Source: Flavobacteriales bacterium (GTDB taxonomy: Bacteria > Bacteroidota > Bacteroidia > Flavobacteriales_D > Crocinitomicaceae). From it: DNA of 44,807 bases. The notes under the pieces were generated by a model, which was not told where the DNA came from, did not search any database, and was given only the letters and a program-made list of their open reading frames with translations. Shown here one piece after another: positions 1 to 44,807 of this stretch. The position numbers and the translations under genes are program-made. Position 1 is the first letter of the stretch, and the number at the start of each line of letters is the position of its first letter. The stretch is from the NCBI GenBank assembly GCA_947470515.1, contig CANITF010000025.1, forward strand, positions 1 through 44,807, written 5' to 3'.

Positions 1-1
1 A

Positions 2-85
2 ATGGATGCTGCCCCAGGAATGTACTATATACAGGTTTCTAATGGAACCACTACTTCCTATATAGTGAAACATAGTTTGCGTTAA
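2..85 (+). CDS. C-terminal fragment of a T9SS-secreted protein (5' end outside window)
   Basis: The reading frame is open from the window edge and ends with TAA at 83-85. The 27 visible residues (M-D-A-A-P-G-M-Y-Y-I-Q-V-S-N-G...) match the last strand of a type A T9SS sorting domain, which typically reads G-x-Y-x-x-x-V plus a short basic tail; here the end is KHSLR. Everything upstream, including the functional domain, is missing, so the product cannot be named. A strong terminator follows 25 bp later, so this is the end of its transcription unit. Confidence 0.7.
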   Translation: MDAAPGMYYIQVSNGTTTSYIVKHSLR

Positions 86-109
86 AAATTATGGTCGTAA
101 AATGAAGAA

Positions 110-140
110 GGGGAAAGCAAACATGCTTTCCCCTTTTTTG
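110..140 (+). terminator. Rho-independent terminator
   Basis: A 10-bp perfect stem, GGGGAAAGCA (110-119) with TGCTTTCCCC (124-133), has a 4-nt loop and is followed directly by a T-rich tail (134-139). It terminates the partial T9SS cargo gene. Confidence 0.9.
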
Positions 141-178
141 TTTTTAGATTTTTTAAATCCTCCAATCCTTCGCATCAT

Positions 179-274
179 CAAATCTTTGTAAATCTTTCGA
201 ATCCTCAAATTTTTCAAATCTTTGTAAATCTTTCGAATCCTCAAATTTTTTGAATCTTTGTAAATCCTTCAAAT
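179..274. repeat. 36-bp tandem repeat, 2 perfect copies plus a degenerate partial third
   Basis: Positions 179-214 and 215-250 are identical 36-mers made of AAATCTTTGTA, AAATCTTTCGAATC and CTCAAATTTTT blocks. A diverged partial third copy covers 251-274 (TGAATCTTTGTAAATCCTTC), and similar sequence at 153-178 may be a decayed earlier copy. The array lies just after the terminator and is not coding. It is a minisatellite-like array with no spacers, so it is not a CRISPR. Confidence 0.85.
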
Positions 275-502
275 ATTAAATTGGTCTGAAACAACTTATC
301 TTCTAAACGTATACAATTGTAAAAAGGTTGCATTAGGGTATTAATTAGTTTAGCAGTGTCATGGAAATACTTTATTTATAAGATAGTATTCCTAAATTGT
401 CATAGGAATTATTGGTTAGCAATATTTCGTATATGAAATCATGCGAAAAGCCATACAATTGATTAAGTAAATTGTCATTTTAAGGTAGTGCTATACTGGC
501 CC

Positions 503-720
503 TTTTTGGGAAAATATTCCAAAACATGGAATAAACTAAAAAAACTAAAATAATTAAAATATTGAATTACAGTCATTTAATGTTTTTGGCATATTTATTA
601 CTATAAGTAAAGCAGATTATTTATAGAGTGGTTTCAATAATAATCAAAAGTAGATGTTTAGGTTTTAGGTAATAGTAAAAGGAGTGGTATTGCCACTCCT
701 TTTACTACTTTATAGAAGTC
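503..720 (+). ncRNA. Candidate structured RNA element, copy 1 (3' hairpin 673-707)
   Basis: The element begins with an imperfect palindrome around TTTGGGAAAATATTCCAAAA and ends with a 15-bp hairpin, TAGTAAAAGGAGTGG (673-687) with CCACTCCTTTTACTA (693-707). AAAGTAG at 647-653 is complementary to CTACTTT at 705-711, giving an outer helix around the hairpin. A 37-nt stretch (639-675) is repeated exactly in copy 2 at 903-939. No open frame fits inside. A small RNA or an attenuator is possible; which strand is transcribed is inferred only from the order of elements. Confidence 0.5.
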
Positions 721-767
721 TGTAAACTAAAATAACAATCTGCCAATTTCTATTTCTTAATCGTCTT

Positions 768-983
768 ATTTTGGGAAAATATTCCAAAATTAAGAATTAT
801 TAAAAAATAACAAATTTTTAAATAATTGATTTTCATCACATTAACTTTTTGGAACGAATATTTCAATACACAAATCTGATTATTTCAAGTGTGGTTTCAT
901 GCAATAATCAAAAGTAGATGTTTAGGTTTTAGGTAATAGAAAAAGGAGCGGTATATATCGCTCCTTTTCTACTTTATAGAAGT
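768..983 (+). ncRNA. Candidate structured RNA element, copy 2 (3' hairpin 941-968)
   Basis: Paralogue of the 503-720 element with the same order of parts: palindrome at 768-790, conserved GTGGTTTCA, 37 identical bases (903-939), a hairpin AAAAGGAGCG (941-950) with CGCTCCTTTT (959-968), and the outer helix AAAGTAG (911-917) with CTACTTT (969-975). Against copy 1 the hairpin differs by a paired change: T685-A695 becomes C949-G960. The AT-rich middle has diverged while both helices are kept. Confidence 0.5.
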
Positions 984-1344
984 TTGAAATTTAAGTATTA
1001 TTCACTTGAAAAAAAGCTTCCTTTTCTCATTTAGAAATAAAGACACATTTCGAATTAACTGTATCTTCCAAATTTATTTTAAATAGGGATATTCTAAATT
1101 TGATAATATTTTATTTAATACTATTTAAAGCTCTATGAAAGTTTCTTAAACATAGTTCTAACAATTTAATTAAAAATAAAGAGAGATCAAACCATTATCT
1201 CCCTTGTTTATTTGTCCCGTCATTTTGACGAAATGTCTTTTTTTCAGTTATTTACGGGGTTATTAACATGAAAAGTTGACTTATCAACAATTTTTGTAAC
1301 CTATAGGATGAACCTCCGTATTTAGAAACACAAACAACAGCAAC

Positions 1345-2259
1345 ATGAAATTATTAGCAACTAGTATTTGTCTTTCAGTTTTCGGTTTTTCTCAAGCAGG
1401 AGAGATTGTAAAACAGATTTCAAAAAAAGAATACGTTGAACAATGGCGCACAACAGCGGTTCAACAGATGATTCAATATAAAATTCCTGCAAGTATAACA
1501 TTAGCGCAAGGAATTCTTGAATCGGGTAGTGGGAACTCTGATTTAGCTGTAAAAGGTAAAAATCATTTCGGAATTAAATGTGCAGATTGGACCGGAGAAA
1601 CAATGCGTCTCGATGATGATCAAAAAGACGAATGTTTTAGAGTATATGTAAGTGCTGAAGAATCGTATGTTGATCACAGTGAATTTTTGAAAAATAAAGC
1701 ACGTTATAAGAATTTATTCACACTTGATAAGGGTGATTATAAAGCTTGGGCCAGAGGATTAAAGGAAGCTGGATATGCTACAAATCCGAAATATGCAGAT
1801 TTGTTAATTGAAATCATTGAGGATTTGAAATTGTATGATTTAGATGAAACAGGTAAACCGAATAATGAAAAAGTACCAGACTTAGTTGCTGCAAAATCAG
1901 CTGAACTTAATGTTGTAAAACACACCGTATTGCTTCATGAAAACAAAGTAAAATACGTTATTGCAAGAAAAGGCGATACATTTTATAGAATTGCAAAAGA
2001 ATTTGGAATGGGATTGTGGGAGTTGTATAAATACAATGACTTCGGACCGAAAAAAGATGTGTTAGTTGAAGGTGACATTGTTTATATTCAGCCAAAAAGA
2101 AAAAGATCAAAGAAAGAAAGTGTTAAGTTGACTCATGCAATGAGCCTGAGAGAATTGTCGCAAGACCAAGCGTTGAAACTTGGATCATTGCAGAAATTAA
2201 ATGAAAATTCTTCCGCTGACCAATTAATGGCCAAGGGAGAAAAAGTTACCCTCCGTTAA
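1345..2259 (+). CDS. Secreted glucosaminidase (GH73) with C-terminal LysM domain
   Basis: A peptidoglycan hydrolase expected to cleave N-acetylglucosaminyl linkages in the wall, used in cell separation or wall turnover. The 304-aa product starts with a signal peptide (residues 1-19). A GH73/FlgJ-type catalytic domain follows at about 30-165, with the catalytic Glu in A-Q-G-I-L-E-S-G (E59), N-H-F-G-I-K-C, and a Y-A-T-N-P-K-Y-A-D block. A LysM domain at about 204-253 (YVIARKGDTFYRIAKEFG) should bind glycan; the last 40 residues look like a degraded second LysM. The family is known from Bacteroidetes as glucosaminidase/LysM proteins. The ATG at 1345 is well placed for the signal peptide. The gene stands alone after the long intergenic region. 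Confidence 0.88.
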   Translation: MKLLATSICLSVFGFSQAGEIVKQISKKEYVEQWRTTAVQQMIQYKIPASITLAQGILESGSGNSDLAVKGKNHFGIKCADWTGETMRLDDDQKDECFRVYVSAEESYVDHSEFLKNKARYKNLFTLDKGDYKAWARGLKEAGYATNPKYADLLIEIIEDLKLYDLDETGKPNNEKVPDLVAAKSAELNVVKHTVLLHENKVKYVIARKGDTFYRIAKEFGMGLWELYKYNDFGPKKDVLVEGDIVYIQPKRKRSKKESVKLTHAMSLRELSQDQALKLGSLQKLNENSSADQLMAKGEKVTLR

Positions 2260-2321
2260 TGGATTTTTCCAGCCTGAGCTAAACAGGTTATGTGAGGTTT
2301 TTTGTTTGTTGTTGTTTGTTT

Positions 2322-2352
2322 GAAAAGCCTTGGGAAACTGAGGCTTTTCTTG
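2322..2352 (+). terminator. Probable terminator after the glucosaminidase gene
   Basis: A 9-bp stem, GAAAAGCCT (2322-2330) with AGGCTTTTC (2341-2349), has a 10-nt loop. The T run lies within the 3' arm, and only TTG follows. Confidence 0.6.
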
Positions 2353-2506
2353 TATTCCTATACGTACAATACTACTTTTAAGAATCCAACGCTTTTGGCA
2401 GAAATTCCTTTTAATAAATTGATATAACATTTAAATCAATGGATTTAGGTTTTGAATTGTCGGTTTAAAAGTTAATACTTAATTTAGTCCACAAGAATAT
2501 GTATAA

Positions 2507-4048
2507 ATGAAGCCTTCAACTGAATTATTTAGCTTGATTAAGTCACTGACAAAATCAGAAAAACGTTTTTTCAAATTATCTTCTTCTCTTCAATCAGGTG
2601 ATAAAAACTATCTAAAGATTTTTGATTTTGTTGAAAGTCAATCAAAGTATGACGAGGACCTTCTTAAGATTGAATTCAAGAAAGAAACATTTGTCAAACA
2701 CCTTCCTTCAGAGAAAAATCACCTCTATAAATTGATTTTAAAAAGTCTTCGGTCTTTCTACAGCGAACAATCTGTTAGTAGTTTATTGAAGCAGGAAATT
2801 AAAAATGTTGAAATTCTCTACAATAAAGCTCTTTACAAGGAATGTGAGAAATTTGTCTCAAGAGCAAAACAATTAGCAAAAGACCATGAGAAATTTTATT
2901 ATTGGTTTGAGCTCTTATCTTGGGAGAAGAAATTGCTGGAAGAAGCATATGAATCAGGTGAATTCACTACCAATCTTGACGCACTTGTTGCCGAAGAAGA
3001 AATGGTAATTGCTAAACTTCGTAATTTGGCTGAATACCAAGTAATTTATTCGAAAATTAATTTGATCTTCAGAAGTGGAGGTTTTACACGGACAGAAAGT
3101 GAAAGGAACGCTGTGGAGGAAATTGCTGATTACCATTTAATAAAAGGGAAAAATACAGCACTTTCAACCAGAGCAGCATCAATGTGTTATTACATTAAAG
3201 GTCTGTGCGCAGCAACCAATCGGAATTTTGATGATAGCTTTCAATTTTTCAATCGTACACGAGAGATTTTGGATAATAATCCAATGTTAAAAGTGGATTC
3301 TGGTCAACGGTATATTTTGACTCTTTTCCATTTATTGCGCTGTTATATTGATAGCAAGGATTTTGTGAAAGCACAAGAATTAATTACTGATATTCGTGAG
3401 CTGGAAGGAAAAAAAGGATTCAATTCTACTGATATTTTAGTTCGAATTTTCACTAATTCGTATAATCTTGAGCTGTTACTTTTGCATGCAATGGGAGAAT
3501 TTCAGAAGAGTGTTGAACTGATACCTGAAATTGAGCGATTGCAAGAAGAATATGGCGAAAAAGTAAGTAAGGAACAAGAGATTATACTGCTATATAATAA
3601 AGCATATAGTTATTTTGGAGTTGGTGATTTCAAAAAAGCATTGTCATATATCAATACTGTTCTCAATGATAATGAACAGAATTTAAGACAAGATATATAC
3701 AGTTTTTCGCGCTTATTTAATTTGGTTTTACATTTCGAATTAGAAAACTATGATTTCCTTGAATATGTAATCAAATCAACAAACCGTTATTTAAATAAGC
3801 AAGAACGCAGTTTTGAACTTGAAAATGTCTGTATTAAGCACATCCGAAAATTATCAAAAACGTTTCTAAATAATGAGAAAATCATCATTCTTGAAAAAAT
3901 GAAAGATGAGTTGGATGAATTATTGAAAGATCAAAATGAACGAACCGTTTTGGAATATTTTAATATAACCGCTTGGGTTACGAGTAAAATCTATAAAATT
4001 TCATTTTCTGTAGCAATAAAAACAGAATTGGAAGAAAGTAAACTATAA
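2507..4048 (+). CDS. Conserved hypothetical protein, all-helical (TPR-like), 513 aa
   Basis: I do not recognise a named family. The protein has no signal peptide or membrane segment and is rich in Lys, Glu and Leu. It has helix-pair patterns resembling tetratricopeptide repeats, for example L-Y-N-K-A-L-Y-K-E-C-E-K-F at about 102-114 and Y-N-K-A-Y-S-Y-F-G-V-G-D-F-K-K-A-L at about 364-380. The N-terminus (SLIKSLTKSEKRFFKL) is distinctive and recalls large Bacteroidetes-specific cytoplasmic proteins. It is monocistronic, flanked by a terminator upstream and a 273-bp gap before proS. A cytoplasmic scaffold or adaptor is the most that can be inferred. Confidence 0.7.
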   Translation: MKPSTELFSLIKSLTKSEKRFFKLSSSLQSGDKNYLKIFDFVESQSKYDEDLLKIEFKKETFVKHLPSEKNHLYKLILKSLRSFYSEQSVSSLLKQEIKNVEILYNKALYKECEKFVSRAKQLAKDHEKFYYWFELLSWEKKLLEEAYESGEFTTNLDALVAEEEMVIAKLRNLAEYQVIYSKINLIFRSGGFTRTESERNAVEEIADYHLIKGKNTALSTRAASMCYYIKGLCAATNRNFDDSFQFFNRTREILDNNPMLKVDSGQRYILTLFHLLRCYIDSKDFVKAQELITDIRELEGKKGFNSTDILVRIFTNSYNLELLLLHAMGEFQKSVELIPEIERLQEEYGEKVSKEQEIILLYNKAYSYFGVGDFKKALSYINTVLNDNEQNLRQDIYSFSRLFNLVLHFELENYDFLEYVIKSTNRYLNKQERSFELENVCIKHIRKLSKTFLNNEKIIILEKMKDELDELLKDQNERTVLEYFNITAWVTSKIYKISFSVAIKTELEESKL

Positions 4049-4084
4049 TTGAGTAACCGCTAATAGATCAAAAGAAGTATTCAT

Positions 4085-4137
4085 ACCCCTTTAGGGGTTA
4101 TATATTTTTAGCGCTGGATGTAATCCAGCGAAAAAAA
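4085..4137. repeat. Palindromic REP-like element (two hairpins)
   Basis: ACCCCTT-TAGGGGT (4085-4098) is followed by CGCTGGAT (4112-4119) paired with ATCCAGCG (4123-4130) over a 3-nt loop. T5 before and A7 after can extend the second stem. There is no U tract on either strand, so it is not a classical terminator. It resembles dispersed intergenic palindromes of Bacteroidetes; no second copy was found in this window. Confidence 0.55.
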
Positions 4138-4151
4138 CATGTAATTATTCC

Positions 4152-4213
4152 CTTTTTGGCATGTATTTTTGAGTGAAATCATGCCAAAAAGATTTTGTAG
4201 TAATAAAGCGAAC
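4152..4213. repeat. Inverted-repeat element, 12-bp perfect arms plus AGATTTTGT tail
   Basis: CTTTTTGGCATG (4152-4163) and CATGCCAAAAAG (4180-4191) are perfect inverted repeats around a 16-nt centre. They are followed by AGATTTTGTAGTAATAAAGCG (4190-4210). Related tails occur at 9647-9667 and 12409-12443, so this is a dispersed intergenic element. The left arm also resembles a sigma-54 -24 box (TTGGCAYG). Confidence 0.6.
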
Positions 4214-4321
4214 AATCAAAATCGCTAAGTTAGATTGTCAGTGAAAAACTAATTAATTACCCGAAATGAAGTTTAATTCCTAAATTTACACCTAAAATAA
4301 GCATAGTTTAACGCATAAATA

Positions 4322-5794
4322 ATGGCACAAAAGTATACAACAAGAGAAGAAGATTATTCCAAATGGTACAATGAATTAGTCTATAGAGCGGATTTAGCAG
4401 AACATTCTGATGTAAGAGGATGTATGGTAATTAAGCCTTATGGCTATGCGATTTGGGAGATGATGAAAGAAGTTTTGGATAAAAAATTCAAAGAAACGGG
4501 TCATTCGAATGCTTATTTCCCCTTGCTAATTCCGAAGTCATATTTAAGCAAAGAAGCTAGTCACATCGAAGGTTTTGCGAAAGAATGTGCTGTTGTAACG
4601 CATTATCGTTTAAAAAATGCTGAAGACGGAAGCGGAATAATTGTTGATCCATCAGCGAAATTGGAAGAAGAATTAATTATTCGTCCAACATCTGAAACAA
4701 TTATTTGGAATTCATATAGAAATTGGATTCAGTCTTACAGAGATTTACCAATTCTTATTAACCAATGGGCAAATGTTGTACGATGGGAAATGAGAACACG
4801 TTTATTTTTAAGAACAACTGAATTTTTATGGCAAGAAGGTCATACGGCTCACGCAACGAAACAAGAGGCAATCAGTGAAGCAGAATTAATGTTGGAAGTA
4901 TACGCTGAATTTGCTGAGAATTATATGGCAATGCCTGTAATCAAAGGGCGTAAGTCTGCCAGTGAACGTTTTGCAGGTGCTGAAGATACCTTGTGTATTG
5001 AATCAATGATGCAAGATGGGAAAGCGCTTCAAGCTGGAACATCACATTTTTTAGGTCAAAATTTCGCAAAAGCATTTGACGTGAAGTTTGCAGATAAAGA
5101 TGGTAAAGTTGAACATGTTTGGGCAACTTCTTGGGGTGTTTCTACACGTTTAATGGGTGCGTTGATTATGACGCATTCTGATGATGAAGGACTTGTGTTG
5201 CCTCCAGCCTTAGCCCCAATTCAAGTTGTTGCTGTTCCGATTCATAGAACAGACGAAGAATTAGAAGCAATTAATCAAAAAATGGCTGAACTAGGCTTGA
5301 AATTGAAAGCGAAAGGAATTTCTTTCAAATATGATAACGATGAAAATCGCCGTCCAGGATGGAAATTTGCTGAATATGAAGCGAAAGGTGTTCCAATTAG
5401 AATTGCTATGGGACCAAGAGACTTGGAAAGTGGAAATGTTGAAGTTGCTCGAAGAGATACGAAGACAAAGGAAGTAGTTGAATTTGTAACAATTGAAAGT
5501 TACATTGAAAAGTTGTTAGCCGAAATTCAAACGAATTTATTTGAAAGAGCAAAAGCATTTAGAAAAGATAACATGCGAAATGTTGATACCTACGATGATT
5601 TTAAGATGCAGATTGATAAAGGTGGTTTCTTCTTAGCGCATTGGGATGGAACGGCTGAAACAGAAGCTAAAATCAAAGAAGAAACACAAGCAACCATCCG
5701 CTGCATTGCACTTGATCAACCAGAGGAAACAGGGTTTTGTATGGTAACTGGAAAGCCATCTAACAAAAGAGTTGTTTTGGCTAAAGCATATTAA
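4322..5794 (+). CDS. proS: Prolyl-tRNA synthetase (type 3, archaeal/eukaryotic-like)
   Basis: Charges tRNA-Pro with proline using ATP; essential for translation in the cytoplasm. At 490 aa it has the length of the short ProRS form that lacks the bacterial editing insertion. Class II motifs are visible: motif 1 region around K-P-Y-G-Y-A-I-W-E, motif 2 [20 protein letters not shown] (about 158-177), and the proline-site stretch [17 protein letters not shown]. The anticodon-binding domain begins near A-P-I-Q-V-V. A C-terminal domain ends in K-A-Y. The start at 4322 matches the family N-terminus ([19 protein letters not shown]). The next gene follows after 2 bp and is probably co-transcribed. Confidence 0.97.
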
Positions 5795-5796
5795 AT

Positions 5797-6483
5797 ATGA
5801 AAATTGAACAAAATAGAAAAGTTATTTTAGGCTTGTTGAAAAGTAAAGCAACATTAAAGCAAAATATCGCTGCCGATGCAACAGCAATTTTTAAGCTTTT
5901 TAATGATTGTATTGACAAAGAACTTGAGGCGCTTCAACTGGAAATAAAGGATCCGCGAATTCGTTTGTTTAAGAAGGAAAAGGGTCAATTTGAAAAAGAT
6001 GTTTACGTTGGAAGTGATGTCCTCGTTTTTCATGTTCATAACAATGTTTTTCGCTTGCCAGATGATAATCCTTTATGGGGTACACATTATTTCAAGGAAG
6101 ATGATGACCGTGGATTTTTTGGTGTAATCTATATTTACAATTTCTTGGCGCAATCGTTCTTGCAGAATAGAGCGCAAGATCACGGTTATTTGATTGGTAG
6201 AATCATGTTCAACAAAGACCGTCACTTCATGATTGAAGGCAAAGGTCAACTGGGAACTTTATTCCGAGATATGGAAAATATGGAGCTCAATGAAGAATCT
6301 ATTAAGTTAGTCGTTCAAATGGCTTTTGTTCATGCAATAGAATTTGACATGTTAATTCCACCATTTGAGTTTGTTTCTGAAATGACTGTTGAAGAAGCAC
6401 AAATGATCAGTAATAATTCACAAATGCAAACAGGTAAGCGTCTAGGATTCAAAATGAAATCGGATGATAAAGAAATAATTTAA
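5797..6483 (+). CDS. Conserved hypothetical protein, 228 aa
   Basis: I do not recognise a named domain. The product is soluble, with no signal peptide or membrane helix. It is rich in aromatic residues in the middle (N-P-L-W-G-T-H-Y-F-K-E-D-D-D-R-G-F-F-G-V-I-Y-I-Y-N-F-L, about 90-116), with a later G-Y-L-I-G-R-I-M-F-N-K-D-R-H-F-M block. It begins 2 bp after the proS stop, implying translational coupling with ProRS, though a shared function is only a guess. It appears to belong to a conserved Bacteroidetes family of unknown role. Confidence 0.72.
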   Translation: MKIEQNRKVILGLLKSKATLKQNIAADATAIFKLFNDCIDKELEALQLEIKDPRIRLFKKEKGQFEKDVYVGSDVLVFHVHNNVFRLPDDNPLWGTHYFKEDDDRGFFGVIYIYNFLAQSFLQNRAQDHGYLIGRIMFNKDRHFMIEGKGQLGTLFRDMENMELNEESIKLVVQMAFVHAIEFDMLIPPFEFVSEMTVEEAQMISNNSQMQTGKRLGFKMKSDDKEII

Positions 6484-6500
6484 AAAAAAACTACTAGACG

Positions 6501-6531
6501 TTTGCTATTACAGAATTTCAGGCTATATTTG
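6501..6531 (+). promoter_or_regulatory. Bacteroidetes-type promoter of the tRNA-Glu/rpsT unit
   Basis: TTTG (6501-6504), a 19-nt spacer and TATATTTG (6524-6531) match the Bacteroidetes consensus (-33 TTTG, -7 TAnnTTTG) exactly. The predicted start lies about 6538, some 26 nt before the first tRNA. Confidence 0.85.
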
Positions 6532-6563
6532 CACTCCCAAATTAATGGGAGAATTTAAAATAG

Positions 6564-6638
6564 GGCCCATTCGTCTAGTGGTTAGGACGCCAGGTTTTCA
6601 TCCTGGTAACAGGAGTTCGATTCTCCTATGGGCTACCA
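6564..6638 (+). tRNA. tRNA-Glu (anticodon TTC), CCA encoded
   Basis: The cloverleaf is complete: acceptor GGCCCAT with ATGGGCT (G1-U72 wobble), anticodon stem CCAGG/CCTGG around loop TTTTCAT giving anticodon UUC, and T arm AGGAG-TTCGATT-CTCCT. Discriminator A is at 6635 and a genomically encoded CCA at 6636-6638. The 72-nt body is identical to the second copy 17 bp downstream. Confidence 0.97.
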
Positions 6639-6652
6639 AATTTAACCAATTT

Positions 6653-6724
6653 GGCCCATTCGTCTAGTGGTTAGGACGCCAGGTTTTCATCCTGGTAACA
6701 GGAGTTCGATTCTCCTATGGGCTA
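6653..6724 (+). tRNA. tRNA-Glu (anticodon TTC), second copy, CCA not encoded
   Basis: The sequence is identical to the first copy over all 72 nt, with the same UUC anticodon. The bases after discriminator A (6724) are CTA instead of CCA, so this copy needs CCA addition by the nucleotidyltransferase. It lies 33 bp before rpsT and is probably co-transcribed with it. Confidence 0.97.
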
Positions 6725-6757
6725 CTAGAGATTTAAAAACTTTAAAAACAAAAAAAA

Positions 6758-7009
6758 ATGGCAAATCATAAGTCAGCAAAAAAGAGAATAAGAACGAACG
6801 AAGGAAGAAGACTTCGTAACAAGTATCAACACAAAACAACGCGTAACGCTATTCGTAAGTTCCGTTTGTTAACAGATAAGAAAGAGGCAGAAGGTTTATT
6901 TTCTAGTCTTGTTGCAATGTTGGATAAATTAGCGAAAAGAAACGTTATCCATGCTAACAAAGCAGCTAACTTGAAGTCTGGTTTGCAAATAGGAATGAAT
7001 AACTTGTAA
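6758..7009 (+). CDS. rpsT: 30S ribosomal protein S20
   Basis: An 83-aa basic protein that binds 16S rRNA early in 30S assembly. The N-terminus [15 protein letters not shown] is the S20 signature, followed by Lys/Arg-rich helices and the family end ([13 protein letters not shown]). Length is typical. It sits 33 bp downstream of two tRNA-Glu genes with no promoter of its own visible between them, so it likely shares their promoter at 6501-6531. A strong terminator follows. Confidence 0.97.
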
Positions 7010-7033
7010 TAGATTCGTTCTCGAATAATATTA

Positions 7034-7054
7034 GGGGCAATTGCCCCTTTTTTT
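7034..7054 (+). terminator. Rho-independent terminator of rpsT
   Basis: GGGGCAA directly abuts TTGCCCC (stem GGGGC/GCCCC, loop AATT) and is followed by seven T (7048-7054). Confidence 0.9.
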
Positions 7055-7081
7055 ATACCTTTAACTTTTAACAATTCTCGC

Positions 7082-8803
7082 ATGCGTTTTTGGTTGTTGT
7101 GTGTTTCTTTTTATTGCTGTGTTCATGTTAACGCGCAAAACTTCCATCCTTTTTTTCAAGTGGATTCAATCAAAATGGATGACAGAATAGGAGGAAAGCT
7201 TGATTCTATAGATTTTATCGCATCTTCTTCTTCAACTGTTCCTGGCGGACAAGTGGTTATTCCATCAGTCAATCTTTTGTTGAACTCACCCGGCGGACAG
7301 CAATTTTATTACTTTAAAGACTGGAAAACAATGCGTTTCTCAGGCTTACCACACATCGGGTTTGCATATTCATTTGGGAATCAAGGAAGTCAATTTGTTC
7401 AAGCAGAATACCAACAAGTTTTTAATAAGAATACATTATTGAATATCGATTATATCAAACGTGTTTCAACGGGTTTTTTAAGAAATAGCGATTATAATCA
7501 CAATGATCTTCAAGCTCAATTGCAACGATTAGGAAAAGTGTATTCTTTTGAATTGAAAGGTTCTTATGAAGCATCAAGAGTTTCTCAAAATGATGGGTTA
7601 ACAGCTGATACACTTGCAAATCTTTATCCTTTAATTTTTTTACCAGTTAACAAAGAAAACGCAGAAACAAATACAAAGCGCATTCGGTTAGTTGAAAGTA
7701 ATTATTTTGATTTCAACAAGGATTCAATCAGGGCTTTTGGATTATTTACACAGCATGAATTAAAAATCAAGAAGTTCGTGTACCAAGAAAATGACACCAT
7801 TTATGGATTATATAATTCCATCAATTTTGACAGCTTACAAACATACGATCAACACCAATGGTCTCAAATTTCAAATGGAGCAGGTATTTTCCTTAAAAAC
7901 ACTAGTAATTTCCTAAAAGTCGGTGCCGATGCGAAATTTTGGAATTTTCAGAATTTAGGAAGGTATTATGATACTACTGAAGTTTCCGTTTTTGCTGATT
8001 ATAATTATTCGAAAAGTAGAATTGGAATTACGAATCAATTTGAATTTAATTTAATTGGTGCAAAAAATGGCTTTGACGAAAAATTAAACCTTTCCTATGA
8101 ATTAAATAAATTAGAAGTTAAGGCGATTGTGCAATATGAAAATAAACTTCCGGATTATTATCAACGGTATGCAATTGGGAATAATTATACTACTTTATTG
8201 TTGAACCCAGAAAAACAACAAAGAACAAAGGCTGGTATTTCAGTTGATGGAAAACTTGGTCCGATTGATTTTATTGCCGGTTATTCGTATTCAAATTGGA
8301 CAAATAATTACTTTTTTATTGGAGAAACATGGAGAAATGATTCATTGAAATCGTTTGGATTCAACCAGTTTTCTTTAAGAGCCAATTATCGGTTCAGAAT
8401 CTTGACTATTCAACCCAATTATGTTTTCACATTGAGTGATCAAGATTTTCAAATTCTGCCGATGCATCAACTTCAAACAAGAGTTTTCATCAAAGGAGGA
8501 ATCTTTAAGGCTAAAAAACTGAAAGCGTATACGGGTGTTGATTTCTCATTCGTGTCATCTTATCAACGAATTGGATATAGTTCTAATACAAGTACTTTTC
8601 AACTCGATAATTTAACGACAAGTAATTTAGGATATGCTAATTTGCATTTTTTCGCTGGATTTCAAATTGATGAATTTAAATTTTATGTGAGGTTTGAAAA
8701 TATCGGTTATTTCTGGAATGACCATAATATTGAATTGATGAAAAATTATCCCATTGCGTCAAATCAATTGAGAGTTGGTATTACGTGGGACTTTTTTAAT
8801 TAA
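7082..8803 (+). CDS. Putative outer-membrane beta-barrel porin (Porin_10-like)
   Basis: A 573-aa protein with a signal peptide (about residues 1-19, ending V-N-A-Q). The rest alternates short polar and aromatic strands, as expected of an outer-membrane beta barrel. It ends in W-D-F-F-N, close to the usual aromatic C-terminus of barrels. The overall pattern (F-R-G-L-P-H-I-G-like FSGLPHIGFAYSFG early, long Tyr/Asn-rich strands) fits the Bacteroidetes putative porin family (Pfam Porin_10). Substrate is unknown. The ATG at 7082 follows the rpsT terminator by 27 bp; fabG lies downstream on the same strand with its own promoter. Confidence 0.75.
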   Translation: MRFWLLCVSFYCCVHVNAQNFHPFFQVDSIKMDDRIGGKLDSIDFIASSSSTVPGGQVVIPSVNLLLNSPGGQQFYYFKDWKTMRFSGLPHIGFAYSFGNQGSQFVQAEYQQVFNKNTLLNIDYIKRVSTGFLRNSDYNHNDLQAQLQRLGKVYSFELKGSYEASRVSQNDGLTADTLANLYPLIFLPVNKENAETNTKRIRLVESNYFDFNKDSIRAFGLFTQHELKIKKFVYQENDTIYGLYNSINFDSLQTYDQHQWSQISNGAGIFLKNTSNFLKVGADAKFWNFQNLGRYYDTTEVSVFADYNYSKSRIGITNQFEFNLIGAKNGFDEKLNLSYELNKLEVKAIVQYENKLPDYYQRYAIGNNYTTLLLNPEKQQRTKAGISVDGKLGPIDFIAGYSYSNWTNNYFFIGETWRNDSLKSFGFNQFSLRANYRFRILTIQPNYVFTLSDQDFQILPMHQLQTRVFIKGGIFKAKKLKAYTGVDFSFVSSYQRIGYSSNTSTFQLDNLTTSNLGYANLHFFAGFQIDEFKFYVRFENIGYFWNDHNIELMKNYPIASNQLRVGITWDFFN

Positions 8804-8862
8804 TTCACAATTCCTATTTGATTGTTTTCTGCAGAACAAAAAATCAATCGAATAGCTTTACT

Positions 8863-8870
8863 TATATTTG
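8863..8870 (+). promoter_or_regulatory. Promoter -7 element of fabG
   Basis: TATATTTG matches TAnnTTTG exactly and lies 14 bp before the ATG at 8885. A clear -33 TTTG is not at the ideal distance. The box lies inside the open frame that begins at TTG 8822, which argues that translation starts at 8885. Confidence 0.6.
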
Positions 8871-8884
8871 AAAAAAACTTGAAA

Positions 8885-9631
8885 ATGAAATTATTGGAAG
8901 ATAAAGTAGTTCTGATTACAGGAGCTTCAAGAGGAATAGGAAAAGCAATCGCTGAAGAATGTGTGAAACAAGGTGCTAAAGTGGCATTTACCTATTTATC
9001 ATCAGACGAAAAGGCTCAAGCTTTAGTGAAAGAACTTTCTGTAAATGGAGGCATTGCAAAAGGATTTAAAAGTGATGCTTCTAAATTTGATGATGCTCAA
9101 AAATTAGTAGATGATGTTGTTGCTGAGTTTGGAACAATTGATGTTTTGGTCAACAATGCGGGAATTACGCGCGATACATTGTTAATGAGAATGTCTGAAG
9201 AACAATGGGATGAAGTAATCAATACCAATTTGAAGTCTGCATTTAACCTTACAAAAGCTGTTCAACGTCCAATGTTAAAAGCGAGAAGTGGTTCTATTAT
9301 TAATATGTCTTCCGTTGTTGGTGTGAGTGGAAATGCTGGACAAACAAATTATGCTGCATCAAAAGCTGGATTGATTGGTTTCTCCAAATCTGTTGCACAG
9401 GAATTAGGCTCTAGAAATATCCGTTGTAATGCTATTGCTCCGGGATTTATTGAAACTGAAATGACTGAAGCATTGGATCAAAAAGTAGTAGCAGAATGGA
9501 GAAACGCAATTCCTTTGAAAAGAGGAGGTTCACCACAAGATGTTGCGAACTTAACAGTTTTCTTAGCTTCTGATATGTCAACTTATATTACCGGACAAAC
9601 AATTAATGTTTGTGGTGGAATGTTGATGTAA
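8885..9631 (+). CDS. fabG: 3-oxoacyl-ACP reductase (short-chain dehydrogenase)
   Basis: NADPH-dependent reduction of beta-ketoacyl-ACP in fatty-acid elongation. The 248-aa protein has all classical SDR marks: cofactor motif T-G-A-S-R-G-I-G near the N-terminus, N-N-A-G in the middle, catalytic Ser in S-S-V-V-G, the Y-A-A-S-K-A-G active site (Tyr and Lys), P-G-F-I-E-T-E-M-T, and the FabG-typical end Y-I-T-G-Q-T-I-N-V-C-G-G-M. The frame is open back to 8822, but the ATG at 8885 gives the family N-terminus and lies just after a promoter box. Other SDR activities are possible, but length and C-terminus fit FabG well. Confidence 0.93.
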   Translation: MKLLEDKVVLITGASRGIGKAIAEECVKQGAKVAFTYLSSDEKAQALVKELSVNGGIAKGFKSDASKFDDAQKLVDDVVAEFGTIDVLVNNAGITRDTLLMRMSEEQWDEVINTNLKSAFNLTKAVQRPMLKARSGSIINMSSVVGVSGNAGQTNYAASKAGLIGFSKSVAQELGSRNIRCNAIAPGFIETEMTEALDQKVVAEWRNAIPLKRGGSPQDVANLTVFLASDMSTYITGQTINVCGGMLM

Positions 9632-9646
9632 AGAAATATTAAAAAT

Positions 9647-9667
9647 AGATTTTGTGCTAGCAAGTCG
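9647..9667. repeat. Dispersed AGATTTTGT element, copy in fabG-hemB gap
   Basis: AGATTTTGTGCTAGCAAGTC matches the copies at 4190-4210 and 12418-12438 (AGATTTTGTGCTAACAAAGC). The inverted-repeat arms seen at 4152-4191 are absent here. Confidence 0.5.
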
Positions 9668-9778
9668 GATAGTTAAATTCTTTTTATAAAAAACTTGCAT
9701 GAATAATTGAAACTAAGATTTTTTAAGAAAATTATTAAAGAACCTTCACTAAATTTACACAGAATTAATCGGTACTCA

Positions 9779-10753
9779 ATGAACATACGCCCTAGAAGAA
9801 ATCGTAAATCTATTGCAATCAGAGCAATGGTGGAAGAAACAAAAATTGGATCCGAACACTTAATTTATCCGATTTTTTTAAAGGATGGAAAAAATATAAA
9901 AGAAGAAATTTCTTCTCTTCCAAATAATTTTCGTTGGTCTATCGATCAATTAATTCCAGAAGTTGAAAAATGCATGGAATTAGGCATTATGACCTATGAT
10001 TTATTTCCAGCGGTTGAAGAACATTTGAAGGACAAAACAGCCACGTATAGTTATGCTGACGAGAATTTCTATTTACACGCGATTCGCACGTTGAAAGAAA
10101 CTTTCCCTGAGATTGTTTTAATGAGCGATGTTGCGCTAGATCCCTATTCTTCTGATGGACATGACGGTTTAGTTGGTTTAGATGGTAGAATCTTGAACGA
10201 TGAAACTTTGCCAATTTTGAATAAAATGTCAATTGCTCAAGCTCAAGCTGGAATTGATATTATCGGACCATCAGATATGATGGATGGAAGAGTAGGAAGT
10301 ATTCGTGAAGCACTAGATTTAAATGGTTACACAGATGTTTCTATCATGTCGTACACGGCAAAGTATGCAAGTGCTTTTTATGGTCCTTTTCGCGATGCGT
10401 TAAATTCAGCTCCAAAATCGGGAGATAAAAAGACCTATCAAATGAATCCAGCAAATAAACGTGAAGCTTTGATTGAAGCAGAACTAGATTTCTTGGAAGG
10501 AGCAGACATGATGATGGTGAAACCAGCACTGTGTTATTTAGATATCATTCAACTTTTAAAAGATAATTTTAACATTCCAATTACGGCATACAATGTTAGT
10601 GGTGAATGTGCTATGGTGTATGCTGCTGCAGAAAAAGGTTGGTTAAATTACGACTTGGCAATCAGTGAAATGCTGTTAAGTATGCGCAGAGCTGGAGCAG
10701 ATGCAATTCTAACTTATTTTGCGAAAGATTTTGCAACACTTTTGAAGAAGTAA
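9779..10753 (+). CDS. hemB: Porphobilinogen synthase (delta-aminolevulinic acid dehydratase)
   Basis: Condenses two 5-aminolevulinate molecules to porphobilinogen in heme biosynthesis; cytoplasmic. The 324-aa protein carries both active-site lysines, in S-Y-T-A-K-Y-A-S-A-F-Y-G-P-F-R and in M-M-M-V-K-P-A-L-C-Y-L-D. The metal site reads D-V-A-L-D-P-Y-S-S-D-G-H-D-G, Asp-based rather than the Cys triad of zinc enzymes, so a Mg-type enzyme is expected. The frame is open to TTG 9707, but the ATG at 9779 gives the usual N-terminus (MNIRPRRNRKS) and length, and a promoter-like TAAATTTA lies about 30 bp before it. No other heme genes are nearby. Confidence 0.96.
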   Translation: MNIRPRRNRKSIAIRAMVEETKIGSEHLIYPIFLKDGKNIKEEISSLPNNFRWSIDQLIPEVEKCMELGIMTYDLFPAVEEHLKDKTATYSYADENFYLHAIRTLKETFPEIVLMSDVALDPYSSDGHDGLVGLDGRILNDETLPILNKMSIAQAQAGIDIIGPSDMMDGRVGSIREALDLNGYTDVSIMSYTAKYASAFYGPFRDALNSAPKSGDKKTYQMNPANKREALIEAELDFLEGADMMMVKPALCYLDIIQLLKDNFNIPITAYNVSGECAMVYAAAEKGWLNYDLAISEMLLSMRRAGADAILTYFAKDFATLLKK

Positions 10754-10858
10754 TTATACTTTTTTAATGATAAAACTCAAAAGTGAGAAAATGTTAGTTT
10801 CAGTGAAATTGTGCTTATTATAGAAATGAAATAGAAAAGGATTTTAAACTTTACCTGC

Positions 10859-11827
10859 ATGGAAGAATACGACTTTTATCCCCCGAAACCTGAATTAGAT
10901 GAACCAAAGGCAAAAGGAAACTTAGCGCTCACAATCTTTTCAATCGTTTTGTTTGTAATGACGTTTTTGTTCATTTTTACGGATGAAGTAAGATTTATTT
11001 TTCACCTATTGATTGTTTTAATAATTCATGAAATGGGCCATTTTGCCTTGATGAAGCTCTTTAAATACAAAAATGTACGGATGTTATTTATTCCACTAAT
11101 GGGCGCATTTGTCCAAGGGAGCAAAGAAGAATATTCTCAAAAACAAAGTTTATTAGTCATCGGCGCAGGACCTTTCCCAGGAGTTATAATTGGAACAGTT
11201 TTAATCCTTGTATCGAGCAATTATGAAGCAGCATGGATGATGGATTTAGGATTGCTATTCTTGTTTTTAAACATCTTGAATTTAATTCCACTTGATCCAT
11301 TGGACGGTGGACAACTCTTTAAATTATTGGTGAAAAAGAACCAAGATTTATTTATTCTTGTTTTTTCATTTATTTCTTCGTTGGTATTAATTGGCGCTGG
11401 CTGGTACATTGACAGCTATGTATTGATGCTTTTCGGATTTTTCATGGGATTTCGCGTGCGATCTATTCAAAGTCAATACCAATTACGCAAAGAATTGAAA
11501 GAAGACGAAATAGAATACAAAACGACCTATAAACTGCTTTCCAATAAAGATTTTTCTAAAATTAAAGCACATATTGTTGCACGAACACCAGCCTTGAGAT
11601 CGTACATTGATACTGTTTCAACGGAAGAATCAGATCCGCTTATTGCGAGTCAAGTAAATGGTGTTTTGCTCAGTCCTGTTCAAAATGACGCAAGTCTTTT
11701 CTTTAGAATCTGCTTGATTCTAATCTGGTTAACTTCAATCGTTCTGCCATTTGTGTTACTGTATGTGTTTAACGATAATATTCAAGAAAATTATGGCTGG
11801 TATCTCAAGCTCCTTTCAAATCAATGA
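10859..11827 (+). CDS. M50-family site-2-protease-like membrane metallopeptidase
   Basis: An intramembrane zinc protease-like protein of 322 aa. The zinc motif H-E-M-G-H sits at about residue 59-63 within a membrane segment (LLIVLIIHEMGHFALMKLF). The second signature, N-L-I-P-L-D-P-L-D-G-G-Q, which supplies the third zinc ligand (Asp), is at about 142-153. About six hydrophobic segments are visible, including one at the C-terminus. It lacks the PDZ domain of RseP. Substrate is unknown. The downstream Smr-domain gene overlaps its 3' end by about 35 bp, so the two are translationally linked. Confidence 0.85.
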   Translation: MEEYDFYPPKPELDEPKAKGNLALTIFSIVLFVMTFLFIFTDEVRFIFHLLIVLIIHEMGHFALMKLFKYKNVRMLFIPLMGAFVQGSKEEYSQKQSLLVIGAGPFPGVIIGTVLILVSSNYEAAWMMDLGLLFLFLNILNLIPLDPLDGGQLFKLLVKKNQDLFILVFSFISSLVLIGAGWYIDSYVLMLFGFFMGFRVRSIQSQYQLRKELKEDEIEYKTTYKLLSNKDFSKIKAHIVARTPALRSYIDTVSTEESDPLIASQVNGVLLSPVQNDASLFFRICLILIWLTSIVLPFVLLYVFNDNIQENYGWYLKLLSNQ

Positions 11828-12368
11828 GAAAGTAGTTTTTCTTCTTGAAACGGGAGGCGGAATTGTAAGACGAATTGATGACAAAGGAATTCTTTTTGTT
11901 GAAGATGAATCAGGTTTTGAACGCCCTTTTCGTGCAAATGAATTGGTCAAAATTCACGGTTCCGATTACCATTTACCGGAAGATAGTATTGCGCAAATCA
12001 ATGAGGATGATACTATTTCAACCGTTCGACATACCTCACACAAAGAAACGCAAACAGGTGCTAAAAAGCCAATTGATGTCTGGGAAATTGATTTACACAT
12101 TGAATCCTTGATCGACTCAAACAGGGGAATGAGCAATTCTGAAATATTAGCCATTCAACTGAAAGAATTTAAGAACTTTTACAAGCGTGCACGAGATCGC
12201 CACATCCGCAAATTAATTGTCATCCACGGAGTTGGTGAAGGTGTTTTGAAAAATGATGTCCGCCTGTTTCTCTCGACCAAAGATGGCGTTGAATATTATG
12301 ATGCCAATTACAGCGATTACGGAAAAGGCGCAACAGCCGTTGAAATTAGGTACAACGCGAGTTATTGA
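11793..12368 (+). CDS. DUF2027-like/Smr (MutS2 C-terminal-type) domain protein
   Basis: A 191-aa protein with two parts. The N-terminal half (about 1-65, V-V-F-L-L-E-T-G-G-G-I-V-R-R-I) resembles the small beta domain DUF2027 found before Smr in Bacteroidetes. The C-terminal Smr domain (about 90-190) contains E-I-D-L-H-I-E, L-I-V-I-H-G-V-G-E-G-V-L-K and Y-S-D-Y-G-K-G-A-T-A-V-E-I. Smr domains are nucleases or nucleic-acid-binding modules acting on branched DNA or on RNA in stalled translation; which applies here is open. The frame extends to 11751, but the ATG at 11793 (MAGISSSFQ) is the more natural start. It overlaps the M50 gene by 35 bp. Confidence 0.85.
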   Translation: MAGISSSFQINEKVVFLLETGGGIVRRIDDKGILFVEDESGFERPFRANELVKIHGSDYHLPEDSIAQINEDDTISTVRHTSHKETQTGAKKPIDVWEIDLHIESLIDSNRGMSNSEILAIQLKEFKNFYKRARDRHIRKLIVIHGVGEGVLKNDVRLFLSTKDGVEYYDANYSDYGKGATAVEIRYNASY

Positions 12369-12408
12369 CTTTAAAATAGTAGAAGGTATAGGAATTTATA
12401 ATCCATTT

Positions 12409-12443
12409 ATGCCAAAAAGATTTTGTGCTAACAAAGCGACTCG
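12409..12443. repeat. Dispersed ATGCCAAAAAGATTTTGT element, copy before MOSC gene
   Basis: ATGCCAAAAAGATTTTGT (12409-12426) is identical to 4181-4198; GCTAACAAAGCGACTCG continues like the copies at 4190 and 9647. The opposite 12-bp arm is missing here. Confidence 0.6.
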
Positions 12444-12548
12444 TCAACTGGAACTTAAGGAATCTAGAAAATTTGTCGATTATTTTTAAATTTAGCAACA
12501 AACAAATTACTTTAAATTGGTTTTTTTAAAACAGAAATAACTCGATTA

Positions 12549-13352
12549 ATGAATTCTCTGCCAACCTTAAATAGAATTACAATTTATCCAATCAAATCGT
12601 TGGATGGCATATCCCTAGAAAAAGCTGTCATTTCTGAAGGAGGTTGTTTGTTGCATGATAGAGAATATGCAATGTTTGATGAAAAAGGGGAACTTATTAA
12701 TGGGAAATCAAATCCCTTGGTTCATTCTCTTAGAACAACCTTCGATTTTGAGAAAGAAACCGTTGCTTTTCGTTTGAATAATGACATATCATGGAATGAG
12801 TTTCATTTGGTGAATGAAAAGTCAGAGATTGAAGTATTTCTTTCTGCTCATTTTGGGGTGAAAGTTCAGATCCAACAAAATAAAACTGGTCGATTTCTTG
12901 ATGTTCCAGATATAAGTGGCGTTACGGTATTGTCAGAAGCAAGTTTACAAACAGTAGCTGATTGGTTTTCAATAAGTCTTGATGAATCAAGAAAGCGGTT
13001 TAGAGCAACGTTAGAATTTGTAAATGTCACTCCTTTTTGGGAAGATCAGTTGTTTTTAGAAAAGGGGAGAATGCTTGAACTTAAAATTGGAGATGTAACT
13101 GTTTTTGGGATGAGCCCTCGTCCAAGGTGCGTTGTTCCTTCCAGAAATACAGAAACAGGATCGGTAACAAGAGCATTTTCTAAAAAATTCTCAAAACAAC
13201 GAGAAAATAACCTAATAGAAGGCTCGAATCTGAAAAGTTATGGGCATTCTTATCACTTAAGTGTCGATTGTTTAATCCCAGCAACGGAAGTTGGAAAATC
13301 AATTCTTTTGGGAGATAAATTAACAATTATAGGAGAAAAGGAGAACGAATAG
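12549..13352 (+). CDS. MOSC domain protein (N-terminal beta-barrel plus MOSC)
   Basis: A 267-aa soluble protein. The MOSC_N beta-barrel is at about 7-115 (ITIYPIKSLDGISLEKAVIS, typical Y-P-I-K-S start) and the MOSC domain at about 120-265. The conserved cysteine is in R-P-R-C-V-V-P-S-R-N-T-E-T-G. MOSC domains occur in molybdenum-cofactor sulfurases and in mARC/YcbX-type amidoxime reductases, where they bind Moco through this Cys. No molybdopterin gene is nearby, so the substrate is unknown. SET and GNAT genes follow at 15-41 bp spacing on the same strand. Confidence 0.87.
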   Translation: MNSLPTLNRITIYPIKSLDGISLEKAVISEGGCLLHDREYAMFDEKGELINGKSNPLVHSLRTTFDFEKETVAFRLNNDISWNEFHLVNEKSEIEVFLSAHFGVKVQIQQNKTGRFLDVPDISGVTVLSEASLQTVADWFSISLDESRKRFRATLEFVNVTPFWEDQLFLEKGRMLELKIGDVTVFGMSPRPRCVVPSRNTETGSVTRAFSKKFSKQRENNLIEGSNLKSYGHSYHLSVDCLIPATEVGKSILLGDKLTIIGEKENE

Positions 13353-13393
13353 GTACATTTATCAAACATTATTATATAAAAGCAACCTAATTG

Positions 13394-13822
13394 ATGATTT
13401 CCTCCAATCAAAATAACACAATTGAATCGGCTGAGTCTGATTATCTTTATAAAGCACTATCTCAGCTGCCAAATTCGGGAAATGGTCTATTCACAGCGAT
13501 TAATATCTATAAGGACGAAACTATTTCAATTTTCAAAGGAAAAATTTTAACGGATTCACAAGCAAAAAAGAGCGTCTTAAATGGGAAGGATCAATATTTC
13601 ATCAACATGTTAGATGGGACAATCATGGATTCAATCAATACGCCTTGTTTCGCCAAATATGCAAATGATGTGAATGGGTCATTTGATTCAGAATTTAAAA
13701 ATAATGCTAAAATTGGTTTGGATGAAGAGAACAATGTATGCGTTATCGCAATTCGTAAAATTGTATCAGGTGAAGAGATTTTCTGCAGTTATGGAAAAAA
13801 ATATTGGAAGAAACACGGTTGA
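13394..13822 (+). CDS. Small SET-domain protein (putative lysine methyltransferase)
   Basis: A 142-aa protein that is essentially one SET domain. Visible are the opening G-N-G-L-F-T-A-I-N-I-Y-K-D-E (start of the SAM-binding fold), C-F-A-K-Y-A-N-D-V-N-G with the conserved Asn of the N-H-x-C-x-P-N region, then N-N-A-K-I, and the signature G-E-E-I-F-C-S-Y-G-K-K-Y-W at the C-terminus, where Tyr is catalytic in the family. SET enzymes transfer methyl from S-adenosylmethionine to protein lysines; bacterial targets are mostly unknown. A TTG precedes the ATG by one codon; ATG 13394 is preferred. The downstream GNAT gene starts 14 bp after the stop. Confidence 0.82.
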   Translation: MISSNQNNTIESAESDYLYKALSQLPNSGNGLFTAINIYKDETISIFKGKILTDSQAKKSVLNGKDQYFINMLDGTIMDSINTPCFAKYANDVNGSFDSEFKNNAKIGLDEENNVCVIAIRKIVSGEEIFCSYGKKYWKKHG

Positions 13823-13836
13823 TATTAAATTAGCGT

Positions 13837-14295
13837 ATGAATAATAATTTAGTTATCCGAGCATATAATTCAAATGATAAATCCGCTGTTTTAGCTATTT
13901 TAAGATTGAATACCCCAAACTATTTTTCGCCACAAGAAGAGGCTGGTTTCATCCATTTTTTGGATCATGAAATAGAAGTGTATTATATCACTTTGCTGAA
14001 TGATAAAATTGTAGGTGCTGGTGGTATTAATTTTAATCAGCAACTGAAGAATGGTATTCTAAGTTGGGGAATGATTCATCCTGATTATCAACGAATGTCA
14101 ATTGGTTCGGCTTTGTTAAACCACAGAATAGATGTACTGAAAAACAAGCAAGAAATTGATACTATTACAGTTCGTACCTCACAGCTTGTATTCAAATTTT
14201 ATGAAAAACATGGATTTGAAGTGACAGAAATTGTAAAAGATTATTGGGCAAAAGATTTTGATTTGTATAATATGATTTACACAGAAGATCAATAA
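13837..14295 (+). CDS. GNAT-family N-acetyltransferase
   Basis: A 152-aa GNAT-fold protein, expected to transfer an acetyl group from acetyl-CoA. The motif A region reads S-W-G-M-I-H-P-D-Y-Q-R-M-S-I-G-S-A-L-L, giving the Q-x-x-G-x-G/S pyrophosphate loop as Q-R-M-S-I-G-S. Motif B is Q-L-V-F-K-F-Y-E-K-H-G-F-E-V near residue 119-132. The substrate cannot be read from sequence. It lies 14 bp after the SET gene, likely in the same transcript. rpsO downstream has its own promoter. Confidence 0.88.
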   Translation: MNNNLVIRAYNSNDKSAVLAILRLNTPNYFSPQEEAGFIHFLDHEIEVYYITLLNDKIVGAGGINFNQQLKNGILSWGMIHPDYQRMSIGSALLNHRIDVLKNKQEIDTITVRTSQLVFKFYEKHGFEVTEIVKDYWAKDFDLYNMIYTEDQ

Positions 14296-14340
14296 TTGAG
14301 TAACATACTGTGAATTGTGTTGTTGAATTAAAAATTTGAT

Positions 14341-14348
14341 TATCTTTG
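14341..14348 (+). promoter_or_regulatory. Promoter -7 box of rpsO
   Basis: TATCTTTG matches TAnnTTTG. A TTG triplet about 18 nt upstream (14320-14322) could be the -33 element. Predicted start about 14355, leaving a leader of about 40 nt before rpsO. Confidence 0.7.
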
Positions 14349-14396
14349 CGCCGTCGATAGTCGACTTACATAAAAATCATTTAATATAATATTGGC

Positions 14397-14666
14397 ATGT
14401 ATTTAAATCCAGAAGTAAAAAAAGAGATCTTCGCTAAACATGGTGGAGCTGAGACAAACACAGGTTCAACAGAAGGTCAAGTTGCATTGTTTACATTTCG
14501 TATTGCTCACTTAACAGGGCATTTGAAGAAAAACCGTAAGGATTACGGTACTCAGCGTTCATTGCAATTATTAGTAGGTAAAAGAAGATCTTTACTTGAC
14601 TATTTAAAGAGAAAAGATATTGAAAAGTATCGTGCTTTAGTTAAAGAATTAGGCTTACGTCGTTAA
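14397..14666 (+). CDS. rpsO: 30S ribosomal protein S15
   Basis: An 89-aa primary 16S rRNA-binding protein. Family marks are F-A-K-H-G-G-A-E-T-N-T-G-S-T-E-G-Q-V-A near the N-terminus, L-T-G-H-L-K-K-N-R-K-D-Y, R-S-L-Q-L-L-V-G-K-R-R-S-L-L-D-Y-L and the end L-G-L-R-R. The length is standard. The order rpsO then pnp is a widely conserved bacterial pair. Here a terminator separates them, so pnp may be transcribed partly by read-through or from its own promoter. Confidence 0.97.
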   Translation: MYLNPEVKKEIFAKHGGAETNTGSTEGQVALFTFRIAHLTGHLKKNRKDYGTQRSLQLLVGKRRSLLDYLKRKDIEKYRALVKELGLRR

Positions 14667-14690
14667 TTCTTTTTGGGCATAAAATATATT

Positions 14691-14732
14691 GGGGGGGCAT
14701 TCGAATTTCATTCGACTGTCCCTTTTTTTTTA
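14691..14732 (+). terminator. Terminator between rpsO and pnp
   Basis: A G run (14691-14697) pairs imperfectly with TGTCCC through an inner TCGAA/TTCGA stem, followed by eight or more T. The T run is strong and the outer stem has mismatches. Confidence 0.7.
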
Positions 14733-14774
14733 AAAATTCGGATTTCCGAATAAATTAATTTGTAATTAAAAAGT

Positions 14775-16916
14775 ATGAATATAGGAACAAGAAAGTCAAT
14801 GATGACCGGAGGAAAAGAAATTTTCGTTGAAACCGGAAAATTGGCAAAACAGGCAGATGGGTCTGTTGTAGTAAGAATGGGTGACACAATGTTGTTGGCA
14901 ACAGTTGTAGCTGCTCAAGAAGCAAAAGAAGGAGTTGATTTCCTTCCGTTAACTGTTGATTACAGAGAGAAATACTCTGCAGCAGGTCGTTTTCCTGGAG
15001 GATTCTTCCGTAGAGAAGCTCGTCCATCGGAAGGTGAAATATTAATCATGCGTTTGGTAGATAGAGCATTACGTCCTTTATTTCCAGATGATTATCATGC
15101 TGAAGTTCAATTAATGATTCAGTTGTTATCGTATGATGGTGTAAATAATCCAGATGTATTATGTGGATTTGCTGCATCAGCTGCAATAGCTGTTTCTGAT
15201 ATTCCATTCAACGGTCCAATGTCTGAAGTTAGAGTTGGTCGGATCAATGGAGAATGGGTAGTAAACCCAACAATGGCACAAATGAAGGAAGCTGATATCG
15301 ACATGATGGTAGCAGGGACAATGAAAGATGTGAACATGATTGAAGGTGAGTTCAAAGAAGTTTCTGAATTAGAAATGGTTGAAGCTATCAAAATCGCACA
15401 CGCTGCTATTAAAGAGCAATGTCAATTTCAATTGAGTTTAGGTGCTGAAATCGCTACAGCTAATCCAAAAAGAGTTTACTCTCACGAAGTTCATAACGAA
15501 GATGTTAGAAAGAGTGTTTACGATTTTGCAATGGAAAAATGTAAGGACGTAGCGCGAATGGGCTTAGCTAACAAAGCAAAACGTACTGAATTATTTGACG
15601 CAATTAAAACTGAATTCAAAGCAACAATTCCTGCAGAAGAATTAGCTGCAATTAATGGTTTTATTTCTGTTTACTTTTCTGAAGTAAAGAAAAAAGCTGT
15701 TCGTTGGGTGATGTTGCACGAAGGAAAACGTTTAGATGGTCGTAAGTTCGACGAAATTCGTCCGATTTGGGCTGAAGTTGATTATTTACCAATGGTTCAC
15801 GGTTCTGCTGTGTTTACAAGAGGTGAAACGCAATCATTAACTACTTTAACATTGGGTGGTAAAATGGACGAGCAATTAATTGATGGTGCAACTTTCCGTG
15901 GAACAGAGAAATTCTTATTACACTATAATTTCCCTCCATTCTCAACAGGTGAAGCAAAACCACTTCGTGGAACTTCAAGAAGAGAAATTGGACACGGTAA
16001 TTTGGCATTGAGAGCATTGAAAGCTGTTTTACCAGATGATAATGCATATACAATTCGTTTAGTTTCCGATGTGTTAGAATCAAATGGTTCGTCATCAATG
16101 GCAACTGTTTGTGCTGGTACTTTAGCATTAATGGATGGCGGTATTCAAATCAAAGCGCCAGTTTCTGGTATTGCTATGGGATTGATTACTGATGATGGTA
16201 AATTTGCTGTATTGTCTGATATTTTAGGTGATGAAGATCATTTAGGTGACATGGACTTTAAAGTAACTGGAACAGCTAAAGGAATTACTGCTTGTCAAAT
16301 GGATATTAAAGTTGACGGTTTACCGTATGAAGTTTTAATTCAAGCATTGGAGCAAGCAAAAGGTGGACGTTTACATATCTTGGATAAAATTGTTGAAACA
16401 ATTGCGAAACCAAATGCTCAATTGAAGCCTCAAACGCCACGTATTGAAGCATTCAATGTTCCTAATGAAATGATTGGTGCAATCATCGGACCTGGAGGAA
16501 AAATCATTCAGGCAATGCAAAAAGAAACGAATACTACTATTACAATTGAAGAATTAGAAGGTGGAGAAGGACGCGTTCAAGTAATGTCTAACAATGCTGC
16601 TGATATGGCTGCTGCGGTTCTTAGAATTCGTCAAATTGCTTTCCCTCCAATGGTTGAAGAAGGAGTAGAGTATGAAGGAAAAGTGAAATCTGTTAAAGAT
16701 TTCGGATGCTTCGTTGAAATCTTACCTGGAACTGATGGATTGATTCATATCTCCGAATATTCTTGGGAGAAAGTGGACAAAATGGAAGACGTTTGTAAAG
16801 AAGGTGATTTATTGAAATTCAAAGTTGTTGGGAAAGATCCAAAAACGAAGAAATGGAAATTATCTCGTCGTATCTTACTTCCAAGACCAGAAAGAAAAGA
16901 AGAAGCTGCTCAATAA
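14775..16916 (+). CDS. pnp: Polynucleotide phosphorylase
   Basis: 3'-to-5' phosphorolytic exoribonuclease of RNA decay, acting as a trimer. The 713-aa protein has the full order: RNase PH domain 1 (about 10-145), an all-helical linker, RNase PH domain 2 (about 325-540) with the catalytic stretch [17 protein letters not shown], a KH domain (about 553-610, with I-I-G-P-G-G-K-I-I), and an S1 domain (about 622-693, [27 protein letters not shown]). The usual [15 protein letters not shown] motif is present. Start at 14775 fits the family. Confidence 0.98.
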
Positions 16917-16928
16917 CTAAAGCTTAAA

Positions 16929-16965
16929 AATTGGGATTTGAGAATTATATTTTCAGATCCCAAAT
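16929..16965 (+). terminator. Inverted repeat after pnp, weak terminator or attenuator
   Basis: AATTGGGAT (16929-16937) pairs with ATCCCAA(A)TT (16957-16965), one-base bulge, with an inner GAGAA/TTC helix possible. There is no T tract downstream, so termination efficiency is doubtful; it could be an RNA-stabilising 3' hairpin. Confidence 0.4.
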
Positions 16966-16992
16966 TATAAATTCCAAATAATATTTTGTACC

Positions 16993-17250
16993 ATGGCTAA
17001 TAGAAAAGATCTTAAGAAAAACCTTAATAATATGGTTTATGACATCGTTGAAGAATGTTTTAATATTCAAATGTTTGACGAATCAAAATCAAAAGATGCA
17101 GAAGTACTTATTGATGCTGCAGCGAATTATCAAGATCAAATGCTGACTAAAATAAATGCAGCAAAAACAAAAGCTGATTTCCGTCCAATTACAGCGGATA
17201 TTGAAAATACAGCAATTGATTTTATTAATAAATTGAATGCATTGAATTAA
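16993..17250 (+). CDS. Small conserved hypothetical protein, 85 aa
   Basis: An alpha-helical cytoplasmic protein with no signal peptide. Sequence blocks include N-M-V-Y-D-I-V-E-E-C-F (about 13-23), D-A-A-A-N-Y-Q-D-Q-M-L-T-K-I-N-A-A-K and A-D-I-E-N-T-A-I-D-F-I-N-K-L-N near the end. I recognise the pattern as a small protein family restricted to Bacteroidetes, but no function is known to me. It lies 76 bp after pnp and is followed by its own strong terminator, so it may share the pnp transcript. Confidence 0.8.
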   Translation: MANRKDLKKNLNNMVYDIVEECFNIQMFDESKSKDAEVLIDAAANYQDQMLTKINAAKTKADFRPITADIENTAIDFINKLNALN

Positions 17251-17283
17251 TTTCAAGAAGTTCTTCAAAAATAAATTATTTTT

Positions 17284-17309
17284 AAGCGGGCAAGTTGTCC
17301 GCTTTTTTT
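17284..17309 (+). terminator. Rho-independent terminator
   Basis: AAGCGGGCAA pairs with TTGTCCGCTT (one G-U) and is followed by a T run. It ends the transcript of the 85-aa gene, 9 bp before the transporter start. Confidence 0.85.
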
Positions 17310-17317
17310 ATTTCACT

Positions 17318-18691
17318 ATGTCACAAAACTTAAAGAAATTATTTATTGGCTTTGGCCTTGTTTCATTTGCACTAATCCTTTTTGCCACTGGAGCAAAAGA
17401 TGTTTTTTGGAATGCAGTGGCATTAGGAGGTTTGATGATCTATTTTTGGGTCTTTGAAGTTATACCGATTTACATTACAGCATTGTTACCTATGATTCTA
17501 GCTATTCCTTTAGGATTATTAGATAAAACAGACTTAGCGAATTCATACGGAGATGGCAATGTTTATCTGTTTTTTGGTGGATTTATCTTGGCACTCGGTT
17601 TAGAAAAATGGAAAGTACACGAACAAGTTGCTAGAGGTATTATTAGTTTGGTAGGTAATTCAAAACCTAGAATCTTACTGGGTTTCTTGCTAAGTACAGG
17701 ATTCTTGAGTATGTGGATTTCAAACACTGCAACTGCTTTAATGATGTTGCCCATGGCCCTCGCAATTATTGAAGCGCTGCCAAAAACAGATAAAAAATCA
17801 AAGTTCCCAGTTTTTTTAATGCTTTCAGTTGCTTATGCTTCTAGTATTGGTGGTATAGCAACATTAATAGGATCTCCTCCAAATACCCAAATGGCTAGTA
17901 TTTTGGAACAGAATTATCATCTTAAAGTAGATTTTTTCACTTGGATGAGCATAGGAATGCCAATAAGTATTTTAATGTTAATTGCCACTTTTGGCGTTTT
18001 TTATTTTTCATTAGGAAGTGAAAAAAATGAAAAACACCATGATTTTATAATCCATAAAACTCCTTGGACGAAAGACCAATTGATAGTTGTCACCATCTTT
18101 TTAGCTGTGGTGGTTTTATGGTCTTTCAAAGAATTGCTTACACCGTTATTTGGCTTCAATTATAGGGATGAAAATGTAGCATTATTAGGGGGGATACTGT
18201 TATTTGTTTTACCATCTTCAGAAAAGAAACCATTTTTAAATTGGAAAGATACAGAGAAACTACCATGGGGAATTTTAATCCTTTTTGGTGGTGGATTAGC
18301 ACTAGCCTCAATCATGGAGAAAAATGGTGTCATCAATGAATTATCATTAATGTTAACAAATATGAGCAGCATTCCGTTCTATGCGTTATTAGTGATCTTG
18401 GTGATTGTAGCCGTCTTTGCTTCGGAAGTTTTATCAAATCTTGCAATGGTGAGCATTTTTGTGCCAATCGTTGCGAAGTTTGCATTGGATATGGGGATTC
18501 CAATTACGCAACTATGCATCCCATTGACATTAGGGGCAAGTTTAGCTTTTATGTTACCTGTTGGAACGCCACCAAATGCAATCGTTTTTTCATCTGGTTA
18601 TCTGCATGTCAATCAAATGGTGAAATATGGATTCGTTTTAAACATTATTGGGATTGTATTAATTTCAATTTTTTCTATAATCTTATTGTAA
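17318..18691 (+). CDS. SLC13/DASS-family sodium:anion (dicarboxylate-type) symporter
   Basis: A 457-aa inner-membrane protein with about 11-12 hydrophobic segments. The two pseudo-symmetric S-N-T-type motifs of the DASS family are visible: S-N-T-A-T-A-L-M-M-L-P at about 134-144 and S-N-L-A-M-V-S-I-F-V-P-I at about 371-382. Each is followed by its proline-containing partner, I-G-S-P-P-N-T-Q and V-G-T-P-P-N-A-I-V-F-S-S-G. Members import di- or tricarboxylates, or sulfate, with sodium. The substrate cannot be decided from sequence. It is monocistronic, with terminators on both sides. Confidence 0.88.
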   Translation: MSQNLKKLFIGFGLVSFALILFATGAKDVFWNAVALGGLMIYFWVFEVIPIYITALLPMILAIPLGLLDKTDLANSYGDGNVYLFFGGFILALGLEKWKVHEQVARGIISLVGNSKPRILLGFLLSTGFLSMWISNTATALMMLPMALAIIEALPKTDKKSKFPVFLMLSVAYASSIGGIATLIGSPPNTQMASILEQNYHLKVDFFTWMSIGMPISILMLIATFGVFYFSLGSEKNEKHHDFIIHKTPWTKDQLIVVTIFLAVVVLWSFKELLTPLFGFNYRDENVALLGGILLFVLPSSEKKPFLNWKDTEKLPWGILILFGGGLALASIMEKNGVINELSLMLTNMSSIPFYALLVILVIVAVFASEVLSNLAMVSIFVPIVAKFALDMGIPITQLCIPLTLGASLAFMLPVGTPPNAIVFSSGYLHVNQMVKYGFVLNIIGIVLISIFSIILL

Positions 18692-18715
18692 ATTATAAAA
18701 ACAGTAGACGTAAAA

Positions 18716-18744
18716 AAAGGCTTCCGTTTTGTGCGGAAGCCTTT
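18716..18744. terminator. Bidirectional terminator between convergent genes
   Basis: An 11-bp perfect stem, AAAGGCTTCCG (18716-18726) with CGGAAGCCTTT (18734-18744), has A runs on its left side and T on its right, so it can work for the transporter (plus) and for the T9SS protein (minus). Confidence 0.85.
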
Positions 18745-18767
18745 GTGTTTATGAATAAATCTAATTC

Positions 18768-21404
18768 TTAATCTTTCTTAACAACAACCTTTTTAGAAGA
18801 TTCAATTTGTCCGTTTGAAAGAGTTATGTTGTATATTCCTGAAGCAACTTTCCCAAGTTGAACAGCCTTTACTATTTGTCCGTTTTGGTTGTCAATAACA
18901 TCCTCGTAGACTAATTGGCCCGCTTCATTGAATACTTTTAATTTGTATACTTCACTTAAATTCGCATTAAAAGAAACACTAAAGTCACCTTGTGAAGGGT
19001 TAGGGAAGATAGAGAACACATAAGGATCTATTTCTACTATGGCTGCTATTCCATTAATGACACTTCCCACAGATGCTGCTGAAGAACAACCACTAGAAGT
19101 TACCACAACTGTATACGTACCATTTTGAGTAGCAGTGTAGTTTTGACTTGTTGCTCCAGCTATCATAGATCCATTTAAATACCACTGATTACCAGTTGAA
19201 GAACTAGATGTCAATATATTAGCATTTTGAGAAATAGTCGCTGCAGCAGGTATTGGATTAACAGTCATTGTAAGTGGATTTGCAACTGCTGTTGAACTCG
19301 TAACACATGTATTACTAGATGTCAAGGTTACTCCAATAATATCTCCATTTGTTGGAGAATATGAATATGAAGTTGCGTTAGTCCCAACATTTGATCCATT
19401 TAACGTCCACTGATACGTAGGAGAAGTTCCTGCATAACTTGCAGAAGTTGCAAAAGATGCTATTAAACCTTCACAAATTGTAGTACTTCCTGAAATAGAT
19501 ACTGATGGAGTAACTGGATTTGTTACAGCTGTAGTAATTGCATTAGATGTAGCAGGGTTGTTAGATGCACCTGACATGTTTGAAGTCATAATACACGTTA
19601 CAATTTGACCAGTCGTTAATCCACTTGTTGTAAAAGTTGCACTATTTGTTCCAACAGGGTTTCCATTTATAAACCATTGGTATGATGGTGTTGTTCCGCC
19701 ATTTGTAGGGACAGCAGTAAATGTCACTGATGCTCCATTACAAATTGTATTATCAGCATCAGAAGAAGTTACTGATACATTCGCTGCGCTTGGAAGTGAA
19801 ATCGCAAACGAATAAACTCTTGTTCTTTTTGGGTCAGATGATGAACCTCCTAAATATTCACCAGTATGCCAAAATGTTCCCCCATCAGGATCTAAACAAG
19901 TATGTGCATAATCTCCAAAACGATTTCCACCATACCATGAAGTACTTTGAGAAACCGTTCCTGCAACAGCAATAGTTTCTGCTATTGTCATTGTATTAAT
20001 TGGGTCAGTTGCTAAACGACCGGTATATGCTAATGATGGGTAAATAGTTGAAGAACCCGATTTTGCATAACATAAAGCGATATTTCCAGCGTCATCCATT
20101 GAGATTGACCCCATCCATCTGTAATAGGTATCAGGAGTATAAATTTGTTGTTGGTACACTGACCAAACTCCCGTACTAAGATTTTGTCTTAGTTCAGCCC
20201 ACATAATACTTCTTTGTGTTGTACTTATTTTAACTGGCCAAGAAAGGCATACTGTGTTATGAGTAGCCCCTTTTCTATATTGAGCTCGATACATTAAAAC
20301 TCCACCAATTCCATCTAGTTTCTGGGTTGTACCTGGTTGTGCAATATCATTCCAACTACTATTATAAGAACCATCGAAAGCAGATGTTGGAACAGCAGAA
20401 ACAAACGATATTGTTGCGGTTGCGGTTGTTGGAACCCAATTTACTGCCATTTGATAAATTTGAATCCCATCAATTACTCCACCGCCCCAAGCATTGTCTG
20501 AGTATGACATGATTGGACAAGGAGTACCCGCTGCTGGTAATCCACCATTTCCATCAGCATCAGCAGGAAGCGGACAGAAAAATCCTCCTCCGTCTGGTGG
20601 ATTAAAAGTAGCATAAACTGAACGAGCCGTTGCACTTCCAGCTAACATTGCAGTTCTTTCAAAAGCAAAAACCTTTTGTGATGTTTGGTTGGAGGTCATA
20701 TAATATCCATCTTGCCATATTGAGAATTTAAGGTAATCTGGAAATGAAGGAGAAGTATACGAATAACAGCTCCAAGTCCCTAGTGGATCACTAGTTGTTG
20801 AAACAGCAATATATATTTTATTTCCTGATGTTCCAAACTGAGCCAAAAACCAACGGTCAGCATAACGGTCATACATTACAATTGGATCACCACTATTTTG
20901 AGATAAATCAGGATTCCATAATGTTCCCATAGTAAATGAAGAAACAGTTGCCCCAGTTGATTTATTTATTATTCGACAAGGTGTTGCATTTGTAGCTTGT
21001 ATGTAATACGTCAAACCTGCTGCTCCTGAAGGGTCGTGCGGTGCAGAATTACTGTTTAGGCCATTAATATTTAATCGTGTATCCGGACCAGGACGCGTTC
21101 CATTAGAAGTTTGTAATAAAGCAGGATCGGTTCCATAAGCTGCACCGTCTTTTTCTTCCGAATAAAGAAACTTTTGAGGTTCTCTATGTTTTTTATCTTT
21201 CGATTCTAAATCTTTTAAGCGTATTTTTTCTAATCGTTTTTCATTTTTCTTGTTGCTAGCCTGTTCTTCAGCGATAAGTTCACTTAGTGGTCGAGACAAA
21301 GAATAAGAATCACATTGGATAACTCCAGATTCGTTTTGACCATACAATAATTGAGAAGAACCCAATAAGAGTAACCCTATTGCAGAGAGTATTGTTTTTT
21401 TCAT
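18768..21404 (-). CDS. Secreted T9SS cargo protein with Ig-like repeats, 878 aa
   Basis: The product begins with a signal peptide (about 1-22, L-L-L-L-G-S-S-Q-L-L-Y-G-Q). A large N-terminal region (about 100-540) looks like a beta-propeller or lectin-like domain without a recognised catalytic motif (G-D-P-I-V-M-Y-D-R-Y-A-D-R-W-F-L-A-Q-F). Three Ig-like repeats follow (about 545-785, each with S-Y-Q-W-F-I-N-G-type or T-Y-Q-W-T-L-N-G-type strands). The C-terminal T9SS type A sorting domain is at about 795-878 (I-F-P-N-P-S-Q-G-D-F, G-I-Y-N-I-T-L). It should be exported across the outer membrane and released or attached to the surface. No enzymatic role can be assigned. Confidence 0.85.
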   Translation of the reverse strand: MKKTILSAIGLLLLGSSQLLYGQNESGVIQCDSYSLSRPLSELIAEEQASNKKNEKRLEKIRLKDLESKDKKHREPQKFLYSEEKDGAAYGTDPALLQTSNGTRPGPDTRLNINGLNSNSAPHDPSGAAGLTYYIQATNATPCRIINKSTGATVSSFTMGTLWNPDLSQNSGDPIVMYDRYADRWFLAQFGTSGNKIYIAVSTTSDPLGTWSCYSYTSPSFPDYLKFSIWQDGYYMTSNQTSQKVFAFERTAMLAGSATARSVYATFNPPDGGGFFCPLPADADGNGGLPAAGTPCPIMSYSDNAWGGGVIDGIQIYQMAVNWVPTTATATISFVSAVPTSAFDGSYNSSWNDIAQPGTTQKLDGIGGVLMYRAQYRKGATHNTVCLSWPVKISTTQRSIMWAELRQNLSTGVWSVYQQQIYTPDTYYRWMGSISMDDAGNIALCYAKSGSSTIYPSLAYTGRLATDPINTMTIAETIAVAGTVSQSTSWYGGNRFGDYAHTCLDPDGGTFWHTGEYLGGSSSDPKRTRVYSFAISLPSAANVSVTSSDADNTICNGASVTFTAVPTNGGTTPSYQWFINGNPVGTNSATFTTSGLTTGQIVTCIMTSNMSGASNNPATSNAITTAVTNPVTPSVSISGSTTICEGLIASFATSASYAGTSPTYQWTLNGSNVGTNATSYSYSPTNGDIIGVTLTSSNTCVTSSTAVANPLTMTVNPIPAAATISQNANILTSSSSTGNQWYLNGSMIAGATSQNYTATQNGTYTVVVTSSGCSSAASVGSVINGIAAIVEIDPYVFSIFPNPSQGDFSVSFNANLSEVYKLKVFNEAGQLVYEDVIDNQNGQIVKAVQLGKVASGIYNITLSNGQIESSKKVVVKKD

Positions 21405-21620
21405 AGTTTGATATATTTTATTTAAGTGAAATAAATTTACAAAAAATAAATTAGAACTAATTTTTTAAATCATTTTTTATATAGTGATTGTCTGAATTGA
21501 ACTTATTTAGAATTAAATAATTCAATAATTCAACAATCAGTTTCACTTAACAATAAATAACAGTGTTTTTGAGTTTGAATTAAGATTTCAAACCTTATTT
21601 TTACCCAAAGAAAAATTTAA

Positions 21621-22385
21621 ATGAAAGTTCTTATTTCACCAGCCAAAACAATTGACATTAAAGAATTAGACAAATCTTTTGACTATTCTGTTGCTAATTT
21701 TTTAATAGAAAGTAGTCAGTTAGTCAAGAAATTGAAAAAGTTTTCAGTGAAAAAAATTGAAGCATTGATGCATGTTTCAACTGATTTGGCTCAAATTAAT
21801 TATACTCGTTTTCAAAACTGGTCTGAACCGATCAAAATAAATTCTGCTGTCTCTCCAGCAATTTTTGCTTTTAATGGTGAGGTTTACAAAGGGTTTGATG
21901 CTCAATCTTTAACCGAGGAGCAACTTGAGTCTGCCCAAAATAAAGTGCGCATTTTGTCAGGGTTATATGGGGTTTTAAAACCACTAGATTTATTGTATCC
22001 CTATAGATTAGAAATGGGTACCAAATGGTCAATTACTCCAAACCAAAAAAATCTCTATCAATTTTGGGGTAAAAAACTCAGTCTTTTTTTGAACAAGGAA
22101 ATGGAAAAAGGCGAGGTGATTATTAATTTGGCTTCTAATGAATATTTCAAGGCAATAGATCAGAAACAGTTAAAACATGCTATTATAACGCCCGTTTTTA
22201 AAGAATTTAAAAATGGTGAATATAAAATTGTTATGATGTACGCAAAACATGCAAGAGGAGCTATGGCACGTTATATTGTTACGAATAAGATTGAATCTGC
22301 TGAAGAATTGAAATTATATAACGTTGATGGCTATTCTTTTGATGTTAATCAATCAAGTGAAAATGAATGGGTATTTACACGATGA
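21621..22385 (+). CDS. yaaA: YaaA family (UPF0246) peroxide-stress protein
   Basis: A 254-aa cytoplasmic protein with the family start M-K-V-L-I-S-P-A-K-T, a central F-N-G-E-V-Y-K-G-F-D-A block, the conserved I-L-S-G-L-Y-G-V-L-K-P-L-D-L-L-Y-P-Y-R-L-E-M-G-T-K-W stretch (about 113-138) and the end block K-H-A-R-G-A-M-A-R-Y. In E. coli the protein lowers free iron and protects DNA under hydrogen peroxide stress; the same role is inferred here. It is divergent from the large T9SS gene and convergent with efp. Confidence 0.95.
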   Translation: MKVLISPAKTIDIKELDKSFDYSVANFLIESSQLVKKLKKFSVKKIEALMHVSTDLAQINYTRFQNWSEPIKINSAVSPAIFAFNGEVYKGFDAQSLTEEQLESAQNKVRILSGLYGVLKPLDLLYPYRLEMGTKWSITPNQKNLYQFWGKKLSLFLNKEMEKGEVIINLASNEYFKAIDQKQLKHAIITPVFKEFKNGEYKIVMMYAKHARGAMARYIVTNKIESAEELKLYNVDGYSFDVNQSSENEWVFTR

Positions 22386-22395
22386 TTTTAAAGCA

Positions 22396-22420
22396 TGAAA
22401 AAGGGAGCTAAAAGCTCCCC
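22396..22420 (-). terminator. Rho-independent terminator of efp (minus strand)
   Basis: Read on the minus strand, GGGAGCT-TTT-AGCTCCC (22419-22403) is followed by TTTTTC. The stem is perfect. It lies 26 bp after the efp stop and just after the yaaA stop. Confidence 0.85.
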
Positions 22421-22445
22421 GTAATCTTAACTTATCTTAAATATA

Positions 22446-23012
22446 TTAAGCTTTAACTCTCTCAACATAAACTCCAGTTCTTGTATCAACTTTAATTACT
22501 TCATCTATTGCGATAAATAAAGGAACTCGAACTTCTGCCCCAGTATCAATTGTAGCATATTTCATTGAGTTTGTTGCTGTATCTCCTTTTACTCCTGGCT
22601 CTGTATAAGTTACTTTTGTCGTAATATACATCGGCAATTCTACTACCAAAGGAGCTTCTTCCTCTGCGTGAAAAAGAATATTGCATATCATTCCTTCTTG
22701 CAAAAACAAAGGTTTCTCAATCATTCTGCCTGGAATTGTTACTTGCTCGTATGTTTCATTGTTCATGAATACAAAATCTTGACCTTCTTGATATAAATAT
22801 TGATAATTACGATTCTCTATACGAACGATATCAATTTTATGTCCTGCTGAAAAGGTATGATCCAAGACTTTTTGAGATTCTATTCCTCTCATTTTTGTTC
22901 TAACAAAAGCAGGACCTTTTCCTGGTTTAACGTGCTGAAATTCTATAATTTGAAAAAGTTTGTCATTGTGTTTGATACAAACTCCATTTTTAATATCTGA
23001 TGTATTTGCCAT
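22446..23012 (-). CDS. efp: Elongation factor P
   Basis: Binds ribosomes stalled at polyproline and promotes peptide-bond formation. The 188-aa protein has the three-domain EF-P layout. The loop P-G-K-G-P-A-F puts Lys32 at the modified position. K-V-L-D-H-T-F-S-A-G-H-K and the C-terminal domain E-P-G-V-K-G-D-T-A-T-N-S...V-P-L-F-I are conserved. The modifying enzymes are not in this window. A promoter-like TATCTTTA on the minus strand (23041-23034) lies 22 bp upstream. Confidence 0.97.
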   Translation of the reverse strand: MANTSDIKNGVCIKHNDKLFQIIEFQHVKPGKGPAFVRTKMRGIESQKVLDHTFSAGHKIDIVRIENRNYQYLYQEGQDFVFMNNETYEQVTIPGRMIEKPLFLQEGMICNILFHAEEEAPLVVELPMYITTKVTYTEPGVKGDTATNSMKYATIDTGAEVRVPLFIAIDEVIKVDTRTGVYVERVKA

Positions 23013-23033
23013 GCTTTCTATTTTATTTCGACG

Positions 23034-23041
23034 TAAAGATA
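23034..23041 (-). promoter_or_regulatory. Probable promoter -7 box of efp
   Basis: On the minus strand this reads TATCTTTA, one base off TAnnTTTG, 22 bp before the efp ATG. The -33 element is unclear. Confidence 0.5.
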
Positions 23042-23166
23042 GTACTTTTTAATTTTTAGGTTGTTTGACGAGAGATTTACTTTCTAATCAGTAAATTATC
23101 TTTCGATTTTAAATTTCATACCGATGATCCATAAAAAATATATAATTTAGAATTAAATTAAAAGTC

Positions 23167-23451
23167 ATGACTGAATATTGGAATACTTTATCGATACTAA
23201 ATAAAACAAAATTTGTTTTAAGTGTTATTCTTGGAATAATGGGTGTTGTATTTGCAACCTTGAACTGGAAGGAACAAGACGTGCATTTACTTTTTGCACA
23301 GACTAAAATGCCCTTGACTCTTTTAATTATTTTCTCAATGGTTGTGGGATATGCTTTTTCTTTCATTTTTAGTTACAAAAAGTTTCGTGCTAAAGACAAA
23401 GAAATACTAGCCTTGAAAACTGAATTAGAGGAATTGAAGGAAAAAGATTAA
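23167..23451 (+). CDS. LapA-like small membrane protein, 94 aa
   Basis: Two transmembrane helices (about 16-34, F-V-L-S-V-I-L-G-I-M-G-V-V-F-A-T-L-N-W, and about 51-71) are followed by a charged coiled-coil tail (K-F-R-A-K-D-K-E-I-L-A-L-K-T-E-L-E-E-L-K-E). This layout and length match the LapA domain family (DUF1049), inner-membrane proteins linked to lipopolysaccharide assembly in proteobacteria. In Bacteroidetes the role is not established. It stands alone, divergent from efp. Confidence 0.75.
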   Translation: MTEYWNTLSILNKTKFVLSVILGIMGVVFATLNWKEQDVHLLFAQTKMPLTLLIIFSMVVGYAFSFIFSYKKFRAKDKEILALKTELEELKEKD

Positions 23452-23560
23452 TTATTTTTTGAGTAGTAATCTTTCTAAATTCACAATGCATTTAATGAGA
23501 TGAAATATATGGAAGTTTGTTTAACCTTTACTTTAATCTAATTGTATTGTTATTTGTCTC

Positions 23561-23584
23561 TATTCTATTCTAGTCTAGTCTAGT
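23561..23584. repeat. Pentanucleotide microsatellite covering the fkbM stop codon
   Basis: (TATTC)x2 (TAGTC)x2 TAGT. On the minus strand the FkbM stop codon TAG (23582-23580) is the first TAG of the array; the other units follow downstream, so copy-number change would mainly alter the 3' untranslated end. Confidence 0.7.
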
Positions 23585-24350
23585 TGATTTTTATATACTT
23601 CTTTTCAAACTGTTCTAATCTCTTTTCAGGCACAAAAAAGAAATCACCTTCTTCAGCTTGCATGCCAGTTTCTTTAACAAATTTAAAATCTTTGATTCCA
23701 AACTGTGTATATCCTAAAGAATTAAATATACTTAACATTTCGTCCAAATTTTTCTCTGCAATTTCAATTTGAACAAAAGGTAAATGTTTTTCTAAAATTG
23801 GTTTTATTTCTTGAAATACAATCAACTCATATCCTTCAATATCACATTTGATGTAATCTATTTTCTTTAGATCGGCTAATAAATTACTGCCTTTTACAAT
23901 TTTAACTTCTTGTGTTGCATGCAATTGTTTTTCTTCTTCAGACTCAGCAACATGCGGTAATCCCGTTCTAATCATTCCATTTGATTCAGGCAAAACCATC
24001 GTAATTGAACCTTCTTCAGTGCCTAGTGCAACATTGTAGATTGTCGTATTTGAATAACCTTTCATGAAAAAAGAAAGTGTGTCATAAAAAACAGGTACTG
24101 GTTCAATAGATATTAACGTTCCATTTTTTGCTAATCGAGCGAACGTTTTTGAAAAATAACCCAAATTAGCTCCTAAATCAACAACTGTAAAATCTGGTTG
24201 TATGAGTTGCTTCACCATATAATGGTATTTGAAACGAGAATCATTCTTTAAAAAGCCACACGAATAGAGTAAATAGAAACTTCTATGAAGTGTTTTTAAA
24301 TAGGCACGTTGGCTCAATAATTTATACAGTAATTTCTTTAATAAGCCCAT
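23580..24350 (-). CDS. FkbM-family SAM-dependent methyltransferase
   Basis: A 256-aa protein with an N-terminal helical lead and an FkbM methyltransferase domain at about 50-240. SAM-binding motif I is V-V-D-L-G-A-N-L-G-Y-F (about 55-65), followed by L-I-S-I-E-P-V-P (Glu expected to bind the ribose), and later Y-I-K-C-D-I-E-G-Y-E (about 164-173), typical of the family. FkbM enzymes O-methylate sugars of surface polysaccharide, lipids or macrolides; the acceptor here is unknown. No glycosyltransferase is next to it. The stop codon lies at the edge of a pentamer repeat. Confidence 0.88.
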   Translation of the reverse strand: MGLLKKLLYKLLSQRAYLKTLHRSFYLLYSCGFLKNDSRFKYHYMVKQLIQPDFTVVDLGANLGYFSKTFARLAKNGTLISIEPVPVFYDTLSFFMKGYSNTTIYNVALGTEEGSITMVLPESNGMIRTGLPHVAESEEEKQLHATQEVKIVKGSNLLADLKKIDYIKCDIEGYELIVFQEIKPILEKHLPFVQIEIAEKNLDEMLSIFNSLGYTQFGIKDFKFVKETGMQAEEGDFFFVPEKRLEQFEKKYIKIN

Positions 24351-24426
24351 GATCTATTTTGATTTTATCAGCGAAACGAAGGTACTATTTTTTTAAAGAT
24401 TGGGATTAAAACGAAGAAAGGAATTG

Positions 24427-24434
24427 TATCTTTA
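24427..24434 (+). promoter_or_regulatory. Promoter-like -7 box ahead of the structured RNA
   Basis: TATCTTTA is one base off TAnnTTTG. No good TTTG lies 19 nt upstream. Predicted start about 24440. Confidence 0.4.
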
Positions 24435-24439
24435 CATCA

Positions 24440-24671
24440 GAGATTCTTCCACAGAGTTGGCACAGTAATCTTATTCGTTTCGGCGGAGCCCATGTAGTTT
24501 ATTCTTGAAGCTCTACAATTTTGACCATCAGGGAAGTCTCAGGCAAACAATGGCGGGCTGCATTTCGATTTATCGAAAATAGAATTCGTTCTTACAGCAG
24601 ATTACAACGATTGTCGGCAACCCTAAACCTGTTTTCTGTAGCTTCAGAAAACGCAGCTACATGGGTTTTTT
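24440..24671 (+). ncRNA. Candidate stand-alone structured RNA (class unknown; 6S-like is one option)
   Basis: A non-coding 232-nt unit. CCCATGTAG (24489-24497) pairs perfectly with CTACATGGG (24657-24665), enclosing about 160 nt, and six T follow (24666-24671). Inside, GCTG (24557-24560) pairs with CAGC (24595-24598) around two hairpins, TTTCGAT/ATCGAAA (24563-24578) and AGAA-TTCG-TTCT with a UUCG tetraloop (24581-24592). GTTTTCTG/CAGAAAAC forms another (24631-24652). A 5' hairpin AGATT/AATCT lies at 24441-24471. No gene on the same strand follows, so it is not a normal riboswitch. Size and closing helix suggest a housekeeping or regulatory RNA; assignment to a 6S-type RNA is inference only. 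Confidence 0.65.
24637..24671 (+). terminator. Terminator at the end of the structured RNA
   Basis: TGTAGCT (24637-24643) with AGCTACA (24655-24661), then TGGG and six T. It competes with the GTTTTCTG/CAGAAAAC hairpin and with the long closing helix. The T run overlaps the stop codon of the convergent lipoprotein gene. Confidence 0.7.
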
Positions 24672-25023
24672 AATTTAATACTCCTAAACTATCCATCTCT
24701 TCTATCGAAACAGTAGGAGGGAACCCACCATTTTTCACTTTTTGAAGTATAAAAGAACCCATTACTTCAGCCTTTTCTTTGGTGGAAAAACCGCGATTAC
24801 CTTGAATGGCAGGGATGTTTTTTTGATCAATCATTAGTTTGCCATCTTTCAATAATTGATATCCCCATGTTGCATCTTGGTTTTCTATCACAGCAACAGA
24901 AAATTCAGCATTACTATTGTTTTTTATTGGAGCTTTTGTGTCAACTATTTCTTCTTTTGAATGCTCAATAGTGGAATTACAACTTGCTATTAGAAGTATG
25001 AAAAATATAAAAAATGCTTTCAT
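24670..25023 (-). CDS. DUF4907-like lipoprotein, 117 aa
   Basis: The signal sequence ends in the lipobox L-I-A-S-C (Cys15), so it should be lipid-anchored. The rest (about 40-115) reads W-G-Y-Q-L-L-K-D-G-K-L-M-I-D-Q-K-N-I-P-A-I-Q-G-N-R-G-F, then A-E-V-M-G-S-F-I-L-Q-K-V, G-G-F-P-P-T-V-S and a C-terminal L-G-V-L. I recognise this as the DUF4907 pattern of Bacteroidetes, function unknown. It is the last gene of the Kelch operon, starting 2 bp after the preceding stop. Confidence 0.78.
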   Translation of the reverse strand: MKAFFIFFILLIASCNSTIEHSKEEIVDTKAPIKNNSNAEFSVAVIENQDATWGYQLLKDGKLMIDQKNIPAIQGNRGFSTKEKAEVMGSFILQKVKNGGFPPTVSIEEMDSLGVLN

Positions 25024-25025
25024 GT

Positions 25026-26246
25026 TTATAAAACTATCAATTTCCCTGTTGATTTTTTATTCTTTGAACTATTTACAAGTGTATAAAAATAATTACCTGA
25101 AGATAAATTCGAGGTGTTAATTGAAATTGAATTATTCGAAGTATAATTAGCTTCTATTTTTGATGTTAACTCTTCTCCTGTTATAGAATAGAATTGCAAT
25201 TTCAGTTCGAATGGATTATCATCATGAATGTTAATTGTTGCAATTTCTTTTGCAGGATTCGGATAGATTGATGAAATAAAATTAGAAGTGTTTTCGGTCA
25301 TCCCAACAATTCCAAAATAGGCGTAAAAATCATCTAGGAATATCCCATTGTAACCAGTTCCTAAATATGCAACACCGTCAATTACAAATGAAACAGCATT
25401 TTTCCGTCCAGACCCAATAAAATCAGTACGCTGAATCCAAGAATTTCCAAAATAATTATATTCCCAAACATCTTTTTTATAAGCATAATTGACATCTTCT
25501 CCAGTAGCTATAAATCCTGTTGGGAAAATACCCCAACCTGTTGCTCCAGCTCTTGCCGTTCCTGGGAAATTTGCTTTTTGCATCCATGTATCTGTTGTCG
25601 GAGTGTACATCCAAAAGTCTGTTCTTAAAACACCATCATCGCCTGTACCAATATAACCATTGTCACCCATTTGAAAACCGACAGCTTGTCTTCTAGCTGT
25701 ACCAGAAAAATCGTTCAATTGTGTCCATGTATTTGTCGTTGGCTCGTATTTGTAAAAATCCTTTGTAAGCCCAGTTAAATCTTGCCCCGTTCCAACATAT
25801 GCAATACTATTAATCGTAAATGAGATTGCTTGACGTCGAGCTGTACCAATAAAATCTGCTTTTTGAGTCCATGCACCAGTTCCTAAATCATATTCCCATA
25901 AATCTTTGAAATAAGGATTCGTATCTCCCTGACCCAAGCATACGTAGCCTTTATTCCCAATAGCAAAACTACTGGCTGAACCACGACTTAATCCACTCCC
26001 AGAAAGTCCACCAATAGATTCTTCATTGTCCCAGTTATTTTGCGATGGACTATAAGAATACATTTTTCGATTAAATCCAAAATCATCCAAGCCGCCAATC
26101 ACATATCCATCATGTTGTAAAACAAAACTTGCGCAAGATCCTTTTAAAGGGCCATTTACTGAATCTCGTTGTATCCAAATATCTTGCGAAAATGAAGTAT
26201 AAGAAATTACTAGACCGAGAAATAAATTAATAGTATTCTTGCTCAT
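25026..26246 (-). CDS. Kelch-type beta-propeller T9SS protein, paralogue 1
   Basis: A 406-aa protein with a signal peptide (about 1-20, ending S-F-S-Q). Kelch-type repeats of about 50 residues follow to about residue 310. The repeating core is R-x-x-A-x-x-F-x-I-x-x-x-x-Y-V/I-G-T-G-x-D followed by D-F/L-W-x-Y-x-P-x-T-x-x-W-x-Q. This should fold as a six- or seven-bladed propeller. A T9SS sorting domain closes the protein (I-Y-P-N-P-A-K-E, then S-S-G-N-Y-F-Y). Its ATG overlaps the previous stop by 1 nt (TAATG). The role is presumably ligand binding at or outside the surface; no enzyme motif is seen. Confidence 0.87.
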   Translation of the reverse strand: MSKNTINLFLGLVISYTSFSQDIWIQRDSVNGPLKGSCASFVLQHDGYVIGGLDDFGFNRKMYSYSPSQNNWDNEESIGGLSGSGLSRGSASSFAIGNKGYVCLGQGDTNPYFKDLWEYDLGTGAWTQKADFIGTARRQAISFTINSIAYVGTGQDLTGLTKDFYKYEPTTNTWTQLNDFSGTARRQAVGFQMGDNGYIGTGDDGVLRTDFWMYTPTTDTWMQKANFPGTARAGATGWGIFPTGFIATGEDVNYAYKKDVWEYNYFGNSWIQRTDFIGSGRKNAVSFVIDGVAYLGTGYNGIFLDDFYAYFGIVGMTENTSNFISSIYPNPAKEIATINIHDDNPFELKLQFYSITGEELTSKIEANYTSNNSISINTSNLSSGNYFYTLVNSSKNKKSTGKLIVL

Positions 26247-27466
26247 TACAATAGAATAATTTGTTGTGTTTTTAATATTGCTTTTGATTTATCTAATGCA
26301 ACCAGCATATAAACTCCAGCATTGATGTCAGAATGATCGAAATTTAAAACTTCCTCAAAATTTCTCGCAACATGTTTCAAAAGTTTTCCATCAGTCGAAT
26401 ATATGGCAAATGAATTTATTGATTCATTCGTTGAAACTATTTGAAATGTATTATGTGATGGGTTTGGAAATACGTTGAAATTAACATCCACTAATTCTTC
26501 TGTTCCAAGGATCAGACCGGGAGTGTATTCTTCCATTCCATCTTTTTTACCAGAATATCCTTTTCCTGTTCCGACATATGCTTTGCCATTTACAACAAAA
26601 GCAATAGCATTTTTTCTTTCGCTTCCTCCGTATGGCGCCTTTGAGACCCAATCATTGGTGTTAGGGTTATATTCCCATAAATCGTCTAATATTCCGCCAT
26701 CCGAACCCATGCATACAAATCCACGTTCGCTTATAGTAAAAGTGCAACAGGCACCTCTTTCACTTGCCGGTAAATCTGTTATTTGTGTCCACTGATTGGT
26801 TCCAGCATTGTACTTCCAAAAATCTTTTTTATAAACATCTTCGCTTGCTCCGAGTCCAACGTAACCATAATAACCGATTGAGAAAGATGCTAATTGATAC
26901 CGAACTCCTCCAGGAAAACTAGCGCGTTGCGTCCATTGGTTTATACTTGGTTTGTATTCCCACATTTGACTTGAATAGAAACTTGGAGCACTTTTACCAC
27001 CACAAACATATCCCTTCGAATCAACAGTGAATGCTGTAGCAAAGTACATCCCTGTGCCGCTACCACCTGGATAGTTTGCTACTTGCAACCAACTATTTGT
27101 GATTGGATTATATTCCCAAAAATCATTTAATTTAATTCCTAGAGCGGATTCATCATTATCGATTCCCGTTCCAACATACCCTTTTCCACCTATTGCAAAT
27201 GCTACTGCATCTCTTCTTGCGGAACCCGGAAGATTAGCGATTTGCGTCCAAACATCTAAAATTGGATCGTATTTCCAAAAGTCATTGTGTACAATCTCAA
27301 CAGTATCGACTCCAGTACCAACATAACCAAAATCGCCAATTGAAAAGGCTACAGCTCTCTCTCTTTTAAGTCCAGCAAAGTCATTTTTCTTTAACCATGA
27401 ATTTGGAGCTTGGCCAAATAGACAAAAAGGCAAAGTAACTATAAGAAGACTAATTATTTTCATCAT
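26246..27466 (-). CDS. Kelch-type beta-propeller T9SS protein, paralogue 2
   Basis: 406 aa with a signal peptide (about 1-19, C-L-F-G-Q). The propeller repeats are visible as W-K-Y-D-P-I-L-D-V-W-T-Q, W-E-Y-N-P-I-T-N-S-W-L-Q, W-E-Y-K-P-S-I-N-Q-W-T-Q, W-K-Y-N-A-G-T-N-Q-W-T-Q and W-E-Y-N-P-N-T-N-D-W-V-S. Each repeat carries G-Y/F-V-x-x-G. The sorting domain starts at V-F-P-N-P-S-H-N-T-F and ends I-L-L. It follows paralogue 3 after 6 bp. Close resemblance to its neighbours indicates tandem gene duplication. Confidence 0.87.
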   Translation of the reverse strand: MMKIISLLIVTLPFCLFGQAPNSWLKKNDFAGLKRERAVAFSIGDFGYVGTGVDTVEIVHNDFWKYDPILDVWTQIANLPGSARRDAVAFAIGGKGYVGTGIDNDESALGIKLNDFWEYNPITNSWLQVANYPGGSGTGMYFATAFTVDSKGYVCGGKSAPSFYSSQMWEYKPSINQWTQRASFPGGVRYQLASFSIGYYGYVGLGASEDVYKKDFWKYNAGTNQWTQITDLPASERGACCTFTISERGFVCMGSDGGILDDLWEYNPNTNDWVSKAPYGGSERKNAIAFVVNGKAYVGTGKGYSGKKDGMEEYTPGLILGTEELVDVNFNVFPNPSHNTFQIVSTNESINSFAIYSTDGKLLKHVARNFEEVLNFDHSDINAGVYMLVALDKSKAILKTQQIILL

Positions 27467-27472
27467 ATTTTA

Positions 27473-28633
27473 TTAATTAAAAGTAATTTTCCCGAATTGA
27501 ACAGATTTATTTTTATACAGAATTGCATAGAAATAAATTCCATTTGTCAAATTGTCTCTATTTATAGTATGAAGTGTATTCTGAATAGCTTCTTCTTTTA
27601 TTTTTCTACCGTCTGAAGAGAATAATTGAATTTTACTATTCATTATAATTTCTTGTTCTACATTTGAAAAGTCAAAATTTATTTGATCAACACTTGGATT
27701 AGGAAAAACATTAATATTCAGTTTTGAAAGGTCGTTTTCTACTTGACCAAGTGGGTCAAAATCAAATGCCCAGAAATCATTCATGTTAATTCCATTAGTA
27801 CCGGTTCCAAAATATCCTTTGTTATTGATTGAAAAAGCAACAGGGAATCTTCTACTAGTGCCAGGGAAAAGACAAATCAAATTCCATTGATTATTACCAG
27901 GGTTGAATTCCCAAACTTCGTTTGTTACTAATGATAGCGATCCGACATATCCACACGTCATGTATCCTTTGTTATTCATCGTAAATCCTGCACCACCGTT
28001 ACTCGTTAAACCTGGAAAAGAAGTTCTAACGATCCATTGATCAAGCGCTGGTTTATATTCGTAAAATGTAGTCCCAGATTTCACAAAACCACTACTATTA
28101 GTTGAAAAGGAGGTGCTCCAAGATCCAAAATAGGTTGGGGAATTTGCTTTTATTGCCCATGTATTTGTTAATGGTGAATACTCAGCAAGTTGATTCCCAA
28201 AATAAACATATCCTTTATTTGCTACAGAAAAAACTTGCACATCACCAACAGATAAAGGACAACTTGCTATCTGTGCCCAAACATTTGTAATCGGATTATA
28301 TTCATAAAACTCACCATTTAGGGCAGATCCTCCACCAACATATCCGCGATCACTAGTTGAAAATGCAACTGCACCATGATTTAGAACAGGAAAATTGGCT
28401 TTTTGTGTCCAAGAATCTGATGCAGGATCATATTGCCACCAATCTTTATAATTGATATCAACACCAGTTCCATTTACATGTCCTAACCCCATATATCCTT
28501 TGTTAGCAATTGATATTCCAGTTGCCCTATGTCTTCCAACGCCTCCAAAATCAGCTTTTTGAATCCATGGATTTGCCTGAATATTAGGAATATCAAGTAA
28601 TAGAATTAATACTATGATGAGTTGATTCTTCAT
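27473..28633 (-). CDS. Kelch-type beta-propeller T9SS protein, paralogue 3
   Basis: 386 aa, slightly shorter than its neighbours. Signal peptide about 1-20. Repeats include Q-Y-D-P-A-S-D-S-W-T-Q, E-Y-N-P-I-T-N-V-W-A-Q, E-Y-S-P-L-T-N-T-W-A and E-F-N-P-G-N-N-Q-W-N-L, alternating with N-K-G-Y-x-x-x-G strands. The fourth repeat is more diverged (E-Y-K-P-A-L-D-Q-W-I-V). The C-terminal sorting domain begins V-F-P-N-P-S-V-D-Q-I. Its start directly abuts the stop of paralogue 4, so translation is probably coupled. Confidence 0.86.
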   Translation of the reverse strand: MKNQLIIVLILLLDIPNIQANPWIQKADFGGVGRHRATGISIANKGYMGLGHVNGTGVDINYKDWWQYDPASDSWTQKANFPVLNHGAVAFSTSDRGYVGGGSALNGEFYEYNPITNVWAQIASCPLSVGDVQVFSVANKGYVYFGNQLAEYSPLTNTWAIKANSPTYFGSWSTSFSTNSSGFVKSGTTFYEYKPALDQWIVRTSFPGLTSNGGAGFTMNNKGYMTCGYVGSLSLVTNEVWEFNPGNNQWNLICLFPGTSRRFPVAFSINNKGYFGTGTNGINMNDFWAFDFDPLGQVENDLSKLNINVFPNPSVDQINFDFSNVEQEIIMNSKIQLFSSDGRKIKEEAIQNTLHTINRDNLTNGIYFYAILYKNKSVQFGKITFN

Positions 28634-29848
28634 TTAGTTGGCGATAATAATTTTACCTTTTTTAAAACTGTTTCCTTCGTAATTCAATTGATAGATATAT
28701 TGTCCATTTTGAAGGGTTGCAACATCTATGTTGCACATTGAAGATTCGAAATTTGTTGAACTAATAAGTTTTCCTGTTGCTGAAAACAATGAACATGTAA
28801 CGTTCTCAATTTGAATGAATTCGGGTAATTCTTTTAAAGCAATACAAATGTTTTCAGAAGCTGGATTAGGGTAGGTGTTAATCGTTAAATGTTCCATTTT
28901 TCGTGTCAAAACAGAAAGTATTTGATCAAACATCCAAAAATCTTTAAAGTTGGTACCACTTGTTCCTGTTCCTGTATATGCTCTTGAGCCTATAACAAAC
29001 GATGTTAAATACCTTCTAGGCGTCCCTGCGAAATCTTCAATTTGTATCCAACTGTTTAAAATGGGATCATATTCCCACATATCAGGATAATTGTTACCGC
29101 TTGAATAATCGTCACCTGATCCAATATAACCGAGACCATTAACAGCAAAACCAGTGGCTTCTTGACGCTCAAAGGTTCCAACAGGAGCTTTTACTACCCA
29201 TTGATTTGTGACAGGGTTGTATTGGTAAAAATCATTTGATGAACCACTATTCGTATCGCCAGTTCCTAAATACCCAAAATTTCCTATTGAAAAAGCAACC
29301 GAAGAAGTTCTTGGCAATCCGGGTAAACTCGCTCTAACAATCCATTGATCTGTAAGCGGATTATATTCGTAAAAATCATTTGAGTTACCACTGAATGTTT
29401 GTCCAGTTCCAACATAACCCTTCCCATTTATTGAAAATGCTATAGCACCTCTTCTTTCAACACCAGGTAGATCAGCAATTTGAGTCCAAGTATTTAATTC
29501 GGGTTCATAGGAATAGAAGTTGTTTGAATAGCTGCCATTTGAAAGTCGACCAGTTCCTACATAACCTTTGTTACCAATTGTGAATGATGTAGCATGAAAA
29601 CATTCTCCTTCAGGGTAATTAGCTATTTGTGTCCAAGTATCTGATGAAGGATCATATTTCCAAAAATCCTCGTATTCAACTCCAATTACGGAATTAATAT
29701 GCCCTAAACCTATATAACCAAAGTTCCCAATAGAGAAAGAGGTGGCTCTATGCCTAGCTTCACCTCCAAAATTCGATTTTTCAAACCATGGTTGGGCCAT
29801 TGAATAAAATTGGAATAAGGCAAAAAATACGACAAATAATTTTCTCAT
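28634..29848 (-). CDS. Kelch-type beta-propeller T9SS protein, paralogue 4
   Basis: 404 aa with a signal peptide (about 1-18, F-Y-S-M-A-Q). Six clear Kelch units, for example F-W-K-Y-D-P-S-S-D-T-W-T-Q-I-A, F-Y-S-Y-E-P-E-L-N-T-W-T-Q-I-A and F-Y-E-Y-N-P-L-T-D-Q-W-I-V-R, each followed by R-x-x-A/S-x-A-F-S-I-G/N-x-x-G-Y-x-G-T-G. The sorting domain starts T-Y-P-N-P-A-S-E-N. Its start codon shares 1 nt with the stop of the GEVED gene (TAATG). Its N-terminal region is very like that of paralogue 3, suggesting recent duplication. Confidence 0.87.
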   Translation of the reverse strand: MRKLFVVFFALFQFYSMAQPWFEKSNFGGEARHRATSFSIGNFGYIGLGHINSVIGVEYEDFWKYDPSSDTWTQIANYPEGECFHATSFTIGNKGYVGTGRLSNGSYSNNFYSYEPELNTWTQIADLPGVERRGAIAFSINGKGYVGTGQTFSGNSNDFYEYNPLTDQWIVRASLPGLPRTSSVAFSIGNFGYLGTGDTNSGSSNDFYQYNPVTNQWVVKAPVGTFERQEATGFAVNGLGYIGSGDDYSSGNNYPDMWEYDPILNSWIQIEDFAGTPRRYLTSFVIGSRAYTGTGTSGTNFKDFWMFDQILSVLTRKMEHLTINTYPNPASENICIALKELPEFIQIENVTCSLFSATGKLISSTNFESSMCNIDVATLQNGQYIYQLNYEGNSFKKGKIIIAN

Positions 29849-30987
29849 TATTGGATCATTAATTTTTTAGAATACAATTGCTTTTCTTTCCCGAATTGAA
29901 CAGTGTACATGCCATTCTTTAAATTCAAGATTGAGATATTCTCACCATTATATAGATCAATGTGTTTAACAATTTTTCCAGTTAAATCAATAATTTCAAC
30001 CTTTCCTTGGATTCCTTTAATTGAAAAATTTGTTGTTGCTGGGTTAGGAAATAAAATAAAATCTTGTTCAATCAATTCTTCATTTCCTAAAAAGTCTGCA
30101 TTAATGGATATGTTATACGCTCCACTCGCATTTCCCCATCCTTCAACAATGACATAAGCAAGTCCTAGTCCAGCTGTTTCAAACGTTAAAGAAGAAGAAG
30201 TTGTACCGCATCCTGCTGCATCATCATTAAAAGCAACAATATTTCCAAATGCATCCACAACACTTAAAAAAGTATCAAAGGAAGAACCGCATAAAGAAAC
30301 AGTGATTGATTGCATCAAAGGTGAAGGTGTAATCTGATAATAAACATCTGGAGAATTATAAACCAAATTCTGATTAGAATAGCAAAATGAATTATCACCT
30401 GTATTTGTATATGGCAAGGTTGCCACAATTATTGGATCAACTGTGTCATCTCCAACATATGCACTGCAATCAATGCCATTTCCAATTGTAATACTAAAAT
30501 CCATTACGGAACCCCAAGCAAATGTTGCGCAAGGATTTAAGGGCAATATTCCTTGTTCTTGCTGCGTAACGCGCATTCTAGTTACTCCATTTTGAGCACC
30601 AGCTGGAACATTGAAATTAAAAATAGATAAGGGAGTAGGTGGTATTCCAGACCAAGTACCAATCGATTCTGATGGATCAAATAATCCATTTTGGTCATAA
30701 TCAATCCATGCTTCACCAGCTCCTGCATAATTCCCACCACATGTGCTAAATTGAATATTGGCAACATATGACCCTCCAGCATTTAAGGTTGTTCCCAATG
30801 CCGTTAAATTTTGTAAGCCAATAACACCGGGACAACCAATATAATTGATAGAACCTAAAACACCGGTCAACTGAACCGACCCAACGTTGGAATCAGCTGT
30901 ACTTGTTGGTCCAACCGCAGTGCAATATTGCGCGTTTGTAGAAAAAATCGTCAATGACGTGAATAGAAGCAAGTGGATATTTCTCAT
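29848..30987 (-). CDS. GEVED- and PPC-domain T9SS cargo protein
   Basis: First gene of the Kelch operon, 379 aa from the chosen start. Signal peptide about 1-20 (M-R-N-I-H-L-L-L-F-T-S-L-T, ending T-N-A-Q). A GEVED domain (about 75-165) has the core E-A-W-I-D-Y-D-Q-N-G-L-F. A PPC-like beta-sandwich (about 200-300) has S-F-D-T-F-L-S-V-V-D and A-Y-V-I-V-E-G-W-G. The T9SS sorting domain begins L-F-P-N-P-A-T-T-N-F and ends K-L-M-I-Q. The frame is open to 31029, but the ATG at 30987 gives a clean signal peptide and lies after a promoter-like TATCTTAG. Both domains are non-catalytic and usual in secreted adhesins or proteases. Confidence 0.85.
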   Translation of the reverse strand: MRNIHLLLFTSLTIFSTNAQYCTAVGPTSTADSNVGSVQLTGVLGSINYIGCPGVIGLQNLTALGTTLNAGGSYVANIQFSTCGGNYAGAGEAWIDYDQNGLFDPSESIGTWSGIPPTPLSIFNFNVPAGAQNGVTRMRVTQQEQGILPLNPCATFAWGSVMDFSITIGNGIDCSAYVGDDTVDPIIVATLPYTNTGDNSFCYSNQNLVYNSPDVYYQITPSPLMQSITVSLCGSSFDTFLSVVDAFGNIVAFNDDAAGCGTTSSSLTFETAGLGLAYVIVEGWGNASGAYNISINADFLGNEELIEQDFILFPNPATTNFSIKGIQGKVEIIDLTGKIVKHIDLYNGENISILNLKNGMYTVQFGKEKQLYSKKLMIQ

Positions 30988-31004
30988 AGCAATAGTTAAT
31001 TGTG

Positions 31005-31012
31005 CTAAGATA
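31005..31012 (-). promoter_or_regulatory. Promoter-like box of the GEVED/Kelch operon
   Basis: On the minus strand, TATCTTAG is one base off TAnnTTTG, 17 bp before the ATG at 30987. A terminator for the upstream CotH gene lies just before it (31084-31106), which supports a new promoter here. Confidence 0.45.
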
Positions 31013-31077
31013 GAGAAATTCCTTAACATACAGTTAACATTGGGTTGTTATTTGGTTAAAAAAGAAATTTGATGAAA

Positions 31078-31108
31078 AGCAAAAGCCCCAGATTTTACTG
31101 AGGCTCTT
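31078..31108 (-). terminator. Rho-independent terminator after the CotH gene (minus strand)
   Basis: AGCCTCAG (31106-31099) with CTGGGGCT (31091-31084), one mismatch, then TTTTGCTTTTC on the minus strand. It separates the CotH gene from the Kelch operon. Confidence 0.75.
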
Positions 31109-31132
31109 ATTGTATTCTTTATTTAGATGTTT

Positions 31133-34100
31133 TTATAATTTCACAACCATTGATCGCTTATTGTTCATTTCAATGTAGTAAGATCCAGAAGTGTAATTTG
31201 ATAAATCTATTTCCTGATTTCCAGCTGAATAATTTTTAGTGTGTAAAAGCTCACCAATACTGCTATAAACATTTATAACTGACTCTTCGCTCACACTAAT
31301 AAATATTTTATCTCTCGTTGGGTTTGGATAAAGTGATAAATTACTTGAAGATAACTCTGCAATCGATAAGCCACAGTTTGAATCATATGCTTTTCCTGGT
31401 GAACCATCAGGACAACCCGCTATCCAGTTAGTTGATTCATTCATAAATCCTGTAGAACTCACTAATTCTAGTGTTTTACCATTTCCATCTGGTTCAGTTG
31501 TCCAAGGTGCTGAATTTAGATAATTAGCAGAAAATTGCGCAATACCAGTTTCATCATACAAAATAATTCCATCTTGCGCACCCAATGCAAGACCTGTTGG
31601 TCCAGAAAAGTTTGTTACTAAAGGATGGATTACACTAAATAAAGTCAAATCTTTGGCTAATACTAAATAGTCATGCGGTAAAATAACCGTTCCAGCAGGA
31701 ATAATGTATCCTCCAGTAATTCCACCATCACTTATTGACCATCCACTTAAATCAATTGGGGCATCAGATGTTGAATGAATTTCAAACCAATCACCAGCAT
31801 CAGAAGTCGGTGAGGATTTATAATTTATTTCAGAAATAATTAACGTAGAGTCACATGGGAAATAAGCTTCTCCTGGTGATCCTTTAACACAACCTGCAAA
31901 CCATGCGTTCGGGTCGTTTTGTCCTTGGCTATTTCCTTCAAATTCTATCGATCTTCCATATCCATTTGTTCCAATTGGCCATGGATAAGTTGTCGCATAA
32001 GTTACTTCAGTTAATAACGTATTATTTGCTTTATAAATATATAATGTTTGTCCTGTATTCCTCAATGAAAAGCCTAAAGGTCCAATGTAATTTGAAACAG
32101 ATGGGTACTGATTTTGAAACAATGATGTGTCAGAAACAATAACAAGGCGACCATCTGCTGGGATAACCGTTTGCAGTGGGAATGTATAAACATGTAAAAA
32201 ATTTGTGTCTTTAATTATCATTCCACTGACATCCAATGAAACATTCATCGTATTGTGAATTTCAATCCAATCACCACCATTAATTGAGTTTTCTGCATCT
32301 GGCATTAATTCTGAAATTTCAATTGGATTTGTTACGAGACTTCCTGTAAACCAAGCAGTAAAAGCACAATTTACAGTTGGTGTAATGTTCACTTCTTGAT
32401 TGTAATTATTTGTTGCAAAAAGAGCATTCGGGTCCCAATGATTAAAGGTATAACCAGGGTTTGGAATAGCAGTAATTTTTACAGGAACTCCTTTAAAATA
32501 AACACCATTCCATGGGTATTCTATTTCACTCGGTTCAATTGTCGAAATGTGAATTCTACCAGCTCCTGCAGGTTGAACATTTAGCGTATAAGTTACCTGT
32601 CCTGCAAGTCCAAAAAATGATTGAACTACATTTCTTGCCCCTGCAATTCTATTACTATTCCAGGTAAGCATGTTGTTCATTGTATTCAAGAAATTTGTCA
32701 TATTACCACTCCATCTCGTATGATGTCTCGGTATCCAAGGTGCAACTTCATTAATCATTGAGTTCCCCATGCTTTGGACGCGATTTTGTTGCCAAATGGT
32801 ATTAATCAAATCTGCATAACGGTCAATGAAATAGTTTCTGAATTGAAGATTACCCAATAATTTTGCTGTTATCACATCCATGTGAATAAAAGCTTCATTC
32901 GTTGCTTGGGTCAGAAAATTATCATTAGCAGTTGCGCCATATAATCCATAACCAAAATCTAAATCCATTAAAATCATTCTCCACTTTTCGCCTGGAACGT
33001 TCCAATATTTTATGTTATTGGCTTGTCCATTACTCCAGTCACCATTTCCATAATACGTTTCTGTGATGATATAATCAGCATAATTCTCTAAGTCGATTAA
33101 TGAATCAGCTAAATTGTAAAAAGTTGCACTTAATGGATCTGCAGCAGCAATTGAATTATACATTGGCCAAAAATTATCCATCGTTCCATCATTTGCTTCA
33201 AAAGCCATATAATTTTCAGTTAATACAGATACACTATCGGCATCAAATCCTTTATTACTTTCAATATAATCATTGTTTAATGTTTCTCGAACTTCATATT
33301 CTCCAAAATATTCTCCGTTTAAAAACACTATAACAGGAGTATAACCCATGTAATCATTATGTGTACTTTTCGCAAGTCTTTGCATGAATGCATCTCTCAT
33401 TCTTGTTCCTCCGTAATCGTTTCCACCATTGCGTAAATTGAAATCTTTGAATTTTGTTACATAAGGCTTGTCTGGAATTAACGCATAATTTATTTTTGAC
33501 ATTCCATAGTCATCACGGCATTTAATTCTGAAACTTTTTTGAGGTTGAGCACGAGACCAACCGCCATGGATTTTTAAGCCAATACTGCCTTCGAATTTTT
33601 GTGTGCTGTCCGTTGAAATATATTCAATATAGGAATAACGTTCCCAATCTTCCCAAAAATTAGCTCCGAAATAAGGGTAGCCAGTGTTGTAATCTGGTGG
33701 ACCTAATACATAAATACCAGTATTTGTATCATATAAATTAAGTGAATCTGTTGAAACTGATATTACAGGTAGCCCAACATAAGCTTCATTTATTATAAAC
33801 GTATTTTTTTCCGTAGCACTTGCAAGTGAGTTGTTCGAAGGGTCGAAACATCTAGCAGCTAAAACTTTCGTTGTAGGAATAGTTATTGGCCCAGTATATA
33901 GGGGAGAAGTGCTCGTTGGAATACTACCATTCAATGTGTATCGAATTTCAACACCAACTTGGATTGTTAGAAGTTCAACTGTTTGACCTGTTGCGTATAT
34001 TCCAGCAGGAACAGTTACAATTGGTTTTTGTAACATCACAGCGAAGCAATTGGTGGAATTTTGTGTATTTGGGGTTGGATTTGGACTGATACACCATGCA

Positions 34101-35104
34101 GCGCCATTATGATTATAAGAATGGTCAACAGGGATAGGAACTAAGGTAACTTGGTCCCCAATTATTCCTAAAGGATCAGTAAGTGTTAAAATATCACCTG
34201 AATTTATTGTGAAATTTGTGTGCCAAGCAGTACTTGCTATTAAATTCATCCAAGGAAGTGTAGGTGAGAAATAAGTTGTTGCAGTAGTAATTCCTGCAGC
34301 TAAGAATGCATTACCAGTTAAATCTGCAGATGTTGCAAGAACATTATGAGTTTGAATTGAAAGAACATTTTCTCCTGTTTGCAACAACCCTGTAAAAGCA
34401 GCTAAATTAATTTGGTAGGAATTTATTGGCATAGATTGATATCCATTCGCTTCGTGACCAGCTGAAGCAAGCGTATTAAAAGAAGGAGGAGTTCCGACTA
34501 CACCAACATTTGCTCGTGCAACTTCAACACCATTGATGAAAGCAACAAATCCATCATCATAATCCATAAAAAGAATTAATTTTTCTATTTCTGAAGGATT
34601 TGTAACATTGAAGGTTTTTCTTGAGTAAACGCTCGTTGTTGTGGCGATTGTTGTTCCGTCATCAGCATCTCCAAATCCAATTCCACCAGGACCACTCAAC
34701 CAACCTAAGGTTACTCCAGGTAATCTCCAACTCGATGCTGGTTCTGAAGATGGCACAAGGTATTCCCATGTATCACTAGCTACAAGCACTGTTTCATAAT
34801 GATTGATGGTTGGAATTCTATTTTTCCCACTTGCATAAATTAATTTATGTTCGCCTGGTGCTAAACTATAACTTGGTAAAATCCATTGGTAAGGAAGTGT
34901 TGGGTCTTCGGATACACCGTAACCTGATAAATCAATTACTGAAGCACCGTTGTTTCGAATCTCAAACCAATCATTGTATTCATTGTCTTCATCAGCGATA
35001 ATACTAATGTTTGTTTGAGAAACTTCATTTAATTCAATTTGTGAAAACACAAAAGATGAACAGAAAAAAGTGGAAATAATGAAAAAATGTAAACGAACAA
35101 TCAT
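31133..35104 (-). CDS. CotH kinase-like protein with lamin-tail domains, T9SS cargo, 1323 aa
   Basis: The largest gene in the window. Signal peptide about 1-21. Order of domains: lamin-tail domain (LTD) 1 (about 23-135, D-W-F-E-I-R-N-N-G), a jelly-roll-like insertion (about 145-265), a chitobiase C-terminal-like domain (I-R-Y-T-L-N-G-S-I-P-T), CotH kinase domain (about 440-780; G-L-K-I-H-G-G, F-L-N-G-E-Y-F-G-E-Y, L-M-D-L-D-F-G-Y-G), a divergent repeat (G-Y-T-F-N-H-W), LTD 2 (D-W-I-E-I-H-N) and LTD 3 (D-W-F-E-I-H-S), then the sorting domain (L-Y-P-N-P-T-R-D). CotH phosphorylates spore-coat proteins in Bacillus; here it would act after export, so a phosphotransfer or adhesive role outside the cell is inferred. 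Confidence 0.88.
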   Translation of the reverse strand: MIVRLHFFIISTFFCSSFVFSQIELNEVSQTNISIIADEDNEYNDWFEIRNNGASVIDLSGYGVSEDPTLPYQWILPSYSLAPGEHKLIYASGKNRIPTINHYETVLVASDTWEYLVPSSEPASSWRLPGVTLGWLSGPGGIGFGDADDGTTIATTTSVYSRKTFNVTNPSEIEKLILFMDYDDGFVAFINGVEVARANVGVVGTPPSFNTLASAGHEANGYQSMPINSYQINLAAFTGLLQTGENVLSIQTHNVLATSADLTGNAFLAAGITTATTYFSPTLPWMNLIASTAWHTNFTINSGDILTLTDPLGIIGDQVTLVPIPVDHSYNHNGAAWCISPNPTPNTQNSTNCFAVMLQKPIVTVPAGIYATGQTVELLTIQVGVEIRYTLNGSIPTSTSPLYTGPITIPTTKVLAARCFDPSNNSLASATEKNTFIINEAYVGLPVISVSTDSLNLYDTNTGIYVLGPPDYNTGYPYFGANFWEDWERYSYIEYISTDSTQKFEGSIGLKIHGGWSRAQPQKSFRIKCRDDYGMSKINYALIPDKPYVTKFKDFNLRNGGNDYGGTRMRDAFMQRLAKSTHNDYMGYTPVIVFLNGEYFGEYEVRETLNNDYIESNKGFDADSVSVLTENYMAFEANDGTMDNFWPMYNSIAAADPLSATFYNLADSLIDLENYADYIITETYYGNGDWSNGQANNIKYWNVPGEKWRMILMDLDFGYGLYGATANDNFLTQATNEAFIHMDVITAKLLGNLQFRNYFIDRYADLINTIWQQNRVQSMGNSMINEVAPWIPRHHTRWSGNMTNFLNTMNNMLTWNSNRIAGARNVVQSFFGLAGQVTYTLNVQPAGAGRIHISTIEPSEIEYPWNGVYFKGVPVKITAIPNPGYTFNHWDPNALFATNNYNQEVNITPTVNCAFTAWFTGSLVTNPIEISELMPDAENSINGGDWIEIHNTMNVSLDVSGMIIKDTNFLHVYTFPLQTVIPADGRLVIVSDTSLFQNQYPSVSNYIGPLGFSLRNTGQTLYIYKANNTLLTEVTYATTYPWPIGTNGYGRSIEFEGNSQGQNDPNAWFAGCVKGSPGEAYFPCDSTLIISEINYKSSPTSDAGDWFEIHSTSDAPIDLSGWSISDGGITGGYIIPAGTVILPHDYLVLAKDLTLFSVIHPLVTNFSGPTGLALGAQDGIILYDETGIAQFSANYLNSAPWTTEPDGNGKTLELVSSTGFMNESTNWIAGCPDGSPGKAYDSNCGLSIAELSSSNLSLYPNPTRDKIFISVSEESVINVYSSIGELLHTKNYSAGNQEIDLSNYTSGSYYIEMNNKRSMVVKL

Positions 35105-35263
35105 AATTTTAATTTTTAATTTTTAAATTATTTTTTTTCGTGGTTTCAGGTCGTAATATTAATTAAAATGAATCTAAATAACAAAATAAAAACACCATAT
35201 TAAAAACTAAATATTAATTCATGGATAATTTTTATAATTGATATAAATTATTCAAAACAGAAT

Positions 35264-36421
35264 CTACGTCAAAAATAAATTTGTTTTTTTTTTGATTTCT
35301 GAAAGTGAATGGATCAAATAATCTATTTCTGAACTTTCATTAAATGCTTGAAAAGAAAATCGAATATAACAATCCTTCCCATGACGCATCACAGGAATTT
35401 CAATTTTATATTTTTCGAATAACAAGCGTTGCAATTTTTCAGGTTCGGTCGTATGAATTTTAGTACTGCAAATTTGACCAAAGAAATGTTTGTTTAAAGG
35501 AGCTAAAGCTGTTGTTTTTAGAAAATCAAATAACTTCGGAGCATTTTCTAAAACTTGCTTTTTGCAGTTCATTGAAACCGATTTCCAATCATATTTATTC
35601 ATGAATTCGATGGCTTTGGGAACCGTTAAATACGCTGAAAAATCACGTGTACCATTAAATTGGTGGTAATCGAAAAATTTCGAATCAGAAGGATTGATAC
35701 TCTTGAATCCCCAACTAATGATTAAAGGATCCAAATTTTCTTGAAATTCTTTTTTGACGTATAAAAAGGAACACCCTTTTGGAGTCATCATCCATTTATG
35801 ACAAGCACCAGAGTAATAATCGGCTTGTAATTCGGATAGATTTAATTCAATGTGACCTGGAACATGTGCACCGTCAACAATTGTTATTAAACCACGTTTT
35901 TTTGCTTCATCACAAATCTCCTTTACGGGCAAAATCAACGCAGTACTGCTTGTTATTTGACTGATAAAAATATATTTTGTTTTATCTGAATAGCCTTTCC
36001 AAAATTCATGAATAAAATCTTCTTTTGATTGAATGGGCAATGAAATGGCCTGACGAACATATTTTGCTCCCGCTTTTTCACTGTAATATTCCCATGTTTT
36101 ATCCATTGCACCGTATTCTAAATTAGTGGTCAAAATCTCATCGCCCGGATTTAGAAATAGATTTTTTGCTAGAATATTGAATGCATGCGTTGGATTTGGA
36201 ACAAATACTAAATCTTTAGCATTACAATTAATAGATGTAGCCAAAGCTTCTCTAGATTTTTTCAAATAAGCATATCCATCAACAGTGATATACTGAACAG
36301 GTTCTTTTTCTAGTAGGTATTGCCAGTTGATATAATCATCAAAAATTTCTTTTGGACAAGCACCGAAAGAGCCGAAGTTGAGAAAGGTGATTTCTTTGTC
36401 AAGTAAAAAAAGATTTTTCAT
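35264..36421 (-). CDS. Class V aminotransferase (isopenicillin-N-epimerase-like, PLP enzyme)
   Basis: A 385-aa cytoplasmic PLP enzyme. The N-terminal L-N-F-G-S-F-G-A-C-P resembles the L-N-H-G-S-F-G class V start. D-G-A-H-V-P-G-H holds the PLP-nitrogen Asp, and the Schiff-base Lys is in Y-S-G-A-C-H-K-W-M-M-T-P-K-G. The similarity pattern is that of isopenicillin N epimerase-type and cysteine-desulfurase-like aminotransferases, but no beta-lactam cluster is nearby, so the substrate is open. It is divergent from the TPR gene and separated from the CotH gene by 159 AT-rich bases. Confidence 0.87.
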   Translation of the reverse strand: MKNLFLLDKEITFLNFGSFGACPKEIFDDYINWQYLLEKEPVQYITVDGYAYLKKSREALATSINCNAKDLVFVPNPTHAFNILAKNLFLNPGDEILTTNLEYGAMDKTWEYYSEKAGAKYVRQAISLPIQSKEDFIHEFWKGYSDKTKYIFISQITSSTALILPVKEICDEAKKRGLITIVDGAHVPGHIELNLSELQADYYSGACHKWMMTPKGCSFLYVKKEFQENLDPLIISWGFKSINPSDSKFFDYHQFNGTRDFSAYLTVPKAIEFMNKYDWKSVSMNCKKQVLENAPKLFDFLKTTALAPLNKHFFGQICSTKIHTTEPEKLQRLLFEKYKIEIPVMRHGKDCYIRFSFQAFNESSEIDYLIHSLSEIKKKTNLFLT

Positions 36422-36537
36422 TTTAATATATTTCTTTTGCTAAAATAAAGGATTACATGTAAATAATAAGACTTTCATTGTTCAATTTTATTTCAAATTT
36501 TTGTCAATCGTGATTTTAAATTTCTTTTGGCACGATA

Positions 36538-36565
36538 TTGTAAACTAAAAAAAAGCTTATCTTCG
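36538..36565 (+). promoter_or_regulatory. Promoter of the TPR/PorE-like operon
   Basis: TTG (36538-36540), a 17-nt spacer and TATCTTCG (36558-36565) form a near-consensus Bacteroidetes promoter. TTTTGGCACG just upstream (36525-36534) resembles a sigma-54 -24 element but the -12 spacing is one base short. Confidence 0.5.
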
Positions 36566-36622
36566 CAACGCGATTACCAAACCAATAGAAGTTTTAATTA
36601 TTAATTAAATTTACTAGTACGC

Positions 36623-37681
36623 ATGGCAATGAAATTTTTTATCATTACTGTATTTATGGGGGTCGCTGGATTCTCTTCAGTAAAAGCCCAAGACTCAATT
36701 GTAAAAGCCAAAATTTTAGACGATGGCTCCCAAAACGCAGAGAAATTCTACAACAGTGGAATTCATTATTTTCAAGAAAAGAATTACAACGCTGCATTAT
36801 TGGAATTTGATCAAGCCATTACTTTAAAAGCTGATTTTGACAAAGCTTATTACAATAGAGGAAACACGAAGTTTGAGTTAGCAGATTATAAAGGTTCAAT
36901 GGAAGATTATTCCATGGCATTGAATATAAGTCAACAAAGTGAATATTACTTTGGTAGAGCACAAGCCAAAGTTGCAACTTCAGATAAACCTGGTGCATTG
37001 GAAGATTATTCTTCTGCAATTCAAATGAATACAGGCTATTCTCAAGCATTTTATTACAGAGGTGTCATCCAATTTGAAAAAGAAGATTATCAAGGTGCAA
37101 TTAATGATTTTACGGAAGCAATCAAATTCAATAACGAATATGCATATGCTTTCAACGATAGAGGTAGTGCAAAACTTCAACTTAAAGATTTGGATGGTGC
37201 AATTTTCGATTACAAAAAAGCACTTGCAATAAATCCAAACATGCCATTCACGTTGAATAATATGGCGAGTGCTAAGCGCAAAAAAGCCGATTATAAAGGT
37301 GCAATTGAAGATTATTCTTCTGCAATCAAATTAAAAGGAGATTATTATGTTGCCTACACAAATCGCGGAAGTGCAAAGATTGATGCTGGAGATTTTAAAA
37401 GTGCAATTGATGATTTTACAAAAGCATTACAATTAAAGAGTGATTATGCTTTTGCAATGAATAATCGTGCAACTGCTAAATATAAATTGAAAGATTACCA
37501 AGGTAGTATCGACGATTGTACGAAAGCAATTCAAATTGACGCGAATTATGGTTATGCTTATTTGAACCGTGGAATAGCGAAGGAAATGTTGAAAGACTTT
37601 TCTGGTGCTTGTTCTGATTGGAAAAAAGCAATTGAATTAGGCGTTGAGACAGCGAAAAATTACTCGTCAGATTGTAAATAA
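36623..37681 (+). CDS. Secreted tetratricopeptide-repeat protein
   Basis: A 352-aa protein with a signal peptide (about 1-22, ending V-K-A-Q) and then about nine TPR units covering residues 40-350. Repeats such as A-F-Y-Y-R-G-V-I-Q-F-E-K-E-D-Y-Q-G-A-I-N-D-F and A-Y-A-F-N-D-R-G-S-A-K-L-Q-L-K-D-L-D-G-A-I match the canonical N-R-G/A-x-A-K pattern. TPR scaffolds bind peptides of partner proteins; here probably in the periplasm. It is followed 31 bp later by a PorE-like OmpA protein, and the two likely form an operon. A second in-frame ATG at 36629 is an alternative start. Confidence 0.88.
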   Translation: MAMKFFIITVFMGVAGFSSVKAQDSIVKAKILDDGSQNAEKFYNSGIHYFQEKNYNAALLEFDQAITLKADFDKAYYNRGNTKFELADYKGSMEDYSMALNISQQSEYYFGRAQAKVATSDKPGALEDYSSAIQMNTGYSQAFYYRGVIQFEKEDYQGAINDFTEAIKFNNEYAYAFNDRGSAKLQLKDLDGAIFDYKKALAINPNMPFTLNNMASAKRKKADYKGAIEDYSSAIKLKGDYYVAYTNRGSAKIDAGDFKSAIDDFTKALQLKSDYAFAMNNRATAKYKLKDYQGSIDDCTKAIQIDANYGYAYLNRGIAKEMLKDFSGACSDWKKAIELGVETAKNYSSDCK

Positions 37682-37712
37682 GCATTTTAAGAATTTTTGA
37701 AGAAAAACGATT

Positions 37713-39794
37713 ATGAAAAACATCATATATACATCAAAAAATACATTTTTAGTCGCATTGTTTCTTGTGATTTCAAATGTGCTATTAGCTCAAAACATTG
37801 AATTCACAAAGGAGTTTTTTAAGGAAGATAAAGATGGTTTGAAAGTAGCCAAAGACAATATTGAAAAAGGAGATGCATTTTTTAACGAAGGAGATATCTA
37901 CTTTAAACAAGCAATAGAACCTTATTTAGCTGCGAATAAATTCAATCCGAATAATGCGCTTTTGAATTACAAATTGGGAAGGTGTTACTTAGCTTCAAGT
38001 TTTAAATTAAAAGCAATTCCCTTTTTGGAAAAAGCTCAGCAGCTGAACCCAACCGTAGATTCGTATTTGAATTACTATTTAGGAAAAGCGTATCATTTAA
38101 ATATGCAATGGGACAAGGCCGTGAAAGAATTTTCTGTTTTTCAAAAAAGTGTTAATGCAAATGATAATCCTGAAGCAATCATTGAAACAACTAAATTCAT
38201 CAAAGAATGTTATGTTGGTAAGGAACTTTCTCAAAAACCTATTCGTGTGTTTATAGACAATCTGGGCAAAGAAGTTAATTCACAATATACTGATTATGGT
38301 CCGGTTATTTCTGCTGACGAATCTGTTTTATTGTTCACTTCTCGTCGTCCAAACACAGTTGGAGGTGGAATTGATCCTGGAATTAATGAGTATTTTGAAG
38401 ATATTTATATTTCGTACAATCAAGGCGGTGGTAAATGGTCAAGTGCAACGAATATGGGCCAACCAGTTAATACAAATGACCATGATGCTAATTCTGGTTT
38501 ATCTGCTGATGGAACAAAATTTCTTATTTATATCGGTAAAAACAACGGAGATTTATATGAGTCTGAATTGATTGGTACCGCATGGAGTAAGCCTGAAGCA
38601 ATGAATAAAAACATTAACGGTGATAAAAGTCACGAATCTTCTGCTTGTTATTCCCCAGATGGAAAAGCGGTCTATTTTGTTTCTGATAAACCAGGTGGAA
38701 TTGGTGATAGAGATATTTATATTTCATACAAAGATGAAAAAGGAAAGTGGGGAGAAGCTAAAAATCTTGGAACTACTGTAAATACAAAATATGGTGAAGA
38801 AGGTGTTTTTATTCACCCTGATGGGAAGACACTTTATTTTAGTTCTCAAGGACACAAAGGAATGGGTGGATACGACATTTACAAAACTATTTACAATGAC
38901 AGTTTGAAGAAATGGTCAACACCTGAAAATATCGGATATCCCGTAAATACGCCTGATGATGATGTATTCTTTGTTGTTTCAGCAAGTGGTCGACATGGTT
39001 ATTACACGTCGTTCAATCCAAATGGTTTTGGTGAGAAAGATTTGTACCTAGTTACCTTTTTAGGAGCTGAAAAACCAATGGTTCAGAACAATGAAGATAA
39101 TTTGATTGCAAGTCAAGCAGCGCCAGTTAAGGAAATTGTCGTTGCACCAGTAATGGACATCCAAGAAGCAAAATTAACAATTTTAAAAGGTGTAATAACA
39201 GATGAATTGTCAGGAAAACCATTAGCGGCAACAATTGAAATCATTGACAATCAAATGAATCAAGTAATTGCAACATTTGCGTCAAACAGTTCAACAGGTA
39301 AGTATTTGGTTTCATTACCAGCCGGAAAAAACTACGGCATTGCTGTTAAAAAAGAAGGTTACTTATTTCATTCAGAAAACTTTGATATCCCAAACACAGC
39401 AGCATTCCAAGAAGTAACGAAAGATGTTCAATTGAAAAATATCGCAGTTGGAAGTAAAATTATTCTTAAAAACATCTTCTTCGACTTTGATAAAGCGACT
39501 CTGCGTCCGGAATCAACAAATGAATTGCAACGATTAACAAAACTGTTAATTGATGTTCCAACATTGAAAATCGAAATTTCTGGTCACACCGATTCGAAAG
39601 GAGCTAACGATTACAACCTTGCACTGTCTGACAATAGAGCCAAAGCAGTTGTTAACTATCTGGTAAAGGCTGGAATTGCTGCAAATAGATTGACTTCAAA
39701 AGGATATGGTGAAGAACAACCAATTTCAACAAATGACACAGATGAGGGGTGTCAATTAAACAGACGAACTGAATTTAAGATTATAAGCATGTAA
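37713..39794 (+). CDS. PorE-like envelope protein: TPR, PD40 propeller, regulatory fold, OmpA domain
   Basis: 693 aa with a signal peptide (about 1-26, ending L-L-A-Q). In order: a TPR region (about 40-155), a PD40/WD40-like beta-propeller (about 190-440; F-T-S-R-R-P-N, Y-S-P-D-G-K-A-V-Y-F-V-S-D-K-P-G-G, H-P-D-G-K-T-L-Y-F-S-S-Q-G), a carboxypeptidase-regulatory-like fold (about 490-570, G-V-I-T-D-E-L-S-G-K-P-L) and an OmpA C-terminal peptidoglycan-binding domain (about 580-690; F-D-F-D-K-A-T-L-R, G-H-T-D-S-K-G, N-R-R-T-E-F). This four-part order is that of T9SS component PorE, which anchors the secretion ring to peptidoglycan. Bacteroidetes have other proteins with this layout, so orthology is inferred. 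Confidence 0.83.
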   Translation: MKNIIYTSKNTFLVALFLVISNVLLAQNIEFTKEFFKEDKDGLKVAKDNIEKGDAFFNEGDIYFKQAIEPYLAANKFNPNNALLNYKLGRCYLASSFKLKAIPFLEKAQQLNPTVDSYLNYYLGKAYHLNMQWDKAVKEFSVFQKSVNANDNPEAIIETTKFIKECYVGKELSQKPIRVFIDNLGKEVNSQYTDYGPVISADESVLLFTSRRPNTVGGGIDPGINEYFEDIYISYNQGGGKWSSATNMGQPVNTNDHDANSGLSADGTKFLIYIGKNNGDLYESELIGTAWSKPEAMNKNINGDKSHESSACYSPDGKAVYFVSDKPGGIGDRDIYISYKDEKGKWGEAKNLGTTVNTKYGEEGVFIHPDGKTLYFSSQGHKGMGGYDIYKTIYNDSLKKWSTPENIGYPVNTPDDDVFFVVSASGRHGYYTSFNPNGFGEKDLYLVTFLGAEKPMVQNNEDNLIASQAAPVKEIVVAPVMDIQEAKLTILKGVITDELSGKPLAATIEIIDNQMNQVIATFASNSSTGKYLVSLPAGKNYGIAVKKEGYLFHSENFDIPNTAAFQEVTKDVQLKNIAVGSKIILKNIFFDFDKATLRPESTNELQRLTKLLIDVPTLKIEISGHTDSKGANDYNLALSDNRAKAVVNYLVKAGIAANRLTSKGYGEEQPISTNDTDEGCQLNRRTEFKIISM

Positions 39795-39812
39795 CTATTT
39801 TGATGCTGTTAT

Positions 39813-39857
39813 TAAAGGCTTTCGTTCGTCATCTGACGAATGGAGGCCTTTTTTTAT
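39813..39857 (+). terminator. Terminator of the PorE-like operon
   Basis: An outer AAAGGC/GGCCTT helix, an inner TTCGTCA/TGACGAA stem with a tiny loop, and seven T after the structure. Confidence 0.75.
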
Positions 39858-39955
39858 TACCTTAGCTCAACAAAAAAACAGTGTAACATTGGTAACTTTT
39901 TAGTTAAAACAAAAGTACCAACTTTGCAATTTTATATAATAAGTTGAATTTATAG

Positions 39956-40756
39956 ATGGATATTTTAGCATACGTTTTAGCTGTTTTTGTAGGAATTTCT
40001 TTAGGGTTAGTTGGGAGTGGCGGTTCAATTTTGACAGTTCCAATTCTTGTGATGATTATGGGGATTGATGCAACGCTTGCAACAGCTTATTCTCTTTTTA
40101 TTGTTGGAACAACAGCTTTGGTGGGTGGAATTAAAAGTGCGTTAGAAAAACGAGTTGAATTAAAAACTACACTGATTTTTGGTGTTCCCTCGATCATTGC
40201 AGTTTATTTCACAAGGGGATTTATTTTACCACAAATTCCAGATTCAGTGATGACAATTGGTGGTTTGGAAATTACAAAGTCAATATTATTAATGTTGATT
40301 TTTGCAATAGTAATGATTAGCGCTTCCTATTCCATGATTAGACCTCTCAAAAAAGATTTAGATTTAGGATTTATTCCGCCAGTCAATTACACGCTGATTT
40401 TTGTTCAAAGTATTTTCATCGGATTTATAACTGGTTTGGTTGGAGCAGGAGGAGGATTTCTAATAATCCCAGCATTGATTCTATTTGCACATATCCCAAT
40501 GAAAAAAGCAATTGGAACTTCATTATTAATTATAACTACCAATTCTGCAATTGGCTTTATGAGCGTTTTGAAATCAGACTACATAATTGATTGGACTTTA
40601 CTGAGTATTTTTACCACTGCTTCAGTTATCGGGATTTTCATCGGATTTAAATTGTCAAAAAAGATTGCTGGAGAAAAATTAAAAAAGGGATTTGGATATT
40701 TTATCCTTCTCATGGGAATTTTTATTATTCTAAATGAAATTTTTATAAAAGGATAA
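39956..40756 (+). CDS. TauE/SafE-family sulfite/sulfonate exporter
   Basis: 266 aa, polytopic with about eight membrane helices. The TauE/SafE duplication is seen as two matching motifs: G-I-S-L-G-L-V-G-S-G-G-S-I-L-T-V-P at about 13-29 and G-F-I-T-G-L-V-G-A-G-G-G-F-L-I-I-P-A at about 157-174. Family members export sulfite, sulfonates or related anions. The next gene (MBL/rhodanese, 58 bp downstream) makes sulfite from persulfide, so export of sulfite or thiosulfate from sulfide detoxification is the likely role. Confidence 0.88.
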   Translation: MDILAYVLAVFVGISLGLVGSGGSILTVPILVMIMGIDATLATAYSLFIVGTTALVGGIKSALEKRVELKTTLIFGVPSIIAVYFTRGFILPQIPDSVMTIGGLEITKSILLMLIFAIVMISASYSMIRPLKKDLDLGFIPPVNYTLIFVQSIFIGFITGLVGAGGGFLIIPALILFAHIPMKKAIGTSLLIITTNSAIGFMSVLKSDYIIDWTLLSIFTTASVIGIFIGFKLSKKIAGEKLKKGFGYFILLMGIFIILNEIFIKG

Positions 40757-40814
40757 TTAAATTTTTTATTAGAACTTTGAAATGACATATTTGAAAAACA
40801 TACAAACAACTGAC

Positions 40815-42230
40815 ATGAAAATAGAACAAATATATACAGGATGCTTGGCGCAAGGAGCGTATTATATTACTTCAAATGGTGAAGCGATTATTATTGATCC
40901 TTTAAGGGAAATTGATCCGTACATTGAACGAGCGAAAAAAGATAATGTTAAAATCAAATATATTCTTGAAACGCACTTTCATGCTGATTTTGTAAGTGGT
41001 CACGTCGATTTAGCTAAAGCAACAGGAGCAACAATTGTTTTCGGTCCAAATGCGCAAACAACCTATGAATCACATATAGCAAAAGATGGTGAGTTTTTAA
41101 AATTTGGGAACATTTCAATGAAAGTCTTACACACTCCAGGACATACAATGGAAAGTACTTGTTTTTTATTGCAAGATGAAAAAGGGTTGGATCAAGCGTT
41201 ATTTTCTGGGGACACCTTGTTTATTGGAGATGTTGGAAGACCTGATCTTGCGCAAAAAGCAGCATCAATGACACAGGAACAATTAGCTGGGACGTTATTC
41301 CATTCGTTGAGAAATAAAGTAATGACATTAGCTGATGATGTTGTCGTATACCCAGCTCATGGAGCAGGAAGTTCTTGTGGTAAAAACATGAGTAAAGAAA
41401 CTGTTAGTACGATTGGTGAACAGAAAAAGCTGAATTATGCTTTGCGCGCTGATATGACTGAATCAGAATTTGTAAAAGAAGTTACTGATGGATTATTGCC
41501 TCCTCCAGGATATTTTGGAATGAACGTCATGATGAATAAATCTGGGTATGAAAATATTGATATTGTCATGAAAAGAGGAATGCAAGCATTAGATCCAGAT
41601 TCCTTTGAAGCAGCAGCAAATGAAACAGATTCGATTGTCTTAGACACAAGAAATGCGCAAGTATTTTCTGAAGGATTTGTACCTAATAGTATTAATATTG
41701 GATTAGATGGGCAATTCGCTCCGTGGGTTGGAGCGTTGTTGCCAACTATCAAACAAGAAATACTTATTATTTGTGAAGTTGGTCACGAAAAAGAAACGGT
41801 TAAACGTCTAGCTCGTGTGGGATATGAAAATGTAATTGGTTATTTAAATGGTGGCTTTGAGGCATGGAAATCAACAGGAAAAGAGATTGATACTGTAATT
41901 CGAATTTCAGCTGATGAATTTGCATTAAAATTTAATGATAAACCAAAAATTATTGACGTTAGAAAACCTGGTGAATTTGCTGCTGAACATGTAGACGGAG
42001 CAGATAGTATTCCTTTGGATTTTATCAATGAAGATATGGCACAATTCCCGAAGGATAGTGCTTTCATCATCCATTGCGCCGGTGGATATAGAAGTATGAT
42101 CGCTGCTTCGATACTAAAATCAAGAGGCTATGATAATTTCATTGAAGTAGCTGGCGGATATAGTGCAATTGCTAAAACAAATGTACCTAAAACAGATTAT
42201 GTTTGTCCAAGTACGTTGCGCAAAGCTTAA
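40815..42230 (+). CDS. Metallo-beta-lactamase/double-rhodanese fusion (persulfide dioxygenase-like)
   Basis: A 471-aa cytoplasmic enzyme. The MBL-fold domain (about 1-235) has T-H-F-H-A-D (His54, His56, Asp58), H-T-P-G-H-T, F-S-G-D-T-L-F and Y-P-A-H-G; the position after Asp58 is Phe instead of the second His of the H-x-H-x-D-H motif. Two rhodanese domains follow, with Cys in I-I-C-E-V-G-H (about 325) and F-I-I-H-C-A-G-G-Y-R-S (about 427). ETHE1/CstB-type enzymes use the MBL iron site to oxidise persulfide to sulfite, with rhodanese passing sulfur. The frame is open from ATG 40782, but ATG 40815 (MKIEQIYTGCLAQ) fits homologues. Confidence 0.88.
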   Translation: MKIEQIYTGCLAQGAYYITSNGEAIIIDPLREIDPYIERAKKDNVKIKYILETHFHADFVSGHVDLAKATGATIVFGPNAQTTYESHIAKDGEFLKFGNISMKVLHTPGHTMESTCFLLQDEKGLDQALFSGDTLFIGDVGRPDLAQKAASMTQEQLAGTLFHSLRNKVMTLADDVVVYPAHGAGSSCGKNMSKETVSTIGEQKKLNYALRADMTESEFVKEVTDGLLPPPGYFGMNVMMNKSGYENIDIVMKRGMQALDPDSFEAAANETDSIVLDTRNAQVFSEGFVPNSINIGLDGQFAPWVGALLPTIKQEILIICEVGHEKETVKRLARVGYENVIGYLNGGFEAWKSTGKEIDTVIRISADEFALKFNDKPKIIDVRKPGEFAAEHVDGADSIPLDFINEDMAQFPKDSAFIIHCAGGYRSMIAASILKSRGYDNFIEVAGGYSAIAKTNVPKTDYVCPSTLRKA

Positions 42231-42244
42231 TTGAAATTTGTAAA

Positions 42245-43537
42245 TTAGTCAAGTACGATCTCTTCCTTTTCTTTCATCAGAATCTTGTCAATTCGCAATC
42301 CATCCACATCGACAATTTCAAAATAGTATTTTTCAAATTCGAAATTTCCTCCAGCTACTGGAATTGCTTTTAGGTTTTCTAATACAAAACCTGCAATAGT
42401 AGTGTATTTTGAGATATTATCTTCAATCACCTCTCGTTGGAAATATTGATTCAATTCATAAATCAAGGTTTTTCCGTTAATCAAATAACTTCCATCTTTT
42501 CGCTGAACAATATCCAATTCATCCATTTCATCTTCATCTGGTAAGTCACCAACTATTGCTTCTATTAAATCGTGTAACGTGATGATTCCCACAACGCTGC
42601 CATATTCATCTATAACTGCTCCAATATATTGTTTTTTACTTTTAAATAAGCTTAAAATATTAAAAGCAGGTGTGTTTTGGATAATGTAAATTGGCGCTTC
42701 AAAAATATCAGAGATCTTAAAATCTGGACGTTTATAGTTTTCTAAAAAGTCTTTAATATTTATAACACCTTTAATATTGCTTATTTGATCCTCACAAACA
42801 ATAAATTTTGAATGTGCACTTTTTAGTAATTGACTAAAAATAGCTTCAATTGTATTAGAAGTATCAATCCATTCTACTTCAGAATTGTGCGTCATTAAAG
42901 ATTTTGCCGTTTGATCAGTAAAGTAGAATAAATTTTGGTGAACTTGACTTTCATCTGTTTCCAGAACACCTTGTTTCCCGGCATTGAACAACATGAATTT
43001 CAATTCTTCTTCACTCATGTGTTCAGTGTCATTTTCTTTGACTCCAAAAATCTTAAGAATTACTTTAGTCGAAATAGAAAGTAGTTTGACAAAAGGGAAG
43101 GTTGCTAAGGTGAAATACTTAACAATTGGAGCACAAATCAAGGCGATTTTTTCAGCGCTATTCATTGCGATGGACTTCGGTACTAATTCTCCAATTACAA
43201 TCGTGAAATACGTAATACTTCCAATCACAATAACTAAAGAAACAGAATGAACATAAGATCCAAGAAATGAATTTACGCCAAATGTTGCTTCTAAATCGTC
43301 AGTCAATGTTGCGCCACCATAAGCACCTGCAATAATTCCAATTAAGGTAATTCCAACTTGAACAGATGATAAAAAATTCTCTGGTTTATCTAGTAGTTCT
43401 AATATTATTTTTGCGCGAGAATTTCCTTGGTCTGCGAGGTGCTGAATACGAGATTTTTTTACCGATACTAATGCTATTTCTGATAAAGCGAAGAAACCAT
43501 TTAAAAGTGTAAGAAAGAAAATGACAATTATTTCCAT
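42245..43537 (-). CDS. CNNM/CorC-HlyC family membrane protein (DUF21, CBS pair, transporter-associated)
   Basis: 430 aa. The N-terminal DUF21 membrane domain (about 1-190, three to four helices; L-N-G-F-F-A-L-S-E-I-A-L-V-S-V) is followed by a CBS pair (about 205-330, with V-I-D-E-Y-G-S-V-V-G-I-I-T) and a C-terminal CorC_HlyC domain (about 345-425; V-A-G-F-V-L-E-N-L). The family is called hemolysin C-like, but studied members are magnesium or cobalt transporters or regulators of them. The gene converges with the MBL/rhodanese gene, the stops being 14 bp apart with no clear terminator between. Confidence 0.9.
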   Translation of the reverse strand: MEIIVIFFLTLLNGFFALSEIALVSVKKSRIQHLADQGNSRAKIILELLDKPENFLSSVQVGITLIGIIAGAYGGATLTDDLEATFGVNSFLGSYVHSVSLVIVIGSITYFTIVIGELVPKSIAMNSAEKIALICAPIVKYFTLATFPFVKLLSISTKVILKIFGVKENDTEHMSEEELKFMLFNAGKQGVLETDESQVHQNLFYFTDQTAKSLMTHNSEVEWIDTSNTIEAIFSQLLKSAHSKFIVCEDQISNIKGVINIKDFLENYKRPDFKISDIFEAPIYIIQNTPAFNILSLFKSKKQYIGAVIDEYGSVVGIITLHDLIEAIVGDLPDEDEMDELDIVQRKDGSYLINGKTLIYELNQYFQREVIEDNISKYTTIAGFVLENLKAIPVAGGNFEFEKYYFEIVDVDGLRIDKILMKEKEEIVLD

Positions 43538-43593
43538 AGATACAAAGCTACTAATTTCTAGTGGTTGATTGTTTTATTTTTAATAACATTTAA

Positions 43594-43630
43594 ATAAAAA
43601 AAGCCTTAAAACAGGAAGTTTCAAGGCTTA
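43594..43630 (-). terminator. Rho-independent terminator of the RRM gene (minus strand)
   Basis: AAGCCTT (43629-43623) and AAGGCTT (43607-43601) enclose an inner AAAC/GTTT helix and are followed by seven T on the minus strand. Confidence 0.88.
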
Positions 43631-43658
43631 AAATTATTTTTTAAAGACAAATGAAGAA

Positions 43659-44258
43659 TTAATCCTCGTCTTCGTCATCTTCATCATCTTCTTCGTCATC
43701 ATAAGACGAACCAATTTTATAATCATCATCATCAAAATCATCATCGTCTTCTCCAAAAAAGCGGTTGTTTTTACTGCTCTTTTTGTGCGCATTCATTTTG
43801 GGCTTTTTGGAATTGTCATCCGCTCCCCAATCTTTTGCTTTTTTCTCAACTTTCTTTCTTTGCTCCGTTTTCAATGCATCAGTTCCAGGAGGAATAAATG
43901 CTGGTGCATCATCGCTACTCGGAGGTCTAAAACTTGGTCTTGGTTGATCTGAATTTTCCCTCGGTTTAAAAGGAGGTCTTGGTGCGTTAGGGTCTCTAGG
44001 AGCGCGCGTATCAGGTCGCTGTTCTGCTTCCTTAACAGCAATTGGTCGACCATTCATTAAAGATTCATCTAATCCACTAATGGCATTCAATGCTTCTTCG
44101 CGATCAGCCATTTCTACAAAACCAAATCCTCGAGATTTACCTGTTTCTCTATCAGTTGCTACTGTTGCCTTAAGCACAGTTCCATAATCCTCAAAAGCTT
44201 GCTTTAGTTGCTCGCTTGTAATACCAAAATCCAATTTGGCGACAAAAATACTAGTCAT
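43659..44258 (-). CDS. RRM RNA-binding protein with acidic C-terminal tail
   Basis: 199 aa. A single RNA-recognition motif occupies residues 1-78, with RNP2 I-F-V-A-K-L at 4-9 and RNP1 R-G-F-G-F-V-E-M near 43-50. A Pro/Arg/Asp linker (about 80-125) follows, then a Lys-rich segment and an almost purely Asp/Glu tail (about 165-199). Short RRM proteins in Bacteroidetes resemble plant glycine-rich RBPs and are tied to RNA chaperoning or cold response, but this tail is acidic rather than glycine-rich. It is monocistronic with a strong terminator and divergent from the truncated gene at 44365. Confidence 0.9.
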   Translation of the reverse strand: MTSIFVAKLDFGITSEQLKQAFEDYGTVLKATVATDRETGKSRGFGFVEMADREEALNAISGLDESLMNGRPIAVKEAEQRPDTRAPRDPNAPRPPFKPRENSDQPRPSFRPPSSDDAPAFIPPGTDALKTEQRKKVEKKAKDWGADDNSKKPKMNAHKKSSKNNRFFGEDDDDFDDDDYKIGSSYDDEEDDEDDEDED

Positions 44259-44329
44259 AAAGTGAATAAACTGTAATTGTTTTTATTCGTTAATAATAGT
44301 CGAAATTAGGACTTTTTTACCAATCCTAA

Positions 44330-44337
44330 TACTTTTG
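44330..44337 (+). promoter_or_regulatory. Promoter -7 box for the gene at 44365
   Basis: TACTTTTG matches TAnnTTTG and lies 27 bp before the ATG. A clear -33 TTTG is not visible at the expected distance. Confidence 0.5.
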
Positions 44338-44364
44338 ATTTGTATTTTTAGAAAAAAAATAAAA

Positions 44365-44807
44365 ATGACAGCGTTAATTTTAGGAGGAACAGGTTTAGTG
44401 GGGAGCCAATTAGTGCAATTATTGATTGAAGATAAGCGCTTTGAAACGGTTGAATTACTTACTAGGAGAGAGTTGAATGAAAGAGAATTAAAGGTATTGA
44501 CCCATGTTGTAGATTTTAATAATCTTGAAATTTTACCATTAATTTCAAAAGTTGATATATTGTTTATTGCCTTTGGTTCGACAATGAAAAAAGCAGGATC
44601 AAAGGCTAAACAAATTGAAATAGATGTCAATATTCCAACGAAAGTGATGCAATTAGCAAAAAAATATGGTATTGAGAAGTGTGTTTTAATTTCGTCTTTG
44701 GGCGTGAGTGCAAAATCACCTTTCTTTTATTCACGAATGAAAGCCCAACTTGACGAAAACGCACGCAAAATTGGTTTTGAGGAACTAATAATTATCAAAC
44801 CATCCAT
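44365..44807 (+). CDS. NAD(P)-binding Rossmann-fold protein, 3' end outside window
   Basis: The first 147 codons are present and the frame runs off the window. The dinucleotide-binding loop M-T-A-L-I-L-G-G-T-G-L-V-G-S-Q-L is at residues 1-16, typical of atypical SDRs (NmrA/TIP30-like). Later landmarks are D-I-L-F-I-A-F-G-S-T, V-L-I-S-S-L-G-V-S-A, and Y-S-R-M-K-A-Q-L-D-E-N, with the Y-x-x-x-K pair. TIP30-like oxidoreductases often lack a known substrate. The missing C-terminus prevents a firmer call. Confidence 0.85.
   Translation, partial: MTALILGGTGLVGSQLVQLLIEDKRFETVELLTRRELNERELKVLTHVVDFNNLEILPLISKVDILFIAFGSTMKKAGSKAKQIEIDVNIPTKVMQLAKKYGIEKCVLISSLGVSAKSPFFYSRMKAQLDENARKIGFEELIIIKPS

Follow-up and report, generated by a model that had tools for sequence, protein, structure and literature searches.

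A probable 6S RNA with an additional pair of 5' hairpins in a Crocinitomicaceae-type flavobacterium

Introduction

6S RNA is a small RNA that mimics a promoter and keeps RNA polymerase sequestered. The question raised by the locus discussed here is whether a structured RNA in flavobacterial DNA belongs to this class or to a new family. In the window, the whole stretch of 44,807 nucleotides that was analysed, a stand-alone non-coding RNA had been noticed on the plus strand at 24427-24671. The preliminary description regarded it as being of unrecognised class and possibly a new family, and also as a trans-acting or housekeeping RNA whose size and hairpin plan would suit a 6S-type RNA. In Bacteroides thetaiotaomicron, a 6S RNA has been detected by sequencing, with evidence for pRNAs (PMC7366714), and the RNAs detected in Flavobacterium psychrophilum include a 6S RNA (PMC9723704). 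With a probability of about 0.93, the window RNA is the only 6S RNA in the genome of a flavobacterium of Crocinitomicaceae type. Crocinitomicaceae is listed in the taxonomy as a family of the Flavobacteriales, and the window's genome is taken to belong to it.

Relationship to the 6S RNA families of the phylum

A default Rfam scan of the window picked up two tRNAs and an S15 leader but nothing at the RNA locus. Once the curated cut-off was lifted, RF01693 (Bacteroidales-1), which carries the Rfam remark '6S-Bacteroidales RNA suggested', ranked first. Its model aligns over its full length (1-179 of 179) with window 24487-24672, at 40.7 bits and an E value of 1.4e-5. This score does not reach the gathering cut-off of 60 bits, so the default scan misses the window RNA, which is called a homolog of RF01693 and not an Rfam-listed member. 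RF01685 (6S-Flavo) scored 18.1 bits (E 6.1), short of its cut-off of 85 bits, and RF00013, the general 6S model (cut-off 46.4 bits), had no match at E <= 10 in the RNA's own genome. When this whole genome was searched with RF01693 at E <= 1, the window RNA was the one match (E 3.0e-5). At the same threshold, RF01693 matched 40 of 60 genomes (own included), the weakest of these matches possibly being due to chance; one of the 40 was above the cut-off and 39 were below it. RF01685 found nothing in the own genome and matched three of the 60, none above its cut-off. Plain DNA comparison at E <= 0.01 matched 29 of the 60 genomes (own included), the weakest via short pieces. The window RNA is left unannotated by the default scan and, judging by these scores, so are most of the relatives examined.

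The comparison was also made in the opposite direction, with a covariance model (R1) built from 24 relatives of the window RNA. Among family genomes at least 80% complete, R1 matched 122 of 200 (own included), in 21 of 23 genera. 6S RNA is usually encoded by a single gene in a genome, and a single match per genome was obtained in 120 of these 122; the second match in genome G031 is the reverse strand of the same place. In a search of the class, restricted to genomes at least 90% complete and to six scored candidates per genome, R1 matched 23 of 396 genomes: besides the own genome, six more come from its family, and the remaining 16 lie outside the order. Twenty loci were scanned with Rfam at the curated cut-offs: the 16 outside the order, L021 from another family of the order, and L022, L024 and L080 from the own family. 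Nine of the 16 are RF01693 at 129-189 bits and one (L094) is RF01685 at 104.5 bits, with an R1 score of 48.7 bits; the other six lie below every cut-off. L021 is RF01693 at 61.7 bits, and the three loci of the own family reach no Rfam cut-off. Both known 6S families of the phylum are, by these model scores, found by a model made only from the window's relatives, which suggests that RF01693 and RF01685, two separate families in Rfam, are branches of one 6S family. R1 and its structure help to close the annotation gap.

The earlier suggestion of a 6S-type RNA is borne out by the full-length RF01693 match and the reciprocal covariance-model evidence, and that of an unrecognised class is superseded, the window RNA being homologous to RF01693 and RF01685. 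The rival view, that this is a new family of structured RNA with no kinship to 6S RNA, acting in trans by base pairing, would fit a score below every Rfam cut-off and a branched minimum-energy fold. It is nevertheless very improbable in view of the full-length RF01693 alignment, the known RF01693 and RF01685 loci picked by R1 in distant families, the nearly constant single copy per genome and the long rod with a central bubble. Judged by comparison of sequences and structures, the RNA is real and is a 6S RNA, not a new family.

Several additional loci were observed during these searches. Six loci of other families (L089, L090, L091, L092, L098 and L100) give full-length R1 matches of 37-53 bits below all Rfam cut-offs and are possibly further unannotated 6S RNAs of the phylum. 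In genome G480, R1 has two matches on contig C2, at 161088-161257 and 163204-163371; the weaker one (29 bits, E 0.001), 2 kb from the main 6S RNA, is possibly a degenerate paralog. Genome G020, which is 75% complete, carries two different 6S RNAs, each with the 5' domain described below (C77 4198-4385 and C84 3115-3297; L012 and L032). One of them is nearly identical to that of G004, and the two may with equal likelihood reflect a mixed assembly or a genuine pair.

Rod structure and covariation

The features of the window RNA are given below; all lie on the plus strand.

24427-24434, plus strand: -7 promoter box TATCTTTA, agreeing with TAnnTTTG at 7/8 positions, the last base being missed
24440-24472, plus strand: accessory 5' hairpin H1, with outer stem 24440-24445/24467-24472, bulged base 24466, CU/AG, a 1x3 internal loop, CCA/UGG and a 6-nt loop
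24474-24487, plus strand: accessory 5' hairpin H2, UUCGU/GCGGA, directly abutting the closing stem; drawn by RNAalifold
24488-24499, plus strand: 5' strand of the closing stem P1, pairing with 24655-24666; 12 bp with G-U pairs
24505-24512, plus strand: P2 5' strand UUGAAGCU, pairing with 24640-24647
24513-24529, plus strand: 5' side of the central bubble, left unpaired by the hand-drawn structure, with P2 and P4 on either side; RNAalifold adds 3 pairs
24530-24533, plus strand: P4 5' strand AGGG, pairing with CCCU at 24621-24624; 3/4 pairs change on both sides
24542-24561, plus strand: 5' strands of P5 (24542-24548), UG (24551-24552) and P6 (CUGC, 24558-24561), with conserved AAUGGCGGGC, from the RF01693 alignment
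24563-24578, plus strand: apical hairpin 1, UUUCGAUUUAUCGAAA, variable in sequence among relatives; RF01693 too has two apical hairpins
24581-24592, plus strand: apical hairpin 2, AGAA-UUCG-UUCU with a UUCG loop, from its own fold and sequence
24597-24624, plus strand: 3' strands of P6, the UG/CA pair, P5 and P4, with conserved GAUUACA, from the RF01693 alignment and pair counts
24631-24652, plus strand: 3' central-bubble hairpin GUUUUCUG/CAGAAAAC, mutually exclusive with P2, whose 3' strand lies inside it
24640-24647, plus strand: P2 3' strand AGCUUCAG, pairing with 24505-24512
24655-24671, plus strand: P1 3' strand and U6 tract, with six T at 24666-24671

Most elements first noticed in the sequence are present. 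The 9-bp perfect helix, CCCATGTAG at 24489-24497 with CTACATGGG at 24657-24665, lies within the 12-bp closing stem, and the hairpin with the UUCG loop and the run of six T were recovered as described. The region upstream of this helix, on which the preliminary description was silent, is also structured. P1 may double as a terminator stem.

The single sequence folds at -57.1 kcal/mol with a z of -1.21, and 25 of 200 shuffles fold as well. This energy is not exceptional and was dropped as evidence, so the case rests on comparison. By z, the reverse strand folds better (-2.19), and R1 gives weak reverse-strand matches of 28-29 bits in L004 and L043; these reverse-strand signals are read as mirror images of a palindromic rod.

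Alignments A1 and A2 hold 24 of 30 family loci, with L003, L010, L014, L015 and L016 left out as near-duplicates and L031 for its other layout. In A1, a plain MAFFT alignment for which the structure was drawn by hand, 89.6% of cells are paired. Changes on both sides are found in 23 pairs and 116 cells, compared with 18.0 and 36.4 in shuffles, and 116 double-changed cells were reached by none of 500 shuffles. The covariation is 0.285 versus 0.142 in shuffled alignments and at most 0.104 when slid. Among these close relatives, covariation is mainly found in H1, H2, P4, P5 (6/7 pairs changing on both sides) and P6 (2/4), and P1 and P2 are conserved rather than covarying. In P1, nine of the 12 pairs never vary and one changes on both sides; P2 is 94.9% paired, with double-sided change in none of its nine pairs.

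RNAalifold, applied unguided to the 24 relatives, gave an unbranched rod consisting of the closing stem, P2, a central bubble with one short helix, P4, P5, a GGCGGGC/GAUUAC internal loop and P6, together with H2; H1 was not drawn in this consensus. Both the consensus and the pair counts yield the 6S layout, a rod of about 180-200 nt with closing stem, central bubble and apical stem. The four-way inner region noted earlier is found in the minimum-energy fold of the single sequence but not in the alignment consensus. The argument that a branched interior is richer than a 6S rod is not upheld, since it was drawn from that single-sequence fold; the 24 relatives support the unbranched rod, and the branched form appears as an alternative hairpin state. 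With an APC-corrected G statistic, which reduces the effect of relatedness, drawn pairs take ranks 1, 2, 3, 5, 7 and 14 among 25,692 column pairs, ranks 4, 6 and 8 to 13 not being drawn pairs. Sixteen of the 42 drawn pairs tested are among the first 200, and the rest rank lower, many being nearly invariant.

For wider coverage, 40 further loci were hand-picked across genera from the 122 genomes matched by R1. The phylum-wide alignment contains 76 of 81 loci (L002, L004, L131, L156 and L168 dropped). As this alignment was fitted to the structure model, including P2, and leans towards it, its counts are to be read accordingly: 39/39 modelled pairs change on both sides, among them 10/10 in P1 and 8/8 in P2, and P1 is paired in 98.8% of cells, the weakest helices in 71.0% and 68.6%.

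The window RNA shares with RF01693 the alignment across the whole model, the conserved AAUGGCGGGC/GAUUACA loop, the two apical hairpins and the U-rich end, and P1 and P2 can be drawn in both RF01693 loci and the window RNA. The structure line of the RF01693 model, however, draws no pairs in the flanks and no closing stem, so that both the closing stem and P2 go beyond what it shows. Unlike RF01693, the window RNA also has a 5' two-hairpin domain and a strong 3' central-bubble hairpin. P2 and the 3' hairpin can be drawn in the RF01685 locus L094 as well, whereas the apical stem and the letters of P2 differ from those of the window RNA. Closing stem, central bubble and apical stem are shared with RF00013 (E. 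coli, B. subtilis).

Alternative pairing and a possible release switch

The counts on P2, on the 3' central-bubble hairpin and, further below, on the promoter box and the 5' domain, as well as the statements on which helices can be drawn, cover 80 of the 81 loci (58 of the family and 22 others), L168 being a duplicate of L057; the set still includes near-duplicates, L001, L002 and L004 for example, and the counts are not of independent cases. In the 24 relatives, the 3' central-bubble hairpin is paired in 92.7% of cells, and one of its eight pairs changes on both sides. For the window RNA, the state with P2 is predicted at -55.1 kcal/mol and that with the hairpin, to which the four-way fold noted earlier corresponds, at -56.8 kcal/mol, a difference of 1.7 kcal/mol. 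The hairpin is above shuffles (z <= -1.5) in 44/58 family loci, in 8/13 other loci, including L021, the RF01693 locus inside the order, and in 0/9 RF01693 loci outside the order, which are Bacteroidales by Rfam name only. For P2, the corresponding counts are 39/58, 11/13 and 2/9, and for both pairings together 34/58, 7/13 and 0/9. Although P2 can be drawn in the RF01693 loci outside the order, as a group it is not above shuffles there by stability. According to these predictions, both alternative pairings can form in most family members. As the hairpin exceeds shuffles in none of the nine RF01693 loci outside the order, the putative release switch is not universal. In a strand-swap test of P2, with groups comprising 63 of the 80 loci, exchange for a foreign strand weakened the pairing in 26 of 30 combinations. 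The own strands are best in three of six lineage groups, and in the other three a foreign strand has an advantage of up to 1.0 kcal/mol.

In E. coli-type 6S RNA, P2 is unwound by pRNA synthesis and a 9-bp 3'-CB hairpin is formed, which makes a major contribution to release (PMC8876501). The window RNA is like this type in having a predicted P2/3'-CB hairpin switch, and the four-way fold appears, from the predicted energies and pairings, to be an alternative hairpin state resembling it. By analogy with known 6S RNAs, the RNA would imitate an open promoter and, once nutrients are depleted, occupy the RNA polymerase that carries the primary sigma factor. The polymerase would then copy a short pRNA from the 5' side of the bubble, leading to release of the 6S RNA; the bubble strand at 24513-24529 together with the P2 5' strand is the likely template. 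The pRNA would pair with the P2 5' strand and free the P2 3' strand, which could then snap into the 3' central-bubble hairpin, this being the E. coli-type release step. From these parallels, we infer that the same pRNA-driven release cycle operates here as in known 6S RNAs. The strength of the release hairpin in the family and in 8 of the 13 other loci, and not in the nine RF01693 loci outside the order, predicts different release within the phylum.

The promoter box and the accessory 5' domain

The Bacteroidota -7 box has the consensus TAnnTTTG, as quoted in PMC7366714, and the promoter-like box noted at 24427 is confirmed as a 7/8 match to it. Transcription would, from the position of this box, start near 24440. 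The predicted RNA has at its own locus both a promoter-like box and a terminator-like U6 end, and the box is placed consistently in the family: in 44/58 family loci (4.5% in shuffles), the 6S core is preceded at a distance of 44-64 nt by a TAnnTTTG/A box, as it is in 1/22 loci of other families. In the latter, it is found 8-30 nt upstream in 14/22 loci (5.8% in shuffles), a position seen in 1/58 family loci. The family's box is about 30 nt farther upstream than that of other families, and the start site has apparently been displaced outward, over a distance close to the length of the 5' domain.

The approximately 48 nt between the promoter box and the 6S core are not covered by the Rfam models and fold into H1 and H2. 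In 21 relatives, 9/11 drawn pairs of H1 change on both sides, with a covariation of 0.457 versus 0.181 shuffled, and its column pair 11-38 holds rank 1 of 25,692; only 11 of the 21 can form the A-U pair next to the bulge. In H2, 3/5 pairs change on both sides in the 24 relatives, and column pair 48-56 holds rank 5 of 25,692. By eye, MAFFT misaligned H1 in L017, L018, L027, L043, L057 and L065; these rows were kept in A1, where they lower the counts for H1, and all but L018 were left out of the H1 alignment A4. Many family members have, also by eye, a short step between one bulged base and a small internal loop in the leader.

By a folding criterion that was set after individual leader folds had been viewed, a pair of neighbouring hairpins that ends at the core is predicted for 52/58 family loci and for 388 of 5800 shuffles (6.7%), near-duplicates included. 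The same criterion gives 0/22 loci of other families (64 of 2200 shuffles). The six family loci that fail are L134, L144, L145, L152, L157 and L163. If the leader is trimmed to the promoter box or extended, L134, L144, L145 and L157 show two hairpins; in L152 and L163 they were found with neither leader cut. R2, a covariance model of H1, gave 23 matches at E <= 4.3e-9 in 60 genomes, each at most 2 nt from a 6S core, and 14 of the 23 are training loci. A search of the same 60 genomes for other copies of the 5' domain gave no R2 match above 25.5 bits away from 6S, and in same-family genomes of other genera no match was found in 7 of 11. R2 recovers only 6/37 family loci outside the training set, which indicates that the sequence of H1 diverges quickly; for this reason, the family-wide claim rests on folding (52/58). 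On this comparative evidence, the 5' end of the family's 6S RNA carries a conserved extra hairpin pair that lies outside the Rfam models. It was seen only in the family of the window RNA. No description of it was found in the 6S RNA literature searched, which did not extend to the survey by Wehner et al. (2014), and it may be already published. The description of E. coli-type 6S RNA in PMC8876501 differs from the window RNA in having no 5' domain.

The 6S RNAs of some other bacteria undergo 5'-end maturation. By that precedent, the two-hairpin stretch could be a leader that is removed, leaving an ordinary 6S RNA of about 183 nt as the working molecule, and the end of H2 indeed coincides exactly with the start of the RF01693 core. 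This is a serious possibility, if somewhat short of an even chance, since helices and internal features recur across genera, which would not be expected of a discarded leader unless the structure itself directs the cut. There is about an even chance that the 5' domain is instead a retained functional part, for example a 5' cap against decay or a protein-binding site. Such retention is favoured by the covariation of the domain, by strong R2 matches found only beside 6S cores and by the outward shift of the promoter box by about the same span; its absence from two of the 58 family loci with either leader cut and the fast divergence of the H1 sequence speak against it. The 5' domain might act on the 5' end, in maturation or protection from decay, or dock a partner. 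Since it abuts the closing stem on the outside, remote from the bubble, it would hardly take part in promoter mimicry itself. It is a doubtful extension that the 6S RNA of Crocinitomicaceae is a two-part molecule, in which a promoter-mimic rod is joined to a retained 5' domain binding a lineage-specific partner; if true, polymerase sequestration or release would be coupled to a second signal.

Genomic neighbourhood

Upstream of the RNA, a divergent FkbM methyltransferase gene (24350 to 23580) is accompanied by genes for a LapA-domain protein (plus strand) and for EF-P (minus strand). Downstream, and convergent with it, are genes for DUF4907 and Kelch proteins with T9SS sorting domains. As noted before, the RNA is not followed by any evident plus-strand gene: the long ORFs between 24670 and 36421 lie on the minus strand, and they are overlapped by the plus-strand ORFs listed there. 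Neighbours were counted at 28 relative loci that had been found by RNA searches and have limited flanks (L002-L020, L022, L024-L027, L032, L043, L057 and L065), nine overlapping loci being uncounted. A match to the FkbM methyltransferase was seen in 17, to the LapA-domain protein in 10, to EF-P in nine and to the adjacent Kelch protein in six. The position of the RNA beside the Kelch operon holds at this locus but is incidental, and a link of the RNA to the Kelch genes was dropped because of the Kelch neighbour in only 6/28 relative loci. A riboswitch or leader of a downstream plus-strand gene would account for the succession of promoter-like box, structure and terminator-like end, yet with no such gene evident and with neighbours that vary among relatives, its probability is practically negligible.

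The U tract of the 6S RNA (24666-24672) shares bases with the stop codon of the DUF4907 gene, which converges on it (24670-25023, minus strand), and because of this overlap, transcripts of the latter may run antisense through the 6S gene. Farther along the minus strand, five adjacent ORFs of 386-406 aa occupy 25026-31029 and look like a tandem expansion; the three that were scanned have Kelch repeats and a Por_Secre_tail sorting domain (T9SS cargo). Elsewhere in the window, an S15-Flavobacteria ribosomal protein leader (RF03161, 61.7 bits) lies at 14341-14399, directly before an 89-aa ORF (14397-14666) that is followed by the PNPase gene at 14775-16916. Two tandem tRNA-Glu(UUC) genes, at 6564-6638 and 6653-6725, are 14 bases apart and identical over the 72 bases shown.
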